DNA of 40,037 nt from an uncultured Pelagibacteraceae bacterium (GTDB lineage: Bacteria > Pseudomonadota > Alphaproteobacteria > Pelagibacterales > Pelagibacteraceae): NCBI GenBank assembly GCA_902558225.1, contig CACEDG010000009.1, forward strand, positions 1-40,037. The letters are read 5' to 3'. The notes beneath the pieces were generated by a model, which was given only the letters and a program-made list of their open reading frames with translations, was not told the DNA's origin and made no database searches. A program made the position numbers and the translations under genes. Shown here in pieces: positions 1 through 40,037 of the stretch; position 1 is the first letter of the stretch, and each line of letters opens with the position of its first letter.

Positions 1-1
1 A

Positions 2-1027
2 AAAGTCGTAAAAATTATAGATCAAACAAAACTACCACACCAATTTATTATTAAAGATCTTAAAACTGTCAATGATGCAACAAATGCAATTAAAACAATG
101 GAAGTTAGAGGTGCGCCACTTATAGGAGCTACCGCAGCTTATGGATTAGTTTTAGCCATTATTGAAAATAATGATCAATCTTTTTTAAAAAAATCTGCAG
201 AAAATTTAATTAGCTCAAGACCAACAGCTATTAATTTAAAATGGGCTGTAGATAGAATGATAAATAAACTATCAGGTGTAAATAGTGATAAAATTTTAGA
301 AATTGTTATAGATGAAGCTAAATCAATTTGTGAAGAGGATATCAAATTTTGTAAAAATATTGGAATTAATGGTCTTAAAATAATTGAAGAAATTTATAAT
401 AAAAAAAAGGATACAGTAAATATTTTAACTCACTGCAATGCAGGTTGGCTTGCAACAATAAATTGGGGAACTGCTACTTCTCCAATATATCATGCTCATA
501 AAAAAGGTATTCCTGTACATATATGGGCTGATGAAACTAGACCAAGAAACCAAGGAGCTAATTTAACATCATTTGAATTAAACGAGGAGGGAATTAAAAA
601 TACAATCATTGCTGATAACACGGGTGGTATTTTGATGCAACGAGGTGAAGTTGATATGTGCATAGTTGGAACGGATAGAACTTTAGCAAATGGTGACGTA
701 TGTAATAAGGTTGGTACTTATCTTAAGGCATTAGCGGCACATGATAATAAAGTTCCTTTTTATGTAGCACTGCCAAGTTCTACAATTGACTGGAATATAA
801 AAGATCACAAAGACATTCCTATAGAAGAAAGAAATTCAGAAGAGTTATCACATATGGAAGGTATTGATGTAAATGGAGACATTAAAAAAATACAAATTTA
901 TCCAAAAAAAAGTAAAGCAATGAATTTAGCGTTTGATATTACACCAGCAAAATATGTTACTGGACTGATTACTGAAAAAGGTATTTGTGATGCATCAACA
1001 GAGGGATTAAAGAAGTTATTCAAATGA
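2..1027 (+). CDS. mtnA: S-methyl-5-thioribose-1-phosphate isomerase, 5' end outside window
   Basis: This is an aldose-ketose isomerase that converts 5-methylthioribose-1-phosphate to 5-methylthioribulose-1-phosphate in methylthioadenosine salvage. The reading frame is open from the first bases, and the segment before the first ATG (position 98) already reads as MtnA (IDQTKLPHQF), so the true start lies upstream of the window. Family motifs seen are RGAPLIG, the cysteine block HCNAGWLA, ADETRPRNQGA and GTDRTLANGDVCNKVGT, which carries the catalytic aspartate. The stop overlaps the ATG of the next gene (ATGA), so translation is probably coupled. The homologous eIF2B-like regulators lack this cysteine/aspartate pair, so I read it as the enzyme. 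Confidence 0.93.
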   Translation, partial: KVVKIIDQTKLPHQFIIKDLKTVNDATNAIKTMEVRGAPLIGATAAYGLVLAIIENNDQSFLKKSAENLISSRPTAINLKWAVDRMINKLSGVNSDKILEIVIDEAKSICEEDIKFCKNIGINGLKIIEEIYNKKKDTVNILTHCNAGWLATINWGTATSPIYHAHKKGIPVHIWADETRPRNQGANLTSFELNEEGIKNTIIADNTGGILMQRGEVDMCIVGTDRTLANGDVCNKVGTYLKALAAHDNKVPFYVALPSSTIDWNIKDHKDIPIEERNSEELSHMEGIDVNGDIKKIQIYPKKSKAMNLAFDITPAKYVTGLITEKGICDASTEGLKKLFK

Positions 1028-1677
1028 AAAATTTAGATCAGAGAAATCAAATTATCGAATATTCTATAAAATTAAATTCTACAAATCTTTCACCGCTTAG
1101 GTCAGGCAACATCTCTTTGAGAGGAAAAGAAGATGATAAAGAAGGATATTTAATTACTCCATCAGGAAAAAAATATGAAACTTTAAAAGCAGAAGATATA
1201 GTCTTTATGGGCTTAAATGAAGAGCTGAGAGATACTTCAAATCAAAATCCATCTTCCGAATGGAGGTTTCATCGTGATATTTATTTAAATAAAAAAGAGG
1301 CACAGGCGATTGTTCACGCCCATTCTCCACACGCAACAGCTGTATCTTCTCATGGCAAAACAATACCGCCATTTCATTATATGATTGCACTAGCTGGAGG
1401 TGAAGACATTAAATGTGCTGATTACGCTACTTTTGGAACAGAGGAGCTTTCTAATAACGTAATTAAAGCATTAGAAAAAAGAAGTGCTTGTTTGATGTCT
1501 AATCACGGTCAGGTTGCTTTTGGAAAAAATTTAGAAGATGCATTTGAACTTGCACAAGAGGTAGAAAATATTTGTCATCAATACACTATTGCACTAAAGT
1601 TGGGAAAACCCAAGATTCTTTCATTTGAGGAAATGAAAAAAGTTTTGGAAAAAGCAAAAAATTATAAAAAAGAGTAA
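1024..1677 (+). CDS. Class II (fuculose-type) aldolase, probable Ald2 of the DHAP shunt
   Basis: This is a 217-residue zinc-dependent class II aldolase/adducin-family protein. It shows SGNIS near residue 28, the phosphate loop LITPSG, PSSEWRFH, the zinc motif HAHSPHA, and a third histidine in NHGQVAFG. Directly after mtnA there are two candidate roles. One is Ald2 of the DHAP shunt, which cleaves 5-methylthioribulose-1-phosphate to dihydroxyacetone phosphate and methylthioacetaldehyde. The other is the dehydratase MtnB of the classical salvage pathway. I favour Ald2 because the motifs look fuculose-aldolase-like and no later methionine-salvage gene (mtnC, mtnD) follows. The ATG overlaps the mtnA stop, and the stop is 1 base before speDE. 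Substrate is inferred, not shown. Confidence 0.8.
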   Translation: MKNLDQRNQIIEYSIKLNSTNLSPLRSGNISLRGKEDDKEGYLITPSGKKYETLKAEDIVFMGLNEELRDTSNQNPSSEWRFHRDIYLNKKEAQAIVHAHSPHATAVSSHGKTIPPFHYMIALAGGEDIKCADYATFGTEELSNNVIKALEKRSACLMSNHGQVAFGKNLEDAFELAQEVENICHQYTIALKLGKPKILSFEEMKKVLEKAKNYKKE

Positions 1678-1678
1678 A

Positions 1679-2719
1679 ATGATTAAAGTTGGGGAGCATA
1701 TTACTTTAGACATAATTGGTACTACAAAAGAGTACGAACCATCAATATATGAAAAAGTTATTAAAGATATAGCTGAAGCAGCTAATGTAACAATTCTTAA
1801 TATTTCTAAATATAAATTTGAACCACAGGGTTTTACAATTCTAGCTTTATTGGCTGAAAGCCATATTAGTTTTCATACATTTCCCGAAAAAGGAATAATA
1901 AGCTTTGATTTTTTTACTTGTGGTAAAATAAGCCCTTCTGTTGCAATTGATATAATTAAAAAAGAATTCAAACATAAAAGAATTGTAAAAAAAGAATTTA
2001 ATAGAGATACGAAAGCTTTATATCACGACATTTATAGCTCACCAGGGTTACAAAAATCTTATGTTGTGAATGATGTTTTAGAGGATTTTAAATCGAAAGT
2101 GGGTCAACACATTGAAATTTTAGATTTAGAACAATTCGGTAAATCATTATTTATTGATGGAGAAATACAAGTCGCTGCCTCTGACGAACATTTATATAGT
2201 TCAACTTTTGTAGGGGCAGGATTAAATTTAAATAAAAAAAATGAAAGAGCAGCAATAATTGGCGGTGGTGATGGTGGCGTAGCTAGAGAATGTATCTCAA
2301 AAAAATTTAATTTTATAGATTGGTTTGAACTTGATCCAGAAGTTGTTGAAATTTGTAATAAACACTTAGGTGATATAGGAAAAAAGGCTACAGAAAAAAA
2401 TTCTGTTAAATGTGTATGGGGGGATGCGTTTGAAAGTATTAAATCAGTCACTGATGACACTTATGATCATATATTTGTGGACTTAAATGATGACCAATTC
2501 TGTATTGATCTTGCTGCAAAAAATATGGACTCTTTAGTAAGAATATTGAAACCAAAAGGCGTGATAACGGCTCAGGTTGGAAGTCAAGATAAAAAACCTC
2601 TTCAAGTTGAAAATTGGATGAATGTGTTTCATCATCATTTTGGAAATACTAAATTATCTCGTGTATACATACCAAGTTTTGATTGTTCTTGGAATTTTTC
2701 CTCTTCAATAAATCACTAA
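1679..2719 (+). CDS. speDE: S-adenosylmethionine decarboxylase-spermidine synthase fusion
   Basis: This is one 346-residue polypeptide carrying two consecutive steps of polyamine synthesis. Residues 1-112 are a bacterial class 1B AdoMet decarboxylase. The self-processing site is ESHISFHT, with cleavage expected between Glu60 and Ser61 to make the pyruvoyl group; His66 and Cys81 (FFTCG) match the family's catalytic pair. Residues about 115-346 are a spermidine synthase-type aminopropyltransferase with DGEIQ, DEHLY, the cofactor loop GGGDGG (196-201), FELD and the acidic motif VDLNDD (268-272). The usual DSSDP-type motif has diverged, so the amine acceptor may not be putrescine. The reaction releases methylthioadenosine, which the two upstream genes can process after its phosphorolysis. 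After self-cleavage the pyruvoyl chain would stay fused to the transferase. Confidence 0.9.
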   Translation: MIKVGEHITLDIIGTTKEYEPSIYEKVIKDIAEAANVTILNISKYKFEPQGFTILALLAESHISFHTFPEKGIISFDFFTCGKISPSVAIDIIKKEFKHKRIVKKEFNRDTKALYHDIYSSPGLQKSYVVNDVLEDFKSKVGQHIEILDLEQFGKSLFIDGEIQVAASDEHLYSSTFVGAGLNLNKKNERAAIIGGGDGGVARECISKKFNFIDWFELDPEVVEICNKHLGDIGKKATEKNSVKCVWGDAFESIKSVTDDTYDHIFVDLNDDQFCIDLAAKNMDSLVRILKPKGVITAQVGSQDKKPLQVENWMNVFHHHFGNTKLSRVYIPSFDCSWNFSSSINH

Positions 2720-2781
2720 TTTTTTCTTTTTAAATTCTTTAATTTATGAAATACTTATTCGTTAAATTAAAGGAGAGAATA

Positions 2782-3609
2782 ATGAATATATTTAAAAAAA
2801 CTATTTTTTCAGTTTTATTTTCTTTATTGGTAATGGGTAATGTTCAAGCCGATAAGATTAAAATTGGAACTGAAGGAGCTTATCCTCCGTGGAATTCAAA
2901 AGATGCCTCAGGTAAGTTAATCGGATTTGAAGTTGAACTAGCCTACACGCTTTGCAGATACATAGGTCAACAATGTACAATAGTTGAGCAAGATTGGGAT
3001 GGAATGATACCGGCTCTAATCATGAGAAAGTTTGATGCAATAATGGCAGGTATGTCAATCACTGCTGAAAGACAAAAGGCAATAAGTTTTTCACAAGGAT
3101 ATGCAGATGAAGTTGCTTCATTAGCAGTAATGAAAGGTTCAAGTTTAGAAGGCTTAGATACACCAGCAGGTATTAATTTAACAAAACCTGATGCTGCTGC
3201 GAAAAAAGCATTAAAAACATTAACTTCTGCTTTAGCAGGTAAAACAGTTTGTGTACAAACTGCTACAATTCACCAAAACTTCTTAGACTCTGGTGATGTT
3301 GGAAAAGTAAATGTAAGAACTTATAAAACTCAAGATGAAGTTAACCTAGATTTAGCATCAGGAAGATGTGATGCTGCATTAGCTGCTGCAGTGGCATTTA
3401 GTGATTATGCAGAAAAATCTGGAAAGCCAGTAGTATTAACTGGACCTACTTTTTCAGGTGGTGCATTTGGTAATGGTGTTGGCGTAGGTATAAGAAAAGA
3501 TGATACTGAACTTCTAAAAAAGTTTAACGCTGCAATCAATAAAGCGAGAAAGAACGGAGATATTAGTAGAATAGCTACTAAATGGTTCGGTTTCGACGCT
3601 TCAATGTAA
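2782..3609 (+). CDS. Amino acid ABC transporter, periplasmic binding protein (octopine/basic amino acid type)
   Basis: This is a periplasmic solute-binding protein of the polar amino acid family (HisJ/ArgT/OccT group). I place the start at 2782 because AGGAG lies at 2771-2775 and this start gives a clean signal peptide ending VQA before residue 24; an in-frame ATG at 2746 would add 12 residues and spoil it. Mature features are EGAYPPWN, a cysteine pair (Cys58, Cys65) at the spot of the HisJ disulfide, QDWDGMIPAL, and the ligand signature FDAIMAGMSIT. An inserted stretch before GKTVCVQTATIHQNF and the segment GKPVVLTGPTFSGG resemble octopine/nopaline binding proteins. Ligand is inferred to be a cationic amino acid or related compound. 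Two permeases follow. Confidence 0.88.
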   Translation: MNIFKKTIFSVLFSLLVMGNVQADKIKIGTEGAYPPWNSKDASGKLIGFEVELAYTLCRYIGQQCTIVEQDWDGMIPALIMRKFDAIMAGMSITAERQKAISFSQGYADEVASLAVMKGSSLEGLDTPAGINLTKPDAAAKKALKTLTSALAGKTVCVQTATIHQNFLDSGDVGKVNVRTYKTQDEVNLDLASGRCDAALAAAVAFSDYAEKSGKPVVLTGPTFSGGAFGNGVGVGIRKDDTELLKKFNAAINKARKNGDISRIATKWFGFDASM

Positions 3610-3623
3610 TCAAATTTTAGATC

Positions 3624-3648
3624 TGGCGACTATAAACAATGGTCGCCA
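3624..3648 (+). promoter_or_regulatory. Intercistronic hairpin between binding protein and permease genes
   Basis: A perfect 7-bp stem (TGGCGAC at 3624-3630, GTCGCCA at 3642-3648) encloses an 11-base loop. It is conspicuously GC-rich for this sequence and fills most of the 45-bp gap, ending 6 bases before the permease ATG. No U tract follows, so it is probably not a factor-independent terminator. The likely role, by analogy with other transport operons, is to protect the 3' end of the binding-protein message or lower translation of the permease. Confidence 0.6.
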
Positions 3649-3654
3649 ATCTTT

Positions 3655-4347
3655 ATGGAACTTCTAGCATTTGGAGATACTGGTTGGGGTGATGAGCTTT
3701 TTTATGCAACTCTAATGACAATTGCTGTAGCTATTACAGCAATGCTTATTGGTTTTTTCTTCGCATTAATATTCACTCCCCTTAAATTATCAAAAAATAA
3801 ATTTTTAAATTTAATAGCAAATACTTACACCACAATCATTCGAGGAGTTCCAGAATTACTAGTCATCTACTTATTTTTTTTCGGAGGTAGTGCAGCAGTA
3901 ATGTTTGTTGCATCTATTTTTGGATATGGTGAGTATATTGAAATAAATGCTTTTATAACTGGTGCATTCTCAATTGGAATAATATCGGGAGCATATTCAA
4001 CTGAAGTTTTTAGAGGAGCGATACAATCAATTGATAAAGGCCAATTTGAAGCGGCAAATGTTTTGGGATTAAGTAAATTTGGTAAGTTTTTCAAAATTAT
4101 ACTTCCGCAAACTTTAAGATTAGCTTTACCCAACTTAAGTAATGTTTGGCAAATAACTTTAAAAGATACCTCTTTAATTATGGTGACTGGATTAGTTGAA
4201 ATTATGAGACAGTCTTATGTTGCTGCAGGATCTACCAGAGATCCGTTGTTTTTCTATTCTTGTGCAGCTGTTTTATATTTGTTTTTGACGTTTTTAAGTA
4301 TGAAATTAATTAATAGATTAGAACTGAAATATAGTAAGGGGTATTGA
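3655..4347 (+). CDS. Amino acid ABC transporter permease (HisQ/OccQ type)
   Basis: This 230-residue inner-membrane permease belongs to the polar amino acid (HisMQ) family. It has about five hydrophobic segments, the conserved RGVPELL after the second segment (63-69), and the cytoplasmic EAA loop (about 132-151, EAANVLGLSKFGKFF) that docks the ATPase. The start ATG lies just after the intercistronic hairpin and has no clear Shine-Dalgarno sequence, so expression may be well below that of the binding protein. It pairs with the next gene as a heterodimer. Confidence 0.88.
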   Translation: MELLAFGDTGWGDELFYATLMTIAVAITAMLIGFFFALIFTPLKLSKNKFLNLIANTYTTIIRGVPELLVIYLFFFGGSAAVMFVASIFGYGEYIEINAFITGAFSIGIISGAYSTEVFRGAIQSIDKGQFEAANVLGLSKFGKFFKIILPQTLRLALPNLSNVWQITLKDTSLIMVTGLVEIMRQSYVAAGSTRDPLFFYSCAAVLYLFLTFLSMKLINRLELKYSKGY

Positions 4348-5018
4348 TGGATATAGAGTTAATGGTCAATAGTTTTCCTAAATTACTTAGCGCCTCATTA
4401 ATAACTTTAAAACTTCTTTCCGCTTCTTTAATCGTAGGTTTATTTATTGGACTATTATTTGCAATTTTAAGATTAAACAAAAATATTTTTATGAATAAAT
4501 TTGCCTATGGTTATTCATATTTGTTTAGAGGAACACCATTGTTAGTTCAAATATTCATTATTTATTATGGTTTAGGCAATATTGAGTATTTAAGAACAAC
4601 AGTTTTATGGGTAATTTTAAAAGAACCTTATTGGTGTGCAATAATTGCTTTTTCATTGAATACTGGTGCCTATACGTCTGAAATATTAAGATCTGCTTTT
4701 CAAACAATCAAGCCTGGTATTATAGAAGCTGGCAAGAGCCTAGGTATACCAAGTAAAATAATCTTCTATAAAATTCAAATTCCAATAGCGATTAGACAAT
4801 CTTTACCTGCCTATGGAAATGAAATAATTTTAATGCTTAAAGGGACTTCATTGGCAAGCACGGTGACATTAATGGATCTTACTGGAGTTGCTAAGTATAT
4901 TATCTCCACAACTTTTAAACCTATAGAGGTATTTATTGTAGCTGGTGGAATATATTTATTTATGACTTTTGTTGTTCACAATGTGATTAAATTTTTGGAG
5001 AAGAAATATAGTTATTAA
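4347..5018 (+). CDS. Amino acid ABC transporter permease (HisM/OccM type)
   Basis: This is the second permease of the importer, 223 residues from the ATG at 4347, which overlaps the upstream TGA by one base; a TTG one codon earlier is a less likely start. It shows RGTPLLVQ (61-68) and an EAA-type loop (about 127-146, EAGKSLGIPSKIIFY). It completes the membrane channel with the preceding gene. No ATP-binding subunit follows: the next gene is on the other strand. The ATPase must be encoded elsewhere or shared with another system. Its 3' end overlaps the convergent DUF6165 gene by 4 bp. Confidence 0.88.
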   Translation: MDIELMVNSFPKLLSASLITLKLLSASLIVGLFIGLLFAILRLNKNIFMNKFAYGYSYLFRGTPLLVQIFIIYYGLGNIEYLRTTVLWVILKEPYWCAIIAFSLNTGAYTSEILRSAFQTIKPGIIEAGKSLGIPSKIIFYKIQIPIAIRQSLPAYGNEIILMLKGTSLASTVTLMDLTGVAKYIISTTFKPIEVFIVAGGIYLFMTFVVHNVIKFLEKKYSY

Positions 5019-5404
5019 TAACTAGTGTATTCTTTGATTTCACGGATTAATGAGCCAGTGTGACTATTAATTTCTAATTTTATTTTGGCGCGGTCATCAT
5101 TGAAAAAGTGCACATCTCTTGAAAGTTTGATGAATTTTTCATCAAATTTTTTATCTTTTTCACATTGTCTTTTTTCATCTTCAATTACCCACAGTTTTGC
5201 ATTTATTTCCTTTAGGGATTGAAACAATTTTTCAAGTTTTTCATCCTTTTTAACACTTTTATCAAGTTGATTTTTTAAGATCAAATGCTCTTTGTTAATA
5301 AATTCTAATTTATTTGGGTCTTTAATTTTTTCTTTTTTAATTTCTAAAATTGATATTTTATCTAAAAGTTCACCAACTGAAACTTCGACTATAATTTTAT
5401 TCAT
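5015..5404 (-). CDS. DUF6165 family protein
   Basis: This is a 129-residue, highly charged, mostly helical protein starting with VEVSVGELLDKISILEIK, the signature I associate with the uncharacterised DUF6165 family. There is no signal peptide or membrane segment, and residues about 15-80 could form a coiled coil. No catalytic motif is visible. It sits head to head with a family 9 glycosyltransferase 31 bp away, and such proteins are often near surface-glycan genes, so a role linked to lipopolysaccharide synthesis is a guess from context only. Confidence 0.75.
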   Translation of the reverse strand: MNKIIVEVSVGELLDKISILEIKKEKIKDPNKLEFINKEHLILKNQLDKSVKKDEKLEKLFQSLKEINAKLWVIEDEKRQCEKDKKFDEKFIKLSRDVHFFNDDRAKIKLEINSHTGSLIREIKEYTSY

Positions 5405-5435
5405 AAAATTAAATACTATGTTATCTTGTTAAAAT

Positions 5436-6377
5436 ATGTCTAATATATTAATTATTAAACATGGCTCACTAGGAGATATAGCCCAAGCGAGTGGTGCAAT
5501 TCAAGATATTTTTGAAAATCATAAGCAATATAAGATTTTCCTGTTAACCACAAAACCCTATTATGAATTATTTAAAAAAAATCCTTATATCCATCATGTT
5601 ATTTTAGATAAAAGATTACCAAGATATAACTTAATTTATTTATATTTTTTAATGAAAGAAATAAAAAAATATAAATTTTTAAAAGTTTTTGACCTTCAAA
5701 ATTCATCAAGAACGAATTTTTATAAAAAGATTCTTTTTCCTAATGCAAATTTTAATATATGGTCTTCTTCAATTACTATTTTGCCATCTGATAAAGATAA
5801 AACTGAATTTGATAAAGACTCTGTTTTGGATAGGTTTAATTTTCAACTAACAAAATCTGGATTGAACACTAAAAATACTTTGAAACCAGATTTCAGTTGG
5901 GCATGCCAAAATATAGATGAGATAAAAAAAAGATATGATCTCAAAAAATATATTTTGTTGTTTCCATTTTGCTCACCTCACTTAACTGTAAAAAGATGGC
6001 CTTATTATAATGACCTAATAAAATTGATATTATCTAAATTTGGTGATGAATATAAATTAATTACAGCACCTGGTCCTAAAGAATTAGCAGATGCAAAAGA
6101 AATTGATGCAACTCCAATATTAGACAATGATAAAAGTTTAGGTATTTCACAGTTAGCTACTTTGATAAAAGATAGTTCTTTTGTAGTTGCTAATGATACC
6201 GGTCCAGCACATATCGCAGCTCATGTGGGGGCCAATGGTTTAACTTTGTTCGGTAAACATATATCTGCTAGCAAGGTAAGTATAGAAAGAGATAGCTTTA
6301 AACCAATTCAAGTTGAGGATTTAAATAAATTAAGTGCTGAAAAAGTTTTGGAAAGATTAAGTGATAACTTAGTTTAA
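5436..6377 (+). CDS. Glycosyltransferase family 9 (heptosyltransferase-like)
   Basis: This 313-residue GT-B fold enzyme resembles ADP-heptose:lipopolysaccharide heptosyltransferases. The N terminus has ILIIKHGSLGDIAQA, the conserved acceptor-side loop. The middle has FPFCSPHLTVKRWP and the C-terminal domain has NDTGPAHIAAHVG, the sugar-nucleotide binding signature. It is expected to act at the cytoplasmic face of the inner membrane on lipopolysaccharide core or a related glycan. The exact donor sugar cannot be read from the sequence. Its 3' end overlaps the convergent GT4 gene by 9 bp. Confidence 0.88.
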   Translation: MSNILIIKHGSLGDIAQASGAIQDIFENHKQYKIFLLTTKPYYELFKKNPYIHHVILDKRLPRYNLIYLYFLMKEIKKYKFLKVFDLQNSSRTNFYKKILFPNANFNIWSSSITILPSDKDKTEFDKDSVLDRFNFQLTKSGLNTKNTLKPDFSWACQNIDEIKKRYDLKKYILLFPFCSPHLTVKRWPYYNDLIKLILSKFGDEYKLITAPGPKELADAKEIDATPILDNDKSLGISQLATLIKDSSFVVANDTGPAHIAAHVGANGLTLFGKHISASKVSIERDSFKPIQVEDLNKLSAEKVLERLSDNLV

Positions 6378-7451
6378 TATTTTTTTATATTGATCTACAA
6401 TTTTTTCCCACTCAAACTTAGACACAAATTCTTTAGCATTTTTTCCAAGTTCTAAATATTTTTTATTCTCAATCATGGTATCTAACGAAGAGTAAATTTC
6501 ATCTAAGTTATTTCCATCACAGATTAATCCAGTTTTATTGTGATCTATTGCATCAGAAGCTCCTCCATCAACTCCACCAAGTGAGGGAACTCCAAATTGC
6601 GCTGCTTCTACGTAAGCTATCCCGAAACCTTCAACTGAAGTTTTATGAATAATTGATGGCATAACAAAAATATCTGATTTTGCTATTAATGAATTTTTTA
6701 GATCCTTGGTAATGTCTTTAAAAAACATTACTTGAGAACCAAGATCTAATTCTTTAACTAATTTTTTTAAATTTTCTTCTTCATCTCCATATCCTATGCA
6801 TATGTAAACAATATCTGGATATTTTTGTTTTAAATTTCTTAGTGCCATAATCACCTTTTCATGGTTTTTTCTCTTATCGAATCTTGACACTGTAATTAAA
6901 CGTGGTGTTTTAATTTTAAGCAAACTTTCAACTTTTTCTAATGATTTTTTGTTCAATTCTTGAACTGGGTCTACACCAGGATTTATAACTATCATTTTTT
7001 TGGGGTCTATGCCTTTTTTAATTGCTAAATCTTTTGTGAATTCTGAGTTAGCAATAACTTTTTCAACGTTGTTTAAAACTTTATTTACTCTTTTATTAAG
7101 TAAACTGCCAATAGGATGATTAATTTCTTTTCCGTGAATTAAACAATATTTCTTTTTATCAGTTTTAATTAGTTCTAGACTTTTCCAGTGATCTGAAATA
7201 ATTCCTTGTACTTTGTTTTCCTTTAAAAATTCGTTAACTAATTGAGCTTTTCTAATTTTTCTTAAAAATTTAATACCGCCAACTCTTTCAATAGAAAAAT
7301 TCTCATTTTTATCAAATTCTTTATGATTTTTTTGATAATCTGCAAAAACTTTAACCATGAAGTTTCTAGACATCTCTTTAGTTAGACCCCACATTAAACT
7401 TTGCATGCCACCTAATTCAGGTGGAAAAGCTCTAGTTAAAATTAAAAACAT
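6369..7451 (-). CDS. Glycosyltransferase family 4
   Basis: This 360-residue retaining GT-B glycosyltransferase starts with LTRAFPPELGGMQ, the glycine-rich acceptor loop of GT4 enzymes. The C-terminal donor domain shows VSRFDKRKNHEKVI and MPSIIHKTSVEGFGIAYVEA, including the EX7E motif. It probably adds a sugar from a nucleotide donor to a lipid-linked or lipopolysaccharide glycan. It is transcribed after the thioredoxin-like gene, whose stop overlaps this start by one base. The specific sugar is unknown. Confidence 0.87.
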   Translation of the reverse strand: MFLILTRAFPPELGGMQSLMWGLTKEMSRNFMVKVFADYQKNHKEFDKNENFSIERVGGIKFLRKIRKAQLVNEFLKENKVQGIISDHWKSLELIKTDKKKYCLIHGKEINHPIGSLLNKRVNKVLNNVEKVIANSEFTKDLAIKKGIDPKKMIVINPGVDPVQELNKKSLEKVESLLKIKTPRLITVSRFDKRKNHEKVIMALRNLKQKYPDIVYICIGYGDEEENLKKLVKELDLGSQVMFFKDITKDLKNSLIAKSDIFVMPSIIHKTSVEGFGIAYVEAAQFGVPSLGGVDGGASDAIDHNKTGLICDGNNLDEIYSSLDTMIENKKYLELGKNAKEFVSKFEWEKIVDQYKKILN

Positions 7452-8005
7452 TAATTATTTTTCCACTTAATACCACAGCCCGCACTTGGAATTTGTTTCT
7501 CAGGTCCTTTTCCAGTCTCAGCAATTTGCTTCATTGATTTGTAAAGATCACTTTTACCATCTCTAACTGGAATTAAATTTTTAAGCTCTCTTAACCTTCC
7601 TCTATATTGAAGTTCTAGATTTTTGTTATAGCCAAAAAAATCAGGGGTACAAACAGCATCATAAGTTTTTGCAATTTCTTGTGTTTCATCATTTAGATAT
7701 GGAAAACTAAATTGATGTTTTTTTGCAAATATGATCATGTTTTCAAATGAGTCTTCAGGATAGTTTTCAGCATCGTTTGCACAAATAGCAACGGAATTAA
7801 TACCTATTTCTTTCAATTTTTTACAATCTTCAACGATATCTTTTGTTACAGCTTTAACGTAAGGACAATGATTACATATAAACATTATTAAGGTTCCTTT
7901 TTCACCTTTAACATCATCTAAAGAAATAATTTTACCATCAGTTGATTTAAGCCTAAAGTCAAAGGCCTTTTGACCAAAATCACATATTGGAGTTTGTATT
8001 GGCAT
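7451..8005 (-). CDS. Thioredoxin-fold (AhpC/TSA-type) protein
   Basis: This is a 184-residue cytoplasmic protein of the AhpC/TSA-Redoxin group. The N-terminal part has FRLKSTDGKIISLDDVKG followed by MFICNHCPYVKA, so the usual redox CXXC is CNHC. The conserved cis-proline region is CTPDFFGY, and the end has PSAGCGIKWK with a further cysteine. The family is widespread and its substrate is poorly defined; a thiol peroxidase or disulfide reductase role is plausible. No signal peptide is present. The start is 20 bp from a divergent gene. Confidence 0.85.
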   Translation of the reverse strand: MPIQTPICDFGQKAFDFRLKSTDGKIISLDDVKGEKGTLIMFICNHCPYVKAVTKDIVEDCKKLKEIGINSVAICANDAENYPEDSFENMIIFAKKHQFSFPYLNDETQEIAKTYDAVCTPDFFGYNKNLELQYRGRLRELKNLIPVRDGKSDLYKSMKQIAETGKGPEKQIPSAGCGIKWKNN

Positions 8006-8025
8006 AATGTAATAATATATAAATT
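8006..8025. promoter_or_regulatory. 20-bp divergent promoter gap
   Basis: Only 20 AT-only-rich bases separate two divergent ATGs. On the plus strand TATAAA lies at 8018-8023, directly before the ATG at 8026. On the minus strand TATTAT lies at 8012-8017, six bases before the start at 8005. If these are the -10 elements, both mRNAs begin at or near their start codons and each -35 region falls inside the opposite gene. In such AT-rich DNA these matches are weak evidence. Confidence 0.3.
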
Positions 8026-8538
8026 ATGTTTTACGATTTAAAAGATAAAAAACCAAAAAACTCTGGCGAAAATTGGGTAGCACCCAATGCAACCATTATT
8101 GGTGATGTTACTTTAGAGAAAAACTCTAGTATTTGGTTTAATGCGACTTTAAGAGGAGATATTGAAAATATTCATATCGGCGAGGGATCAAATGTTCAAG
8201 ATGGAAGTGTCTTGCATACAGATCCAGGTTGTCCATTAAAAGTTGGCAAGGATGTAACCATAGGCCATATGGTTATGCTTCATGGATGCACGATAGGGGA
8301 TAATAGTTTAATTGGAATTGGTGCAGTGATCCTTAATAACGCCAAGATTGGAAAAAATTGTATTATAGGTGCAAAAGCTTTAATTACAGAAAACAAAGAA
8401 ATACCAGATAACTCACTAGTGATTGGTTCACCAGGAAAAGTCGTTAGAGAAGTTACCGAAGAAGAAAAAAAAGCAGTAGCAGAAAATACAAAGCATTATC
8501 AAGATAATTGGAAAAAATATTCTAAATCAATTTTTTAA
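8026..8538 (+). CDS. Gamma-carbonic anhydrase family protein
   Basis: This is a 170-residue left-handed beta-helix protein built of hexapeptide repeats, in the YrdA/PaaY/CaiE gamma-carbonic anhydrase group. The three zinc histidines of the family appear in VLHTDPG and in IGHMVMLHGCTIG. The start, WVAPNATIIGDV, is typical. It may hydrate carbon dioxide or act as a thioesterase-like accessory protein; many members have no measured activity. It is the only gene in its transcription unit, and its end overlaps the next, convergent gene by 4 bp. Confidence 0.88.
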   Translation: MFYDLKDKKPKNSGENWVAPNATIIGDVTLEKNSSIWFNATLRGDIENIHIGEGSNVQDGSVLHTDPGCPLKVGKDVTIGHMVMLHGCTIGDNSLIGIGAVILNNAKIGKNCIIGAKALITENKEIPDNSLVIGSPGKVVREVTEEEKKAVAENTKHYQDNWKKYSKSIF

Positions 8539-9134
8539 GGAACTAGCCAAGCATTCTTGTTAGTTTCTAAATCAAACTTGGCTCTTCGATGTCCTTTGGC
8601 AGCAAGATACAACCATTCAATAGACTTCATTTTACATTTAATAACTGTAAAGTTTTTATAACCTTCTTCACTTTGTTCCATAGTGTAATCAAAATCCTCT
8701 AATTTAGATATCATTCCAGAAGTTGGATTTTCCGATGCAGTTCCTGGGGGACTATCAGTTAAATAGCACCTTCTACTTATATGTTGAGTTTTTTTCCAAG
8801 ATTCTTCTGTTGTAGAATTTTGATTATTCACTTCACACTCAACTTTTACTCTTAATTGTATCTTTTCCTCTTTATCGTAGAAAACTAGAGAGGCATTCTT
8901 ATTTTTTTTTAGAATATCTACCTTTAGAGATCTTAAATCAGTATGAAATTGTAATACATTATTTGCTCTATCTGATTTACGTAATACGACAATTCTTCCA
9001 TCAACTTCATCTTGGTGAGCACAAATGAAAACAGGAATTCTAAATGGTGAACCTCTGTTAGTCACAGCATCATCTAGCATAGACCAATACTTATTCTGAA
9101 TTTCTTCTAAATTTTCATAGTATGCTGGTTGCAT
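8535..9134 (-). CDS. Pyridoxamine 5'-phosphate oxidase-like flavin-binding protein
   Basis: This 199-residue protein has the split-barrel FMN-binding fold. It shows GRIVVLRKSDRANNVLQFHTD, the FMN phosphate-contact region of the PNPOx family, and ends with WLYLAAKGHRRAKF, a C-terminal pattern of the Alr4036-like subgroup. It is not canonical PdxH, which is longer in its C-terminal pyridoxal-binding part, so the substrate is unknown. It starts 3 bp after the stop of the upstream dehydrogenase gene and is probably cotranscribed with it. Confidence 0.8.
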   Translation of the reverse strand: MQPAYYENLEEIQNKYWSMLDDAVTNRGSPFRIPVFICAHQDEVDGRIVVLRKSDRANNVLQFHTDLRSLKVDILKKNKNASLVFYDKEEKIQLRVKVECEVNNQNSTTEESWKKTQHISRRCYLTDSPPGTASENPTSGMISKLEDFDYTMEQSEEGYKNFTVIKCKMKSIEWLYLAAKGHRRAKFDLETNKNAWLVP

Positions 9135-9137
9135 ACA

Positions 9138-10007
9138 TCACTTTCTAAATCTTTTTATTAAGCTTGAAGTATCCCAACGATTTCCACCTAAACCTTGAAC
9201 TTCTCCATAAAACTTATCTACAAGTTCTGTTACAGGTAATAAAGATCCATTATTCTTAGCTTCATCCATTGCAATCTTTAAATCTTTTCTCATCCAATCA
9301 ACTGCAAAACCAAAATCAAATTTATCGTCAATCATTGTTTTGTATCTGTTTTCCATTTGCCAAGATTGAGCAGCTCCTTTTGAAATTACTTCAATAACAT
9401 CTTCCATATTTAATCCTGCTTTCATTCCAAAATTAATTCCTTCAGATAATCCTTGTACTAATCCTGCTATACAAATTTGGTTTACCATCTTAGCTAATTG
9501 TCCACAGCCTGCATCACCAAGCAATTTCATTTTTTTGCTATAACAATCAATTTTGTCTTTTGCTTTATCAAAATCAGCTTGATCACCACCGATCATAACT
9601 GTTAATGCACCATTCTCTGCTCCAGCTTGTCCACCAGATACAGGAGCGTCTAATGCACCAAATCCATTTTTTTTCGCGTAATCATAAATCTCTCTTGCAA
9701 TCGTTGCTGATGCTGTGGTGTTATCAATATAGATCGAACCTTTTTTGATTGTTTTGAAAGCTCCTTTGTCACCAAAAGTTACTTCTCTTAAATCATTATC
9801 ATTTCCAACACAGGTAAAAATATATTCTGCATCTTTTGCAGCTTCTGCTGGAGTTTCGGCCATTTTGCCTTTGTATTCTTTAATCCATTTTTCGGCTTTT
9901 GATTTTGTTCTGTTAAAAACAGTTACATTGTGACCACCTTTTGATATATAACCAGCCATTGGATAACCCATGACACCCAGACCTATGAAAGCAACATTAC
10001 AACTCAT
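9138..10007 (-). CDS. 3-hydroxyisobutyrate dehydrogenase/tartronate semialdehyde reductase-family oxidoreductase
   Basis: This 289-residue NAD(P)-dependent beta-hydroxyacid dehydrogenase has the dinucleotide loop GLGVMGYPMA at the N terminus, the substrate signature DAPVSGGQAGAENG (about 122-135), and the catalytic lysine region GCGQLAKMVNQ. Family members reduce or oxidise 3-hydroxyisobutyrate, tartronate semialdehyde, succinate semialdehyde or glyoxylate. NVTVFNRTKSK after the second strand suggests NADP preference (an arginine after the strand), which fits a glyoxylate/succinic semialdehyde reductase, but this is inferred. It starts 8 bp from the divergent MFS gene. Confidence 0.88.
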   Translation of the reverse strand: MSCNVAFIGLGVMGYPMAGYISKGGHNVTVFNRTKSKAEKWIKEYKGKMAETPAEAAKDAEYIFTCVGNDNDLREVTFGDKGAFKTIKKGSIYIDNTTASATIAREIYDYAKKNGFGALDAPVSGGQAGAENGALTVMIGGDQADFDKAKDKIDCYSKKMKLLGDAGCGQLAKMVNQICIAGLVQGLSEGINFGMKAGLNMEDVIEVISKGAAQSWQMENRYKTMIDDKFDFGFAVDWMRKDLKIAMDEAKNNGSLLPVTELVDKFYGEVQGLGGNRWDTSSLIKRFRK

Positions 10008-10010
10008 AAT
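10005..10010 (+). promoter_or_regulatory. Possible -10 element of MFS gene inside the divergent start codon region
   Basis: CATAAT, one base from the TATAAT consensus, lies 5 bases before the ATG of the MFS gene and overlaps the start codon of the divergent dehydrogenase. Since the two start codons are only 8 bp apart, the MFS promoter must lie here or inside the dehydrogenase coding sequence. A start site 7 bases downstream would make the mRNA leaderless. Confidence 0.3.
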
Positions 10011-10015
10011 TTTTT

Positions 10016-11224
10016 ATGTTTAATAACCTAAGTATAAAAGTAATTATATTTGGATTTATTTTTACATTTTTTTCTAGTTTTGGACAGAGTTTTTTTCTTG
10101 GTTTATTTAATTCTAGCATCAGAGAAACACTTTCGATTACTCATGGACAATTTGGCTCAATCTATGCTTCTGCAACATTATTAAGTAGCTTTGTCTTAAT
10201 TTGGGTTGGAAAAAAAATCGATGACATTAATATTTTTAAATTTGCATTTTATGTGATTTTACTTTTATCATTTTCTTGTTTCTTCTTTTCAAAAATATCA
10301 TCAATAGCTTTTTTATTCTTAGCTATTTTTTTGATGAGATTTTCTGGTCAAGGTTTAATGGCACATACTGGAACAACAACTATTGCAAGATACTTTACCA
10401 AATCAAGAGGCAAGGCACTTAGTGCATGTTGGTTTGGTCTCTCAACAGCAGAATTTATACTACCAGTATTAATTGTTTATTTACTCACAATCACTGATTG
10501 GCAAAATATTTGGATATCTATATCTATTTTAATTATTATTTTTTTACCAATAACATCATTCTTTTTAATCCAAAAATTAGATTTTAATACAAGAGAACAA
10601 AAAGATACTCAAGATAATAAAAAAAAAGAAATAAAACAATGGAAGAGAATTGAGGTTATAAAAGATTACAGATTTTATGTTGTTTGTTTAAATTTGCTTG
10701 CAATGCCATGGATTGCTACTGGAGTATTTGTTTATCAATCTTTTATTACTGAAGCTAAAGGGTGGGGCTCTTTTGTTATTGCACAATCATTTATGGCATA
10801 TTCAATACTGTCTGTTGTAACTTTATTAGGATCAGGATTTTTAATTGATAAATTTACAAGTAGAAAACTTTTAATTTTTATGAATATACCTTTATTATTT
10901 TCTACAATAGTTTTGTTTTACTTTGATAACCCAATTACATCATTTATTTTCCTTGGATTAATTGGAATTTCGAATGGCTTAGCGAATGTTCTAGGTTCTT
11001 CTACATGGGCTGAGATTTATGGTGTTAAATTTATTGGATCAATAAAAGCGTTAACTACAGCTTTAATGGTTTTTTCGACTGCATTTGGGACAGCTTTATT
11101 TGGTTTTTTGATAGATAAAGGTTTTTCTATTGAGCTCATAGCTATGATATCATTTATCTATATTTTGATCTCTTTGATTTTGTTAATTTTTGTTAGAAAC
11201 AAGCTAAATCCACATTATATATAA
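10016..11224 (+). CDS. Major facilitator superfamily transporter
   Basis: This 402-residue integral membrane protein has about 12 hydrophobic segments and a charged central loop (EQKDTQDNKKKEIKQ) between the two six-helix halves. Loop 2-3 carries GKKIDDINIFK, a relaxed form of the MFS motif, and helix 4 is preceded by MRFSGQGLMAHTG. The layout resembles monocarboxylate or oxalate/formate-type porters, but the substrate cannot be assigned. Adjacency to a hydroxyacid dehydrogenase suggests an organic acid. Upstream space is only 8 bp, and no Shine-Dalgarno sequence is seen. Confidence 0.85.
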   Translation: MFNNLSIKVIIFGFIFTFFSSFGQSFFLGLFNSSIRETLSITHGQFGSIYASATLLSSFVLIWVGKKIDDINIFKFAFYVILLLSFSCFFFSKISSIAFLFLAIFLMRFSGQGLMAHTGTTTIARYFTKSRGKALSACWFGLSTAEFILPVLIVYLLTITDWQNIWISISILIIIFLPITSFFLIQKLDFNTREQKDTQDNKKKEIKQWKRIEVIKDYRFYVVCLNLLAMPWIATGVFVYQSFITEAKGWGSFVIAQSFMAYSILSVVTLLGSGFLIDKFTSRKLLIFMNIPLLFSTIVLFYFDNPITSFIFLGLIGISNGLANVLGSSTWAEIYGVKFIGSIKALTTALMVFSTAFGTALFGFLIDKGFSIELIAMISFIYILISLILLIFVRNKLNPHYI

Positions 11225-11232
11225 AAATCTCC

Positions 11233-11259
11233 TTGATTTTTTTTAACTCACTGTATAGA
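11233..11259 (+). promoter_or_regulatory. Candidate rpoZ promoter
   Basis: TTGATT (11233-11238) is followed after 15 bp by TATAGA (11254-11259), 8 bases before the rpoZ ATG. The spacing is short and the -35 match partial. Transcription would start within a few bases of the ATG. Confidence 0.4.
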
Positions 11260-11267
11260 TACTGCGC

Positions 11268-11804
11268 ATGGCAAGAGTTACTGTAGAAGATTGTATTGAT
11301 AAAGTTGATAGTCCTTACGAATTAGTTTTAGTTGCAAAAGAAAGAGCAACTCAACTAAACTCAGGCATAGAACCTACTTTAGATAGGGATAATGATAAAA
11401 ACACAGTTGTAGCTTTAAGAGAGATTGCTGAGGAAAATATAAAAGTTCCTGATTTAACTGAAAGCGCGGTCTATAAATTAAGAAAACATGTAGAGCAAGT
11501 TGATGATGGTGCCGAGGATGACGAGGACGTGGGTGATGATTTTGAAAGTTTATATAAGGGAGAAATTTCTAAAAGTGGAGCACCTATTCTTCCATCGAAA
11601 AGAGCAAGAAAAATTCCAGAAAAAATTCAAGTTTCCAAAGAAGATATTGAGGAGCTTTCACAAACCGCACGACCAGATGTAGATAATTCAGCTGTTGAAC
11701 AAAATGATGGTGAAAATGCTGATGTTTCTCTTGATGAAGTTTCTGAGGCTGAAGAGCAAAATACAGACACGAGTTCAGACGACTCAGATACAAATAATAC
11801 TTAA
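11268..11804 (+). CDS. rpoZ: RNA polymerase omega subunit with long acidic C-terminal extension
   Basis: The first 80 residues are omega: [20 protein letters not shown], then AKERA and [15 protein letters not shown], the conserved core that wraps the beta-prime C terminus. Omega normally has about 90-130 residues; this protein has 178. Residues about 78-178 form a low-complexity tail rich in Asp, Glu, Ser, Asn and Thr, broken by a short basic stretch ([14 protein letters not shown], about 109-122). The tail is probably disordered. In many alphaproteobacteria a rel/spoT gene follows rpoZ; here a convergent CoA transferase follows 2 bp away. Confidence 0.92.
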
Positions 11805-11806
11805 GA

Positions 11807-12949
11807 TTAACTAAACTCTTTTAAAATTTTTTCCCTATGTTCATCAAGGTCTGGAATGTCACCACGCGTTTTTTCATCTTTATATGCTGACATCTTAATT
11901 GGATTACCTGCCAGTTTAAAATCACCTATTACTTTATGATAAGCCTTAACTATCATATTTCTAGACTCGATTTGGGGATTTTCAACAGCTTCTTTGATAT
12001 TAAATATAGGACCACATGGAATTTTTTCTTTTTCCATATCATTAACCCACTCACTTGTTTTTCTATTTACTAATTTATCTTCAAGTATTTTTTTTAATTC
12101 ATCCATATTTTTTGCTCTTGAAGAATTGTCTGAAAATTTAGGATCATTAATTATTTCTTTCATATCTAATAAGATACATAATTTTTCAAAAAGTTTGTCA
12201 TTTCCTGCAGCTATTATTATGTGGCTATCTTTTGTTTTAAAAGCTTCAAAAGGTGCTATTGATGGATGACGGGATCCCATTGGTTTGGGAATTTCATTTT
12301 TTGAAAGATAACGGGCAATCGCATTTTCTAATATAGCTATTTGACAATCTAACATTGAAACATCAATGTACATTCCTTTACCTGTTTTTTGACGATCATA
12401 AAGAGCTGCGTTTATTCCAATAGCAGTAAATAATCCTGCTGTAATATCTCCAATCGAAGTTCCAACCCTAGTTGGTTCGGAGTTAGGTTGTCCAGTTACA
12501 CTCATAAGTCCACCCATACCTTGAACAACCATGTCATATGCTGGTAATTCTTTTAAGGGTCCTGTTTGTCCAAAACCTGAGGCTGAAGCATAAATCAATT
12601 TTGGAAATTTCGTGTTTACTTCTTTCCAACCGTAACCCCATTTCTCTAAAGTACCTGGTTTAAAATTTTCAACCAATATGTCAGCTTTTGATAAAATTTT
12701 TTCGAAAATTTTTTTATCTTCAGAATTTTTTAAATTTAAAGCAATACTCTCTTTACCTCTATTGAGAGACATAAAATAAGCAGAATAATCTTCAACAAAA
12801 GGACCAAATTTTCTTGAGTCATCTCCAATTTCAGGAGCTTCAATTTTTATCACGCGTGCACCTAAGTCTGAAAGTATCATTGTGCAGTAAGGACCCACTA
12901 ATACCCTTGTTAAATCAACTACTAGTAGGTTTTTTAACGGTCCATCCAT
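11807..12949 (-). CDS. CaiB/BaiF-type class III CoA transferase
   Basis: This is a 380-residue family III CoA transferase from the ATG at 12949. I prefer this start to an ATG 18 codons upstream because the family begins with PLKNLLVVDLTRVLVGPYCT at this point. The catalytic aspartate is expected in GTSIGDITAG (about Asp168), matching the GDSNTG site of formyl-CoA transferase. Other conserved parts are GFGQTGP and YDMVVQGMGGLM. Such enzymes move CoA between carboxylic acids. It is divergent from a TRAP dicarboxylate-type transporter, so it may activate the acid imported by that transporter; that link is inferred. Donor and acceptor acids are unknown. Confidence 0.88.
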   Translation of the reverse strand: MDGPLKNLLVVDLTRVLVGPYCTMILSDLGARVIKIEAPEIGDDSRKFGPFVEDYSAYFMSLNRGKESIALNLKNSEDKKIFEKILSKADILVENFKPGTLEKWGYGWKEVNTKFPKLIYASASGFGQTGPLKELPAYDMVVQGMGGLMSVTGQPNSEPTRVGTSIGDITAGLFTAIGINAALYDRQKTGKGMYIDVSMLDCQIAILENAIARYLSKNEIPKPMGSRHPSIAPFEAFKTKDSHIIIAAGNDKLFEKLCILLDMKEIINDPKFSDNSSRAKNMDELKKILEDKLVNRKTSEWVNDMEKEKIPCGPIFNIKEAVENPQIESRNMIVKAYHKVIGDFKLAGNPIKMSAYKDEKTRGDIPDLDEHREKILKEFS

Positions 12950-12980
12950 ATAATTATATATATCATGATTTTTTGACGAC

Positions 12981-13009
12981 TTGACTCTTATTAATAAGTT
13001 CACTTTAAT
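12981..13009 (+). promoter_or_regulatory. Promoter of the dctPQM operon with palindromic spacer
   Basis: TTGACT (12981-12986), 17 bp, then TTTAAT (13004-13009): each hexamer matches the sigma-70 consensus at five of six positions with ideal spacing. The expected start near 13016 leaves a leader of about 29 bases with AGAGGG at 13031-13036 before the dctP ATG. A perfect 12-bp palindrome, CTTATTAATAAG (12987-12998), fills most of the spacer, a good position for a repressor. A palindrome of this size will also occur by chance several times in AT-rich DNA of this length. Confidence 0.6.
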
Positions 13010-13044
13010 TCAATTATTAAAAATAACAATAGAGGGAAAAAATA

Positions 13045-14055
13045 ATGTTAAAAAAGATATCTTTATATTTAACTTCATTAGTTTTTGTTTTTACTACTAT
13101 TGGTTCTGCTTATGCGGTTACGCTAAAAGCAAGTCACCAATGGCCTGGTACACCAAGAGCTGATGGATCCTATGACCCACGTCATGAAATGGTTCAAATC
13201 ATTGCTGACGAGGTTAAAAAAGCAAATGTTGGAGTAGATATTAGAATTTACCCAGCTAAATCATTATACAAACCAAAAGAACAGTGGAAACCAATGACAA
13301 CTGGTCAATTAGATATTTCTGCTTTTCCATTAGCATATGCTTCTAAATTCCATCCAGAATTTGATGCAACTTTAATGCCTGGAACAGTAAAAAATCATGA
13401 CCATGCATTAAGATTTAATAAAGGTCCAATGATGACTGAAATTAAAAAAATTATTAATGATGCTGGTGTTGTAGTTTTATCTGATGCTTGGTTAGGTGGT
13501 GGTTTTGCTTCAAAAACAAAATGTATTAAAAATCCTAGCGACGCAAAAGGTCAAGTTATGAGAGCTGCTGGAAAAGCATTTAACCAAATGTTAGAGGCAG
13601 CAGGAGCTGGTATACAAAGTATGCCCTCATCTGAAATTTACACAGGTTTACAAACTGGTGTATTAACAGGTGCTAACACAAGTTCAGGAAGTTTTGTAAG
13701 TTACAAAATTTATGAACAAGTTTCATGTGCAACTCCTCCAGGAAAATTTGGTCTTTGGTTTATGTATGAGCCAATTTTAATGTCTAAAAAGTCTTTTGAT
13801 GCTCTAAATTCTAAGCAGCAAAAAGCTTTAATGAAGGCTGGAAAAGTTGCTGAAAAATACATGACAGCTCAAGTAGAAAACTTAGATAAAAAGTTTGAAG
13901 ATGCTTATAAAGCTGCAGGTGTAAAATTAGTATACATGGATGCAAAAGACCATGCTGCATGGGTAGAGATTGCGAAAAAATCTTCTCATAAGGCATTTGC
14001 TGATAAAGTTCCAGGTGGCGATAAGCTGATGGAAATGGCTTTAGCAGTTAAATAA
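13045..14055 (+). CDS. dctP: TRAP transporter substrate-binding protein (DctP family)
   Basis: This 336-residue protein has a signal peptide ending SAYA (residue 24) and a mature start VTLKASHQWPG typical of DctP proteins. It has the conserved region GQVMRAAGKAFNQMLEAAGA, whose arginine in this family holds the substrate carboxylate, and MPSSEIYTGLQTGVLTGAN. It captures an organic acid in the periplasm for the DctQM permease. It has a good ribosome binding site (AGAGGG, 8 bases before ATG) and a strong promoter, while dctQ and dctM lie beyond a terminator-like hairpin, so this subunit should be made in excess. The ligand is not evident. Confidence 0.92.
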   Translation: MLKKISLYLTSLVFVFTTIGSAYAVTLKASHQWPGTPRADGSYDPRHEMVQIIADEVKKANVGVDIRIYPAKSLYKPKEQWKPMTTGQLDISAFPLAYASKFHPEFDATLMPGTVKNHDHALRFNKGPMMTEIKKIINDAGVVVLSDAWLGGGFASKTKCIKNPSDAKGQVMRAAGKAFNQMLEAAGAGIQSMPSSEIYTGLQTGVLTGANTSSGSFVSYKIYEQVSCATPPGKFGLWFMYEPILMSKKSFDALNSKQQKALMKAGKVAEKYMTAQVENLDKKFEDAYKAAGVKLVYMDAKDHAAWVEIAKKSSHKAFADKVPGGDKLMEMALAVK

Positions 14056-14069
14056 AATAATATATAAAG

Positions 14070-14106
14070 AACCCCTATTTATTCTTATTAAATAGGGGTT
14101 TTTTTT
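14070..14106 (+). terminator. Factor-independent terminator/attenuator between dctP and dctQ
   Basis: A perfect 12-bp stem (14070-14081 with 14089-14100) with a 7-base loop is followed by an uninterrupted T tract (14099-14106) that runs directly into the dctQ ATG at 14107. It has all features of an intrinsic terminator, so most transcripts from the dctP promoter should stop here and only read-through would express dctQM. The 3' arm contains AGGGG 8 bases before the ATG, the only Shine-Dalgarno-like sequence for dctQ, so the folded stem would also hide the ribosome site. Confidence 0.85.
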
Positions 14107-14601
14107 ATGAAAAAAAAGTATCTTCAATTTTGTGATCTAATAGCTAAAGCATGTGGTGCTTTCGCTGTATTAGCATTGCTCTTATCAATCTTAGTTATTG
14201 TTGAACTTGTTTTTGAGAGATATTTTTTTCAAAGAGCAATTACATGGCAAACGGAACTTGTAACAATGTTATTAGTTGCTTCAACTTTTATAGGGAGTGT
14301 GTACGTTCTAAGTGAAAAAGCTCATGTTAGCATGGAATGGATTTACGATTTTTTATCAAAAAAAAATATAATTAGATTAAAAATTTTTACATCATCAATA
14401 AGTTTACTTTTTTTCTTAATTTTATTTTATTTCGGATTTTTAATGTTTGAGGAAGCATTTACCAAAAATTATTCAACTGGTACTGTTTGGGATCCACCAT
14501 TATGGATACCATATTCATCAATGATGTTAGGGGCTTTATTGATGATATTACAGTATATCGCAGAAATTATTAAATTGACTGATGAAGAGGATTTTAAATA
14601 A
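14107..14601 (+). CDS. dctQ: TRAP transporter small permease (DctQ family)
   Basis: This 164-residue protein has four hydrophobic segments. The conserved ITWQTELVTMLLVASTFIG and AHVSMEWIYDFL, and an amphipathic segment before the last helix, fit DctQ. It forms the membrane complex with DctM. The start codon follows the U tract of the upstream hairpin immediately, with no separate ribosome site. The stop is adjacent to the dctM ATG with no gap, so translation is likely coupled. Confidence 0.9.
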   Translation: MKKKYLQFCDLIAKACGAFAVLALLLSILVIVELVFERYFFQRAITWQTELVTMLLVASTFIGSVYVLSEKAHVSMEWIYDFLSKKNIIRLKIFTSSISLLFFLILFYFGFLMFEEAFTKNYSTGTVWDPPLWIPYSSMMLGALLMILQYIAEIIKLTDEEDFK

Positions 14602-15933
14602 ATGGATCCATTAATTATAGCATTAATTGTTGCGGTTTTTACTTTATTAGTACTTTTTTCTGGAATTCCAATTGCATTCGGTTTGAGTTTTGTTTCGATA
14701 GCTTTATTAGTTACATTTGAGGGTTTTCAAATGCTTGATGTTTTTGCTGAAACATTTTTTGCAGGATTAAATTCTTTTGTTTTACTTTCTATACCAATGT
14801 TTATTTTAATGGGAATGGCTGTTGCTAATTCTCCTGCTGGAAAAGATTTATATACAGGATTAGATAGATGGCTTTGGAGAGTACCAGGTGGATTAGTGAT
14901 TTCAAATATTGGAGCTTGCTCAATTTTTGCAGCTTTAAGTGGATCTAGCCCTGCAACTTGTGCAGCAATTGGAACAATGGGAATACCTGAAATGAGGAAA
15001 AGAGGGTACTCTGATCAAATCGCAACAGGAACCATTGCAGCTGGCGGAACCTTAGGAGTTTTAATTCCACCTAGTATTGTTTTAATTGTTTATGGAATTG
15101 CAACAGGTACATCAATAGGTAGATTATTTTTATGCGGTCTTGTACCAGGTTTCATGTTAGCAGGTATGTTTGCAATTTGGGCTCTTATTCATAGTTATTT
15201 CATTGATAAAGATGCTGCAAAAGCTTTAAGAAACAGAGTAAGACCAACTTTAAAGGAAAAACTTGAAGTATTACCAAGAATTCTTCCTTTCTTAGCTATT
15301 ATTGCAGGTGTTTTATATGTTCTTTACGGAGGGGTTGCTACACCATCTGAGGCATCTGGAGTAGGAGCATTTTTAGTTTTTGTATTGATTGCAGTAGTTT
15401 ACAAAATTTATCAACCTAGCAAAATATGGAACATTATTAAAGTTTCAATGAAAGAAAGTGTGATGATAATGTTTATCATTGCTGCATCATATCTTTTTGC
15501 TTTCACTCTCTCACAACTCTATGTAACTCAATCTTTAGCACAGAGTATGGTCGAATTAAGCTCTAACAAATGGGTTGTGTTCATTTTAATAAACATATTT
15601 CTTTTAATAGCCGGTTTTTTTTTACCACCAGTTGCAGTTATTGTAATGACTTCGGCTATATTATTACCCGTGATCACTACTTTAGGTTTTGACCCATATT
15701 GGTTTGCGATAGTTTTTACAATCAATATGGAAATCGGCTTAATTACACCACCAGTTGGATTAAATCTTTATATTATAAAAGGAATTACCCCAGATGTTAG
15801 TTTGTCAGAAATTTTAAAAGGATCTATACCATTTATGATAATTATGGCTTTAGCTATAGTAATTTTATGTATTTTTCCTGAGATTGTTACATGGTTACCT
15901 GATAAAATAATGGGTAAAGACCTTGGATTCTAA
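14602..15933 (+). CDS. dctM: TRAP transporter large permease (DctM family)
   Basis: This 443-residue, about 12-helix membrane protein is the sodium-driven channel of the TRAP system. It shows GLNSFVLLSIPMFILMG, the conserved GSSPATCAAIGTMGIPEM, GTLGVLIPPSIVLIVYG and, in the C-terminal half, EIGLITPPVGLNLY. With DctP and DctQ it imports an organic acid. Full length for the family. Its last 11 bases overlap the TTG start proposed for dusA. Confidence 0.93.
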   Translation: MDPLIIALIVAVFTLLVLFSGIPIAFGLSFVSIALLVTFEGFQMLDVFAETFFAGLNSFVLLSIPMFILMGMAVANSPAGKDLYTGLDRWLWRVPGGLVISNIGACSIFAALSGSSPATCAAIGTMGIPEMRKRGYSDQIATGTIAAGGTLGVLIPPSIVLIVYGIATGTSIGRLFLCGLVPGFMLAGMFAIWALIHSYFIDKDAAKALRNRVRPTLKEKLEVLPRILPFLAIIAGVLYVLYGGVATPSEASGVGAFLVFVLIAVVYKIYQPSKIWNIIKVSMKESVMIMFIIAASYLFAFTLSQLYVTQSLAQSMVELSSNKWVVFILINIFLLIAGFFLPPVAVIVMTSAILLPVITTLGFDPYWFAIVFTINMEIGLITPPVGLNLYIIKGITPDVSLSEILKGSIPFMIIMALAIVILCIFPEIVTWLPDKIMGKDLGF

Positions 15934-16927
15934 AAAAGAAATAAATAGAAAAATATCAGTCGCCCCTATGATGGATTGCACAGATAGGCACGATCGATTC
16001 TTCCTAAGATTGATGAGTAAAAATGTGATGCTTTATTCAGAAATGGTTGCAACTAAATCTGCAATACACGGAGATAGAAAAAAAATTCTGTCATTTAGTG
16101 AGGAAGAAAAACCACTGGCATTACAAGTTGGTGGTTCTGATAAAAAAGATTTAGCAGAAGTAGCTAAAATTGCAGAAGATATGGGATACGATGAAATAAA
16201 TATTAATTTAGGCTGTCCAAGTAAAAAAGTTCAAAAAAATATGTTTGGTGCATGTTTAATGAAAGAGCCAGACTTAGTTGCCGAATGTATAAATTCAATG
16301 GTAAAAAGTTGTAATATCCCTGTAACTGCTAAAACTAGAATAGGATTTGATGATACTGAAGATTTTAATTATCTAAATAATTTTATAAATAAAATGAAAG
16401 GAGCTGGCACTAAAACTTTTATCTTACATGCTAGAAAAGCAATTTTGAGTGGTTTAACACCCAAACAAAATTTGAATATTCCTAAATTGAACTATGACAT
16501 GGTTTATAAAATTAAAAAGGAAAATCCAGATTTAGAAATTATAATTAATGGTGGAATTTCAAAAATTGATGAAATAAACAAACATCTAAATTTTTGTGAT
16601 GGTGTAATGATAGGTCGCTCAATTTATCAAAATCCATATTCTCTTGTAGAAATTGAAAGAGAAATATTTAAAACAAAAAATAATCCATCTAGAGAGCAAG
16701 TGGCTGAAAAACTTTTAGAATATTTAGATAGAGAAGTAAAATTAGGAACTAAAGTAAATCATATAATGAGACATACAGTTGGTTTATACCATGGTCAAAT
16801 AGGTTCAAAAGAATGGAAACGATATTTAAGTGATAATATGATGGCTAGAGACTCAGATTTCCAAAAAGCCAAACACATAATGACAATTGTCCAGAATAAC
16901 GAAAAAGCTAATCAAGCTGGTACATAA
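15923..16927 (+). CDS. dusA: tRNA-dihydrouridine synthase DusA, TTG start
   Basis: This 334-residue FMN enzyme reduces uridines in the tRNA D loop, probably U20/U20a. It shows VAPMMDCTDRHDRFF, ALQVGGSD, the catalytic cysteine in NINLGCPS, HARKA and NGGISKIDEI. The first in-frame ATG (about 15968) would cut into the invariant APMMD motif, so the start must be upstream; TTG at 15923 is the only common alternative and overlaps dctM by 11 bases. Cotranscription with the TRAP genes seems incidental. Its stop shares a base with the next ATG. Confidence 0.92.
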   Translation: MDSKKEINRKISVAPMMDCTDRHDRFFLRLMSKNVMLYSEMVATKSAIHGDRKKILSFSEEEKPLALQVGGSDKKDLAEVAKIAEDMGYDEININLGCPSKKVQKNMFGACLMKEPDLVAECINSMVKSCNIPVTAKTRIGFDDTEDFNYLNNFINKMKGAGTKTFILHARKAILSGLTPKQNLNIPKLNYDMVYKIKKENPDLEIIINGGISKIDEINKHLNFCDGVMIGRSIYQNPYSLVEIEREIFKTKNNPSREQVAEKLLEYLDREVKLGTKVNHIMRHTVGLYHGQIGSKEWKRYLSDNMMARDSDFQKAKHIMTIVQNNEKANQAGT

Positions 16928-17763
16928 TGGATTTTATTAATACAAGTGAGTTAATTAATCTATTAGTTGTATTAGGTGCAGCTGCAGCAGTAGCCGGCTT
17001 TATGGCAGGATTATTAGGAGTGGGTGGGGGAATAATAATGGTACCGGCACTTTATTATGCTTTTACTGTTTTAGATTTTGATATCGTAACTCGAATGCAT
17101 TTATCAGTCGGAACTTCGTTAGCTATTATCATTCCTACTTCAATTATTTCCACAAAAACACACATGGAGTATGATGCAGTAGATTTTAAAATGGTAAAAT
17201 CATTCGGTATTTTTATTCTTTTTGGCGTTGTTGGAGGTACTTTTTTAGCAGTTAATTTAAAAACACCTGCATTGGTTTTATTTTTTTCTATCTTTGCTTT
17301 TGTTGTGGGATTGTTTTTTATTTTTGTAAGAGAGAAACTTATGGAAAATCCAAAGAAAATTTCCAATTTTGTTAAAAATATTTCAGGAATTATAATTGGC
17401 TTTATCTCTGTGCCATTAGGAATAGGTGGAGGTTCTCTGATGGTGCCTTTTATGCGAACTTTTGGTTATGATATAAGAAAATCCATTGGAACAGCAGCTG
17501 CAGTAGGTTTTTTGATAGCTGTCAGTGGTTCAATAACTATGATAACCGGTGGAAAAATAATTGATAATGTTAGCACTCCCTTTAGCTTAGGTTATATAAA
17601 TTTGCTTGGTTTTATTGTATTTGTTCCAGTTACAATGATAATGGCCAGAATTGGAGCGAAGGCTGTTTATAAAATTGATAAAAAGCTACTAAGCAAGATT
17701 TTTGGTACTTTTTTAATTATTGTTGCTGTGAGATCTTTTATTGAATATTTATCTATAAACTAA
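16927..17763 (+). CDS. TauE/SafE family membrane transporter
   Basis: This is a 278-residue membrane protein with about eight hydrophobic segments and the internal duplication typical of the family: GLLGVGGGIIMVPAL near residue 28 and LGIGGGSLMVPFM near residue 160. Members export or import sulfite, sulfoacetate or other small organosulfur or carboxylic anions. The substrate here is not evident. It overlaps the dusA stop by one base and ends 10 bp from a convergent gene. Confidence 0.87.
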   Translation: MDFINTSELINLLVVLGAAAAVAGFMAGLLGVGGGIIMVPALYYAFTVLDFDIVTRMHLSVGTSLAIIIPTSIISTKTHMEYDAVDFKMVKSFGIFILFGVVGGTFLAVNLKTPALVLFFSIFAFVVGLFFIFVREKLMENPKKISNFVKNISGIIIGFISVPLGIGGGSLMVPFMRTFGYDIRKSIGTAAAVGFLIAVSGSITMITGGKIIDNVSTPFSLGYINLLGFIVFVPVTMIMARIGAKAVYKIDKKLLSKIFGTFLIIVAVRSFIEYLSIN

Positions 17764-17773
17764 AGCTAAAGTA

Positions 17774-17974
17774 TTAATCTGTTCCCCATTTAATTTTATT
17801 CCAAATTCTTTCATGAAAATAATAAAAAAATAAGGGGATTATAGATCCAACACCCAAAATACCAGCTCCTGTGAATGTACCTGTATATACATATCCAAAG
17901 ATCACCCAATAAACAAAAATTAAAAATCTCCAAGAAAATGTTTTAGCAATAGATCTTATTTTTTTATCTGCCAT
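17774..17974 (-). CDS. DUF2061 family small membrane protein
   Basis: This 66-residue protein matches DUF2061: IRSIAKTFSWRFL at the N terminus and YYFHERIWNKIKWG at the C terminus, with two hydrophobic segments between. The family's function is unknown; some members are encoded near sulfur assimilation genes. Here the neighbour across the convergent junction is a TauE-type transporter, a possible but weak link. Its ATG follows directly on the U8 tract of a hairpin leader, and there is no ordinary ribosome site. Confidence 0.82.
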   Translation of the reverse strand: MADKKIRSIAKTFSWRFLIFVYWVIFGYVYTGTFTGAGILGVGSIIPLFFYYFHERIWNKIKWGTD

Positions 17975-18012
17975 AAAAAAAAGAGGTGATTTCAGTCTCC
18001 CTCCATCACCTC
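17975..18012 (-). terminator. Hairpin with U8 tract abutting the DUF2061 start codon
   Basis: Read on the minus strand, GAGGTGAT (18012-18005) pairs perfectly with ATCACCTC (17990-17983) around a 14-base loop, followed by eight T bases and at once the ATG at 17974. It resembles an intrinsic terminator for the upstream phosphohexomutase gene and at the same time forms the leader of the DUF2061 gene. The 5' arm is a near-ideal Shine-Dalgarno sequence and the loop holds GGAGGGAG. A four-codon ORF (ATG at 18006, TGA at 17994-17992) lies inside the hairpin. A TATAAT about 35 bases upstream of it could serve a separate promoter. Confidence 0.65.
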
Positions 18013-18075
18013 AAGAATATTATTAGTCGATTCTTTTAAATTATATGAACACTTAATAGTTGAATCTATTATTTA

Positions 18076-19530
18076 TTAAATTTTTTGATCATATTTACCA
18101 ATTTTTCCGGTTTTTTGAAGTATGCCATCAATAAACTTAAAAATATTTAATTTTCTTTGGTCAGAAGTGGGACTCTCAGTTACTACTACTAAAGATGGTT
18201 TATTTGAGGAAGCTCTAATTAAACCCCATGAACCATCATCAAAGGAAAATCTAATTCCATTTACAGTAATTAATTCTTTTATCTCTTGATTATCAATTTT
18301 AATTTTTTGGTTTTTAATTTTTTTAAATTCTATAACCATTTCATCTACTAAAGTATATTTTTCCTCATCTTTACAAAACGGCGCCATTGTTGGAGATTGA
18401 TAGGTAACGGGCAGTTCTTGAATAATTTCACTCATTTTTTTATTTTCGTTATCTAATAAGTGGCATACTTGAATTGCTGAATTGATCCCATCATCATAGC
18501 CATAACCAAGGGGTGGATTGAAAAAAAAATGCCCACTTTTTTCAAAGCCTGCTAAGGCTTTTTCTTTATGTACTTTTCTTTTAATATGGGAATGACCAGT
18601 TTTCCAATAAATAGTCTCACACTTGTTATTTTTCAAAATTTTATCAGTTAAAAAAAGACCAGTTGATTTTACGTCTACAACAAATTTTGAATTATTATGT
18701 TTATTTGATAAATTTCTTGCAATTAGTAAACCAATTTTGTCTGAAAAAATTTCATTTCCATTATTGTCTATTACACCGACACGATCACCATCTCCATCGA
18801 AACCAAAACCTATATCAGCGTTATTTTCCTTTACAGATTTTGCTATTGCATGAAGCATTTCCAAATCTTCAGGATTTGGGTTATATTTAGGAAAATCCCA
18901 GTCTAAATTACAATCTAACTCTATTACCTCGCAACCAATACCCCTGAGTATATCAGGAGCAAAAATTCCAGCCGTTCCATTTCCGCAAGCAACAACAGCT
19001 TTTATTTTTTTTTTAGTTTTATTCTTGTTTATTAAATCATTTTTGTAAATTTCTTGGAAGTTTTTGATAATTTTTTCTTTTCCATCTCCTTGGATAAATT
19101 TTTCTTTGAGGGTTATTTCTTTTAATTCTCTCATTTCCTCAGGGGCATGAGTTAAACCTTTTTCAATCCCCATTTTTACTCCAGTCCACCCATTTTCGTT
19201 GTGACTAGCGGTAACCATTGCCACTGCGTCGGCATCAAGGTTAAATTGAGCATAATAAACCATTGGAGATAATGACAGACCCAAATCTTCCACATAACAC
19301 CCTGTTGAAGTTAATCCTTTTTTTAAAGAATTTTTTATATCCTCGCTATAAGATCTGTAATCATGACCAACTATTACTCTGGGGTTGCTTTTTTTTGTAT
19401 GCCTAATTATTTGACTTCCTAGACCCTTACCAAGATTCGCTATACCAAGGCTATTAATGTCATTTGGATACAACCATCTAGCGTCATATTCCCTAAAACC
19501 AAAGGGGTCGATTTTTAAATTTTCTAACAT
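18076..19530 (-). CDS. Phosphomannomutase/phosphoglucomutase
   Basis: This 484-residue alpha-D-phosphohexomutase interconverts hexose 1- and 6-phosphates for sugar-nucleotide synthesis. Four family sites are visible in order: the phosphoserine loop TASHNENG (107-114, Ser109), the metal loop GFDGDGDR (about 247-254), the sugar-binding loop GFEKSGHFFF and the phosphate-binding RASSNKPSLVV near the C terminus. The length and the starting pattern FGFREYDARW fit the AlgC/ManB-like bifunctional group. It likely supplies precursors for the glycosyltransferases in this window. A hairpin terminator lies about 65 bp past its stop. Confidence 0.9.
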   Translation of the reverse strand: MLENLKIDPFGFREYDARWLYPNDINSLGIANLGKGLGSQIIRHTKKSNPRVIVGHDYRSYSEDIKNSLKKGLTSTGCYVEDLGLSLSPMVYYAQFNLDADAVAMVTASHNENGWTGVKMGIEKGLTHAPEEMRELKEITLKEKFIQGDGKEKIIKNFQEIYKNDLINKNKTKKKIKAVVACGNGTAGIFAPDILRGIGCEVIELDCNLDWDFPKYNPNPEDLEMLHAIAKSVKENNADIGFGFDGDGDRVGVIDNNGNEIFSDKIGLLIARNLSNKHNNSKFVVDVKSTGLFLTDKILKNNKCETIYWKTGHSHIKRKVHKEKALAGFEKSGHFFFNPPLGYGYDDGINSAIQVCHLLDNENKKMSEIIQELPVTYQSPTMAPFCKDEEKYTLVDEMVIEFKKIKNQKIKIDNQEIKELITVNGIRFSFDDGSWGLIRASSNKPSLVVVTESPTSDQRKLNIFKFIDGILQKTGKIGKYDQKI

Positions 19531-19641
19531 ATTGTTAATTACTTACCTTTTTTTTAATTTTTTTATTGCTATTTTTTTTGTCACGTTCTATAAATGTTCT
19601 ATTGATTTACTGATTATATAGTATATCAAGCACAAACGCCT

Positions 19642-19656
19642 ACAACATATAGTTGT
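19642..19656. promoter_or_regulatory. Possible operator upstream of nrdA
   Basis: An inverted repeat, ACAAC-ATATA-GTTGT, overlaps the -35 region of the proposed nrdA promoter. Position suits a repressor, and ribonucleotide reductase operons are commonly controlled by NrdR, but the repeat does not align well with the NrdR box I know. Five-base arms are also common by chance. Confidence 0.3.
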
Positions 19657-19679
19657 TTTCGTTTAATTTAAAATATAAT
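19653..19679 (+). promoter_or_regulatory. nrdAB promoter, predicted near-leaderless
   Basis: A perfect TATAAT (19674-19679) lies 8 bases before the nrdA ATG (19688). TTGTTT (19653-19658) precedes it with a 15-bp spacer; an alternative pairing is TTGTTT with TAATAT (19676-19681) at 17 bp. Either way transcription should begin at or within about two bases of the ATG, giving a leaderless or almost leaderless mRNA. The rest of the 157-bp gap (19531-19687) is AT-rich without another clear feature. Confidence 0.55.
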
Positions 19680-19687
19680 ATTAAAGT

Positions 19688-21628
19688 ATGAACAAAATTC
19701 TGTCTCAGGCCCTAAAGAAAGCTGTCTCCGAATATAGCCCTGAAGTAAAAGATGTATCAAAAAATAATAGACCTGACCTTTTCTCATTAAATAACGAAAC
19801 AGAGCTATATCAAAATGATAAAGGCATTATTATCAAAATTGATAGATCAAGAGATGTTAATCTAACAGATTTTGGAAAAGCAACTTTACAAGATAGATAT
19901 CTTGGTCATAACGAGTCGTTTCAAGACTTATTCGCAAGGGTAGCAAGTACGTATTCAGATGATAATTTACACGCTCAAAGAATTTATAATTACATAAGCA
20001 ATCTTTGGTTTATGCCAGCAACACCTGTACTATCTAATGGTGGCACAAAAAGAGGTTTACCAATTTCTTGTTTTCTAAATGAAGCTTCAGATAGTTTGGG
20101 AGGAATTTTAGATCTTTGGAGTGAAAATGTTTGGTTAGCTGCAAAGGGTGGTGGTATCGGAAGTTATTGGGGAAACTTAAGGTCTATTGGAGAAAAAATT
20201 GGTAAGGTTGGAAAAACTTCAGGGATAATACCTTTTATCAAAGTTATGGACTCTTTAACTATGGCAATAAGCCAAGGGTCTTTAAGAAGGGGTTCTGCAG
20301 CTTGTTATCTTCCTGTTGATCATCCTGAAATTGAAGAGTTTATGGAAATGAGAAGACCAACAGGTGGTGATCCTAATAGAAAATCTCTAAATTTACATCA
20401 CGGTGTTTTAATTTCAGATGCATTTATGAGAGCTGTTGAAAATGATGAACAATGGGCATTAAAAAGTCCAGCCGATGGAACAGTTCAACAAACTATCTCG
20501 GCAAGAAATTTATGGATAAGATTATTGACTGCAAGAATTGAAACTGGAGAGCCATACATAATTTATATTGATACAGTTAATAGACAAATACCTCAACATC
20601 ACAAGTTGGCTAATCTTACTGTTAAGACATCTAATCTTTGTAGTGAAATAACTTTACCAACTGGTATTGATAAAGACGGAAGAGACAGAACGGCTGTTTG
20701 TTGCTTGTCATCTTTAAATTTAGAAAAATATGATGAGTGGAAAGATGATCCAAATATGATTGGTGACGTAATGAGATTTTTAGATAATGTTTTAACTGAT
20801 TTTATTAACAAAGCTCCTGAACAGTTTAGAGACGCAAAGTATTCTGCAGAAAGAGAAAGAAGTGTCGGATTAGGTGTAATGGGTTTTCATTCTTTCTTAC
20901 AAAAAAAAAGAATTCCACTTGAGTCTGTAATGGCAAAATCATGGAATAAAAAAATATTTAAACAAATTGATGAACAAGTAAATCAAGCATCCAAAGATTT
21001 AGCAGAAGAAAGAGGTGCATGCCCTGATGCAGCTGAGTATGGATTTAAAGAAAGATTTTCCAACAAAACTGCAATAGCTCCTACAGCATCTATTTCAATT
21101 ATTTGCGGAGGTGCATCTCCAGGAGTTGAACCTATTGCAGCTAATAGCTATACACATAAAACTTTATCTGGATCATTTAATGTAAGAAACAGATATTTAG
21201 AAGAGATTTTAGAGAGCCATGGTAAAAATGATGACGAAACATGGTCAACCATTACCACTAATCAAGGTTCTGTATCACATTTAGATTTTTTAACAGATTT
21301 AGAAAAAGATGTTTTTAAAACTGCTTTTGAATTAAATCAAAAATGGATAATTGAATTAAGTGGCGATAGAACACCATTTATTTCTCAGGCCCAATCAGTT
21401 AATTTATTTTTACCAGCTGATGTTCATAAAAAAGAATTACATAGAATTCATTTTGATGCATGGAAAAAAGGTTTGAAAAGCCTTTATTACTGTAGATCAA
21501 AATCAATCCAAAGAGCTGAAAATATCAATAACGCTAAATCTACCGATATAACAGCTAATGTGTACAAATCAAAAAATCAACAAACTAACGACCAACCAGA
21601 ATACGAGGAGTGTTTATCATGTCAGTAG
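19688..21628 (+). CDS. nrdA: Ribonucleoside-diphosphate reductase, alpha subunit, without ATP cone
   Basis: This 646-residue class I reductase catalytic subunit makes deoxyribonucleotides. The active-site residues of E. coli NrdA are all present: the redox cysteine pair in LPISCFLNEA and AVCCLSSLNL, SNLCSEITLPT with the Asn-Cys-Glu triad, the radical-transfer tyrosine pair in LKSLYYCRS and the C-terminal ECLSCQ. Compared with the about 760-residue E. coli enzyme, the N-terminal ATP-cone domain is missing, so overall inhibition by dATP through that domain is not expected; the specificity site may remain. No internal ATG fits better as start. Its end overlaps nrdB by 10 bases. Confidence 0.94.
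   Translation: MNKILSQALKKAVSEYSPEVKDVSKNNRPDLFSLNNETELYQNDKGIIIKIDRSRDVNLTDFGKATLQDRYLGHNESFQDLFARVASTYSDDNLHAQRIYNYISNLWFMPATPVLSNGGTKRGLPISCFLNEASDSLGGILDLWSENVWLAAKGGGIGSYWGNLRSIGEKIGKVGKTSGIIPFIKVMDSLTMAISQGSLRRGSAACYLPVDHPEIEEFMEMRRPTGGDPNRKSLNLHHGVLISDAFMRAVENDEQWALKSPADGTVQQTISARNLWIRLLTARIETGEPYIIYIDTVNRQIPQHHKLANLTVKTSNLCSEITLPTGIDKDGRDRTAVCCLSSLNLEKYDEWKDDPNMIGDVMRFLDNVLTDFINKAPEQFRDAKYSAERERSVGLGVMGFHSFLQKKRIPLESVMAKSWNKKIFKQIDEQVNQASKDLAEERGACPDAAEYGFKERFSNKTAIAPTASISIICGGASPGVEPIAANSYTHKTLSGSFNVRNRYLEEILESHGKNDDETWSTITTNQGSVSHLDFLTDLEKDVFKTAFELNQKWIIELSGDRTPFISQAQSVNLFLPADVHKKELHRIHFDAWKKGLKSLYYCRSKSIQRAENINNAKSTDITANVYKSKNQQTNDQPEYEECLSCQ
21605..21610 (+). promoter_or_regulatory. 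Ribosome binding site of nrdB
   Basis: GAGGAG lies 8 bases before the ATG at 21619, inside the end of nrdA. It fixes the nrdB start at this ATG and not at an in-frame GTG (21610) that overlaps the motif itself. Confidence 0.7.
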
Positions 21629-22635
21629 CAACTAAAATAGAGTCTCAAAAAAAAGAAATTATACAACCAAAAAAAATGGGTTTATTAGTTGAAAATCCTG
21701 TTTATAAACCGTTCAGATACCCTTGGTGTTATGATGCATGGTTAACACAACAAAGAATTCACTGGTTACCAGAAGAAGTTCCACTTGGTGATGATGTTAG
21801 AGATTGGCAAAAAAATTTATCTCAGCCTGAAAAAAATCTCTTAACTCAAATTTTCAGATTTTTTACTCAAGCAGATGTTGAGGTGAATAATTGTTACCTA
21901 AGACATTATACAACAGTTTTTAAACCTACAGAGGTTTTGATGATGATGACTGCGTTCGCATCAATGGAAACTGTTCATGTTGCTGCATATTCCCACTTAT
22001 TGGATACAATTGGAATGCCAGAGTCAGAATACTCTGCATTTATGAAATATAAAGAGATGAAAGACAAATATGATTACATGCAAGGTTTTAATGTAAATTC
22101 AAAAGAAGATATTGCTAAAACAGTTGCAGTATTCAGTGCATTCACTGAAGGTTTACAGCTGTTTGCTAGTTTTGCAATACTTTTGAATTTCCCAAGACAT
22201 AATAAGATGAAAGGTATGGGACAGATTGTTACTTGGTCTGTTAGAGACGAAACTCTTCATTGTAACTCGATGATAAGAATTTTTAAAGAGTTTATAAAAG
22301 AGAATCCAGAAATTTGGACACCTAAATTAAAAAAAGAACTTTATGAAGCGTGCAGAACAATAATAGAGCATGAGGATGCTTTCATCGATTTAGCTTTTGA
22401 AATGGGTCCAATGGAAGGTTTAACTGCAAAAGAAGTAAAAGATTACATCAGATTTATTGGTAATAGAAGACTAGTACAATTAGGTCTAGAACCAATTTAC
22501 GATGTAGAAAAAAATCCTCTTGGATGGTTAGACACGATGTTAAATGCAGTTGAGCACATGAACTTTTTTGAAGGTCGTGCAACAGAATATTCTAAAGCAT
22601 CAACACAAGGAACTTGGGTAGAAGCATTTAGTTAA
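21619..22635 (+). CDS. nrdB: Ribonucleoside-diphosphate reductase, beta subunit
   Basis: This 338-residue ferritin-like protein holds the di-iron tyrosyl-radical cofactor. Metal ligands are visible in FTQADVEVN (Asp), METVHVAAY (Glu, His and, four residues after the His, the radical Tyr), TEGLQLF (Glu) and RDETLHC (Glu, His). The tyrosine is conserved, so a normal stable-radical class Ia type is likely. There is no N-terminal ATP cone, which in some bacteria moves from alpha to beta; neither subunit here has one. Start chosen by GAGGAG at 21605-21610. Translation is coupled to nrdA by overlap. Confidence 0.94.
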   Translation: MSVATKIESQKKEIIQPKKMGLLVENPVYKPFRYPWCYDAWLTQQRIHWLPEEVPLGDDVRDWQKNLSQPEKNLLTQIFRFFTQADVEVNNCYLRHYTTVFKPTEVLMMMTAFASMETVHVAAYSHLLDTIGMPESEYSAFMKYKEMKDKYDYMQGFNVNSKEDIAKTVAVFSAFTEGLQLFASFAILLNFPRHNKMKGMGQIVTWSVRDETLHCNSMIRIFKEFIKENPEIWTPKLKKELYEACRTIIEHEDAFIDLAFEMGPMEGLTAKEVKDYIRFIGNRRLVQLGLEPIYDVEKNPLGWLDTMLNAVEHMNFFEGRATEYSKASTQGTWVEAFS

Positions 22636-22647
22636 TATCTAATTTAA

Positions 22648-22896
22648 ATGGTTGTTTCACCCTGTATTAGTATTTGTAAAACTGATCCAGTTAAAGGTTA
22701 TTGCTACGGTTGTGGTAGAACCAATAAAGAAAAAATAATCTGGAAGGAAGAGGAAACTAGTGATATTTGGAAAGAACAAAACTTATTGGATATTCAAAAA
22801 AGACTAACTGGTTGGCAATTAGAAAGTTTTAAAGCATCTTATAAAAACAAATTAGAAAACGGAATTTCTCTTTTTAAAAAAGCAATTACAAAATAA
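22648..22896 (+). CDS. DUF1289 family small cysteine protein
   Basis: This 82-residue protein carries the DUF1289 signature: SPCISICKTDPVKGYCYGCGRT followed by an invariant tryptophan (IIW), here with four cysteines that could bind a metal. The C-terminal half is charged and probably helical. Function is unknown; the family is widespread in proteobacteria. It follows nrdB by 12 bp and is probably cotranscribed with it. It ends 5 bp from convergent prpC. Confidence 0.85.
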   Translation: MVVSPCISICKTDPVKGYCYGCGRTNKEKIIWKEEETSDIWKEQNLLDIQKRLTGWQLESFKASYKNKLENGISLFKKAITK

Positions 22897-22901
22897 AAAG
22901 T

Positions 22902-24026
22902 TTATCTTTGATTTAGTTGAACCACTTTTCTATGTTGGTTTCCTTTGTAGCTTGCAAGTGGTCTAATTAATTTATTAGCTGCATGTTGTTCCATAATGTG
23001 TGCTGACCAGCCTGTTATTCTTGAAATCACAAAAATTGGTGTAAAAAAGTCTGTGTCAAAACCCATTAAATGGTAGGTAGGTCCAGTAGGATAATCGACA
23101 TTTGGATGAATATTTTTTCTGTCAATCATAACTCTCTCAACTATGTCATAAATTTTTTCAAATTTTTTATCCTTTTTGATTTTTGCAACTTTAGCAAAAT
23201 ATTTTCTCATCGTTGGAACTCTTGAGTCACCAGATTTATAAACTCTATGACCAAAACCCATTACTACTTCTTTATTATCCAATGCACTATTAATCCATTT
23301 GAGAGCATTATTAGGGGTTTTTATCTTATTCATCATGTGCATTACTTCTTCATTTGCACCACCGTGAAGAGGACCTTTTAAACTGGCTATGGCTCCAGTG
23401 ATAGCTCCATGAATATCAGATAAACTACTGGTAATTGTTCTTGCAGTGAAAGTTGAAACATTAAAACTATGTTCTGCGTATAATATTAAAGATACATCAA
23501 AAGCCTTAACAATTTCCTTTTGGGGCACTTTTCCAAAACACATATAGAAAAAATTTTCTGCAATATTTAAGTTTTTTTTTGGTTTAATTATCTTTTTACC
23601 TTTCCTTAATCTATAAAAAGCTGCTAAAGCAGTTGGTGTTTTAGCTAAAATTCTAATAGCTTTTCTCATATTTGCTTCTGGTGATGAGTCTGTTGTATCT
23701 TTATCTTCTAGACCCATAATACTAACCGCGGTTCTAGCTACATCCATAGGATGAGATTTTTTTGGCATTTTTTTAAGAATTGAATAAAGATCTTTTGAAA
23801 GATCTCTATTATTTTTCTCTTCTTTTTCAAATTTTCTAAGTTCTATAGTGTTTGGAAGGTCTTTATTTAATATCAAATAAGCCACCTCTTCAAATCTACA
23901 ATATTCACATAAATCTTGTGCTGCATATCCTCTATAAGTGAGAGAATTAATTTCAGGCATAACTTTTGAAACCTCAGTTTCATCAACTACTATTCCTAAT
24001 AAACCTTTTTTAATATCATCAGTCAT
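22902..24026 (-). CDS. prpC: 2-methylcitrate synthase
   Basis: This 374-residue citrate synthase-family enzyme condenses propionyl-CoA with oxaloacetate. It shows SLTYRGYAAQDLCEY at the N terminus, YAEHSFNVSTFTAR with the first catalytic histidine, GPLHGGANEEVM with the second, GFGHRVYK, and a catalytic aspartate region near NVDYPTGPTYHLMGF. Short length and the operon with prpB and prpD favour methylcitrate over citrate synthase. Its start shares a base with the prpB stop. It is the last gene of the operon. Confidence 0.92.
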   Translation of the reverse strand: MTDDIKKGLLGIVVDETEVSKVMPEINSLTYRGYAAQDLCEYCRFEEVAYLILNKDLPNTIELRKFEKEEKNNRDLSKDLYSILKKMPKKSHPMDVARTAVSIMGLEDKDTTDSSPEANMRKAIRILAKTPTALAAFYRLRKGKKIIKPKKNLNIAENFFYMCFGKVPQKEIVKAFDVSLILYAEHSFNVSTFTARTITSSLSDIHGAITGAIASLKGPLHGGANEEVMHMMNKIKTPNNALKWINSALDNKEVVMGFGHRVYKSGDSRVPTMRKYFAKVAKIKKDKKFEKIYDIVERVMIDRKNIHPNVDYPTGPTYHLMGFDTDFFTPIFVISRITGWSAHIMEQHAANKLIRPLASYKGNQHRKVVQLNQR

Positions 24027-24922
24027 TATTCGTGTCCCTCTGTACTAAAATTATAAATTTTCTCATCTAAACTATTATACTTCTCATAATCGACTAGTTC
24101 ATATAATCTTTTTCTAGTTTGCATTTTATCTATAATGTTATTCTGATGTCCATTTGCATAAATGTCCCTTAACCCATCCTCAACGTTTTTCATCGCTAAT
24201 CTTTGTGTTGTAACTGGATAAATAACTATATTGTATCCTAATTCCTCTAACTTTTTATAATTCAAAAGTTTAGATTTTCCAAATTCTGTCATGTTCGCGA
24301 GCAAGTAGCACGATAATTCTTTTCTAACTTTTTCAAAATCTTTCTCGTTTTCTAATGCTTCAGGAAAAATAATTTCAGCTCCAGCATCAATGTAGGCTTT
24401 ACATCTATCAATCATTTTATCAATTCCTTCTACGTTTTTTGCATCAGATCTTGCTATAATCTTAAAATTTTGATCCTTTTTAGCTGATACACTTTCTTTG
24501 ATTTTCCTTACCATAATATCTGTTGAAACTAATTCTTTATTATCTAAATGACCGCAACGTTTTCTCTCTACTTGATCTTCTATATGCACAGCAGATATTC
24601 CAAATTCCTCAAAAGTCTGAATTGTTTCTTTACAAGATTTAAAACCAGTATCTATATCAACAATTGTTGGAAGGTTTGTAACTCTTGAAATTAAATAAGA
24701 TCTTGTGCTTACATCTTGCAAAGTTGTTAAACCAATATCAGGAAATCCAAGATCATTCGCCATTACTCCACCGGAAACATAAACTGCATCATAGCCTATT
24801 TCTTCAATTAGTTTTGCAGTTAAAGGGTTGAATGCACCTGGTACTCTCAAAATCTTATTAGACTTTAATTTTTCAACTAAATCTTTTCTTTTTTGATATG
24901 GCTCTTTATCTATAAAATGCAT
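24026..24922 (-). CDS. prpB: 2-methylisocitrate lyase
   Basis: This 298-residue isocitrate lyase-superfamily enzyme cleaves 2-methylisocitrate to pyruvate and succinate. It has the TIM-barrel start LRVPGAFNPLTAKLIEEIGY, YVSGGVMAND, the metal site VDIDTGF and the catalytic loop KRCGH, where the family has K-(K/R)-CGH. Length is normal for PrpB. Overlaps of one base at both ends tie it tightly to prpD and prpC. Confidence 0.93.
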   Translation of the reverse strand: MHFIDKEPYQKRKDLVEKLKSNKILRVPGAFNPLTAKLIEEIGYDAVYVSGGVMANDLGFPDIGLTTLQDVSTRSYLISRVTNLPTIVDIDTGFKSCKETIQTFEEFGISAVHIEDQVERKRCGHLDNKELVSTDIMVRKIKESVSAKKDQNFKIIARSDAKNVEGIDKMIDRCKAYIDAGAEIIFPEALENEKDFEKVRKELSCYLLANMTEFGKSKLLNYKKLEELGYNIVIYPVTTQRLAMKNVEDGLRDIYANGHQNNIIDKMQTRKRLYELVDYEKYNSLDEKIYNFSTEGHE

Positions 24923-26424
24923 TAAAAAATTCCTTTTTTTAAATTTTTTTTAAGCTTACTTTTTTTTACCTCTATATTTAATTTATTCAACTGTCCTGAC
25001 CTGAGTTTTTTTAAATTTTGGACATCTTTTAAAAACCTATTACTCTCTTTTTTTTCTATTATATTTTCAGTTAAAGTTAAAAATTTGTTTATGTAATTTT
25101 CTCTTTTAAATGGACGTGAACCATAGGGATGAGCATCTGCAACACCTTGTTCCTCGGCAACTTTCTTTCCATTTTTAAGAGTAATTATAACTTTTGCCCC
25201 GAATGCTTTCTGTTTAGGATCAGGATTATGATATTTCTTTGTCCATTTTTTATCCTCATGAGTTTTTATTGATCTCCAGATTTTAATTGTGCTTTTTTTT
25301 TTGGCTCTAGCTTTAGTATATGATTTCACATGATGCCAAGTCCCATCTTCTAGTGCAACAGCGAATATATACATTATTGAGTGATCTAAAGTTTCCCTAC
25401 TTGCATTTGGATCCATTTTTTGTGGATCATTTGCACCAGTGCCGATCACATAATGAGTATGATGACTTGTGTAAATGTCAATTTTTTTTATCTGTTTAAG
25501 ATTTTGTATTTTTTTTCTTAATTTTTTAGCTAAATCAATTAAAGCCTGTGATTGATATTCAGCTGAATATTCTTTTGTATAAGTCTCTAGTATTGCTTTT
25601 TTTGCTTCACCTTTTTTTGGAAGAGGAACTTTATATAATGCTTTTTTACCATCAAGGATTCTTGCAATTACACTGTCCTCACCTTCGTAAATTGGGCTTG
25701 GAGCACCTTCTCCCCTCATAACTCTATCAACAGCTTCAATAGCAAGCTTTCCAGCATGTGCTGGAGCGTATGCTTTCCAACTTGAAATTTCACCTTTTCT
25801 TGATTGTCTAGTTGAGATTGTTGTGTGCAAAGCCTGTTGCACTGCTTGAAATATAGTTTCAGTTTTTAATTTTAACATCGAACCTATTCCTGCAGCAACA
25901 CTTGGGCCCAAGTGAGCAATATGATCTACTTTATGTTTATGAAGACAAATTCCTTTTACTAAATTTACTTGAACTTCATAAGCAGTAATAATCCCTCTTA
26001 AAAGATCTAAACCACTTCTTTTATTTTGTTGAGCAACACTTAAGAGAGGCGGAATATTGTCTCCAGGATGGCTATAATCAGCAGCTAAAAAAGTATCATG
26101 AAAATCTAATTCTCTTACTGCAGTGCCATTTGACCAGGCTGCCCATTCACAATCAAATTTTAGTTTACTATTCACACCAAACAATGTTGCACCATTTTTT
26201 CTTGAATGTTTCAAAGCCATTTCTCTTGATGATATTACTGGTCTTCTGTTTAGAGATGCTATCGCGACAGATGCATTATCAATAATTCTATTAATTGTCA
26301 TTTCGATAGCATCATTATTCAATTTAGAATTATCACTTGCAATTTCTGCTATTTTCCAGGCAAGTTGATTTTTTTTGGGTAAGTGAATTTTAGATGGGTA
26401 AACTTTAACTTTATGAATTATCAA
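24922..26424 (-). CDS. prpD: 2-methylcitrate dehydratase, TTG start
   Basis: This 500-residue MmgE/PrpD-family dehydratase is the first gene of the methylcitrate operon. The family start [20 protein letters not shown] is followed by [11 protein letters not shown], and the middle has [17 protein letters not shown]; the C-terminal half has [10 protein letters not shown]. The start is a TTG at 26424: AGGAG (26434-26430) lies five bases upstream and the protein matches the family from its second residues, while no ATG is available. PrpD makes the AcnD/PrpF variant unnecessary. No regulator (PrpR) or propionyl-CoA synthetase is adjacent. Confidence 0.93.
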
Positions 26425-26429
26425 AAAAA

Positions 26430-26434
26430 CTCCT
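26430..26434 (-). promoter_or_regulatory. Ribosome binding site fixing the prpD TTG start
   Basis: AGGAG on the minus strand, five bases upstream of TTG at 26424-26422. It is one of the better Shine-Dalgarno sequences in the window and supports the unusual start codon. Confidence 0.65.
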
Positions 26435-26478
26435 AATTAACGAATTTGTTTTTAATAGTTAAAAAAAAATAATCAATA

Positions 26479-27162
26479 TTAAAGATATTGAGATACAATT
26501 TTTTCAATACCAACAAAGTCTTTTACTAGGTGATTATGATAAATTTCTGTGGTATTTTTTTCAGTATAACCATCTTCCATCAGAATTACTGGAATGCCAG
26601 CTTCTTTAGCTGCATTTGCATCTGTCTCACTATCTCCAATCATTAATGATTTTTTTAGATCACCATTTAATATTTCAATAACTGAAGTTAAATGTCTAGG
26701 ATCGGGTTTACAATAATCAAAAGTATTATGTCCTGCTACATATTCAAAAAAATCATAAATTCCAATTTTTTTAAGAAGATCAACAGCTAAATAGTCAGTC
26801 TTATTTGTACAAACGGCCATAGAAATATTGTTCTCTTTTGACCATATTAAAAATTCTTTGACACCGTTTATAAGAGTACTTTCATTAACAATATTTTTTC
26901 CATAGAAATCAACAAAATCTTTAACCATTTCTTTTTTAATTTTCTCATCTTGAACTTTACCAAATTCTTTTTTTGCTTGTCCCCAAATTGATCTTCCAAG
27001 CATCGCACCAGCTCCTTGTCCAACCAGATTTCTAATTTCATCTGTTGATTTTGTTGGATAGCCAAATTTTTTCATAACATGATTGTGAGCACGCATTAAA
27101 TCTGGTGCTGTATCAACCAAAGTTCCGTCTAGATCAAAAAGAATGGTAAATTGTTGAGCCAT
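26479..27162 (-). CDS. gph: HAD-family phosphatase, probable phosphoglycolate phosphatase
   Basis: This 227-residue haloacid dehalogenase-type phosphatase has motif I FDLDGTLVDTAPD, motif II VCTNK, motif III lysine in CKPDPRHL and motif IV IGDSETDANAAKEAG, with a cap domain between I and II. It matches Gph, which removes 2-phosphoglycolate, and lies next to glmU and glmS, an arrangement common in alphaproteobacteria. Other HAD substrates cannot be excluded. The start is 71 bp from the divergent glmU gene. Confidence 0.82.
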   Translation of the reverse strand: MAQQFTILFDLDGTLVDTAPDLMRAHNHVMKKFGYPTKSTDEIRNLVGQGAGAMLGRSIWGQAKKEFGKVQDEKIKKEMVKDFVDFYGKNIVNESTLINGVKEFLIWSKENNISMAVCTNKTDYLAVDLLKKIGIYDFFEYVAGHNTFDYCKPDPRHLTSVIEILNGDLKKSLMIGDSETDANAAKEAGIPVILMEDGYTEKNTTEIYHNHLVKDFVGIEKIVSQYL

Positions 27163-27233
27163 AATTAAAAGTATTTTTAAGAAATATTTTGTGAATTAAG
27201 AAACATATATACTTAATATAAAGAATTTCAAAT

Positions 27234-27860
27234 ATGAAACAATTAAATTTAAATAAGTTGCAAAATTCATTGAGAACCAAATTTTTAAAATCAAAAGTAA
27301 ATTTGATAGCCCCAGAGACGATCTTTTTTTCAAAAGATACTAAAATTGGAAAAAATGTGACTATAGAACCTTACGTAGTAATTGGTTCAAAAGTAAAAAT
27401 TGGAAACAATGTTACTATAAAATCTTTTAGTCATTTAGAAAATTGTAAAATTGAAAATAAGGTTGAAGTTGGTCCATACGCAAGAATAAGACCTGGCACT
27501 ACTCTTAAAGAAGGATCTAAAATTGGAAATTTTGTTGAAGTTAAAAAAAGTATAATAGGAAAAAAATCTAAGGTAAATCATTTAACGTACATTGGTGATA
27601 CTTTGATTGGTAAATCGACAAATATTGGTGCTGGAACAATTACATGTAATTACGATGGAATTAAAAAAAGTAAAACTAGAATTAAAGATAATGTATTTAT
27701 AGGCTCAAATTCTTCTTTAGTTGCACCTTTAACTATTGGAGAAAAAAGTATTGTGGGAGCGGGATCAGTAATTACAAAAGATGTAAGTAAAAAATCTTTG
27801 GCATTAACTAGAAGTCAACAATTAGAAATAAAAAATTATAAAAGAAAGTCTCAATTATAA
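27234..27860 (+). CDS. glmU: GlmU acetyltransferase domain only (no uridylyltransferase domain)
   Basis: This 208-residue protein corresponds to the C-terminal half of bifunctional GlmU, which is about 450 residues. The left-handed beta-helix begins with APETIFFSKDTKIGKNVTI and continues through VGPYARIRPGT, IGNFVEVKKS, NHLTYIGD (with the catalytic histidine), GAGTITCNYDG and VFIGSNSSLVAPLTIG. It should acetylate glucosamine-1-phosphate. The N-terminal pyrophosphorylase domain that makes UDP-GlcNAc is absent, and no upstream frame in the 71-bp gap encodes it. The gene overlaps glmS by one base, the normal context for full glmU. Confidence 0.88.
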   Translation: MKQLNLNKLQNSLRTKFLKSKVNLIAPETIFFSKDTKIGKNVTIEPYVVIGSKVKIGNNVTIKSFSHLENCKIENKVEVGPYARIRPGTTLKEGSKIGNFVEVKKSIIGKKSKVNHLTYIGDTLIGKSTNIGAGTITCNYDGIKKSKTRIKDNVFIGSNSSLVAPLTIGEKSIVGAGSVITKDVSKKSLALTRSQQLEIKNYKRKSQL

Positions 27861-29680
27861 TGTGTGGAATTATTGGAATAAATAGTAATAGAGCTGTTTC
27901 ATCAACGATCATTAATTCTTTGAAGAAACTAGAATATAGGGGATATGACTCTGCAGGAATTGCCACACTTTATAATAATGAAATTAATGAAGTAAAATCT
28001 GAGGGACGAGTTGATAATTTAGAGAATAACTTAATTGTTCAAAAAATGGAGGGCACTATTGGAATAGGTCATGTTAGATGGGCCACTCATGGTTTACCCA
28101 ACAGTATTAACGCACACCCTCATTCTTCACAGAATGTTTCTGTAGTTCATAATGGAATAATTGAAAATTCTACATTATTAAAAAAATTTTTAGTTAGCAA
28201 AGGTCATAAATTTAAATCTCAGACCGATACTGAGGTGATTGTACATTTAATAACTGAGAATTTGAAAACAGAAAATATTGTAAACTCAATTAAAAAAACT
28301 CTTAAATCTCTTCATGGTAGTTTTGCTTTGGGTATAATATTTAAAGATCAACCTGATTTAATTGTAGGAGCAAGAAGAGGATCTCCACTAGCCGTTGGTT
28401 ATGGTCCAAATGAAAATTATTTAGGATCAGACTCTTATGCACTGAAAGCAATGACAAATAAGATTACTTATCTAAATGATGGTGAATTTTGTATTATAAA
28501 AAAAGACCATGTTGAATTCTTCAATGAGGATGGAGCTAAGATAAACAAAAAAGTTTTAGAGTTGTCTTTGGAAGATGAGAAGTATGATAAAGGCGATTAC
28601 AAACATTTCATGGCTAAAGAAATAGAGGAACAACCTACTACGTTAAAAAATGGAATTAATGAGTATGTGGATACGTTAAATAATGATATCAACATTTATA
28701 ATTTTCCGTGGAAAACTAATGAAATTTCATCAGTGACCCTTATTGGTTGTGGAACAGCTTATCATTCTTGTTTACTCGCAAAATATTGGTTTGAAGAACT
28801 TACTTCATTAGATGTAAGTGTGGATATCGCATCAGAGTTTAGATATAGAAAAAATAGATTTAAGAAAGAAACTTTATATGTGTTTGTATCTCAATCCGGT
28901 GAAACAGCTGATACCTATGCAGCATTAGATTTGTGTAATCAAAATGAAATGAAAACATGTGCAGTTGTAAATGTTATTGAAAGTTCTATTGCAAGAGACT
29001 CTAAATTTGTTTTACCAATACATTGTGGAACTGAAATAGGTGTGGCATCTACTAAAGCATTTTTAGGCCAAATTTTAATACTATACATTTTAGCATTAAA
29101 ACTTGGATTATTGAGAAGAGATTTGAAAAAAGAGTTATTTAATGAGAAGCTTAAAGATCTTAAATCTTTACCAAAGTTAGTAGAAAAGACTTTATCTACA
29201 GACAATAAAATACAAGCAATATCAAATTCTTTTAATGAAGCAAAAGGTTCAATGTTTTTAGGAAGAGGGTTTTCTTTTCCAATAGCATTGGAAGGTGCGT
29301 TGAAGTTAAAAGAGCTATCTTATATTCATGCAGAAGGTTATCCAGCTGGTGAGATGAAACATGGACCACTAGCTTTAATTGAAGAAGGAATGCCAGTTGT
29401 TGTATTAGCACCAAGAGATAACTATTATAAAAAAACAATTTCAAACATGCAGGAAGTAATTGCCAGAGGAGCAAAAGTTTTATTAGTAACAAATAAAAGT
29501 CGAGACGAGGTGGTTTCAGAGAATATTTGGGAAAAAATAGAAGTTGAAAGCGCTAATGAGGATCTTTTACCCTTTCTTTTAACAATTCCTTTGCAAAAAT
29601 TAGCTTATTATTCAGCACTTAAAAAAGGATTTGACATAGATAAGCCTAGAAATCTTGCTAAATCGGTAACCGTTGAATAA
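27860..29680 (+). CDS. glmS: Glutamine-fructose-6-phosphate aminotransferase (isomerizing)
   Basis: This 606-residue enzyme makes glucosamine-6-phosphate for peptidoglycan and lipopolysaccharide. The N-terminal amidotransferase domain starts MCGIIGI with the nucleophile Cys2, then YRGYDSAG and HVRWATHG. Two SIS domains follow with CGTAYHSC, SQSGETADT and GEMKHGPLALI, and the invariant end DKPRNLAKSVTVE is intact. Full length. There is no room for a glmS ribozyme, since the start codon overlaps the glmU stop. Confidence 0.96.
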   Translation: MCGIIGINSNRAVSSTIINSLKKLEYRGYDSAGIATLYNNEINEVKSEGRVDNLENNLIVQKMEGTIGIGHVRWATHGLPNSINAHPHSSQNVSVVHNGIIENSTLLKKFLVSKGHKFKSQTDTEVIVHLITENLKTENIVNSIKKTLKSLHGSFALGIIFKDQPDLIVGARRGSPLAVGYGPNENYLGSDSYALKAMTNKITYLNDGEFCIIKKDHVEFFNEDGAKINKKVLELSLEDEKYDKGDYKHFMAKEIEEQPTTLKNGINEYVDTLNNDINIYNFPWKTNEISSVTLIGCGTAYHSCLLAKYWFEELTSLDVSVDIASEFRYRKNRFKKETLYVFVSQSGETADTYAALDLCNQNEMKTCAVVNVIESSIARDSKFVLPIHCGTEIGVASTKAFLGQILILYILALKLGLLRRDLKKELFNEKLKDLKSLPKLVEKTLSTDNKIQAISNSFNEAKGSMFLGRGFSFPIALEGALKLKELSYIHAEGYPAGEMKHGPLALIEEGMPVVVLAPRDNYYKKTISNMQEVIARGAKVLLVTNKSRDEVVSENIWEKIEVESANEDLLPFLLTIPLQKLAYYSALKKGFDIDKPRNLAKSVTVE

Positions 29681-29715
29681 TAGAAAAACTCTGATACAAC
29701 AATCCTCAGTTGAAC

Positions 29716-31095
29716 ATGAAAAATTGGAAAGTAAATAGTTGGAGAAAGTATCCTGTCAAACACATACCTACGTATGGTGATGAAAAGGAACTAAATAATG
29801 TTTTAAATAAGTTAAAAACATTTCCGCCACTTGTTTTTGCAGGTGAGACAAGACATCTTAAAGATCAACTTGCAAAAGTAGTTGATGGTAAAGCTTTTTT
29901 ATTACAAGGTGGAGACTGTGCAGAGAGTTTTGCAGAATTTCATCCTGATAATATAAGAGATACTTTTAAAGTAATTCTTCAAATGGCTTTAGTGATGACG
30001 TACTCAGCATCTTTACCAATTGTAAAGCTTGGGAGAATTGCAGGACAATTTTCTAAGCCAAGAAGTGCACCAACAGAAAAACAGGGTAGTGTAGAACTGC
30101 CGAGTTATTTAGGTGACAATATTAATGCAATAGATTTTAATGAAAAAGCTAGAAGACCTGATCCAAAGAGAATGTTTAAAGCGTATTCTCAATCAGCATC
30201 TACGCTAAATCTTTTAAGAGCTTTTTCAAAAGGTGGTTTTGCGGACTTAAATAAAGTTCATTTATGGAACTTAGATTATATTAAAAAAAGTCCTCAGGCT
30301 AAAAAATTTAAAGATCTAGAAGATAAAATAGCTGACGCATTAGCATTTATGGAGGCATGTGGAATAACTTCAGATTTTAATAATAGATTATATACTGTAA
30401 ATTTCTGGACATCACATGAGGCATTACATTTACCATTTGAGGAGAGTATGACTAGAGTGGACTCTACAACTGGTGAATATCATGATACGTCAGCTCATTT
30501 TGTATGGATAGGTGATAGAACAAGACAACTAGATGGTGGACATGTTGAATTTTGTAGAGGAATAGAAAATCCAATAGGTATAAAGTGTGGGCCAACTTCT
30601 AAACCTGAAGAGATTGCAAAAATCTGTGAAGTGTTAAATCCAAAAAATGAAAAAGGTAAAATTACTTTAATTTCAAGATTTGGTCATCAAAATGTAGAAA
30701 AGTTTTTACCTAAGTTAATTCGAAGAATTAAAAAAGAAGGTGTTAATGTTATTTGGTCATGTGATCCGATGCACGGAAACACAATAGTATCAACCACTGG
30801 TTTTAAAACTAGACCATTTAACAATGTGGTAAATGAAGTAAAGAATGTATTTGGTGTTCATCAATCAGAAGGTTCATACGCAGGTGGACTACATGTTGAA
30901 ATGACTGGTCAAGATGTGACAGAGTGCACAGGCGGAGCTAGAAAAATATCAGATGCTGATTTATCAAGCAGATATCATACTCATTGTGATCCAAGATTAA
31001 ATTCAGATCAGGCCCTAGAATTAGCTTTTTTAATTTCAGATGAGATCAAAAAGAATAGCAGCTATTCTAAAAATGCCATCCAAGCGGCATCTTAA
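29716..31095 (+). CDS. 3-deoxy-7-phosphoheptulonate synthase, class II
   Basis: This 459-residue enzyme catalyses the first step of the shikimate pathway (phosphoenolpyruvate plus erythrose-4-phosphate). It is the class II (plant-type) form: NWKVNSWRKYP at the start, LLQGGDCAESF, GRIAGQFSKPRS, and DPMHGNTI and HVEMTGQDVTEC near the metal site. The ATG at 29716 starts right at the conserved WKVNSWR; an in-frame TTG two codons earlier is unnecessary. It follows glmS by 35 bp. No other aromatic pathway gene is nearby. Confidence 0.94.
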   Translation: MKNWKVNSWRKYPVKHIPTYGDEKELNNVLNKLKTFPPLVFAGETRHLKDQLAKVVDGKAFLLQGGDCAESFAEFHPDNIRDTFKVILQMALVMTYSASLPIVKLGRIAGQFSKPRSAPTEKQGSVELPSYLGDNINAIDFNEKARRPDPKRMFKAYSQSASTLNLLRAFSKGGFADLNKVHLWNLDYIKKSPQAKKFKDLEDKIADALAFMEACGITSDFNNRLYTVNFWTSHEALHLPFEESMTRVDSTTGEYHDTSAHFVWIGDRTRQLDGGHVEFCRGIENPIGIKCGPTSKPEEIAKICEVLNPKNEKGKITLISRFGHQNVEKFLPKLIRRIKKEGVNVIWSCDPMHGNTIVSTTGFKTRPFNNVVNEVKNVFGVHQSEGSYAGGLHVEMTGQDVTECTGGARKISDADLSSRYHTHCDPRLNSDQALELAFLISDEIKKNSSYSKNAIQAAS

Positions 31096-31134
31096 GCTAT
31101 TGCTATCTGTATCGAGATAATTAAATACAACATT

Positions 31135-31872
31135 ATGAATCCTAAAGAAAAAATAAAATTTATATCAAATTGGATTAAATCTTATGCAGAGGGAATGCCT
31201 TCAAAAGCAGAATCTTTAGTGATAGGTATCTCAGGCGGTATAGACTCGTCTGTTTCAAGCACATTAAGTGCTATGACCGGTTTAAGAACAATAGTTCTTA
31301 CTATGCCAATCAAACAAATAGAAAGCCAACACGATTTAAGCTTAAAACACCAAAATTGGTTAGTTAAGAATTTCAAAAATGTTGAGGCTCACACTATTAG
31401 CTTAGATAAACTATTTGAGACTTTTTCATTAACATTAAATAAATTTGATAATGAACATGGTTTTGCAAATTCTAGAGCAAGGTTAAGAATGACAACACTT
31501 TACCAAGTTGCTGCAGCAAATAAGGGAATCGTCGTTGGCACTGGTAATAAAGTGGAAGACTTTGGTGTTGGATTTTATACAAAATATGGAGATGGTGGAG
31601 TAGACATTTCACCAATAGCAGATTGTAATAAAACTGAAGTTTGGGAATTAGGGAAAGAATTAGGAATATTAAAAGAAATTATTGATGCTCCGCCAACGGA
31701 TGGTTTATGGGACGATGGTAGGACTGACGAAGGACAACTTGGGTTTAGTTACAATGAATTAGAGGATGCAATGAGTAATCCCGACTCACCTCATAAAGCT
31801 AAATACGAAAAAATTAGAAAACAAAATTTGCATAAAATGGACCCTATTCCTGTATGCAAAATTCCTAGTTAA
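31135..31872 (+). CDS. nadE: NAD synthetase, ammonia-dependent
   Basis: This 245-residue enzyme converts nicotinate adenine dinucleotide to NAD. It has the ATP pyrophosphatase loop GISGGIDSS, RARLRMTTLYQVAA, GTGNKVEDFGVGFYTKYGDGG and PPTDGLWDDGRTDE. It has no N-terminal nitrilase (glutaminase) domain, so it should use free ammonia. It lies 39 bp after the DAHP synthase; a weak promoter could be present, but no clear one is seen. Confidence 0.93.
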   Translation: MNPKEKIKFISNWIKSYAEGMPSKAESLVIGISGGIDSSVSSTLSAMTGLRTIVLTMPIKQIESQHDLSLKHQNWLVKNFKNVEAHTISLDKLFETFSLTLNKFDNEHGFANSRARLRMTTLYQVAAANKGIVVGTGNKVEDFGVGFYTKYGDGGVDISPIADCNKTEVWELGKELGILKEIIDAPPTDGLWDDGRTDEGQLGFSYNELEDAMSNPDSPHKAKYEKIRKQNLHKMDPIPVCKIPS

Positions 31873-31923
31873 TCAATTAGATTAACAAATCATCAAATAA
31901 GGTATATTTCTTAATCAACTGAT

Positions 31924-33267
31924 ATGGATATTTTTTTAACAAATAATTTAAGTAATAAAAAAGAACTTTTTACTCCTAAAGATAAAAAAAATGTGGGAAT
32001 GTATGTTTGTGGTCCAACAGTTTATGATGATCCTCATATAGGAAATGCAAGACCGCTAGTAATTTTTGATATTTTATTTAAATTACTAAAAAATAACTTT
32101 TCAAAAGTAACTTATGTAAGAAATATAACTGATATAGATGATAAAATTATCAAATCTTCTCAGGAACAAAAAATTTCAACAAAAGAACTTACAGAAAAAG
32201 TAACTTCAAGTTTTTTAAAAGATTGTGAGTTTCTAAATTGTGAAAATCCTACTCATCAGCCAAAAGCAACAGAGTATATCGATCTTATGATTCAAATGAT
32301 AAATGATTTAATTAATAAAGGGTTTGCATATGAAAATAAAGAACATGTTTATTTTGAGGTTAAAAAATTTTCTGATTATGGAAAATTATCTAATAAAAAG
32401 TTAGAAGATTTAGTTGCAGGATCTAGAGTAGAAATAAGTGAAAATAAAAAAAATTCAGAGGACTTTGTTTTATGGAAACCATCTAATCAGGATGAGCCTG
32501 CTTGGGACTCACCTTGGGGCAAAGGTAGGCCAGGTTGGCATTTAGAGTGTTCAGCAATGTCGAAAAAATTTTTAGGTGATGAATTTGATATTCATGGTGG
32601 AGGTATAGACTTAATTTTTCCACATCACGAAAATGAAATAGCACAATCTAGATGTGCAAATGATACGAAAGTTTTTGCAAATTATTGGATCCACAATGCA
32701 TTTATTACCTTATCCAACGAAAAAATGGCAAAGTCTCAAGGTAATATTCTTAAAATAAAAGATTTTAGAAATAAAATTAGTGGTCAAATAATTAGACTAG
32801 CTTTAATGAGTGCTCACTATAAACAACCATTAGATTGGAATGATAAACTTTTAAGTGATTGTGAAAGTACTCTAGATAAATGGTATAAAGTTTATTCATC
32901 AAATCTTAAATCTGTCAAAGTATCAGATGAAATTTTAAAACCATTATACGAAGATTTGAATACTCCTGGATATATTGCCAATCTTCACAAGTTATATGAA
33001 AAAGCTAATAAAGGTGAACACGTAGACCTATTTGTTTCAGCATGTAAATTTATTGGTTTGATGAATGAAACTAGTGAACAATGGAATGATTTTAAAAAGA
33101 ATAGAGTATTAATTACTGAGTCTGAAATTAAAAATATGCTTAGTTTAAGAGATAAGGCTAGAGAAAATAAGAATTATAAAGAGGCAGATAGAATTCGAGA
33201 TGAGCTTTTAGACAAAGGTGTTTTATTAGAGGATAAAGATGGTAAAACACTGTGGAAATTTAAATGA
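31924..33267 (+). CDS. cysS: Cysteinyl-tRNA synthetase
   Basis: This 447-residue class I synthetase shows MYVCGPTVYDDPHIGNAR with the zinc cysteine and the HIGH-equivalent HIGN, the zinc region WHLECSAM, HGGGIDLIFPHHENE and the KMSKS-equivalent KMAKSQG. It is near the lower end of the family's length. The gap before it (31873-31923) holds only AT-rich sequence with a possible TATATT. Its stop overlaps the cimA ATG (ATGA). Confidence 0.95.
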   Translation: MDIFLTNNLSNKKELFTPKDKKNVGMYVCGPTVYDDPHIGNARPLVIFDILFKLLKNNFSKVTYVRNITDIDDKIIKSSQEQKISTKELTEKVTSSFLKDCEFLNCENPTHQPKATEYIDLMIQMINDLINKGFAYENKEHVYFEVKKFSDYGKLSNKKLEDLVAGSRVEISENKKNSEDFVLWKPSNQDEPAWDSPWGKGRPGWHLECSAMSKKFLGDEFDIHGGGIDLIFPHHENEIAQSRCANDTKVFANYWIHNAFITLSNEKMAKSQGNILKIKDFRNKISGQIIRLALMSAHYKQPLDWNDKLLSDCESTLDKWYKVYSSNLKSVKVSDEILKPLYEDLNTPGYIANLHKLYEKANKGEHVDLFVSACKFIGLMNETSEQWNDFKKNRVLITESEIKNMLSLRDKARENKNYKEADRIRDELLDKGVLLEDKDGKTLWKFK

Positions 33268-34865
33268 GTAAAGAAAGATTATATATATTCGATACAACTC
33301 TTAGAGATGGAGCTCAAACACAAGGTGTTGATTTTTCTTTAGAGGATAAAGAAAAAATTGCTTTAGCTTTAGACAATCTTGGTGTGGATTATATAGAGGC
33401 AGGATGGCCTGGGGCAAATCCAACAGATACTGAATTTTTTCAAAAAAAATATAATTTTAAAAATTCAAAATTAACTTCTTTTGGAATGACCAAGAGATCA
33501 GGACGAAGTGCAGAAAATGATACTGGTTTATCAGCACTTATGAACTCGAATACTTCTGCCGTATGTTTAGTGGGTAAGTCTTGGGATTTTCATGTTGATG
33601 TTGCTTTAGGAATAACAAATAAAGAAAATTTAGACAATATTTCCGAAAGCGCTAAACATTTTGTTAAAGCAAAAAAAGAATTCATGTTTGATGCAGAACA
33701 TTTTTTTGATGGCTACAAAGCAAACTCAAAATATGCACTTGAATGTATTAAAGCTGCTTATGATCAAGGTGCTAGATGGGTAGTGCTATGTGATACAAAT
33801 GGTGGAACACTTCCTCATGAAGTTACTCAAATAGTAAATGAAGTTTCAAAAGTGATTCCTGGAAAGAATTTAGGTATCCATGCACATAATGATACAGGTA
33901 ATGCAGTGGCCAACTCATTAGCAGCAGTGATGTCTGGCGCTAGACAAATTCAGGGTACAATAAATGGATTAGGTGAAAGATGTGGAAATGCAAATTTGAT
34001 GTCGTTAATACCCACTTTTTTTTTGAAAAAAGATTTTTCATCTAAATTTGAAATTGGAATAAAATCAGAAAACATAAAAAAATTAACTGATTGTTCAAGA
34101 TTATTAGATGAAATTTTAAACAGAAAACCCAACCAACATTTACCATATGTTGGTGCAGCAGCTTTTTCGCATAAAGGAGGATTACATGTATCAGCTGTTC
34201 AAAAAGATCCAAAAACTTATGAGCATATCAATCCTGAAGAAGTTGGAAATACACGAAATATTGTTGTTTCAGATCAATCTGGGAAATCAAATATAATTTC
34301 CAGACTGAAAAGTATCAACGTTAACATTCAGGAAAGTGATCCAAAAATTAAAAAATTATTAGACGAAGTAAAAGATAGAGAATTTATTGGTTATAGTTAT
34401 GATGGTGCTGATGCATCATTTGAATTATTGGCTAGAAGAATCATTGGAGAAATACCAAGATATATTTCAATTAACGAATATGATGTTTCGGTAAAAAAAA
34501 ATAAATCTGGTGAAATTGTATCCTCTGCAAAAGCACAATTAGAAGTTGATGGCGAAAAAATTATGTGTGAAGGAGAGGGGAATGGGCCAGTAAATGCTCT
34601 TGATAATGCTATAAGACAAAACGTTGATAGACTTGCAAAATATTCTAAATATTTAAAAGATTTAAAACTAGTTGATTACAAAGTAAGAATTTTAAATACT
34701 GGGACTGAGGCTGTAACCAGAGTATCAATTGAAAGCACAGATTCAAAAGGAAAAAATTGGTTTACTATTGGTGTGTCGACAAACATAATTGATGCTTCAT
34801 TCAAAGCATTGATTGATAGTTTAGATTATAAACTATTTAAGGATAACGCTCCTGCTAGTAAATAA
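33264..34865 (+). CDS. cimA: Citramalate synthase
   Basis: This 533-residue enzyme condenses pyruvate and acetyl-CoA to (R)-citramalate, giving isoleucine a threonine-independent route. The DRE-TIM barrel shows FDTTLRDGAQTQGVDF, the metal-binding HAHNDTGNAVANSLA and GTINGLGERCGNANL. The C-terminal part (about 400-533) is a LeuA-type allosteric domain. The GAQTQG pattern and the long gap between barrel motifs fit CimA better than 2-isopropylmalate or homocitrate synthase. It is translationally coupled to cysS by overlap and ends next to trmJ. Confidence 0.88.
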   Translation: MSKERLYIFDTTLRDGAQTQGVDFSLEDKEKIALALDNLGVDYIEAGWPGANPTDTEFFQKKYNFKNSKLTSFGMTKRSGRSAENDTGLSALMNSNTSAVCLVGKSWDFHVDVALGITNKENLDNISESAKHFVKAKKEFMFDAEHFFDGYKANSKYALECIKAAYDQGARWVVLCDTNGGTLPHEVTQIVNEVSKVIPGKNLGIHAHNDTGNAVANSLAAVMSGARQIQGTINGLGERCGNANLMSLIPTFFLKKDFSSKFEIGIKSENIKKLTDCSRLLDEILNRKPNQHLPYVGAAAFSHKGGLHVSAVQKDPKTYEHINPEEVGNTRNIVVSDQSGKSNIISRLKSINVNIQESDPKIKKLLDEVKDREFIGYSYDGADASFELLARRIIGEIPRYISINEYDVSVKKNKSGEIVSSAKAQLEVDGEKIMCEGEGNGPVNALDNAIRQNVDRLAKYSKYLKDLKLVDYKVRILNTGTEAVTRVSIESTDSKGKNWFTIGVSTNIIDASFKALIDSLDYKLFKDNAPASK

Positions 34866-35579
34866 ATGAGTGAAAAAAATATTTCTTTCATTTTACACAA
34901 ACCACAATTATCAGAAAATATTGGAGCTTGTGCCAGAGCTATAAAAAACTTTAGATTTAAGAAATTAGTCTTAATTAATCCAAAACCAATTTTTCCTAAT
35001 GATAAAATTTTGGCTACATCAGTTGGAGCAAAAGATATTATAAGTCATAGTAAAAATTACGATAATCTAGAAAAAGCTTTAGACAAAATAGATATTTTAA
35101 TTGCCACTTCTGCAAGATTTAGAAATAAGAATATTAAACACATTAAATTAGAGGATTTAAAAAAAATAAATTTTAAAAAGAAAATTGGTTTTTTATTTGG
35201 TTCAGAGGCATCAGGATTGTCAAATGACGAGATAAGCTACGCGAGTTATACTTTACAAATACCAACTAATCCTGACTTCAAATCTCTTAATTTATCTCAT
35301 AGTTTAATCATAATTGCTCAATACGTTTCAAGTCTTCTTAAAATAAAAAATGCTCCATTTAGAAAATCTAAAAAAGTTAAATCAGCTAGTAAAAAAGAAA
35401 TACAATCTATGTTAAATCTTTGTATTAATAATTTAGATGAGATAAATTTTTTTAGACCTAAGGAAAAAAGACCAAAAATGCTAGAGAACCTTAGAAATAT
35501 TTTTTATAAAATGGACTTATCCGATAAAGAAACACGTATATTATCTGGTGTATTTGCAAGTTTAGGTAAAAAACGTTGA
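34866..35579 (+). CDS. trmJ: tRNA 2'-O-methyltransferase, TrmJ/TrmH family
   Basis: This 237-residue SPOUT methyltransferase has the three knot motifs: NIGACARAIKNF (motif 1), GFLFGSEASGLSNDEI (motif 2) and LNLSHSLIIIAQ (motif 3). The C-terminal 80 residues form a charged helical extension as in TrmJ, which methylates position 32 of tRNA. The start follows the cimA stop without a gap. The exact target nucleotide is inferred. Its last base adjoins the -35 of the rpsD promoter. Confidence 0.87.
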   Translation: MSEKNISFILHKPQLSENIGACARAIKNFRFKKLVLINPKPIFPNDKILATSVGAKDIISHSKNYDNLEKALDKIDILIATSARFRNKNIKHIKLEDLKKINFKKKIGFLFGSEASGLSNDEISYASYTLQIPTNPDFKSLNLSHSLIIIAQYVSSLLKIKNAPFRKSKKVKSASKKEIQSMLNLCINNLDEINFFRPKEKRPKMLENLRNIFYKMDLSDKETRILSGVFASLGKKR

Positions 35580-35607
35580 TTGACAAAATAATGAGTAAGT
35601 TTATAAG
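35580..35607 (+). promoter_or_regulatory. rpsD promoter, near-leaderless
   Basis: A perfect TTGACA (35580-35585) is followed after 16 bp by TATAAG (35602-35607). This is the strongest sigma-70-like promoter I found in the window. It lies in the 40-bp gap between trmJ and rpsD. Transcription is expected around 35614, leaving only about 5 untranslated bases before the ATG at 35620, too few for a Shine-Dalgarno sequence. Confidence 0.7.
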
Positions 35608-35619
35608 ACCCTCTATCAT

Positions 35620-36237
35620 ATGACAAAACGATTAAACTCTAAACACAAAGTAGATAGAAGATTAAAAGTAAATCTATGGGGTAGACCGAAAAGCCCATTT
35701 AACACAAGAGCTTATGGACCGGGTCAACATGGTCAAACGAAAACTTCAAAACCCTCAGATTATGGAATTCAATTACAAGCAAAACAAAAATTAAAAGCCT
35801 ACTACGGTAATATAAATGAAAGACAATTTAGAAATATTTATAAAAAAGCGAGTATGCTAAAAGGTGATACCAGTGAAAATTTAATTGGTTTACTTGAGCG
35901 AAGACTAGACTCAGTCATTTACAGAGCAAAATTTGCAACAACTATTTTCTCAGCTAGACAATTAATTAATCATGGTCACGTTAAAGTAAATGGAAAAAAA
36001 GTTAATATAGGAAGTGCTTTGGTAAGAGAAGAAGATACAATCGAAATAAGAGATAAATCAAAACAATTAGCCAATGTCGATATTGCCTTAGCGAATAAAG
36101 AAAGAGAAACTCCAGAATATATTCAAATGGATGAAAAAAATAAGAAGTTTAAGTTTGTAAGAATTCCTAAGTTTGAAGAAGTGCCTTATCCTGTTGTAAT
36201 GGAACCTAATTTAGTAATTGAATATTATTCAAGATAA
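35620..36237 (+). CDS. rpsD: 30S ribosomal protein S4
   Basis: This 205-residue primary 16S rRNA-binding protein starts [20 protein letters not shown] and contains [12 protein letters not shown], the S4 RNA-binding domain [34 protein letters not shown], and the usual C-terminal [15 protein letters not shown], the pieces being read separately. It lacks the zinc-binding cysteines of some S4 proteins. As in other alphaproteobacteria it is a lone gene outside the S13-S11-rpoA operon. It has its own strong promoter. Confidence 0.96.
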
Positions 36238-36240
36238 TAA

Positions 36241-36573
36241 CTATTTCTTATAATTTATATTCTTATCATCAAAAACTTTTTTTAGCTCACCACTTTCATA
36301 CATCTCTTTAATGATATCACAACCACCAATGAATTCTTTTTTAATATAAAGCTGAGGAATAGTAGGCCAATCACTATAAACTTTTATTCCTTCTCTCAAT
36401 AACTGGTCTTCCAATACATTTACTCCTTTATAATTCACTTCTAATATTTTTAGTATATTAGATACGGCCATTGAAAATCCACATTGCGGTGCATCTGGAG
36501 TTCCTTTCATAAATAAACATACCTCGTTATTATCTATGTGATTTTTTATTAAATTCTTAGTTTGATCATCCAT
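36241..36573 (-). CDS. grxD: Monothiol glutaredoxin, Grx4/GrxD type
   Basis: This 110-residue CGFS-type glutaredoxin shows [36 protein letters not shown] and no second active-site cysteine. Such proteins bind a 2Fe-2S cluster with glutathione and deliver it to targets or form a mixed cluster with BolA proteins. The adjacent upstream gene is bolA, and their coding regions overlap by one base, which supports that partnership. It ends 3 bp from convergent rpsD. Confidence 0.94.
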
Positions 36574-36803
36574 TATTGTTCCTTAGTTTTAATTGCAAGC
36601 GCATGTAATTCATTACCCATTTTACCTTTTAAAGAATTATAAACCATTTTATGTTGTTCAATTTTACTTTTACCTGAAAAACTTGATGATGTAATAGTTG
36701 CAGAATAATGATTACCATCGCCAGCTAAATCTTGAATTTCAACTAAAGCATCTGGTAATGCTTCTTTTATATGTTTCTCAATTTCTTTTAGATCCATTGC
36801 CAT
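36573..36803 (-). CDS. bolA: BolA family protein
   Basis: This is a 76-residue BolA/IbaG-type protein from the ATG at 36803, reading [19 protein letters not shown], with [11 protein letters not shown] and the conserved [13 protein letters not shown] segment including the cluster-ligand histidine. The MAMD start is usual in alphaproteobacteria and overlaps the purL stop by one base; an in-frame ATG nine codons upstream is inside purL and is not needed. It probably forms a 2Fe-2S heterodimer with the next gene product, the CGFS glutaredoxin. Confidence 0.93.
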
Positions 36804-38995
36804 TAAGCACTCATATAGTTTGTTAACCAATTTGTATAATATGACTTTAATTCGTCAATTGTAAGTTTTGTCTTTTGATTAATAATCATCTCTTTGTCAG
36901 TAATAATCCCTAATTCATCATAATGAACTGAATTTTTGTCTAATAAATTAGTTACCTCTTTTAGATCCTCAGGTTTAATTTCAATAATATATCTCCCCTG
37001 ATCTTCACAGAATAGGTATTCTAGTTCATTAACAAAATTGTTAGCTTTTTTTAATTTGATTCCCTTATTTCCTTGAATACACATTTTGCTAATAGCAGTT
37101 ATAAGACCTCCTAAAGAAATATCATGCGCACTTTGAATATAATCTTTATTAATTAAATTTAACAAAGACTCTCCATTATTTTTTTCATTAAATAAATTAA
37201 CCTCAGGCGGAGGACCATTCTTTTCATCTAAAATTGCTCTAGCAAATAAACTTTGATCAATATGTCCCTCGGTTTTACCTATGACTAAAACTAAATTATC
37301 AATCTTTTTGAAATCCATGGTCACCATTTTTTTATAGTCTTTAATTAAACCTACACCACCAATTGACGGCGTTGGTTTAATTCCCACCTCTTTAGTTTGA
37401 TTATAAAAAGATACATTTCCAGAAACTACTGGAAAATTCAAATATTTGCTCGCTTCCCCAATTCCTTGCACACACTCAACAAACTCTCCCATGTTATTCT
37501 CATTCTCTGGGCTTCCAAAATTTAAACAATTTGTAATTGCAATGGGAGTTGCTCCAACTGATATTAAATTTCTCCAACTTTCTGCAACAACCTGTTTGCC
37601 ACCGGTAAGGGGATGTGCCCAACAATAAACAGCTGAAGAGTCAACAGATGCAGCTACGGCTTTATCTGTGCCATGAACTCTCACAACACCAGAGTCTCCT
37701 CCAGGTTTTTGGATTGTATCTCCCATAACTGTATGATCATATTGTCTCCATATCCATTCTTTACTACAAATATTTTGATTGGATAAAACTTTTTTTAAAA
37801 CATCTTTTATATTTAATTTCTTATAAATATCTTTTTTAATTTTATTTTTTTTTGGTAATTTAGTTTTTTTCCATTTTCGATTATACATTGGTGAGTCTTC
37901 AACTAAAGTTTTAACGGGTATGTTAGCAACTTGCTTGTTATCGAAAAATAGTTCAATTTTTTTTGTATTAGTTGTTTTACCAATTATAGCAAAATCTAAA
38001 TTCCATTTATCAAATATTTTTTTTGCTAAATCCTCTTTTCCATTTTCTAAAACAATAAGCATTCTTTCTTGGCTTTCAGAAAGCATTATTTCATAAGGTG
38101 TCATTTTTGTTTCTCTACAAGGAACTTTATCTAGATTAATTTCGATACCCAGATTTCCTTTTGAGGCCATTTCAATACTTGATGATGTTAGTCCAGCTGC
38201 ACCCATATCTTGAATAGCTATAATTGAGTCTCCAGCCATTAATTCTAAACATGCTTCTAAAAGTAGTTTTTCTGTAAATGGATCTCCTACTTGGACTGTA
38301 GGTTTTTTTTCCTCAATCTTTTCATCAAAACTTGCAGAGGCCATACTAGCTCCATGAATACCATCTCTTCCAGTTTTTGATCCGACATAGATTACAGGTT
38401 TATTTAAACCTGCAGCTTTGGAGTAAAAAATCTTATTTTTTTTGACAAGACCCAATGTCATTGCATTAACTAAAATATTTCCGTTGTAAGAACTATCAAA
38501 GGATGTTTGCCCAGCTATCGTTGGTACTCCCATACAATTTCCATATCCTCCAATTCCATGCACAACCCCACGCAAAAGATTTTTTGTCTTTTTATGCTGT
38601 GGTGATCCAAAATGTATTGAGTTTAAATTAGCTATTGGTCTTGCTCCCATTGTAAATACATCTCTCATAATGCCCCCAACACCTGTTGCAGCTCCTTGGT
38701 ATGGTTCAATAAAGGAAGGATGATTATGACTTTCAATTTTAAAAACTATTGCATCACCATCTTCAATGTCTATGACACCTGCATTTTCTCCTGGTCCTTG
38801 AATTACCTTTTTTCCTTTTGTGGGTAATTTTTTTAAATGAAGTCTTGAAGATTTATATGAACAGTGTTCATTCCACATTGCAGAAAAAATTCCAAGTTCT
38901 GTAAGATTAGGCGATCTTTTTAATAGATCACAAATTTTTTTATACTCATCTTTCTTTAGACCGTGGTCTATTGCTATTTGTTCATTAACTTCCAT
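36803..38995 (-). CDS. purL: Phosphoribosylformylglycinamidine synthase subunit PurL
   Basis: This 730-residue protein is the small-type PurL, the ATP-dependent amidation subunit of purine synthesis step four. It has the two AIRS-like halves: [16 protein letters not shown] and [20 protein letters not shown] in the first, and [14 protein letters not shown] and [10 protein letters not shown] across the middle. It needs PurQ for ammonia and PurS as a bridging subunit, both encoded directly upstream. Its start codon overlaps the end of purQ. Confidence 0.96.
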
Positions 38996-39678
38996 TATTT
39001 GATATTATTAATTAGATTTTTAAAGAAAATTGAGCCATCTTCACCAGATAAACTTTGATCAATCATTCTTTCTGGGTGTGGCATCATTCCTAATACATTT
39101 TTTTCTTTATTAAAAATTCCTGCAATATTTTTTAAAGATCCATTTGGGTTAAATTGATCCTCAACTTTACCCTCATTATTGCAATAATAAATTGCTATTT
39201 GATTATTATCTTCAATTTCTTTTAATTGATCTTTTGTACAAAAGTAGTTTCCTTCGTTATGGGCAATATGAAATTCTAAAACTTTTTTATCAAGATTTTT
39301 AAAATAAGTATTTTCTTTGTTATCTAATTTTACAAAAACGTTTTTACAGATAAACTCTAGATATTTATTTCTAAGTAGCACACCAGGCACTAATCCAGTT
39401 TCAACTAATATTTGAAATCCATTACAAATACCCATGACCAAACCACCAGATTTTGCAAAATTGATGACTGATTGCATTATTTTTGATTTAGCAGCCATGC
39501 TGCCACAACGAAGATAATCACCATAAGAAAACCCACCAGGTAGAACAACTAAATCACTTTTTGGTAATTCATTATCATTATGCCAAACCATTGAATTTTT
39601 GAATCCAAATTTCTTTAACGCAACATCCATATCTCGATCACAATTTGAACCAGGAAAGGTTATTACAGATGATTTCAT
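38995..39678 (-). CDS. purQ: Phosphoribosylformylglycinamidine synthase subunit PurQ
   Basis: This 227-residue class I glutamine amidotransferase supplies ammonia to PurL. It shows [12 protein letters not shown] at the start, [15 protein letters not shown], the nucleophilic cysteine in GICNGFQIL, and the His-Glu of the triad in [17 protein letters not shown] is also typical of PurQ. It overlaps purL by one base and follows purS after 3 bases. Confidence 0.96.
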
Positions 39679-39681
39679 TAA

Positions 39682-39924
39682 TTATTGTGTTCCAATAATT
39701 TTATAATTTTCAATAACAAGATTCGCCAAAAGTTTTTTACACATATTCTCGACTAAATCTTTTGCTTTTTCAGGATCTTCTTCCTTTACTTCAATTTCAA
39801 AATATTTTCCCTGTCTAACTTCATTTATATCTTTAAAACCCATACCGTCTAAAGTTTGATGGATAACTTTACCTTGGGGATCTAATACATCTTTCTTAAG
39901 TGTAATTATTGCAGATATTTTCAT
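39682..39924 (-). CDS. purS: Phosphoribosylformylglycinamidine synthase subunit PurS
   Basis: This 80-residue dimeric bridging subunit holds PurL and PurQ together. It shows the typical LKKDVLDPQGKVIHQTLDGM at the start and VRQGKYFEIEV in the middle. The ATG overlaps the TGA of the upstream gene (ATGA). Its presence confirms the three-subunit form of the synthase. Confidence 0.95.
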   Translation of the reverse strand: MKISAIITLKKDVLDPQGKVIHQTLDGMGFKDINEVRQGKYFEIEVKEEDPEKAKDLVENMCKKLLANLVIENYKIIGTQ

Positions 39925-40037
39925 TTATTTTTTTTTTTGACTGAGGATAATTTAGTAACATTTACAGCAGATACATTCGATTGCTCATGAAGAATACCCA
40001 GTCTTTTTGCAACTTCAGTATAAGCAGGTATGAGATC
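39921..40037 (-). CDS. purC: Probable phosphoribosylaminoimidazole-succinocarboxamide synthase, C-terminal end only
   Basis: An open frame runs in from the right edge on the minus strand and ends at a TGA (39923-39921) that overlaps the purS start. The visible 38 residues read LIPAYTEVAKRLGILHEQ and then a low-complexity lysine-rich end. The segment resembles the C terminus of alphaproteobacterial PurC (an EAYQEVARRLGI pattern), and purC usually precedes purS in this class. Only the end is visible, so the identity is moderate. The 3' end contains an 11-base A run on the coding strand, a possible slippage site. Confidence 0.6.
   Translation of the reverse strand, partial: DLIPAYTEVAKRLGILHEQSNVSAVNVTKLSSVKKKNK

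Follow-up and report, generated by a model that had tools for sequence, protein, structure and literature searches.

The DHAP (dihydroxyacetone phosphate) shunt of the Rhodospirillum rubrum type, in its MtnP variant, has a gene set that we take to be a cluster of mtnP, mtnA and the gene for a class II aldolase resembling FucA. The methylthio-alkane reductase route of R. rubrum uses a nitrogenase-like reductase. The SAR11 locus described here resembles the R. rubrum-type shunt in its clustered mtnP, mtnA and FucA-like aldolase genes, but differs in that the module is joined to speDE in a tight run, with apt divergent. The DHAP shunt of extraintestinal Escherichia coli (mtnK-mtnA-ald2) has mtnA and Ald2 in common with the locus; however, it uses a nucleosidase and a kinase and takes external deoxynucleosides as carbon, whereas SAR11 has a phosphorylase and the module adjoins the producer of methylthioadenosine (MTA). 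In E. coli the sulfur accumulates as 2-methylthioethanol (PMC10986504, available text). The DrdK-DrdI-DrdA pathway of 5-deoxyribose salvage in Bacillus thuringiensis likewise contains homologues of the isomerase and the class II aldolase, and the three enzymes together also turn 5-methylthioribose into DHAP (PMC6079011, available text), but it has a kinase and not a phosphorylase, disposes of 5-deoxyribose, and operates in a host that also has methionine salvage.

Candidatus Pelagibacter HTCC1062 and HTCC7211 carry the same AdoMet decarboxylase-aminopropyltransferase fusion as the window, and these homologous proteins are functional as spermidine/spermine/thermospermine synthases; the fusion itself is therefore already published, and the available text of PMC11107197 mentions no gene neighbours. 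The adjoining MTA modules are the addition made here. Finally, RhaEW, a rhamnulose-1-phosphate aldolase joined to a lactaldehyde dehydrogenase, has the same domain pair as an aldolase/short-chain-dehydrogenase (SDR) fusion of SAR11; the Chloroflexus enzyme oxidises, and a reductive test showed no activity (PMC3870299, available text). Both the SpeDE fusion and the DHAP shunt are known. The literature searched gave no account of their union, of a slot with swapping modules, or of the aldolase/SDR fusion serving as another aldolase of the shunt, and flanking genes were looked for and not found in the O-chain paper PMC11898729.

Gene layout of the locus

The window (the whole stretch of 40,037 nucleotides analysed) is the start of a contig from a SAR11 genome that is 74% complete. 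Its first genes are as follows.

2..1027, + strand: mtnA, methylthioribose-1-phosphate isomerase (TIGR00512 415 bits, cut-off 279; PRK05720 448, cut-off 271)
1024..1677, + strand: FucA/Ald2-type class II aldolase, 217 aa (PF00596 176 bits)
1679..2719, + strand: speD-speE fusion (SpeDE), AdoMet decarboxylase and aminopropyltransferase, 346 aa (PF02675, PF17284, PF01564)
1697..2005, + strand: AdoMet decarboxylase domain of SpeDE (PF02675, residues 7-109)
2033..2698, + strand: aminopropyltransferase domain of SpeDE (PF17284 from residue 119, PF01564 to residue 340)
2782..3609, + strand: ABC transporter substrate-binding protein, family 3, Lys/Arg/Orn type (TIGR01096 235 bits, below the cut-off of 256)
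3655..5018, + strand: two amino-acid ABC permeases following the substrate-binding protein (ORFs 3655-4347 and 4344-5018; TIGR01726 over cut-off in both)

The mtnA gene is open at its 5' end, where it is cut by the contig start (341 aa compared with 356 aa in relatives, about 15 codons missing), and the best PDB match of its product is 1t9k. The ORFs and profile matches bear out the sequence-only reading in placing mtnA, a class II aldolase gene and a speD-speE fusion side by side. Its description of the three as tightly overlapped holds for mtnA and the aldolase gene, which have an ATGA in common as a 4-bp overlap, but not for the aldolase gene and speDE, which abut because 1 bp separates them. 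Both SpeDE domains share a single reading frame, in which the motifs AESHISFHTFPE (at 59), FDFFTCG (76), GGGDGG (195) and VDLNDD (267) occur; the cleavage-site and GGGDGG motifs presumably have their usual roles. Carriage of the fusion by phages was rejected: SpeDE matches 134 phage records, none over 80% of the query, and the 15 listed are SpeD-type matches of cyanophages. The start of the substrate-binding protein gene (2782) is taken from relatives, the ORF list having 2746, and no ATPase gene for the permeases occurs among the next ORFs listed.

The arrangement was compared in 80 named SAR11 loci picked by aldolase similarity (86-100% identical). The mtnA/aldolase overlap is identical in 80/80 and the aldolase/speDE gap in all 79 that reach speDE, so the arrangement is not due to chance. 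Upstream lies mtnP in 76/80, where the sequence-only reading had advised looking for it, and a divergent apt in 75/80, the order apt|mtnP-mtnA-ald-speDE being that of the majority. Locus L027, with DNA 97% identical to the window over 11.67 kb, also has mtnP upstream. The earlier idea of a self-contained unit of three genes therefore gives way to mtnP-mtnA-ald-speDE with a divergent apt. In the window's own incomplete assembly, whose contig stops inside mtnA, mtnP was not found, and in locus L059 neither mtnP nor apt was found within 10 kb upstream. In 61 relative genomes searched with profiles (18 at least 90% complete, many incomplete) TIGR01694 (MtnP) was over cut-off in 28, and linkage of the aldolase to mtnP was seen in each Pelagibacteraceae genus where the aldolase occurred. 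The substrate-binding protein gene is a frequent neighbour (74/80), and its membership of the mtnP-mtnA-ald-speDE unit is uncertain.

A search with Rfam at gathering scores in the window and five loci found no riboswitch and returned only three tRNAs (L053, L227 and L232). Scans of L053 gave 24 promoter-like matches against a shuffle mean of 33.6, and 4 terminator-like matches against 2.5 in shuffles, and for this reason were not used as evidence. A TTCATA-17-TATAAT site lies directly before mtnP in L053, where promoter-like matches are below shuffle level.

The locus is very probably a polyamine cassette with built-in by-product disposal, in which the MtnP variant of the DHAP shunt clears the MTA made by SpeDE itself. 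SpeDE, like the homologous Pelagibacter fusions of published activity, would decarboxylate AdoMet and pass aminopropyl groups on to putrescine and spermidine, each transfer yielding one MTA. For the steps that follow we infer that MtnP, encoded upstream in the relatives, would split MTA by phosphorolysis into adenine and methylthioribose-1-phosphate, and that Apt, encoded divergently from mtnP, would convert the adenine to AMP. MtnA would isomerise methylthioribose-1-phosphate, and the FucA/Ald2-type enzyme, proposed here as a methylthioribulose-1-phosphate and 5-deoxyribulose-1-phosphate aldolase, would cleave the MtnA product to 2-methylthioacetaldehyde and DHAP, the latter entering central metabolism. 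The C2 methylthio piece would probably be reduced to 2-methylthioethanol or oxidised, and then lost. Producer and consumer of MTA may be coupled stoichiometrically.

Modules upstream of speDE

The comparison covered 113 of the 114 speDE-bearing Pelagibacteraceae genomes, one being left out because its speDE lies at a contig start (G563). Upstream of speDE the aldolase is present in 66, including one locus at a contig edge (L258) and one in which the aldolase matched as two pieces in different frames (L281). In 39 others mtnA occurs with the aldolase/SDR fusion; a small nucleosidase-like gene takes the place in 6, one genome has a decayed module, and in one the contig ends there. The speDE tree (110 rows, two of them without a module state: L269, decayed, and L299, contig edge) requires 8 module changes, 7 of which are forced by well-supported branches; taking the 'ald' label alone, at least 7 changes fall on well-supported branches. 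Two complete SAR11 genomes also differ in this way, one having the short nucleosidase and the other mtnP-mtnA-aldolase. As to conservation of the gene order across Pelagibacterales, raised in the sequence-only reading, the order is widespread in Pelagibacteraceae, and many SAR11 genomes hold another module in place of the aldolase.

The site upstream of speDE would be a slot for MTA disposal, in which three alternative modules, predicted to dismantle MTA, replaced one another in the same place during evolution: mtnP-mtnA-Ald2, mtnP-mtnA with a RhaEW-like aldolase/dehydrogenase, and the short nucleosidase. The modules are alternative and not unrelated, as two have mtnP-mtnA in common. Lineages with the second module would use the fusion to oxidise the aldehyde too, and those with the third would leave methylthioribose as waste. 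The fusion passes the NF006192 cut-off. Unlike RhaEW, which is always in rha loci according to the available text of PMC3870299, it lies beside mtnA in SAR11, and plasmid relatives have mtnA within about 6 kb in all nine examined; Rhizobiaceae and Tistrella likewise have it close to mtnA. We lean slightly towards the joint reading in which three interchanging MTA-disposal modules occupy the slot and the fusion provides the DHAP shunt with a second, self-contained enzyme that converts methylthioribulose-1-phosphate to DHAP and methylthioacetate.

Across the 61 relatives mtnA and speD occur together in 27 genomes, mtnA only in 2, speD only in 6 and neither in 26 (Fisher 3e-9, uncorrected for relatedness). 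The module is not strictly bound to polyamine synthesis, since one genome (G041) has apt-mtnP-mtnA-aldolase/SDR and no SpeD match, and in another (G031, 76% complete) mtnP and mtnA are present, with neither aldolase nor SpeD. The first of these fits a reading in which the module mainly serves the 5'-deoxyadenosine of radical-SAM enzymes, its proximity to speDE being inherited or incidental, and the DHAP shunt does handle both MTA and 5'-deoxyadenosine (PMC10986504 and PMC6079011, available texts). Such a reading is nevertheless unlikely, because alternative MTA-acting modules recur beside speDE, with about 8 changes, and a module for 5'-deoxyadenosine only would lack a reason to remain there.

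Substrate of the aldolase

The best PDB match of the aldolase is FucA, and 6btd, the structure of DrdA, also matches (2e-37). It is 45% identical to E. coli FucA and 36% to E. coli Ald2, and as FucA is the closer, sequence alone leaves the substrate unfixed. Glu73, His92, His94, His155, Tyr113 and Tyr209, which we take to be the FucA/Ald2 catalytic residues, align in 22/22 SAR11 aldolases, while 21/22 have another residue in place of the Phe206 that FucA and E. coli Ald2 share. The Ald2 of E. coli S88, whose gene comes after mtnK-mtnA, also receives a FucA-like family verdict, with 68 bits against the MtnB profile, and E. coli Ald2 has been called "remarkably similar" to that of R. rubrum (PMC6302742). 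The aldolase is the sole PF00596 match in the window's own genome (74% complete), and a second class II aldolase is present in 31/61 relative genomes.

That the substrate is L-fuculose-1-phosphate or another unrelated sugar phosphate is very unlikely. FucA is the best solved relative, and similar proteins occur in other clusters, on one plasmid each of Sagittula and Mesorhizobium, where they do not adjoin mtnA. Against this stand the overlap with mtnA in every named locus and the mtnP linkage across the Pelagibacteraceae genera with the aldolase. The same holds in other Alphaproteobacteria: outside the window's genus mtnA and/or mtnP lies within 1.5 kb of the aldolase in 26/27 best-scoring relatives, the set retaining one locus (L149) with a short flank and neither gene in it. 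Other lineages, moreover, fill the same place with a different aldolase family. The curated FucA scores are also missed (TIGR01086 169 against a cut-off of 400; PRK08087 188 against 264), but E. coli Ald2 passes PRK08087, so this cut-off fails to separate Ald2 from FucA, and plain FucA was rejected on gene context.

Polyamine synthesis and the methylthio group

A reversible SpeE has been proposed for HTCC7211 (PMC8437039, available text), and SpeDE might accordingly run in reverse in SAR11 polyamine catabolism, with MTA as substrate and the neighbours merely trimming the MTA pool. This is highly improbable: removal of MTA by the neighbouring modules would be expected to pull SpeDE towards synthesis, and homologous Pelagibacter fusions produce spermidine and spermine in E. 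coli (PMC11107197, available text).

The MtnB profile scores the SAR11 aldolase at 61-67 bits (cut-off 137), compared with 177-195 for MtnB proteins from five of 115 alphaproteobacterial genomes, and Tyr113 and Tyr209 are absent from all four MtnB dehydratases aligned (of the five MtnB loci, L329 dropped out, as no ORF passed the filter). MtnD (PF03079) was found in 0/61 relatives, the controls matching in 5/14 with 2 over cut-off; this resembles the R. rubrum-type shunt and is as predicted by the earlier suggestion that methionine is not regenerated. That the protein is instead the dehydratase MtnB, feeding that pathway, is extremely improbable and largely refuted by these scores, tyrosines and MtnD searches, which led to its rejection in agreement with the sequence-only reading, although the gene adjoins mtnA and its Pfam family is common to MtnB and class II aldolases. 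Unlike the R. rubrum system, a nitrogenase-like reductase (PF00148) was over cut-off in 0/61; in 34 of them the profile matched weakly and in part, at about 17-20 bits. As neither MtnB nor MtnD was found in these searches and no such reductase was over cut-off, methionine is probably not regenerated.

SAR11 are the most abundant bacteria of the ocean and the most abundant heterotrophs in its surface waters. Pelagibacter ubique is without assimilatory sulfate reduction and depends on reduced sulfur compounds (PMC5069961, available text). The proposed route would cost one methylthio group per aminopropyl transfer and not recover it. The reading also suggests a function for those members of family NF006192, annotated as 'bifunctional aldolase/short-chain dehydrogenase', that are encoded near mtnA. 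If the reading is true, SAR11 polyamine synthesis would be a source of small organosulfur compounds, their identity set by the module of the strain, and close SAR11 strains making the same polyamine would emit different sulfur compounds: methylthioethanol, methylthioacetate or methylthioribose.

Organization and conservation of the speDE locus

The SAR11 genome from which the window derives comprises 871 kb on 42 contigs and is 74% complete; the window spans the initial 40 kb of its contig C9. It opens with a closely packed run of genes:

2-1027, + strand: mtnA, 5' end cut by the contig start
1024-1677, + strand: class II aldolase, 217 residues
1679-2719, + strand: SpeD-SpeE fusion (speDE), 346 residues
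2782-5018, downstream of speDE: substrate-binding protein and two permeases, amino-acid ABC type

The end of mtnA and the start of the aldolase gene share ATGA, and a single base separates the latter from speDE. The run of mtnA, aldolase and speD-speE had been described in the sequence-only reading, and its gene content and order are confirmed. The substrate-binding protein is of the lysine/arginine/ornithine type, and the ORFs that follow include no ATPase gene.

Contig C9 stops within mtnA, and no mtnP was found in the window's own assembly (74% complete). The nearest named relative, AG-894-I19 (locus L027), is 97% identical to the window across 11.67 kb and carries, upstream of mtnA, an ORF for a secreted hydrolase-like protein (about 300 residues), then mtnP and, divergently oriented, apt. 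Conservation was assessed in 80 named Pelagibacteraceae loci, the best 80 of 134 relatives and hence close ones. All 80 have mtnA; mtnP occurs in 76, a divergent apt in 75, speDE in 79 and the ABC substrate-binding protein in 74. The missing genes are partly explained by contig edges (L036, L096, L097, L103 and L052); L059 has neither mtnP nor apt across 10 kb upstream, and the substrate-binding protein is missing despite full flanks in L028, L033, L042 and L094. All 80 loci share the same mtnA/aldolase overlap, and apt and mtnP are 41 bp apart in 54 of the 75 with divergent apt. The mtnP-mtnA distance is at most 60 bp in 53 of 76 and larger in the remaining 23, often 908-928 bp.

Further genes were observed around this core. 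Several SAR11 loci encode a secreted protein of about 300 residues with the appearance of an alpha/beta-hydrolase between mtnP and mtnA (L027:7021-7957, L038:8025-8933 and similar), the L038 copy of which gave no match in a Pfam scan. Two SAR11 genomes carry a PhyH-type dioxygenase at this position (L171:6304-7095, with a Pfam match, and L173:15651-16442), and in both a gene that by eye is sulfatase-like follows mtnA. Directly past apt lie dTDP-sugar genes, likewise named by eye and surface-polysaccharide-like (L038:4172-6578, L053:4162-6565).

Aldolase or dehydratase

In profile searches the window aldolase reached 194 bits for an L-fuculose-phosphate aldolase family, whose cut-off is 264, and 67 bits for MtnB, whose cut-off is 137, while MtnB was above cut-off in 5 of 115 alphaproteobacterial genomes, at 177-195 bits. 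Residues were compared, with the numbering of E. coli FucA, in an alignment of 22 SAR11 proteins, 25 alphaproteobacterial relatives, E. coli S88 Ald2 and four MtnB proteins. Glu73, His92, His94, His155, Tyr113 and Tyr209 are found in 22/22 SAR11 aldolases, 25/25 alphaproteobacterial relatives and Ald2; in the four MtnB proteins position 113 is Leu or Phe and position 209 falls in a gap. Tyr113 and Tyr209 have a catalytic role. Their presence, together with a score of 67 bits against the 137 required, makes an MtnB dehydratase very unlikely.

E. coli S88 Ald2, encoded after mtnK-mtnA, likewise scored as FucA-like, with 68 bits for MtnB; the product of E. coli ald2 is described as 'remarkably similar' to R. 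rubrum Ald2 in PMC6302742. The window aldolase also matches structure 6BTD, Bacillus thuringiensis DrdA (PMC6079011). It shares 45% identity with FucA and 36% with E. coli Ald2, and identity alone does not prove its substrate. In 21 of the 22 SAR11 aldolases the Phe206 of FucA and E. coli Ald2 is replaced by Ala, Val, Met or Ser, perhaps widening the pocket to take the methylthio tail. A second, different class II aldolase-domain protein of 241-263 residues occurs in 31 of 61 SAR11 genomes (e.g. G012:C1:825217-825750): in 21 of 24 genomes from family f2 and in 10 of 37 from the genus of the window.

An aldolase relative at E up to 1e-25 was found in 115 of 385 alphaproteobacterial genomes. The 30 best of these places were read with 1.5-kb flanks; with the window and two members of its genus set aside, 27 loci remained (L138-L164). 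In 26 of these best-scoring loci mtnA and/or mtnP adjoin the aldolase, several with apt alongside, L149 being the sole exception; the aldolase is therefore part of an mtnP-mtnA-ald cluster that is common in Alphaproteobacteria. Another Pelagibacteraceae genus accounts for two of the 26 (L139, L140), and these also carry speDE. More distant counter-examples are FucA-like proteins in other clusters on a Sagittula plasmid and a Mesorhizobium plasmid.

Exchange of modules upstream of speDE

The speDE gene is present in 114 of 147 Pelagibacteraceae genomes, representing 12 of 14 genera, and the upstream DNA was read in 113 (the window, L181, L183/L184 and L219-L327; G563 was left out).

Modules upstream of speDE in 113 genomes, with neighbours in loci having at least 3.5 kb upstream
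Aldolase: 66, including L258 (contig edge) and L281 (aldolase matched in two frames); mtnP 54/54, mtnA 54/54, apt 53/54
Aldolase/short-chain-dehydrogenase fusion, about 677 residues, opposite strand and divergent from speDE: 39; mtnP 33/35, mtnA 35/35, apt 32/35
Nucleosidase-like gene, about 175 residues, without mtnP and mtnA: 6; apt 6/6
Upstream cut by contig end: 1 (L299)
Decayed module lacking mtnA, with mtnP and a 132-bp aldolase remnant ahead of speDE: 1 (L269, oriented 7909-9001)

Scores of the short protein with nucleosidase families stay under the cut-offs (at best 96 bits, where 129 is required); nearly all of its relatives of solved structure are MTA/SAH nucleosidases. In a quick-search tree of 110 SpeDE proteins, 8 changes are needed to explain the three module states; for the aldolase label, starred branches force at least 7. 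The module can differ between close relatives: G514, with the aldolase, is sister (at 99) to G466, which has the short nucleosidase, and the aldolase genomes G548 and G509 are placed (at 84) next to the fusion genomes G562, G585, G570 and G540; G475 has the aldolase module. Modules upstream of speDE have been replaced, and a variable region past apt might account for such frequent exchange.

The fusion corresponds to NF006192, above cut-off in the three proteins scanned, and in G041, which is from another family, the fusion gene lies behind mtnA in the same orientation and overlaps it by 11 bp. It may act as a second aldolase of the DHAP shunt. With NAD+, Chloroflexus RhaEW turns rhamnulose-1-phosphate into DHAP and lactate; it showed no activity in a reductive test, and its orthologues are stated to be always within rha loci (PMC3870299). 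The plasmid-borne proteins most closely related to the SAR11 fusion differ in having mtnA close by. These are about 47-50% identical to it among the 15 listed of 2615 matching records, and in all nine examined from that 15 mtnA lies within about 6 kb of the fusion, with mtnK beside mtnA in eight. The nine are not independent because eight are Rhizobiaceae. In the Tistrella plasmid mtnA is directly upstream of the fusion; the L346 copy is broken into pieces. Sugar-type ABC transporter genes are nearby in the five of the nine with annotation, and in Ensifer sp. PDNC004 (L349:15211-20049) the mtnK-mtnA pair near the fusion precedes two transketolase genes and one for a RuBisCO-like protein.

Genes named by eye also lie between mtnA and the fusion: in one group, enoyl-CoA-hydratase-like and CoA-binding-like genes (11 loci each; L292:5596, L303:6379 and similar), possibly acting later on the aldehyde or acid; elsewhere, a small SMR-like transporter gene (12 loci; L247:6514) and a lactate/malate-dehydrogenase-like gene (4 loci; L254:5866).

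Proposed coupling of MTA disposal to polyamine synthesis

Among 61 relatives, 27 have mtnA and a SpeD domain, 2 mtnA alone (G031, G041), 6 SpeD alone and 26 neither (Fisher 3e-9, uncorrected for kinship). In the SpeD-only genomes speDE adjoins a short nucleosidase (G012, G019) or an aldolase, with mtnA absent from the DNA read (G001, G005), or SpeD is separate (G039, G050). Acireductone dioxygenase (MtnD, PF03079) was matched in none of the 61 (18 at least 90% complete) and in 5 of 14 control genomes. The nitrogenase-like reductase (PF00148), the anaerobic R. rubrum route back to methionine, was above cut-off in none of the 61, with weak partial matches in 34.

The Pelagibacter SpeDE fusion functions as a spermidine/spermine/thermospermine synthase (PMC11107197), and both the DHAP shunt and the variant with MtnP have been described before (PMC10986504). 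No description of the SAR11 mtnP-mtnA-ald-speDE cluster was found in the available portions of the literature searched, a scope mostly outside subscription papers (e.g. North 2020). That MTA, the by-product of polyamine synthesis, is disposed of via the DHAP shunt, as first proposed from the window, is well supported by gene content and order, the aldolase residues, the replacement of modules and the finding of no MtnD in the 61 relatives; from these we infer the aldolase substrate, co-transcription and the fate of the methylthio group. Most likely, an MtnP-type DHAP shunt would remove MTA in step with aminopropyl transfer. The ABC genes at 2782-5018 may supply ornithine or arginine for putrescine.
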